Source of the DNA: a virus
Direction: 5' to 3' (one strand)
DNA length: 21,686 nt
IMG/VR virus record: IMGVR_UViG_3300001683_001938
Location: 1-21,686 of that record
Below are positions 1-21,686 of this stretch, piece after piece. Every line of letters starts with the position of its first letter. The stretch's first letter is position 1. The translations under genes were made by a program, and so were the position numbers. A model generated the notes under the pieces. The model did no database searches, was not told where the DNA came from, and saw only the letters and a program-made list of their open reading frames with translations.

Positions 1-1112
1 ACTATTGGATCGTTTTTTTGCCTATACATAAAGAATACAAAATTATCAATATCTCTATTTCCAGCATAGTACTTGTAAGGGTGATTTATTACCCTCCCTG
101 TCTTTCTAGTATACGAAACTGGAATTTTTAAAACAGCTTTTTCAAGAAGAAAAGGTCTATCTATATAATTTGACATTTTTAAAAGTTGCGGCGACTGTGC
201 ATGAAATGATCCGCTATAGGGAGCAGCGCCAGATATAGTTGGGGATCCTATACCCTTATACCCCATGCTTTCAAGATCATCCATATCTGATGCCATATAT
301 CCCATATGCGAAGACATGGCGAACTGATATGGTTTAAACTTTGTCTGTGCTTGACCTGGAGCCCATATAGGGGGCTCATCTTGAGGATCGCTAACTTTGT
401 GCCACATTCTTATGGGTAGAGTGGAGCCGTCTGCTGGATCTGTTTTTCCAATCTGATCCCACACATTATTTGTAAAATTAAAATATCTCATTCCTGAATA
501 ATTTTGTTGATAAAATAAAGGATCATCAGATGCAGCTCGACCTATGTCATTTAGCATGCCTGCGTACGTATATCTACTCATAATAGCAGTAGTGCTTGCG
601 GGTATGGGTATCTTTATTTGAACTTTGTCCTTTAAGGGTGATTTAAACCCTTCTACAACGCTTGTCTTTGTACCTGTCATATAGAATTGAGTTCTATCTA
701 GATATATTCTACTTTCATCAAAGGGTGTGAATCCTCCCGCTTGATGAATTGAGAAATCTAAATTTTGATCTGATATGAAGGGTTTTACTGAGCCTGTGAC
801 ATAATCGCACACGTTTACACCAAAGCTTGCACTTGCATTTGGAGATGCAACCCAGTTATTTTTATATTTATTAAAGTCAAATATGTCTAAAACTTGTGGG
901 TATATCACATTGTTAGATGTTACATAGTTTATAGCTCTTGTATCATTAAACGGATCATCAGGTGTTGATATCTCAAACCCAGTTGTCCTCTTAATTGACA
1001 TATACGAGCCCGTTGCGTTATCAAGCTCAGAAATCTTCGCTCTTGTAGAGAGATTAAGATATCCAGACCCAGTCGCGTACGTGTTACTTGATGTTAAAAA
1101 AATTCTTGGCAT
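1..1112 (-). CDS. Virion-associated protein, C-terminus cut by window edge
   Basis: I read an open frame of 370 codons running off the left edge. It begins at ATG 1110-1112 (MPRIFLTSSNTYATG...). The ATG overlaps the preceding gene's TAA by one base (TAATG), so the two are probably translationally coupled. The protein is rich in Ser, Thr, Tyr, Asn and Gly, with no signal peptide or membrane segment, like its structural neighbours. Phrases such as YVTGSVKPFI and APYSGSFHAQSP resemble the Gly-Ser-rich style of the LamG-bearing tail proteins nearby. I do not recognise a named family. Its place at the end of a tail and baseplate gene run suggests a virion, tail or adhesin role; this is inference from context only. 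Confidence 0.75.
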   Translation of the reverse strand, partial: MPRIFLTSSNTYATGSGYLNLSTRAKISELDNATGSYMSIKRTTGFEISTPDDPFNDTRAINYVTSNNVIYPQVLDIFDFNKYKNNWVASPNASASFGVNVCDYVTGSVKPFISDQNLDFSIHQAGGFTPFDESRIYLDRTQFYMTGTKTSVVEGFKSPLKDKVQIKIPIPASTTAIMSRYTYAGMLNDIGRAASDDPLFYQQNYSGMRYFNFTNNVWDQIGKTDPADGSTLPIRMWHKVSDPQDEPPIWAPGQAQTKFKPYQFAMSSHMGYMASDMDDLESMGYKGIGSPTISGAAPYSGSFHAQSPQLLKMSNYIDRPFLLEKAVLKIPVSYTRKTGRVINHPYKYYAGNRDIDNFVFFMYRQKNDPI

Positions 1113-1999
1113 TATCTCTTAGTCCCCGCATATGCTATAGAGTCAACACCTAAAACGAGCTGTGCTCCAGTTACTCCGCTCATTGAAGAGTACGACCCTC
1201 CAGCCATCTGCGTACCAGTCGGAGTAACATAACCATATATACCGCATCCAGACTCATCAGTGAACACCTGATCAAAATGAGACTGCATTAGTTCATTTTG
1301 TTTAGCATTTACTGTATCATTAAAAGGCTTTATTGGTAGCTCTTCAGGATAGTCAAATCCAGGTAGGCCTACGCTAAACCCAACTTTATCATTCATGGCA
1401 GTATCCTGTGCATCTTCATACGGAGGCATCTTATCTCCTGGATAAAACTCTTGAAAAGATAAAATCTTAACTGATCTTCCCGTTATAGGAGAGCCAATCT
1501 CTGGAATTAAATTTGCTCTTACATCATGTGCAACAAATGGGCCCTCATTAAGTGTATTACTCATCTTGTGTCTTATAGCTAACGGCTCTATAATTCCATC
1601 CATCATGCCTGGATCAATCCAGTTGGGACTAAGAAGAACCTCAGGGTACATTGCAGTATCCGGAGAGTTAAGATATGCAACTGGATCATTTAAATCATTG
1701 ATATCATCAAATGGTAAAAACTTTGCTGATGATTCTTTGCCTAAATCTTCAAAAAGTTTTGGCTGGCCAAAGTTTAAAACATCAATCTCGTGATCAAATC
1801 TTGCGCTTGCTCTAAACGGTATTCCCCTTGAAGAGAGATATGGTGTTAGCTTGCACCCAAAATCACTGAAATCTCTTACACTTACGCCCTGCCTAAACTT
1901 ATTAAATCCTGATGTATCCATCCCGCCTGACACCACCTGCGTGTCTCTCTTATAGTCTATATTTACTCGAGGTCTTTCTTTAAATGGTGAAATTGCCAT
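1112..1999 (-). CDS. Hypothetical virion protein (295 aa)
   Basis: This complete gene starts at ATG 1997-1999, with an AGGA ribosome-binding site about 7 bases upstream that overlaps the previous gene's TAG. It ends at TAA 1112-1114, shared with the next start. The protein has no transmembrane segment. It is rich in Pro, Asp, Gly and aromatic residues, with a C-terminal Gly/Ser/Thr-rich stretch (around residues 255-290) typical of beta-rich virion proteins. I do not recognise a family. It lies in a one-strand run after the large LamG tail protein and before another virion-like protein, so a structural role is the likeliest reading. Confidence 0.75.
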   Translation of the reverse strand: MAISPFKERPRVNIDYKRDTQVVSGGMDTSGFNKFRQGVSVRDFSDFGCKLTPYLSSRGIPFRASARFDHEIDVLNFGQPKLFEDLGKESSAKFLPFDDINDLNDPVAYLNSPDTAMYPEVLLSPNWIDPGMMDGIIEPLAIRHKMSNTLNEGPFVAHDVRANLIPEIGSPITGRSVKILSFQEFYPGDKMPPYEDAQDTAMNDKVGFSVGLPGFDYPEELPIKPFNDTVNAKQNELMQSHFDQVFTDESGCGIYGYVTPTGTQMAGGSYSSMSGVTGAQLVLGVDSIAYAGTKR

Positions 2000-2008
2000 T
2001 GTTTTTTC

Positions 2009-2557
2009 CTAATATTTGCAAAGATTTCCTACAATTTGTGATAAGAGTAAGTTTCCCCTATCTGTCTCTCTAGCGAGAGCTTTTAGATAAATTTCATCAA
2101 ATAAATATCTAAATCTGTTTCTCTCTAAAACATGAGACTCAATTATAAAATTGATTCCAAGAAATTTAGTTTTTCTCGGTATGAGCTGTACAATTAGATC
2201 ACCCAGGGAGCTATTAAACCACCTATACATCTCAAAAAATGTTGAATAGTTTAGTTTTTCTTCTATTCTGTTAAAGTAAATCTTTCTTGCTTGATCTAAG
2301 TCTGGATAAATGTCATCAAAAAGCAAGTTTGGCCTACCGAGCGCATTATCAAAGAAAACAAGATCACTAAAAATATTCATAATATCTTCATCCAGTGCCT
2401 TGACTGAAGAGAACTCTATTGTAAATCTAGTGTCATCATCAGGCTCCTCACTTTTTAAAACATCATATACCGGTGCGTTGTAAGCGTATTTGTATTCGTC
2501 TAGAAGCTCCGGAGACTGTAGACTTCTTGGTCTTACCTTGTTGTCAGTTTGAGACAT
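2009..2557 (-). CDS. C-terminal part of the LamG tail protein, in the -1 frame (182 aa from the internal ATG)
   Basis: The frame from ATG 2555-2557 to TAG 2009-2011 codes for 182 residues (MSQTDNKVRPRS...). It has a helical charged region and a PRKTKFLGINFIIESHVLER segment near the C-terminus. I doubt it is an independent gene. No Shine-Dalgarno sequence precedes this ATG, and the same frame stays open upstream to a stop at 2777-2779. That extra stretch of 74 codons looks like ordinary structural protein and contains no ATG or GTG. It overlaps the end of the large protein at 2701-5724, one base out of frame. The simplest reading is that this is the detached C-terminus of that protein. It has no enzymatic motif; function is probably structural. 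Confidence 0.6.
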   Translation of the reverse strand: MSQTDNKVRPRSLQSPELLDEYKYAYNAPVYDVLKSEEPDDDTRFTIEFSSVKALDEDIMNIFSDLVFFDNALGRPNLLFDDIYPDLDQARKIYFNRIEEKLNYSTFFEMYRWFNSSLGDLIVQLIPRKTKFLGINFIIESHVLERNRFRYLFDEIYLKALARETDRGNLLLSQIVGNLCKY

Positions 2558-2779
2558 ATCAAATTTTGGAGAAAGATGACTAAAGTAAAAAGTTTCCGGC
2601 TTTATTATAGTTTTATCTGATTCAAATCCTGATCCACTTATAAAAATTCTATTTTGTGAAAAATCAAATATCTTTATGTCACCAGACGTATCTGAGCTTG
2701 TTATTGGCTGGTCAATTGACCAGTCTGCACGTAGTCTTTGAAATGATCCTGTTGCTGCTTTTTCAAAGTAAGAGGATTA
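2558..2779 (-). other. Upstream extension of the 2009-2557 frame without a start codon; -1 frame relative to 2701-5724
   Basis: Reading upstream of ATG 2557 in its own frame gives 73 sense codons back to a TAA at 2777-2779. They include ATGSFQRLRADWSIDQPITS and SGDIKIFDFSQNRIFISG, a composition like the neighbouring virion proteins. The 2701-2779 part overlaps the last codons of the large protein in the other frame. A -1 shift after the ACT codon at 2767-2769 would join NPLT to FEKAATGSF without a gap. No canonical X-XXY-YYZ slip heptamer is present. The nearest candidate is GAAAAAG at 2758-2764 (minus strand). A one-base deletion or a homopolymer sequencing error explains the data equally well. 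Confidence 0.6.
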
Positions 2780-5724
2780 TTTACGCCTAAGCTTTTAAAA
2801 TTTCTAACATGCTCTTTCCACTCATCTAGTAGCAAACCTTTAGACCAGAACCTAATTTGAGAAACTTGACCGGAGAAGTTTGTCTCGTTAGCTTTTAGTC
2901 TATCTCCTGTTACAGCACCAGGAGCACTGTTAAGAAGAGGTGCTATGAGAAATCTATTGTAAGCAGTGCCGAAATCGCCGTCTGCACCTGTAGATGAAAC
3001 ATTTGCCATACTTTGTGATCCTATAACCACCATTGACCCAGACGGATTATACGTTGAATCAATTACTTGTAATACATTTCCATTGCTAGTTATGCCACCT
3101 GCGTCTTCTTTAAAAAATGATGAAGTTGTAAATATAGCCCCTATCTTTCCATATGACTGTCTTGCAGCTCTAAGGAAATACGAGCTTGACCCAACAGCAG
3201 ATACTGTATCAACTAGATACTTTCCATAATCTTCTGGAATCACATCATCAGATCTAAATCTTCCAAAGGATATATTCCATAAATTTCCATCAAATACGTT
3301 AACTCCTGTGACCTGTAGCTTTAAAAGAGGATCAATATGACTCTTTGATGTGTTTCCTGGTCTCATATACAGCCTTAAAGTTGAACCACTTGAAGTTAAG
3401 CTATTTTCAGTTCCAGATACTAGCAGTAAGTTTGCATAGTGAACTCCCTTTGTAAGCTCAGACTTTGATCCTGTATTGCTTGCTGATACATGGAGCCTTG
3501 CTAGGCTTTGATATGTTCCATATTTTATACCTGATTTTTTAGGAAACTGATATGTTGCCTCATACGTAAAAGATCCAGATGTTAAGAGTCCATCAGATTT
3601 TGTCTGCGAGATTCCGTGCGGCGGATACAGATTTTTATTAACAAATGATAGAGAACCGCTTGGCTCAGGAAAACCAACTTCAACTCTAGAGCCTGATAGA
3701 AAATTTGAAACTATATGAGGAAAGTTATTTGAAAATCCTTGAGGTGTTAAAGTTCCTGCAGATATAATAGCATTGCTTCCTGAGAAATCTAGAGAGCTTG
3801 CGACCTCAATCTTTGTCTCTCTGCGCCCTGTTAATGATCTTTTAGTTGGTCCGCCATACTCTCTGATTGTCATGAGATTATCTGGGTTTATTCCAGCAGA
3901 TCTTATTAGAGATTTTATACTATGAACTGTTCCTTTTGAAACTTTGATGTCATTGTAATTTAAAAGTATTCGCTTCCATATTTCTGACTGAACGAAATTA
4001 AGAGAGTTTAAAGAAGTTACATATTCTCCTTCGATATCTTCTCCTCTTATAAATTGATCAATCGGAGTATTTTGAAACAAAGCAGGAAGTTCTATTCCAT
4101 AATACTGAGCAACAAACGGAAGTAGCTTTCTAGATACAGACTCCTCGTCGTCATAGCTTACGTGAAGAACTTGTGATAAATGATCAATAAAAATCTTTAT
4201 CTCATCATAAAATTTTGCATACAGTAGCATAAATGCTGTTAAGTTTTGTGCATTGCCTAACTTTGCTGATCCAGGAATTGAATTTCCAGAAATTGCATTT
4301 GGAATCTGGCCATCTTCACTTGCAAATCCCTGGTATGACTGGCCCTCTAATAGATAGTGCGAAGGAAACAGTCTAGTTATAAGGTTTGGATTAACTTTAT
4401 CGTAGTCACTTGCTGATGCTAGCAGTCTTGTATTTAAACTTTTTATCAGATAGAAATCTGGAAATAAAACCGGTGATCTACCTGCTCTCTCTCCATACAC
4501 TGGATTTGAGGGCTCACCAGAAGATCCGGTATCTCTTAGTGATATAGAGTAGTTAGAAACTCTAGAGTGCAATGAATTTCCAGAGCTATCTAATACAACA
4601 TTATTTCCTGAATATGATCCTGATGGTTCGTTAAATCTAAAGTATAGCTTTAAATCATCACTGCTGTATATTATTCTACTTTGATATTTTTTCTGATCAC
4701 TTAGTGTTCTTGTTGAGTGAAAAAGCCTAAATTCATCAATAGATCCTGAAAAAGTTACGTACGAGGTAAATACCCTTCCTGTTGATCCCGCTAGACTTCC
4801 AGCACGGGCGGGCATTGCATTGAAGCTTGATCCAGATCCTATTATAAAATTTGAATTTGAGAAAGACAGACTGTCAAATTGAAAAGATGTTGAAGAAGTT
4901 GCAACTAGTGTCTGACTAAGGAATAGATTAAGATTGTTAGTTGACCCTCTATCATATGTTGCGCATATGTGAGAAAATTTTCCCTTTTCAATAGAGGAGC
5001 TTACTAAAAGCCTAGCTGAGCCTGATGCTATAGAGAAGAGCAAGGGAACAGATGTCAGGCTATCTGACTTTGATAATGCAAGTGTAACACTGCGGGTTTC
5101 GTTGTCGCGCTTTTGGCAAATTATCTGGTTGTTATTTTCTTCAGAAGGGACATAGACTAGCATCTCAATAGAAAATGGATTTTCACCAAAATTTATTATA
5201 GATTTTCCACTTTTGTCTCTAGAGAAATCTGGAAATTCAGATCCAGCACTATCAATTACTGGTATAAATGTTCCAAGTTTTTCAGAGTATCCATTTGAAG
5301 GATTTTCATTCACTGCAGTTCCTGAAAATATTAGATACCCATTATTTTTTGGAAATACATCTAAAATATATTTTTCATATCCTGTTAAGGAATCTTCAAA
5401 TGCTTCGACTTGTTTTCTTGATCCGTCAAAAGGATATTCGTTTATTATTCTGTTAAATGCTACGTTTACTTTTGACTGAGCAGAATTAAAAAATGTATGA
5501 TTTTCAAATTTTTCCCAATCAAGTGATATTTCTTGTGTCGATTTTAATCCAAGGCCTGCATCTTCATACCTAAAAGATGAGGTGCTTAATATATTAGTAT
5601 CACTCAATCCCTTTAGAGATACATCCCTAGTTTCAATATTCGATGTCGATCTTCTAGACTTTGATGGTTGAAACAGGGAAGGCGATTGAGGAATACCTGA
5701 TATTGTTTTTCGGTTCTTAGGCAT
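2701..5724 (-). CDS. Large tail structural protein with two LamG/ConA-like domains
   Basis: This 1007-residue frame starts at ATG 5722-5724. Its ribosome-binding site is weak, and the previous gene ends 12 bases upstream. Residues 85-135 form a helical N-terminal segment (DSLTGYEKYILDVFPKNNGY). Residues of about 175-375 look like a LamG/concanavalin-type beta-sandwich (FSIEMLVYVP, then FSHICATYDRG, then GSIDEFRLFHSTRT). Residues 490-625 form a helical module (FYDEIKIFIDHLSQVL, then EIWKRILLNYNDIKVSKGT) reminiscent of tail-protein-I/baseplate connectors. A second LamG-like region spans about 700-985 and ends in FSGQVSQIRFWSKG. This points to a tail or baseplate protein carrying glycan-binding domains. 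The last 22 or so residues are probably out of frame, with the true C-terminus at 2009-2776 in the -1 frame. Family identity is inferred from domain style. Confidence 0.8.
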   Translation of the reverse strand: MPKNRKTISGIPQSPSLFQPSKSRRSTSNIETRDVSLKGLSDTNILSTSSFRYEDAGLGLKSTQEISLDWEKFENHTFFNSAQSKVNVAFNRIINEYPFDGSRKQVEAFEDSLTGYEKYILDVFPKNNGYLIFSGTAVNENPSNGYSEKLGTFIPVIDSAGSEFPDFSRDKSGKSIINFGENPFSIEMLVYVPSEENNNQIICQKRDNETRSVTLALSKSDSLTSVPLLFSIASGSARLLVSSSIEKGKFSHICATYDRGSTNNLNLFLSQTLVATSSTSFQFDSLSFSNSNFIIGSGSSFNAMPARAGSLAGSTGRVFTSYVTFSGSIDEFRLFHSTRTLSDQKKYQSRIIYSSDDLKLYFRFNEPSGSYSGNNVVLDSSGNSLHSRVSNYSISLRDTGSSGEPSNPVYGERAGRSPVLFPDFYLIKSLNTRLLASASDYDKVNPNLITRLFPSHYLLEGQSYQGFASEDGQIPNAISGNSIPGSAKLGNAQNLTAFMLLYAKFYDEIKIFIDHLSQVLHVSYDDEESVSRKLLPFVAQYYGIELPALFQNTPIDQFIRGEDIEGEYVTSLNSLNFVQSEIWKRILLNYNDIKVSKGTVHSIKSLIRSAGINPDNLMTIREYGGPTKRSLTGRRETKIEVASSLDFSGSNAIISAGTLTPQGFSNNFPHIVSNFLSGSRVEVGFPEPSGSLSFVNKNLYPPHGISQTKSDGLLTSGSFTYEATYQFPKKSGIKYGTYQSLARLHVSASNTGSKSELTKGVHYANLLLVSGTENSLTSSGSTLRLYMRPGNTSKSHIDPLLKLQVTGVNVFDGNLWNISFGRFRSDDVIPEDYGKYLVDTVSAVGSSSYFLRAARQSYGKIGAIFTTSSFFKEDAGGITSNGNVLQVIDSTYNPSGSMVVIGSQSMANVSSTGADGDFGTAYNRFLIAPLLNSAPGAVTGDRLKANETNFSGQVSQIRFWSKGLLLDEWKEHVRNFKSLGVNNPLTLKKQQQDHFKDYVQTGQLTSQ

Positions 5725-5736
5725 GCTTTATTACAC

Positions 5737-7305
5737 TCATGAAATTTTAAATCTAGAAGACACATCAGTAAAAATCTGATCAACTCCAGAATCATTAAGA
5801 AGAAAATCAATAGTACAAAGAACTCCAGTCGGGATAGAGTCCATATACATTTCAAAATACATTCCGCCAGAGTCTGTCGAGCAAAGAGTACTATTACTAC
5901 TTTTATCGAATGGAATAATAACTTTATCATTTTCAACATCTCTTATTCTATAGTAGAGAGATGTGTATATTTGACTTTTTGTGACAAAGGGAGTTTTCTT
6001 GTATTTTATCGGCCTGTCAACATCTTCTGCAAATACATTAAATCTGACCTTATCATCTCTTCTGTATTCATCTTGCATATTAGTTACTGTCATTAATATT
6101 CTTGGGCTTTGATTTGTAAAAGATGTCCTGTTTACAGATTTAACAATAACACTCCCTGTTAAAAATCCAACTGTATCATCTAAAGATGACCATATCTCTG
6201 TAAATGTTGCTGATCCTGCATTTTTGATCTCATTTGCCAGTGATCCCCCGAATCTAATTTCACCACTATTTGATCCTGTAAATTGAGATAGCGAAAATGA
6301 AGCAGAGTATACGCCTGAAATAAAGTTCTGACTAAACTTATGCTGAGATCCTGTTATTATTTTCTCAAAATATGTTCCTTTTGATTTTGATCCGCTTTTA
6401 AGTTTAAGAATTATAGAATTTTCTCCAGTTATTTGCGTAGCTGACGCACCAGAAAGTATATTTGACAGTGCACCTCTATGGAAATTATTTAAGAATAGAG
6501 ATCCTGACAGATTGAAATAAAATGATTGATGATGATCTTGAATAGTATCATTAAATCTAACAATTAGCCTGGGCTTATTGTAAAAATTTGAATTCTGTGT
6601 TGATCCAAATCTTTTAACAAATCTTGTCCTCTTGTCAGTTTCTTGAGATCCAGAATATGATATTCTGAAACCATAGTCTGGAATAAGATTTTTTAGAGTC
6701 GCAGAGATTATAGTTGTCACATCTATAGATAAATTTTCTTCACCTGTGGAAAATGTTTGATCCTTCCACAAGTTTACAATACCATTCCCATCATTAAGAT
6801 TTCCGCTTGATATTATGTCAAGATTATCAGATCCCAATAATCCCTCGCGATTTGCACCGGACATATTCCATGCAATAGCAGTGTTTCCAGATGCAGATGC
6901 AGTTATAAAATTACACGAGTCTAAATCAGCAAATGTAACAATATCTCTTCCCATACCTTCATCAAATGACCTAGATAGCGGAAATACTATCATCTTAAAA
7001 TTAGACGGACAAGTTTGTCCGCCATAGACATCTTTCATTTCAAGAGTACACTTAAAAGAAGAATTAGAGCTTGATATATCTAGAATTGATCCAGTTAGCT
7101 GTCTCAATGGGCCAAGATCAAACTTTACAAGTGCTCTGCTAATCTCTGTAGGAGATGCATCTGATCCAGATGTAGACTCAGAATAAAGCTTAAATAAGTC
7201 TATAGTTGCTGCACGGCCTACGTTTGCGTCAGTTACTCTATAACTGTTATTTATTATCTTGTTAGTTATATAAGTGTCGCTACTAGCTGTTAAAATTCTA
7301 TACAT
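5737..7305 (-). CDS. Tail fibre/adhesin-like virion protein with CBM96-like N-terminus
   Basis: The gene codes for 522 residues from ATG 7303-7305 to TGA 5737-5739, three bases after the gp6-like gene (TAG 7308-7310). The first ~70 residues (ASSDTYITN, then DANVGRAATIDLFKLY, then RALVKFDLGPL) match the pattern of CBM96/DNRLRE-type beta-sandwich domains. In those, a Ser/Ala-Asp-Thr-Tyr start is followed by Asn-x-Gly and a Lys-Phe-Asp-Leu strand. The centre is rich in Ser, Gly and Thr repeats of the form TGSxxx. The C-terminus has alternating beta-type segments ending in FKIS. No membrane segment is present. Lying directly after the wedge genes, it is likely a fibre or baseplate-periphery protein; the carbohydrate-binding role is inferred. 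Confidence 0.75.
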   Translation of the reverse strand: MYRILTASSDTYITNKIINNSYRVTDANVGRAATIDLFKLYSESTSGSDASPTEISRALVKFDLGPLRQLTGSILDISSSNSSFKCTLEMKDVYGGQTCPSNFKMIVFPLSRSFDEGMGRDIVTFADLDSCNFITASASGNTAIAWNMSGANREGLLGSDNLDIISSGNLNDGNGIVNLWKDQTFSTGEENLSIDVTTIISATLKNLIPDYGFRISYSGSQETDKRTRFVKRFGSTQNSNFYNKPRLIVRFNDTIQDHHQSFYFNLSGSLFLNNFHRGALSNILSGASATQITGENSIILKLKSGSKSKGTYFEKIITGSQHKFSQNFISGVYSASFSLSQFTGSNSGEIRFGGSLANEIKNAGSATFTEIWSSLDDTVGFLTGSVIVKSVNRTSFTNQSPRILMTVTNMQDEYRRDDKVRFNVFAEDVDRPIKYKKTPFVTKSQIYTSLYYRIRDVENDKVIIPFDKSSNSTLCSTDSGGMYFEMYMDSIPTGVLCTIDFLLNDSGVDQIFTDVSSRFKIS

Positions 7306-7307
7306 TT

Positions 7308-9155
7308 CTATCTCGCCTGGCCGATAATATCATCTTCTGGATATTTTAATTCAAATATTGACCCTTGTGATGGTACAATAATTCCCCTATCTGTGTTTCC
7401 ATTTACGTTGAATGAAACATTACTATATACTCTTCCATCAATTAATCCATTAAGACTTGTGATTTTAAAATTAACTAATCCAACAACACCTTGAGTATTT
7501 ATTATTATATTTACGATATCTGATGTTGACAGTGTTTGATCTATTTGAAAATTATCAATAAGCATATATGACTTAATTGCTGCGTTAATTTTTTGAATGA
7601 CTAGCGAAGAGTTTGATGACTCGTCTATTCTGACGCCGTAAAATATTTTTAAATTAACTATAGCTGTATCTATTATATCAATTGCATCTGATATCAGTCT
7701 AAACTCATTAAGATACCTGCTTAGGTTTAGCTTAAGAGAGTCAGGAGATATGATTAGCTTACCATCAGTATCTCTGCTTATAATATTCAGTATTGATGCT
7801 AAGGGATTGTTTGGATGCTCTCTTATGCCAACTCTAAATACTCTTCCAAAATTAGATGGCATTGTATAAACCCTAGCTATAAGGTCAGCCTTTGTTACAA
7901 TTCTTGACTGAGAATTTTGAAATGATAGTGCAGTTGACCTTAATTCATTTAAAGTTAGAGGAGACTCTCCACCCTTCGCATCAAGAGAATTTGAAACTTC
8001 AAGAGACGCACGTATCTTTGAAATGTTTGTTGAAGATACTGATGATGAAAACTTTGACAAAAGACTTGAGACAGACGTTATAGAGCCGGCACCAACATTA
8101 TGAGAAAGACCTCCGCCAGACTTATATGTTATAGTTATTGTTGTATTTCTTGGAGCTATTCCTAAAGTCCTAGTCTTTAAGAGACTGTTTGGATCAAGTG
8201 TAAATCTAGATATCGTTTTTTTCTTTCCGTAAAGTGATATAGCTATATCACTAGGATCAGGCATGATGTCGTTATCAGTAGATTCTGCACTTCCTCCTCC
8301 GAACCTAATAGTTGTTAACCCTGTTGATCTACTTGTAGTTGAAACAAATCTATATGGTGCTGGAATGATCTCCATGTTATCACTAACAAGATCAGAGTCA
8401 CTTAAAGTATTTGCAACTCTTTTAAATACAGTATCTTGAGATAGTGATTCAACTTCATAATACTCATTTCCATCTGAATCTAAGATAGATGTTATCTCAG
8501 ATACGTTTGATCCATTTAGTGTATATGTCATAAATGATTTAAACGTATCCGGGACTGTAAAAGTATCAGATGTAGATAATCCTGACGTGCAAAATCCTCT
8601 CATCTTTAATGAAAAAGAAGACGGATTTCCGCTAGAGTCAGTTTTCATTGTCTTGTAATCTACGACTAGCTTTCCTTGACTATTCTTTGCTCCAAAATTA
8701 AGATCTTCCAAGAGCTCAAATCTTATTCCAGATGTTGAAGATAGAGTAGTTCCCATTTTTATTATTGGAAGATTATAAGCTATCGGAATATACTCGTTGT
8801 TTTTTAACTCTGATCCGACCTCTATGTAGAAATCTACATAAGCTGTTGATGGTGCTGCACCTCTTATCTTAACGCCAGCTGTTCTTATTAGCCTTTCAAT
8901 ATTTGAACTCTCAACTGCTGTTAATATATTAAGCTCATTATACTGATGATCTAGATAGTATGACATGACATCTCCGATATATGCATTCATCTCAATAAAC
9001 ATCCCTGCAAGTCCGTTTTGAGAAAAATCTGATATCTTATCAGAGAAATACGTCTGACCATATTCTACTAATTCAGCTCTTAGAGAATTAAAATCTTTAT
9101 TAAGATATGATCTCTGATTGCCCCTTATGCTTTTAACTAAATTTTTCTTAGACAT
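7308..9155 (-). CDS. Baseplate wedge protein, gp6/baseplate-J-like
   Basis: This is a 615-residue protein starting at ATG 9153-9155, with an AGGG ribosome-binding site overlapping the end of the gp25-like gene. Residues 15-100 hold the helical N-terminus typical of baseplate-J/gp6 proteins (FNSLRAELVEY, GLAGMFIEMNAYIGDVMSYY, ESSNIERLIRTAGVKIRGA). The centre is beta-rich. The C-terminal third has the family's usual features: LRSTALSFQNSQSRIVTKAD, RVGIREHPNNP and LSTSDIVNIIINTQGV. T4 gp6 forms the wedge ring that joins neighbouring wedges and changes shape at sheath contraction. It follows gp25 as in many contractile phages. I am confident of the family and less so of one-to-one equivalence with T4 gp6. 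Confidence 0.88.
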   Translation of the reverse strand: MSKKNLVKSIRGNQRSYLNKDFNSLRAELVEYGQTYFSDKISDFSQNGLAGMFIEMNAYIGDVMSYYLDHQYNELNILTAVESSNIERLIRTAGVKIRGAAPSTAYVDFYIEVGSELKNNEYIPIAYNLPIIKMGTTLSSTSGIRFELLEDLNFGAKNSQGKLVVDYKTMKTDSSGNPSSFSLKMRGFCTSGLSTSDTFTVPDTFKSFMTYTLNGSNVSEITSILDSDGNEYYEVESLSQDTVFKRVANTLSDSDLVSDNMEIIPAPYRFVSTTSRSTGLTTIRFGGGSAESTDNDIMPDPSDIAISLYGKKKTISRFTLDPNSLLKTRTLGIAPRNTTITITYKSGGGLSHNVGAGSITSVSSLLSKFSSSVSSTNISKIRASLEVSNSLDAKGGESPLTLNELRSTALSFQNSQSRIVTKADLIARVYTMPSNFGRVFRVGIREHPNNPLASILNIISRDTDGKLIISPDSLKLNLSRYLNEFRLISDAIDIIDTAIVNLKIFYGVRIDESSNSSLVIQKINAAIKSYMLIDNFQIDQTLSTSDIVNIIINTQGVVGLVNFKITSLNGLIDGRVYSNVSFNVNGNTDRGIIVPSQGSIFELKYPEDDIIGQAR

Positions 9156-9159
9156 AATA

Positions 9160-9648
9160 TTACCCTATACAATATAATGAAACAGATATAACTCTTCCTG
9201 TAACTTTAAGCTGTGGAACGCCATATCTTACTATTAGATCAATTTTTGTAATCGATCCTTTTTCTGATAGACCTTTATCTATTGACTTATCAGTAGAAGA
9301 CTGGAAGGAGTCTAACTCTACAAACGGCATAGACTTCTTCACTGCATCACTTATTTTTGACATAGCGAGTGATTCAAAATTACTAATTGATGAAATCTCA
9401 GTAGTTAGTCTCTTAAGATCAGCACCGTAAGAATAATTTCCAAGACGGTCTCCCTTATTTGTTAAAATAAGATTTTTTAAATTATCGTCTATTTGAGACA
9501 TTGGATCAAAATGCATCTGAAAGATTCCGGATCTTCCGACGCCAATTTCAACAGGTGTCTTTATGCCGACTGGGGGGAGGTCTACTAATCTCCTTAGGCG
9601 CGGATCTGTTGATTTTATTCCAGAACTTTTAAAACTAATCTCAGCCAC
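9160..9648 (-). CDS. Baseplate wedge protein, gp25/GPW family
   Basis: The product has 162 residues. The start is GTG 9646-9648, chosen because a strong AAGGAG site (9655-9660) lies 6 bases upstream; the nearby ATG at 9651-9653 is out of frame. Residues 48-85 carry the family's core: DPMSQIDDNLKNLILTNKGD followed by a Tyr-Gly-Ala-Asp-Leu segment, matching the gp25 pattern in which a helix leads into LLLT-x-x-GER and then FGSxL. The C-terminal half is a beta-type domain ending in VTGRVISVSLYCIG. In T4, gp25 bridges the baseplate hub and wedge and nucleates sheath assembly. Its position beside the gp6-like gene supports the assignment. Confidence 0.88.
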   Translation of the reverse strand: MAEISFKSSGIKSTDPRLRRLVDLPPVGIKTPVEIGVGRSGIFQMHFDPMSQIDDNLKNLILTNKGDRLGNYSYGADLKRLTTEISSISNFESLAMSKISDAVKKSMPFVELDSFQSSTDKSIDKGLSEKGSITKIDLIVRYGVPQLKVTGRVISVSLYCIG

Positions 9649-9654
9649 AACATT

Positions 9655-9660
9655 CTCCTT
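9655..9660 (-). promoter_or_regulatory. Ribosome-binding site that fixes the GTG start of the gp25-like gene
   Basis: AAGGAG on the minus strand lies 6 bases before GTG 9646-9648 and selects it over the out-of-frame ATG in between. The 63-base spacer 9649-9711 is very A+T-rich and shows no clear terminator or consensus promoter. Confidence 0.75.
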
Positions 9661-9711
9661 ACAATATTAAATATTAAGAACATTAAGCTTACCACAACTC
9701 AATTTACATGA

Positions 9712-10734
9712 TTATGCTGAAGAGGGTAGTCCTAAAAACTCTCCGATGCAGTCAACGACGACACCTACACCAAATATGAACCCTAAAACTATTTGAATAA
9801 GAAAGATACAGATGATCTGAACATATGCTGCCAGGGCTGCCACAAGAGTGAGTGAGATGCTTGAAAGCTGAGCTTCAAGAAGGGCATCAATTTGCATCAT
9901 TTCAACTAGTGTATCCACGACGCAGGCAACAATCTCGCATGGATCAAATCCTGAATCTATTATGCAGCCGCTTAGATCAATAAATAGCTGCGGGAGCTTT
10001 AGACAAAAATCCCACACCCATGTGATTGCCCACTCAAAAGTAAACATAAAGCTAATATCCCATATTAGATCCCAGTCCCAGTCACAGTCAATCTCAGGCG
10101 GGAAAAATAGGGCACACCAGTCTGGAGGGAAGTCAAACGGGAGAGAGGGAGGCCAATCTATCCCTAGCTCCCAAGGAAAGAAACTTGGAAGTACAATCTC
10201 TATAAAGAAATCACAAAAATTATCATACCCCTTTTCATCCATCCACGCCTGAATCTCTGCTGATGGCTCTCCAGTGATCCAGTCACACACACAATCATCG
10301 AATGGCGCAGCTAGGGCTTTTATAAAGCAAGCCATAAACTCAGGCAACTCAAAGCAACTAAAGTCAAAATAGCTCAAGTCTATCGTAAATGATGGATCAA
10401 GAATTGGCGGTGCATATGGACCCATGGGAATTACATCTAATATCTCAAGAGTCATATCAAACAATCCCAGCACCCAGGTCTTTTCAAAGTCTGGATCATC
10501 CAGACTTTGTGCATAGTCAAAGGCTTCAACTAGCTCAGCACTTGCACCTGCCTCAAGTGCTCCGCCAAAGTCAATATCTACGCAGCCCCCTATATTGGGA
10601 GGGAAGTTAATACCAAGCTCTGCGCTGAATTCAGCGCCGCCGAGAGCTGCTCTTACAGCAGTTATAAAGCCCTGATTGACTTCACTATCTATCTCTCTCC
10701 AGTCAGATCCATATAAATCAGTTATCAGTCCCAT
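9712..10734 (-). CDS. Acidic Cys/Trp-rich, membrane-like protein in the baseplate cluster
   Basis: The gene codes for 340 residues from ATG 10732-10734, one base after the spike-protein gene ends, to TAA 9712-9714. I do not recognise a family. By count it has only 6 Lys+Arg (2 R, 4 K) against a large excess of Asp and Glu, with 14 Cys and 13 Trp, so its predicted pI is very low. The middle has repeated acidic-aromatic segments (DWPPSLPFDFPPDWCALFFP, then IDCDWDWDLIWD). The C-terminus (about 290-335) is a long hydrophobic stretch (LTLVAALAAYVQIICIFLIQ onward) that could be one or two membrane-spanning helices. No signal peptide is clear. Between the spike-like and gp25-like genes it is probably a virion component that meets the host envelope; that is inference. 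Confidence 0.75.
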   Translation of the reverse strand: MGLITDLYGSDWREIDSEVNQGFITAVRAALGGAEFSAELGINFPPNIGGCVDIDFGGALEAGASAELVEAFDYAQSLDDPDFEKTWVLGLFDMTLEILDVIPMGPYAPPILDPSFTIDLSYFDFSCFELPEFMACFIKALAAPFDDCVCDWITGEPSAEIQAWMDEKGYDNFCDFFIEIVLPSFFPWELGIDWPPSLPFDFPPDWCALFFPPEIDCDWDWDLIWDISFMFTFEWAITWVWDFCLKLPQLFIDLSGCIIDSGFDPCEIVACVVDTLVEMMQIDALLEAQLSSISLTLVAALAAYVQIICIFLIQIVLGFIFGVGVVVDCIGEFLGLPSSA

Positions 10735-10735
10735 C

Positions 10736-12211
10736 TTACTTAATCAGAACCTTTGTTGCCCAAGAGCCATTCTGGCCTCCTGCCCTTGCAATCGCGCCAC
10801 CACCGCTGCCGACTATGAAGTCGGAGGTGATCTCTCCTGCTGTGTTGGTTGCCGGGAGTCCCGACGTAAGAATTGCAAGATCAGCGTCATCACCGCCCAG
10901 CTTAATTACGCCCTCTTCTCCGGGAATAAATACTATATTTCCATCCGACTTTATGACGACAGACGCTCCTGTGTCGACCTCTCCGACATGAATCTTAAGA
11001 TCATCTCTAGCTAGTAGTCTAACCTGGCTGGACTTAAGGACTATAGCTGGCCCCTCCTCAGACGCATCAATATCTGCTATCTGTATGTCAAAATTCTCGT
11101 CCGCGTTTGTAAGCATTGACACGTAGATTCTAGATAGATCATTAATAAAATCAGGGTCACCCTCATTTACATTAGACTCGTCTCCAGTTACAGTTGGTGC
11201 CTTATCTATCTCTTCATACGTTATATCTTCATCTACTCCTCTTATAGCCTCTCCGATTAAAGATGGTGCTGCTATAGAGTCCTCTTGGCCCCTTCCGGTC
11301 ACTATATCGATGGTTCCTCTTCCGACCAGTGAATCGGCTCCTGATTTTACAGTAGACTCTTCTATTCCATATTCTCCGCCCTCTTCATCAACTGTAAATC
11401 CCCTATCCTGACCGAGTGAAATTAAAGTATTGTTTGACCCTTGAAAGACAAGATCAGCTGCCCTCTTACTAAATCTTGGAACACCCTCTCCTATAAATTG
11501 ATTATTGTATGATAGAGATTTTTGAATTATTTCGTTATATGGGCTTACTCCGGGAAGAGTATTGTTTGCTGTGTTTCCATTCCCACCCAATGGAAAGCTA
11601 AAAGGATCTGGAATATCAGCACTTGTTTCTTCAAATGTTGCCATTGCAGAAAAATCCTCTCCAGAGACTGAAAGATTTAATGTTGCCCTGTCAAGGTGAG
11701 TATAATTTAAATCATCTACTTGAAGATCACTTGGTTTTCTACATATCCAGTATCCCATGGAGTTCTTGGAGCCAGCTTTTTCGTATATTATCCACACCTG
11801 CTCTCCAGCATTTACTGGCATGCAAAGGTGGGGTGAGAAAAAAGGATAGAATATTTCGGGGTTGCTTCTCTTTGATCCGCCATCAGATACTACCTGAGCT
11901 ATTATACAATTTCTAGGAAGTTTTTTAATAAGCACACTATTTGAAATAGACGATGCAGTGCTTAACAGTGCATCCTCTATTGTTCCAGATTCTATGTCAG
12001 ATATTTCATCTGAGGTCATTGAAGACTGATCAATTCCTGGCAATCCAGATTCTGGCCAGTCATCTACAACTTTTGACATATACTCTGCTGGATTTGATAT
12101 AAAATCTAATACAACAGCAGAGTAAAACACTCTAGTAGACTTGCTTAGCGGAATGGAGAGATTAGGTCCTGTGGCTCTTTCAAAACCATTTAAAAAATCA
12201 GACTGAGACAC
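10736..12211 (-). CDS. Baseplate hub/spike protein with gp5-like OB-fold
   Basis: A 491-residue product. The start is GTG 12209-12211 with GAGGG at 12219-12223; the upstream codons in frame are TGT and then TAA, so no longer form exists. Residues 91-158 look like the OB-fold of gp5/gpV/VgrG-type spikes (CIIAQVVSDGG, YPFFSPHLCMPVNAGEQVW, YWICRKP). The centre is Asp/Glu-rich and less ordered. Residues of about 385-450 hold short beta repeats (QVRLLARDDLKIHVGE, VVIKSDGNIVFIPGEEG, GVIKLGGDDADLAIL) typical of a C-terminal beta-prism. The chain ends in a Gly/Ala-rich tail and KVLIK. No lysozyme domain is seen, unlike T4 gp5. It should form the central trimeric piercing spike or its adaptor. Confidence 0.8.
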   Translation of the reverse strand: MSQSDFLNGFERATGPNLSIPLSKSTRVFYSAVVLDFISNPAEYMSKVVDDWPESGLPGIDQSSMTSDEISDIESGTIEDALLSTASSISNSVLIKKLPRNCIIAQVVSDGGSKRSNPEIFYPFFSPHLCMPVNAGEQVWIIYEKAGSKNSMGYWICRKPSDLQVDDLNYTHLDRATLNLSVSGEDFSAMATFEETSADIPDPFSFPLGGNGNTANNTLPGVSPYNEIIQKSLSYNNQFIGEGVPRFSKRAADLVFQGSNNTLISLGQDRGFTVDEEGGEYGIEESTVKSGADSLVGRGTIDIVTGRGQEDSIAAPSLIGEAIRGVDEDITYEEIDKAPTVTGDESNVNEGDPDFINDLSRIYVSMLTNADENFDIQIADIDASEEGPAIVLKSSQVRLLARDDLKIHVGEVDTGASVVIKSDGNIVFIPGEEGVIKLGGDDADLAILTSGLPATNTAGEITSDFIVGSGGGAIARAGGQNGSWATKVLIK

Positions 12212-12218
12212 ACATTAT

Positions 12219-12223
12219 CCCTC
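12219..12223 (-). promoter_or_regulatory. Ribosome-binding site supporting the GTG start of the spike protein
   Basis: GAGGG on the minus strand is 7 bases before GTG 12209-12211, immediately after the previous gene's TGA (12225-12227). An in-frame stop at 12215-12217 rules out any start further upstream. Confidence 0.6.
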
Positions 12224-12224
12224 A

Positions 12225-12566
12225 TCATATATCATTCATATCAACAGGCCGCTGCTCTTCTTTTGCAAGAATCTCTGCAAGCCTTAATATTTGATCATTA
12301 GACTTTGCCATTCTTTCAAGATATTTTGACATTATTGATCCAAACATAGTATGATTTGCTGAATTTCCTCTTGACTGAATTAGAAGATCTGTGAACAGAA
12401 TTCCTGCACTCTCCCTGTCATTTAAAGCATTCTCATATATCTCTTTCCACAATAGTTTTTTCTTATCTTCTGTGCTTTCAAGAGACTCAAGAAGATCAGA
12501 AAATCTTTTTATTTTTTTTTCTTTCTCCCCTATGTTATCAACAAGTTTATCAATTTTTTTAGACAT
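12225..12566 (-). CDS. Small charged coiled-coil-like protein (113 aa)
   Basis: The frame runs from ATG 12564-12566, overlapping the sigma-factor gene's TAA by one base (TAATG), with GGGGAG just upstream. The N-terminal 60 residues are Lys/Glu-rich and helical (KLVDNIGEKEKKIKRFSDLL). The second half (FTDLLIQSRGN, then SIMSKYLERMAKSNDQILRL) is also helical, and the tail is acidic. There is no enzymatic motif. The coupling to the sigma factor, and a size like the 112-aa T4 late co-activator gp33, make a transcription-accessory role conceivable, but I see no sequence match to gp33. A small structural or terminase-associated protein is an equal possibility. Confidence 0.8.
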   Translation of the reverse strand: MSKKIDKLVDNIGEKEKKIKRFSDLLESLESTEDKKKLLWKEIYENALNDRESAGILFTDLLIQSRGNSANHTMFGSIMSKYLERMAKSNDQILRLAEILAKEEQRPVDMNDI

Positions 12567-13297
12567 TATGCTCCCCAGAAAAATATGTCAAAATCTCCAT
12601 CTTTAACGAGCTCTCTATAATGTTTTCTTATTGATGACATTGAAACAGAAAGTTGTTTTGGATTTAAACCAGATAATTCTCTCATGTATATAAATATGGC
12701 TCTCTTGTTCAGTAGGTCAAGATCGTCAATGTTTGTGAATAAAGTTATTATTGATTCTATGCAAGCTTTTTCATTTTCACTTTTTAATCTGCCCTTTATA
12801 ACGTTCATCATTTCAAAAAGACTGTCTCTTGATTCTCTTTTCATAATTTTGAAATCTTGCATAGCTGCTATGCTGTAATTTTCTATAGTTGCTGCGTCTG
12901 AATATGTTAGAGACTGTGTATCATCTATGCTTACAACTCTTCTATTGTTTTTTGTCTTTTTCTTACTTTGTATTATTAGCCAGTTTTTTGCAACGACATT
13001 AAAGTATGAAAATGCTTTTGTTCCCCTAGATGGATCAAACTTATTAAGAGTCTCAAATAGAAAAGAAACACAATCATTTTTCAATATTACATAATCTTCC
13101 TTGCTACTTGCAAATCTGTGTATAAAAATAAGATTTTCAGAAAGTTTGCTAAATGCAGGAAGAATATCTTTAACGTATATCTCGTCTCTTATTTCCTTAT
13201 CTGGTTCATTCTGATATTTTACTATGGCATTATGCGCATCTTTTCCAAAATAAGGTTTTTTTGACCGCTTTCTTCTTTTAATCTTCTTAATCATCAT
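12566..13297 (-). CDS. gp55-like late-transcription sigma factor
   Basis: The product has 243 residues, starting at ATG 13295-13297 with a second ATG next to it. The start overlaps the preceding gene's TGA (ATGA), with GGTGA upstream. The N-terminus is very basic (IKKIKRRKRSKK). Residues 68-118 resemble sigma-70 region 2: helices around FETLNKFDPSRGTKAFSYFN followed by NWLIIQSKKKTK, as in T4 gp55-type factors. Residues 205-231 could be a helix-turn-helix (LSGLNPKQLSVSMSSIRKHY). The extreme C-terminus is acidic-hydrophobic (DGDFDIFFWGA), like the sliding-clamp-binding tail of T4 gp55. It should redirect host RNA polymerase to late promoters for the structural genes. The clamp link is inference. 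Confidence 0.82.
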   Translation of the reverse strand: MMIKKIKRRKRSKKPYFGKDAHNAIVKYQNEPDKEIRDEIYVKDILPAFSKLSENLIFIHRFASSKEDYVILKNDCVSFLFETLNKFDPSRGTKAFSYFNVVAKNWLIIQSKKKTKNNRRVVSIDDTQSLTYSDAATIENYSIAAMQDFKIMKRESRDSLFEMMNVIKGRLKSENEKACIESIITLFTNIDDLDLLNKRAIFIYMRELSGLNPKQLSVSMSSIRKHYRELVKDGDFDIFFWGA

Positions 13298-13611
13298 TGT
13301 AGTTCACCAGTATTTTTTGTATTTTTATTTTCTGACACAGTAGATGTCAGAGTGTTAGCAACTATAAGTAAAGAATCGTAAGATCTTTTAATTTGATTTA
13401 TAACATGTCTAACTTCCACGGAATCAAAAAAAACAGGCGTATTTATAATCTCATTCATCTTGCTATATTCTAAGTCAAGTATATCCAAGCACTTCTCAAT
13501 TGAATCTTGAATCTCTAGGATAATCATTGCGTGCTTTATATTAAAATATATTGACAATGCAAGCAATCCAACAATTATCACAAGAGATAATGAAAGAATA
13601 GTAGTTAACAT
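13294..13611 (-). CDS. Small single-pass membrane protein (105 aa)
   Basis: ATG 13609-13611 lies inside the end of the upstream glycosyltransferase (7-base overlap), and TGA 13294-13296 overlaps the sigma factor's start. Residues of about 2-23 form one strong hydrophobic helix (TTILSLSLVIIVGLLALSIY). The remainder (QDSIEKCLDILDLEYSKMNE onward) is helical and charged, ending in an Asn/Thr/Lys-rich tail, so it is probably N-terminally anchored with a coiled-coil body. I do not recognise a family. It could be a host-membrane-modifying or lysis-accessory protein, but nothing in the sequence decides this. Confidence 0.75.
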   Translation of the reverse strand: MLTTILSLSLVIIVGLLALSIYFNIKHAMIILEIQDSIEKCLDILDLEYSKMNEIINTPVFFDSVEVRHVINQIKRSYDSLLIVANTLTSTVSENKNTKNTGELQ

Positions 13612-14777
13612 GGCCCACCATCTAAAACTTCAGATATCATTTTATTATAAAGTTTAATTATTTCTTTTGAACTAAATCTTTCACGAACACTTTCAGATAA
13701 TTTTGATGCCCACAGCTTTGGAATGTCTGGACTATTTCTAAATTTTTTAATTTTTTTCTTAAAGTCTTTCTCTAGAGGGTCAGCCCATTTAAAACCTTTA
13801 AAAAATATTCTATTATCTATTCTTTGATCTGATATTTCAATAAGTTTATAGTGGATTGGTATAAATTTTCCAAGATTTAAAAAATCTAGATGCGCAGACC
13901 AATTTGTTGCAATAATTGGAAGTCCACAAGCAGATGCTTCAAGAAGCGGAAGGCCAAATCCCTCTCCTCTAGTTAGACTAATTAAACACTTTATATCTTC
14001 TCTTCTATAGAGAGATATTACTTCATCTGATGTTAAGTTTCCATGAACTAGGTGAACTTTTGGAAATTTTCCTTTTCTTACTTCTCCCAATATTGACCTT
14101 AAAGTATTTTTTGTAATAGCCCTGTCTATATGGGTGCCTCTTCCAAAGTTTGTTTTTAAAACAAGTCCAACATCCTTATCATTAGCAAATGACTCACAAA
14201 ACCATTTAATAGTATTAAATAAATTTTTTCTGTCTGTGCTAGGGTCATTACCAGTAAAAGTAGCAACAGAAAGAAAATTAAACGATGTATTTAGATTTAA
14301 ATCTAATGGATCGTCATTTTCAAGAAGAATATTATCATAAAACCACTCACCTATAACAAATATCTTAGTTGTTACATTTCCTGAATTTAGACATGTTTGT
14401 CTGATATGATTCGAGGGAACTATGACAGCATCCATTTTATTTATAGCACTGATCCAGCCTTCATTACACTTATCAGTCTCTACAACTGCAGAGATTCCTA
14501 TGTTAATCTTAGCAAGGTTATGGTCCCATTCGTCGGGAAGTTGAACCTGAAATGAAATATCTGCCTTTTGTGATAATTCCACAGACGTATTCATTATTCT
14601 TTGAACAATTCCGTCTTCTAAATCTGTATTTATCATCCAACTAGTGTTTCCCCACTGGACTATCTGTGAAATTATATTAATATCTTTTCTAGACTCGAGC
14701 CACTTGAAAATCTGTCTCGAGTGGACACCATATCCGCTTATTGATAAAAGCGGAGCTCTAATAACAACATTCTTCAT
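13605..14777 (-). CDS. Family-4 (GT-B) glycosyltransferase, first of two
   Basis: This gene codes for 390 residues from ATG 14775-14777, preceded by a perfect AGGAGGT (14786-14792), to TAA 13605-13607. The N-terminal Rossmann-like half begins VVIRAPLLSISGYGVHSRQI. The nucleotide-sugar half has FLSVATFTGNDPSTDRKN (about 168-184), KTNFGRG (208-214) and the GT4 EX7E motif TRGEGFGLPLLEASACGLPI (269-288; E272 and E280). These mark a retaining GT-B glycosyltransferase that uses a nucleotide sugar. No signal peptide or membrane helix is visible, so it would act in the cytoplasm. Donor and acceptor cannot be read from the sequence. It sits next to another GT4 and downstream of the sugar-activation genes. 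Confidence 0.87.
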   Translation of the reverse strand: MKNVVIRAPLLSISGYGVHSRQIFKWLESRKDINIISQIVQWGNTSWMINTDLEDGIVQRIMNTSVELSQKADISFQVQLPDEWDHNLAKINIGISAVVETDKCNEGWISAINKMDAVIVPSNHIRQTCLNSGNVTTKIFVIGEWFYDNILLENDDPLDLNLNTSFNFLSVATFTGNDPSTDRKNLFNTIKWFCESFANDKDVGLVLKTNFGRGTHIDRAITKNTLRSILGEVRKGKFPKVHLVHGNLTSDEVISLYRREDIKCLISLTRGEGFGLPLLEASACGLPIIATNWSAHLDFLNLGKFIPIHYKLIEISDQRIDNRIFFKGFKWADPLEKDFKKKIKKFRNSPDIPKLWASKLSESVRERFSSKEIIKLYNKMISEVLDGGPC

Positions 14778-14785
14778 TCAAGTAT

Positions 14786-14792
14786 ACCTCCT
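14786..14792 (-). promoter_or_regulatory. Perfect Shine-Dalgarno before the first GT4 gene
   Basis: AGGAGGT on the minus strand overlaps the upstream gene's TAG stop (14791-14793) and lies 8 bases before ATG 14777. It is the best-matching ribosome-binding site in the window. Confidence 0.75.
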
Positions 14793-16038
14793 AGATAGTG
14801 TAGGTTTCCCATCTTTTGTATGTGTCTTTCCACGTTCTTGAAACATTCAGTAAAGATTCATGCCACTCAGACACTACATCTTTATAATCAAACTCTGAAG
14901 AGACATAATTTCTAACTTTTTTGCTTAGCTCATCTTTTTCATTTTTGGGAATTTTGTAAAATTTAAAAAGTGCGTCAGCTATAGACTCTGGTGTCGCATA
15001 ATCCTCAAATATGTAAGGGACTGACTGAGATCCAACAAGTGACCTGCAATCGATATCGATGGCAACTCCGTTCTCAGATCCATCCCTATGATCTACTACT
15101 TGCCTAGTGAGGCCTCCAGTCTTCACTGCCACTATAGGGCGGCCTGCTTGCATAGACTCTAGGGTAGATAATCCAAAACCCTCTGCATAAGATATATTTA
15201 AGCAAAAATCTGATATGTTATACAGAATATTCATTTTATCAAATTCAATCCTATCTCTAGAAAAGAAAATATTTTCATGTATACCTAGCATCTCAGATGT
15301 TACAGTAAGATTGGGACCCTCCTGATCCATGGGATCAGTATGCATTATAAGCGTGGCCTTTCTATGCCCTTTCTCTTTTTCAAGCTTGTCAAGAAGAAGT
15401 TTCCATGCAAACAAAACATCATTTGGTCTTTTTCTTTTTGCATTTCTATTAACCCATATTCCAACCATGTGATCATGAGTATCTTTTCCTAAAATGTTAG
15501 CTCTCTGAGATATTCTGTCTTCTTCAGATAGTGGAAAAAATATATTATCAGGAACTGAGTGTGGTATAAATTTTACTTTTTCACCGAGCTTGTCCTTTAA
15601 CATCTCATATGTTAAGTATGAGTGGCAATTTATAGCATCTGTTGAATTATAAAGAGCTTCGTTAAACTTTGGATATGGGTAATTATCCCAGACATGCCAC
15701 CAGACAATTGGGCATATCTGATGAATCTCATCTTCCATTTCAAAAAGCCATATAAAAAATCTAGGGTCAGTAAAGATAAAAAGCAGATCTGGTTTTTCAG
15801 TTGCTAGAGCCACTCTTAGCATATCTCTATTTCCAAATCCGTCTATTGGCTTGATTATAAAGTCTTCATTGACAACTATTGTATCATAATCACTGTGCTT
15901 TAGAGCTGCTCCAAACTGCCTAAATGACCAGTGATCGTTCTTTTCTAAAAGACCCATTATAAGATGTCTTGTCTGAGTTCCCACTCCCGAAGTTGAAAGT
16001 GCATGATCTGACAGTACAAGAATTTTCTTTTTCTTCAT
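14791..16038 (-). CDS. Family-4 (GT-B) glycosyltransferase, second
   Basis: A 415-residue protein starts at ATG 16036-16038; a GAGG lies 12 bases upstream, so the ribosome-binding site is weak. Residues 5-30 form the N-terminal Rossmann start (KILVLSDHALSTSGVGTQTR), with a Gly-rich loop like other GT4 enzymes. Residues 193-208 (GIWVNRNAKRKRPNDVL) carry the basic phosphate-binding pattern. The EX7E motif is at 286-294 (YAEGFGLSTLESMQAGRPIV). It is a cytoplasmic retaining glycosyltransferase with unknown donor and acceptor. It differs clearly from the following 390-residue GT4 and is not a recent duplicate. A -10-like TATAAT at 16067-16072 lies in the preceding 55-base spacer. Confidence 0.87.
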   Translation of the reverse strand: MKKKKILVLSDHALSTSGVGTQTRHLIMGLLEKNDHWSFRQFGAALKHSDYDTIVVNEDFIIKPIDGFGNRDMLRVALATEKPDLLFIFTDPRFFIWLFEMEDEIHQICPIVWWHVWDNYPYPKFNEALYNSTDAINCHSYLTYEMLKDKLGEKVKFIPHSVPDNIFFPLSEEDRISQRANILGKDTHDHMVGIWVNRNAKRKRPNDVLFAWKLLLDKLEKEKGHRKATLIMHTDPMDQEGPNLTVTSEMLGIHENIFFSRDRIEFDKMNILYNISDFCLNISYAEGFGLSTLESMQAGRPIVAVKTGGLTRQVVDHRDGSENGVAIDIDCRSLVGSQSVPYIFEDYATPESIADALFKFYKIPKNEKDELSKKVRNYVSSEFDYKDVVSEWHESLLNVSRTWKDTYKRWETYTI

Positions 16039-16066
16039 ATTCTATAAAAACCTCGGCAATGAGAAT

Positions 16067-16093
16067 ATTATACTTATTTTATAGAGCAGTAAA
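16067..16093 (-). promoter_or_regulatory. Possible promoter upstream of the GT4 pair
   Basis: On the minus strand, TTTACT (16088-16093) is followed after 15 bases by TATAAT (16067-16072), 28 bases before ATG 16038. The -10 box is perfect. The -35 box is only fair and the spacing is short. A TATAAAATA near-match to a late-type TATAAATA box lies between them. Confidence 0.35.
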
Positions 16094-16930
16094 TTAAGTA
16101 CAGTGCTCTGTGTCTTTAAATTGACAATATCTGCAAGAGTCTCTATTTTTAAGAAACATTCCTCTCCTAACAGAGTAAATCATACTATTCATTATCTTTG
16201 TTGCTTTTTCTAGTGCCTTAGGCCCTACAGATACTGTAACAAGCTCACAGACCCTGCCTGGCTTACCCCCGCGCTTTAATAGTATAAAACCACACCTTAT
16301 GTCTTTAAGTTCAACAGAGTGCTTCCTAGACCAAAATAGCTTGTATAGTATAAGCTGTGCAGTCATTGAAATATCTTGCTTTTTTGATCTTCTCCACCCA
16401 TAAGACTGCGACGTCTTCCAGTCAATAATCCAATACTTGTGACCGTCTCCTTCCTTGTTTGGAACTTTTATTATGCCATCTATGTATCCTTTAAAGTTTA
16501 GATCTTTATTTTCAATAGGCTCATAAAGCATCTCTTCAGCATCAACATATTCCCATCCTGGAAATGTCTCATCTAAAAATTTTGGAACTTCATCCCACAT
16601 ATTTTCTGCCCATTGGCACCATTCTTCAACAGGCGCGTGTTTGTACCACTTGGGCATTTTCTCATACCATTCAGGCTCTCCAAAACCGTGTTGATCCCAT
16701 GCTTCTATAACACCTTTAAGAATCTTTTCTTGATTAACTGTTTTTGTCTTAAGTAGTGATTCACACCCTTCATGAACTGCAGTTCCGAAGTCTAGATACG
16801 GTGATGGCTCAAAGGTATCTATTTTTTCAATATGAGCTAGCTTGTGCCTATAAGAGCACTCTTTCCAGCATTTTATCTCTGAAAAAGATACGTGCTTTTT
16901 TCCTGTAGGGAAATTATTTTCTTCTTTCAT
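16094..16930 (-). CDS. PD-(D/E)XK nuclease with Fe-S-type cysteines (RecB/Cas4-like fold)
   Basis: The gene codes for 278 residues from ATG 16928-16930 to TAA 16094-16096. The PD-(D/E)XK core is visible: FGTAVHE (48-54, H53), YIDGI (149-153, D151), the metal-binding IIDWKTS (168-174, D170 and K172), then AQLILYK (191-197, Q192). Cysteines at 21 or 25 and at 266, 269 and 277 are placed like the 4Fe-4S ligands of Cas4/AddB-type nucleases. The likely role is DNA end processing, recombination or repair during phage replication. No helicase or CRISPR genes accompany it. The start has no Shine-Dalgarno but sits just after an extended -10 element, so the message may be leaderless. Confidence 0.85.
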   Translation of the reverse strand: MKEENNFPTGKKHVSFSEIKCWKECSYRHKLAHIEKIDTFEPSPYLDFGTAVHEGCESLLKTKTVNQEKILKGVIEAWDQHGFGEPEWYEKMPKWYKHAPVEEWCQWAENMWDEVPKFLDETFPGWEYVDAEEMLYEPIENKDLNFKGYIDGIIKVPNKEGDGHKYWIIDWKTSQSYGWRRSKKQDISMTAQLILYKLFWSRKHSVELKDIRCGFILLKRGGKPGRVCELVTVSVGPKALEKATKIMNSMIYSVRRGMFLKNRDSCRYCQFKDTEHCT

Positions 16931-16936
16931 AAAATT

Positions 16937-16945
16937 ATTATACCA
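16937..16945 (-). promoter_or_regulatory. Extended -10 promoter element directly before the nuclease gene
   Basis: TGG plus TATAAT (an extended -10) lies at 16937-16945 on the minus strand. Only 6 bases separate it from ATG 16930, so transcription would begin at or beside the start codon. No ribosome-binding site is present. A TTTACA at 16954-16959 is too close (11 bases) to act as a normal -35 box. Confidence 0.5.
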
Positions 16946-16962
16946 TAGAATATTGTAAAGTA

Positions 16963-17817
16963 TTAATCTGAAGCCTTATCAGTTACAGCACCCGGAATAT
17001 CATACCAATCTAAATTTGTTCTTACTTCAGCATTCTTTTCCCAAGCACCTTTCATAACTGAAGGTTTTATTCCTAGCTTCTCTGCTTTTTTAATCATTGC
17101 ATTCAGATCCTTCGGAAAACACTTTCCTCCGAAACCAAAATCACCATCGTGACCAGGAACATCTATGTGAGAGTTTCCAATCCTACCATCAGAAATAAAT
17201 CCATCAACTGCGCTATCCCAATTTCCATCAATAGCATCGCATATCTGTCTCATCTCATTCATAAAAGAAACCTTAGTAGCGAAAAAACAGTTCGCCATGT
17301 ATTTAATAAGTTGTGCTGTTCCGAAATCAGTTTTAATAATTTTAGTATACGGAAATCTCTCTCTGTATAAGTTTTCAACTACATCACAGGCCCTAGTTTT
17401 ATTGCTTCCTAAAACTATCCTAGATGTATTTATAAAGTCTAACCTAGCCTTTCTTTCAGTTAAAAATTCAGGATTAAATACAAAATTCATTTCTGGGTAT
17501 TTAGATGCTAATCCCTCTAGTGTTCCTGGAACCACAGTAGACTTTACTACAATTACCTTATTGTAAATCTCAGAATAACAAGATAGCTCTTTAACAACTT
17601 TCTCAACTATTGAAAGATCACACTCGCCTGATTCAAACATTGGAGTAGGTACACAGATAAATATTACATTAGAGTTATTTGCAATATCTTGCATTGAGTG
17701 AGTTGATCTTTTTGGATCTTTATCATATATTAAAATATCTTCGACGTGTAGAATAAATCCATGTAAAATAGCAGAGCCTACAAATCCATTTCCAATTATT
17801 CCAATTTTACTGTTCAT
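16963..17817 (-). CDS. Short UDP-glucose/GDP-mannose dehydrogenase-family enzyme
   Basis: The product has 284 residues. The start is ATG 17815-17817 with AAGGA 5 bases upstream, 11 bases inside the end of the GT2 gene. Family motifs in order are GNGFVG (9-14, NAD-binding), CVPTP (55-59), STVVPGT (93-99), NPEFLTE (115-121), LIKYMAN (160-166, K162) and the catalytic-Cys motif GFGGKCFPKD (228-237, C233). Such enzymes oxidise a nucleotide sugar's C6 alcohol to a uronic acid in two NAD-dependent steps. Full-length family members have about 390-450 residues. This one stops shortly after the helix following the catalytic Cys and lacks the C-terminal substrate-binding domain. Its substrate is therefore uncertain, although all visible catalytic residues are kept. 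Confidence 0.85.
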   Translation of the reverse strand: MNSKIGIIGNGFVGSAILHGFILHVEDILIYDKDPKRSTHSMQDIANNSNVIFICVPTPMFESGECDLSIVEKVVKELSCYSEIYNKVIVVKSTVVPGTLEGLASKYPEMNFVFNPEFLTERKARLDFINTSRIVLGSNKTRACDVVENLYRERFPYTKIIKTDFGTAQLIKYMANCFFATKVSFMNEMRQICDAIDGNWDSAVDGFISDGRIGNSHIDVPGHDGDFGFGGKCFPKDLNAMIKKAEKLGIKPSVMKGAWEKNAEVRTNLDWYDIPGAVTDKASD

Positions 17818-18463
17818 CTTTTTCCTTATCTTTAAGCATGCTGTTATATCTCTCTAGCTCTTGAGTATTTTTAGTTCTATTTGATTCATGAACCCTATAT
17901 CGATATAGTGACATAGGAAGGTGAAATAAGCTAAATTTCTTTAAAAATCTTTCAATTAAATCATGACCCTCTCTCATTTTATAGTTTTCATCGTAAAAGT
18001 TTATCTCGCATAAAGACTCATATGTAAACATTGCGCCACATGCTATTGGATCATCTCTTGAAGAGCACTCTTCTGATAAGACTCCTACCTCATTTACTTT
18101 AGAGTAATCACAAGCTATTCCCTGATAATTTCTATTCATATCTAAAAATAGAGATAGACAGTTTAAAAAATGCTTTGAAACATAATCATCACTATCAACT
18201 CTTATAAAATATCTACCTCTTGCTATTCTAAGAATTTTATTTAAAGAAGACGGTAGTCCTATATTTTCTCTATTGTTTATAAGTCGTATATTGAGATCAC
18301 CCTCCATATTATTACAAATATCTTCTATAGACGACCCTGGCTCATCGTTAACTATGACAACTTCAAACTGGCTCTTGTCTAGTGTTTGACTTGCAAGACT
18401 TCTTAGACATCTATAAAGCCACTTTTTCTGTTTAAAACAACAAACTCCTACAGTAACTTTCAT
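17807..18463 (-). CDS. Family-2 (GT-A) glycosyltransferase
   Basis: A complete frame of 218 residues starts at ATG 18461-18463 and ends inside the next gene's start (11-base overlap). The GT-A fold is clear: the N-terminal strand VGVCCFKQKKWLYRCLRSLA, the nucleotide-binding VIVNDEP (36-42) and the metal-binding GRYFIRVDSDDYV (83-95). The later GHDLIERFLKKF carries the usual acidic-base region. GT2 enzymes are inverting transferases that use nucleotide sugars. At 218 residues it is a minimal single domain without a membrane anchor. Its place after the methyltransferase and NeuA-like genes suggests it extends the same glycan; the donor sugar is unknown. Confidence 0.85.
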   Translation of the reverse strand: MKVTVGVCCFKQKKWLYRCLRSLASQTLDKSQFEVVIVNDEPGSSIEDICNNMEGDLNIRLINNRENIGLPSSLNKILRIARGRYFIRVDSDDYVSKHFLNCLSLFLDMNRNYQGIACDYSKVNEVGVLSEECSSRDDPIACGAMFTYESLCEINFYDENYKMREGHDLIERFLKKFSLFHLPMSLYRYRVHESNRTKNTQELERYNSMLKDKEKDEQ

Positions 18464-18466
18464 AAT

Positions 18467-19132
18467 CTATAGTAATTCCTTTTCAAAAATTAAATCCATG
18501 CTATTTCTCCAAAATGGAAACTTTACATTAAATCCTAAAAGCTTAGTAACAAACATTATATGATCTTTTACTGGATTTGAATATGGCGATCTAATATACG
18601 GATATCTTTTATCAATTAATCTAAATCCATAATTTTTCATAGCATTTTCAATCCACTTATCATTTGGAATATAGTAATTTGTTTTCGGATAATCTAAAAA
18701 AGGAAGTGTAGACCAAATTTTAAAATATATGCTATTTGTATTTGGAGTTGCAAGAAAAGCTACCTTTCCACCTTTCTTCAAAGAAGAGTGACATTGTTTC
18801 ATATATAAGAAAGGCTCATCTATGTGTTGAATTGTGCCTCGAAATACTATTAGATCAAAAAAGTTCTCTGAATTGAATATATCCTTTGAAAACTTTACAC
18901 CATGATTTTTTGCCTGTGTTTTTGCAAATTCTGAAATCTCCATGCCATAGCAATCTCCGGCCCAGTTAAATGACTTTACCATCTCTCCCGTTGAGCATCC
19001 TACGTCTAACAGATTTCCTCTTCTAATGTGATTTTTAATAAACTTACATTCAGACTTAAAGCAAGCAACTCGCTTATCATCATTTAAAAATCTTCCTTTG
19101 AAATACTCCTCATTAAAAACAATATCGCTCAT
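18467..19132 (-). CDS. Class I SAM-dependent methyltransferase
   Basis: The gene codes for 221 residues from ATG 19130-19132, whose ATGA overlaps the dehydrogenase's stop. Motif I is LLDVGCSTGEMV (41-52), the acidic post-I strand is CYGMEIS (61-67), the region-III start is FDLIVFRGTIQHIDEP (92-107), and LKKGGKVAFLATP (118-130) is typical of the UbiE/Methyltransf_11-23 group. Such enzymes methylate small molecules or sugars. In this run of sugar genes a sugar O- or N-methylation is the likely job, but the substrate is not given by the motifs. The C-terminal ~80 residues are less conserved and probably bind substrate. Confidence 0.85.
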   Translation of the reverse strand: MSDIVFNEEYFKGRFLNDDKRVACFKSECKFIKNHIRRGNLLDVGCSTGEMVKSFNWAGDCYGMEISEFAKTQAKNHGVKFSKDIFNSENFFDLIVFRGTIQHIDEPFLYMKQCHSSLKKGGKVAFLATPNTNSIYFKIWSTLPFLDYPKTNYYIPNDKWIENAMKNYGFRLIDKRYPYIRSPYSNPVKDHIMFVTKLLGFNVKFPFWRNSMDLIFEKELL

Positions 19133-20052
19133 TTCGTAAATTTTCCTAGATTACTTGCAAGCCTTAAAGAAGACACAAATGCTTTTGTCTGACTTTCCTT
19201 TGTCGCACCTGCCACATGAGGTGTAATAACTACTCTATCACTTGTTTTTGAAAGAGCCAGTATTGGAGATCTCATTAATTTTGAAATTTCTTGCTCTCCG
19301 GATAGCACGTCTGTTCCATAGAATATTTTTCTATTTTTGATAAGATTTACTATATGATTTTCATTTACAACTTCGCCTCTAGAAGTGTTTACAACAAAGG
19401 AACCTATTTTAATATCTTCCCATACTCCAGCAGTTATCATTTCAAAAGTCTCATTACTTAGAGAGCAATTAATTGAAACTATATCGCAATTTGAAATAGA
19501 GTCCAAGCATTCTAGCTTAGTAAAATTATTATTTTCAACATAGGGATCGTAAAAATAAACCTTTAGCCCAAATGCTTTTGCATAGTTTGCAATTTTTGAT
19601 CCTATCCTGCCAAGACCAACTATTCCTATTGATTTTCCATAAAGCTCATTTGATCTAAGATGTAGCTCATTAGACTCAGATCTCCATTCATCTACATTGC
19701 TTACAGCAGAGGTAAACTTTCTTACAAGATTCATGATATGAATCCATGTAAATTCAGCAGATGCGTGAATATCTTCAAGAGAAGCCCTGTCTTCAAGAAG
19801 ACAAGTAGTCTTTATCCCTCTTTTTTCAAGATCTACTTTATCAATATGGTTTGTTCCAGTAGAGGGCGTAGATACAACTTTAAGATTTTTATAATTTCTA
19901 AAGTGACTCCAGCCAAGATACTTTGACGTACCTGGATTTACTAAAACAACCTCTGGATCATTATCTGAAATTGTTGCACATTGTTTTTTTAAGATTTGAT
20001 CAATCTCATGCTGAGATAGAAAATTTAACGGACATTCTATTCTAACTCTCAC
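19129..20052 (-). CDS. D-isomer-specific 2-hydroxyacid dehydrogenase (SerA-like)
   Basis: The product has 307 residues from GTG 20050-20052, chosen for its AAGGAA site at 20060-20065 and its one-base overlap with the NeuA-like gene (TAGTG). The N-terminal substrate domain has STGTNHID (64-71). The NAD-binding fold is at SIGIVGLGRIGSKIA (141-155). The catalytic triad appears as R225 (NTSRGEV), E253/E255 and H279 (ITPHVAGATKES). Family members reduce 2-oxo acids or oxidise D-2-hydroxyacids with NAD(P). It lacks the C-terminal regulatory domain of bacterial SerA. Inside a NeuA/NeuB-type run, it may make a hydroxyacid for a sugar substituent or precursor, but this is inference. Confidence 0.85.
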   Translation of the reverse strand: MRVRIECPLNFLSQHEIDQILKKQCATISDNDPEVVLVNPGTSKYLGWSHFRNYKNLKVVSTPSTGTNHIDKVDLEKRGIKTTCLLEDRASLEDIHASAEFTWIHIMNLVRKFTSAVSNVDEWRSESNELHLRSNELYGKSIGIVGLGRIGSKIANYAKAFGLKVYFYDPYVENNNFTKLECLDSISNCDIVSINCSLSNETFEMITAGVWEDIKIGSFVVNTSRGEVVNENHIVNLIKNRKIFYGTDVLSGEQEISKLMRSPILALSKTSDRVVITPHVAGATKESQTKAFVSSLRLASNLGKFTK

Positions 20053-20750
20053 TATACTATTCCTTGCATTATAGCTCTTGCAGTTACAAGATCTATCATT
20101 GAATCAATATTTACAGACTCTAGTTCACCCATAACATAGGGTCTTGATACTTCTCCGTTTCTAGAAAACCTTTCTACTATACAATCCCTTGTCATTGCAT
20201 AAATTGCACCATTTCTAATATAACAAGGTTCTAAATCTTGACGCCTGGATCCTTCACCCTCTGGATGATTTTCACAAAAGTCTTTAATTGTATCATCTAC
20301 AATTCTCTTCATTCTAACAGGGTGCTTATCTTGCATTTGACATACAGATATTACGCTATCTGCGCCTGTTTCTAAAATCTTATTATACGCTTCTCGTACA
20401 TGAACTCCATTTCTTAGTGGAGATACACATGGAAGCTCTACTACATAGTCATATGTTTTATTAAAAATTTTCTCACATTCCAAAACAGCATGCTTTAAAG
20501 CGTCCCTGGACCAGACATGATCTTCTGCTAGGTGATCAGGTCTCATAAATGGCACAAGAGCTCCGTGAGACTTAGAAATTTTAGCAATTTCATTACAATC
20601 TGTGCTAACAACTATTTCATCAAACACACCGCTATCAATAGCTGCCTTAATCGTGTAGTATATAAGAGGATTACCGTTTAGGTCTATTATGTTTTTTCTA
20701 GGTATTCCCTTTGACCCTCCTCTTGCTAAAATAACAGCCAGGTTTTTCAT
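20052..20750 (-). CDS. neuA-like: CMP-nonulosonic acid (acylneuraminate) cytidylyltransferase, NeuA-like
   Basis: This 232-residue protein starts at ATG 20748-20750, coupled to the NeuB-like gene by ATGA, with GGGGGA upstream. It has the family signature LARGGSKGIPRKN (8-20, CTP-binding), VSTDC (48-52), LPCVSPLRN (106-114), YIRNGAIYAM (177-186) and the C-terminal SVNIDSMIDLVTARAIM (202-218) with metal-binding Asp. It should use CTP to activate a nonulosonic acid (sialic, legionaminic or related) to its CMP form. At this size it is a bare catalytic domain. Its coupling to a NeuB-type gene makes a working CMP-sugar pair likely in an intact relative. Confidence 0.88.
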   Translation of the reverse strand: MKNLAVILARGGSKGIPRKNIIDLNGNPLIYYTIKAAIDSGVFDEIVVSTDCNEIAKISKSHGALVPFMRPDHLAEDHVWSRDALKHAVLECEKIFNKTYDYVVELPCVSPLRNGVHVREAYNKILETGADSVISVCQMQDKHPVRMKRIVDDTIKDFCENHPEGEGSRRQDLEPCYIRNGAIYAMTRDCIVERFSRNGEVSRPYVMGELESVNIDSMIDLVTARAIMQGIV

Positions 20751-21355
20751 AAAAATATTCCCCCGCTGTCTCTAGCAACACTAATCTGATTTCCTATATT
20801 TCTTAAAGTTCTTAGCTCTTCTAGATTCATAGATCCTATGTGATCATTACCATCTAGTGATTTGTCTAGTGTAAAATGTTTTTCAATATACCTGGCTCCC
20901 ATTGCAATATGATAGAGGCAGTTACTAATTCCATATGAATGGTCACTTAGTCCTACAATCTTATCTGAATATTTTTTACTAACTGAGCATTTTTGATCAA
21001 GTATTCCTGTGGGATATTTTGAAACACAGTTAAAATACATGACATTGTCTGACGTGAATGGAAGCGAGTTACTTTTCCAAAATCCCAAAGATACAAATGT
21101 AGGCTTTCCAGTGTTAATAATTTTACTACACAGGGCTTCCTCTTTTACTACTGTTCTACTAGCTATCTTTAAAAGATTTACGCCTAGATCAATACACCAA
21201 TCTAGCTTTTCTTCATCAAAAACAGATGCAAAAAATTCTATGCCATAAGCATCACATATTGATAAAATAGTAGACACTTGATCATAAGTAAATTCATTTT
21301 TTGATCTTGATGAATCACCGAAAACTCTTTGAGAATCGTATAGCTGCACCACCAA
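20747..21355 (-). CDS. neuB-like: NeuB-like synthase, main fragment downstream of a frame break
   Basis: The frame codes for about 200 real residues of a nonulosonic-acid synthase (NeuB) TIM barrel, ending at TGA 20747-20749. Family marks are FFASVFDEEKLDW, LLKIASRTVVKEE, GKPTFVSLG, VGLSDHSYG and YIEKHFTLDKSLDGNDHIGS. Reading starts at a TTG (21353-21355), which I regard as artificial: the true N-terminus, with the EIGINHNGD motif, is in another frame at 21315-21443. The enzyme would condense phosphoenolpyruvate with an N-acetylated hexose derivative. No C-terminal SAF/antifreeze-like domain is present, so even rebuilt (about 237 residues) it is shorter than the usual 330-350. As read, the gene is broken. 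Confidence 0.75.
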   Translation of the reverse strand: MVVQLYDSQRVFGDSSRSKNEFTYDQVSTILSICDAYGIEFFASVFDEEKLDWCIDLGVNLLKIASRTVVKEEALCSKIINTGKPTFVSLGFWKSNSLPFTSDNVMYFNCVSKYPTGILDQKCSVSKKYSDKIVGLSDHSYGISNCLYHIAMGARYIEKHFTLDKSLDGNDHIGSMNLEELRTLRNIGNQISVARDSGGIFL

Positions 21356-21443
21356 TTGCAGATTGTCTTATAAGCTCTTCAATTTTTCTAAAATCTCCGT
21401 TGTGATTTATTCCAATCTCAGATATAATTTTAAGTGTGCTCAT
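21315..21443 (-). CDS. neuB-like: N-terminal NeuB-like fragment, in frame to a premature TGA (42 aa)
   Basis: ATG 21441-21443 follows GGAAG by 6 bases, a good ribosome-binding site. The fragment reads MSTLKIISEIGINHNGDFRK and onward to SAIGGA, the canonical NeuB N-terminus in which Glu-x-Gly-x-Asn-His-Asn-Gly lines the active site. It then runs into nonsense and stops at TGA 21315-21317. The expected next motif, GAD-x-x-K-x-Q, is missing its middle; the other frame resumes at VQLYDSQRVF. The two halves therefore belong to one gene with an out-of-frame loss near 21344-21354. Confidence 0.8.
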   Translation of the reverse strand: MSTLKIISEIGINHNGDFRKIEELIRQSAIGGAAIRFSKSFR

Positions 21444-21471
21444 GATATTCTTCCAAAATATAGATCTAATG

Positions 21472-21500
21472 ACTATATTTTACACGCTCTACAGCGTAAA
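21472..21500 (-). promoter_or_regulatory. Possible promoter or stem-loop before the NeuB-like gene
   Basis: On the minus strand TTTACG (21495-21500) and TATAGT (21472-21477) are 17 bases apart, a good spacing, though both boxes deviate from consensus. The same region can fold into a 7-pair stem (TTTACGC with GCGTGTAAA trimmed by one G-U pair) around an 8-base loop. No U-run follows, so a terminator is unlikely. Confidence 0.35.
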
Positions 21501-21508
21501 GTACAAGG

Positions 21509-21686
21509 CTAATTGATGAGTTTCGCTATTTTCTTATCTATTAGAGTTAGTGATACCTTATTAAGAATTTCTATATCAATATTTGATATATTTGATATGT
21601 CAATTAAATCTAGCATTCCGTCACTGTAGTTTAGTATCCACTTAACTGCTTTGTGATCTAGAGAGTTGAATTTTTGACCTCCAAAA
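21509..21686 (-). CDS. C-terminal 58 codons of an upstream gene, cut by the window edge
   Basis: An open frame enters from the right edge in the second base (first full codon TTT at 21683-21685) and ends at TAG 21509-21511. It reads FGGQKFNSLDHKAVKWILNY, then SDGMLDLIDISNISN and LIDKKIAKLIN. The Trp-x-Leu-Asn-x-Ser-Asp-Gly pattern followed by a helical pair resembles the C-terminal winged-helix region of DUF4910-type proteins, which occur in surface-sugar clusters. That match is from memory of the pattern and is tentative. Confidence 0.6.
   Translation of the reverse strand, partial: FGGQKFNSLDHKAVKWILNYSDGMLDLIDISNISNIDIEILNKVSLTLIDKKIAKLIN

Follow-up and report, generated by a model that had tools for sequence, protein, structure and literature searches.

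The NeuB family (PF03102) comprises the sialic, legionaminic and pseudaminic acid synthases; Glu25 and Gln55 are listed among the NeuB active-site residues (PMC6795526). In tailed phages, clusters of lipopolysaccharide (LPS) or other surface-sugar genes have been described in the T4-like cyanophages P-SSM2 and S-SSM7, and the authors left open whether the cyanophage LPS genes are functional or represent ‘stuffer DNA’ (PMC3037559). The locus analyzed here resembles these systems as a sugar-gene cluster in a large tailed-phage genome. It encodes a NeuB, a cytidylyltransferase, a hydroxyacid dehydrogenase, a GT2 glycosyltransferase and a nucleotide-sugar dehydrogenase, with one of these genes being broken.

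The IMG/VR virus record (the whole stretch of DNA analyzed, hereafter the window) is linear and 21,686 bases long. Its minus strand carries tail and baseplate genes (with baseplate wedge matches), two GT4-type glycosyltransferases and a gene with a PD-(D/E)XK-type exonuclease match. The sugar cluster consists of a nucleotide-sugar dehydrogenase, a GT2 glycosyltransferase, a methyltransferase, a D-2-hydroxyacid dehydrogenase and a cytidylyltransferase, followed by NeuB close to the contig end. The methyltransferase gene (18467-19132), which separates the hydroxyacid dehydrogenase gene from the GT2 gene, is unmatched in the relatives L002-L012. The features at and around NeuB are the following:

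19129..20052, minus strand: intact D-2-hydroxyacid dehydrogenase (PF02826), in the same cluster as NeuB
20052..20750, minus strand: intact cytidylyltransferase, NeuA-like (PF02348), with a 4-base overlap with the NeuB stop
20747..21355, minus strand: C-terminal NeuB frame, QLYDS onward, 202 codons; the TTG at 21355 is a mechanical ORF start only
21344..21353, minus strand: junction GGTGGTGCAG, without 17 bases that all intact relatives have
21315..21443, minus strand: N-terminal NeuB fragment, 42 codons plus stop, covering strand 1 (with SEIGIN) as well as helix 1 and followed by the short out-of-frame tail AIRFSKSFR
21505..21686 (approximate), minus strand: C-terminal piece of the gene upstream of NeuB, truncated by the contig end, resembling the end of a DUF4910/HTH_47 protein

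A DUF4910/HTH_47 protein precedes the intact NeuB in L006 and L007. The ATG at 21443 starts the N-terminal NeuB frame MSTLKIISEIGINHNGDFRKIEELIRQSAIGGA, which runs into AIRFSKSFR and stops at 21315; VQLYDS and the subsequent residues are read in another frame past GGTGGTGCAG (21353-21344, minus strand) up to a stop at 20747. A preliminary description of this DNA had reported a NeuB-like gene split across two frames at 21344-21353, and both the coordinates and the family assignment are correct. With an intact relative as query, tblastn returned two pieces in different frames, with residues 1-30 aligning to 21434-21345 and residues 36-226 to 21346-20765. The N-terminal piece is 97% identical to L004 across 30 residues and the C-terminal piece about 61-68% identical to eight relatives over about 190 residues, so the two-frame match is far beyond chance. 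The C-terminal part matches PF03102 with an E-value of 4e-35 (121.9 bits against a cut-off of 22.1; profile positions 49-236).

Intact relatives were gathered by searching viral contigs with the C-terminal part of NeuB and with the neighboring cytidylyltransferase, yielding eight distinct sequences (L002, L003, L004/L005, L006, L007, L008, L009, and L010/L011). All eight carry the motif G-[GK]-[AS]-D-[FYL]-[AV]-K-F-Q-L-Y, and in each of them exactly 17 extra bases are present at the junction: from the GGA(GCA) codon (Ala/Ser) to the Leu codon following Gln there are 18 bases in the relatives versus 1 in the window. The proposed loss of 17 bases, with 17 mod 3 = 2 accounting for the frame offset, is thus borne out, and the relatives reveal no loss of another size class. 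The preliminary description was also right that residues are missing, but they number five (D-F/Y/L-A/V-K-F, between GGA and QLYDS) rather than four. The Val of VQLYDS, which had been taken as original, is really an out-of-frame reading of GGTG.

In a wider scan, 72 out of 73 distinct homologues are uninterrupted and the window copy is the sole interrupted one. None of the 72 is in frame without the GADxxKxQ segment, as had been anticipated. The window NeuB does have the N-terminal (S/A)EIGxNHxG strand with the active-site Glu, albeit in a separate N-terminal frame. It lacks the Lys of the in-frame K-x-Q motif of strand 2, which is present in 72/72 intact homologues, and it has no single open reading frame across the barrel. 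In contrast to other members of PF03102, the window copy is frame-broken, and on these sequence features it is best described as a broken member of the family and not an active NeuB. At the nucleotide level, blastn against 50,697 phage records gave no DNA match, and the intact NeuB protein found relatives among these same records at 26-30% identity only. A search for alleles in which 1-30 bases separate the two window flanks returned nothing from a collection that may omit the window's own and near records. The best bacterial match of the phage NeuB is an Omnitrophota MAG (44% identity), with others at about 27-33%.

The window copy and its relatives form a phage NeuB subfamily (20747-21443 in the window) of about 228-238 aa that stops at the end of the barrel and, compared to full-length NeuB, lacks the C-terminal antifreeze-like domain. 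No PHROGs family matches this subfamily at E ≤ 0.001. The intact phage relative matches PDB entries 6ncs, 1vli, 8h2c, and 1xuu by both sequence and fold. An AlphaFold model of the intact L006 NeuB (mean pLDDT 84) folds as a barrel of eight strands, with residues 32-37 as strand 2, and among crystal structures it matches NeuB, PseI, and SpsE best. The residues lost in the window fall in this strand. Aligned to Neisseria NeuB, the lost Lys corresponds to position 53 and the Gln after it to position 55; the window equivalents of Glu25 and Gln55 sit in different frames. Neither fragment can make up a complete barrel.

The neighboring sugar genes (cytidylyltransferase, hydroxyacid dehydrogenase, GT2, and nucleotide-sugar dehydrogenase) have homologues in the phage contigs L002-L011. 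In the nearest relative (L006:612-13730), the sugar-acid run includes a DAHP/KDO8P-type synthase, a second cytidylyltransferase, an HpcH/HpaI aldolase, an FkbM methyltransferase, the DUF4910/HTH_47 protein, and NeuB, together with a cytidylyltransferase, a hydroxyacid dehydrogenase, a GT2 glycosyltransferase, two nucleotide-sugar dehydrogenases, and an epimerase. In L017, the gene immediately following the short NeuB (3684-5456) encodes a 590-aa protein that, as judged by eye, seems to join a second and longer NeuB, which includes an antifreeze-like region, to a cytidylyltransferase. This apparent fusion replaces the usual separate cytidylyltransferase gene.

We consider it rather probable that a recent 17-base deletion, arisen at little or no homology, has struck this phage-borne neuB and left no active enzyme. 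The gene affected is the NeuB gene of a phage cluster for acidic-sugar (nonulosonate-like) biosynthesis. In the sequence as it stands, the loss shifts the frame, takes out the conserved Lys and its neighbors in strand 2, parts the SEIGIN strand from the remainder of the barrel and spares the adjoining cluster genes. The deletion presumably originated by replication slippage or end-joining that used scant homology (CAG/CAG at most) or none. Both fragments would then be inactive as enzymes, and the virus would either have lost the sugar or need the host, or another NeuB copy, to carry out this step. Within the 21.7-kb window there is no second NeuB that could serve as backup, and related contigs encode a single NeuB in 14 out of 15 cases and two in one. 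Such an event would resemble the small frameshifting deletions known to arise by slippage or end-joining where homology is short or absent, given that 17 bases are lost and that any microhomology would span 0-3 bases. What the break region looked like before the loss has to be inferred, because the C-terminal part of the nearest relatives is only about 61-68% identical in protein.

Several observations bear on the age of the break. Among the 81 positions of the C-terminal part that are invariant in the other eight sequences, 80 are retained and one is changed, and mismatches of the N-terminal part to the relatives are mostly at third codon positions. Both halves of NeuB thus look fully constrained. 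The C-terminal frame has no stop in roughly 200 codons; in a neutral simulation, the chance of this was 14% when divergence was set to 5% and 2.4% when it was set to 10%, which argues for a recent break. We also considered prolonged decay, which would show as accelerated evolution of NeuB along the window's branch, and rejected it: the NeuB/NeuA divergence ratios of 1.78 (against L006) and 1.56 (against L007) are no different from those of intact pairs, which span 1.09-2.13. Given the constraint on both halves and the intact neighboring genes of the cluster, the sequence points to a loss that is either very recent or a sequencing or assembly artefact.

It is accordingly quite possible, if less probable than a recent deletion, that the 17-base gap reflects an error of assembly, amplification or reads in the metagenome contig and that neuB is intact in the virus itself. 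The undisturbed coding signature in both halves fits such an error equally well, the window copy is the sole broken one among the 73 homologues, and about 340 bases separate the break from the end of the contig, a region in which assemblies are presumably often weaker. However, a typical read error affects a single base, unlike a 17-base loss, and a k-mer assembly would not collapse repeats of ≤3 bases. Moreover, the genes at 13294-20750 show no frame breaks when aligned to relatives (where relatives exist), so the contig is not generally error-ridden.

The remaining readings are far less plausible. It seems highly improbable that the break is a standing polymorphism of the phage population, with selection switching off a phage-made nonulosonic-type sugar in some hosts via on/off loss of neuB. 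We regard it as very doubtful that neuB works as it is, by a programmed +1 frameshift or by internal re-initiation at TTG or GTG. The two frames do overlap at the junction, and both codons occur there in the C-terminal frame, but neither mechanism can restore the strand-2 residues or the Lys common to 72/72 intact homologues. In addition, the TTG has no clear ribosome-binding site close upstream, unlike the ATG at 21443 (GGAAG), and this organization is found in no relative. A deletion between two 7-base GGTGCAG direct repeats, as proposed in the preliminary description, is scarcely credible: the 17-base length would fit and one GGTGCAG copy is found at the junction, but the second copy requires Lys-Val-Gln with a Val codon (GTG) before Gln, which is very unlikely since the residue preceding this invariant Gln in the 72 intact homologues is Phe in 70, Ile in one, Leu in one and Val in none (K-F-Q, K-I-Q, and K-L-Q, respectively, and never K-V-Q).

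For a recent deletion, the sequence allows at most a 3-base CAG microhomology, which would require CAG as the lost Gln codon. The Gln codon at the junction is CAG in four and CAA in four of the eight close relatives, and window-wide there are 78 CAG versus 88 CAA codons. A microhomology of at least 3 bases was found in about 4-9% of random 17-base deletions placed in the relatives, so CAG would be weak evidence for a mechanism.

If the deletion is real, the phage NeuB is dead and the CMP-sugar pathway would be blocked unless this step is provided by the host or by another copy. Biologically, the lesion is ordinary: either a phage auxiliary gene has suffered one more small inactivating deletion, giving a recent null allele, or the break is an artefact. 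Of more interest than the lesion is the conserved phage sugar-acid cluster with its short, barrel-only NeuB. Essentially all relatives sampled keep this short NeuB unbroken and under constraint, which argues that such clusters are functional rather than stuffer DNA, the question left open for the cyanophages (PMC3037559).
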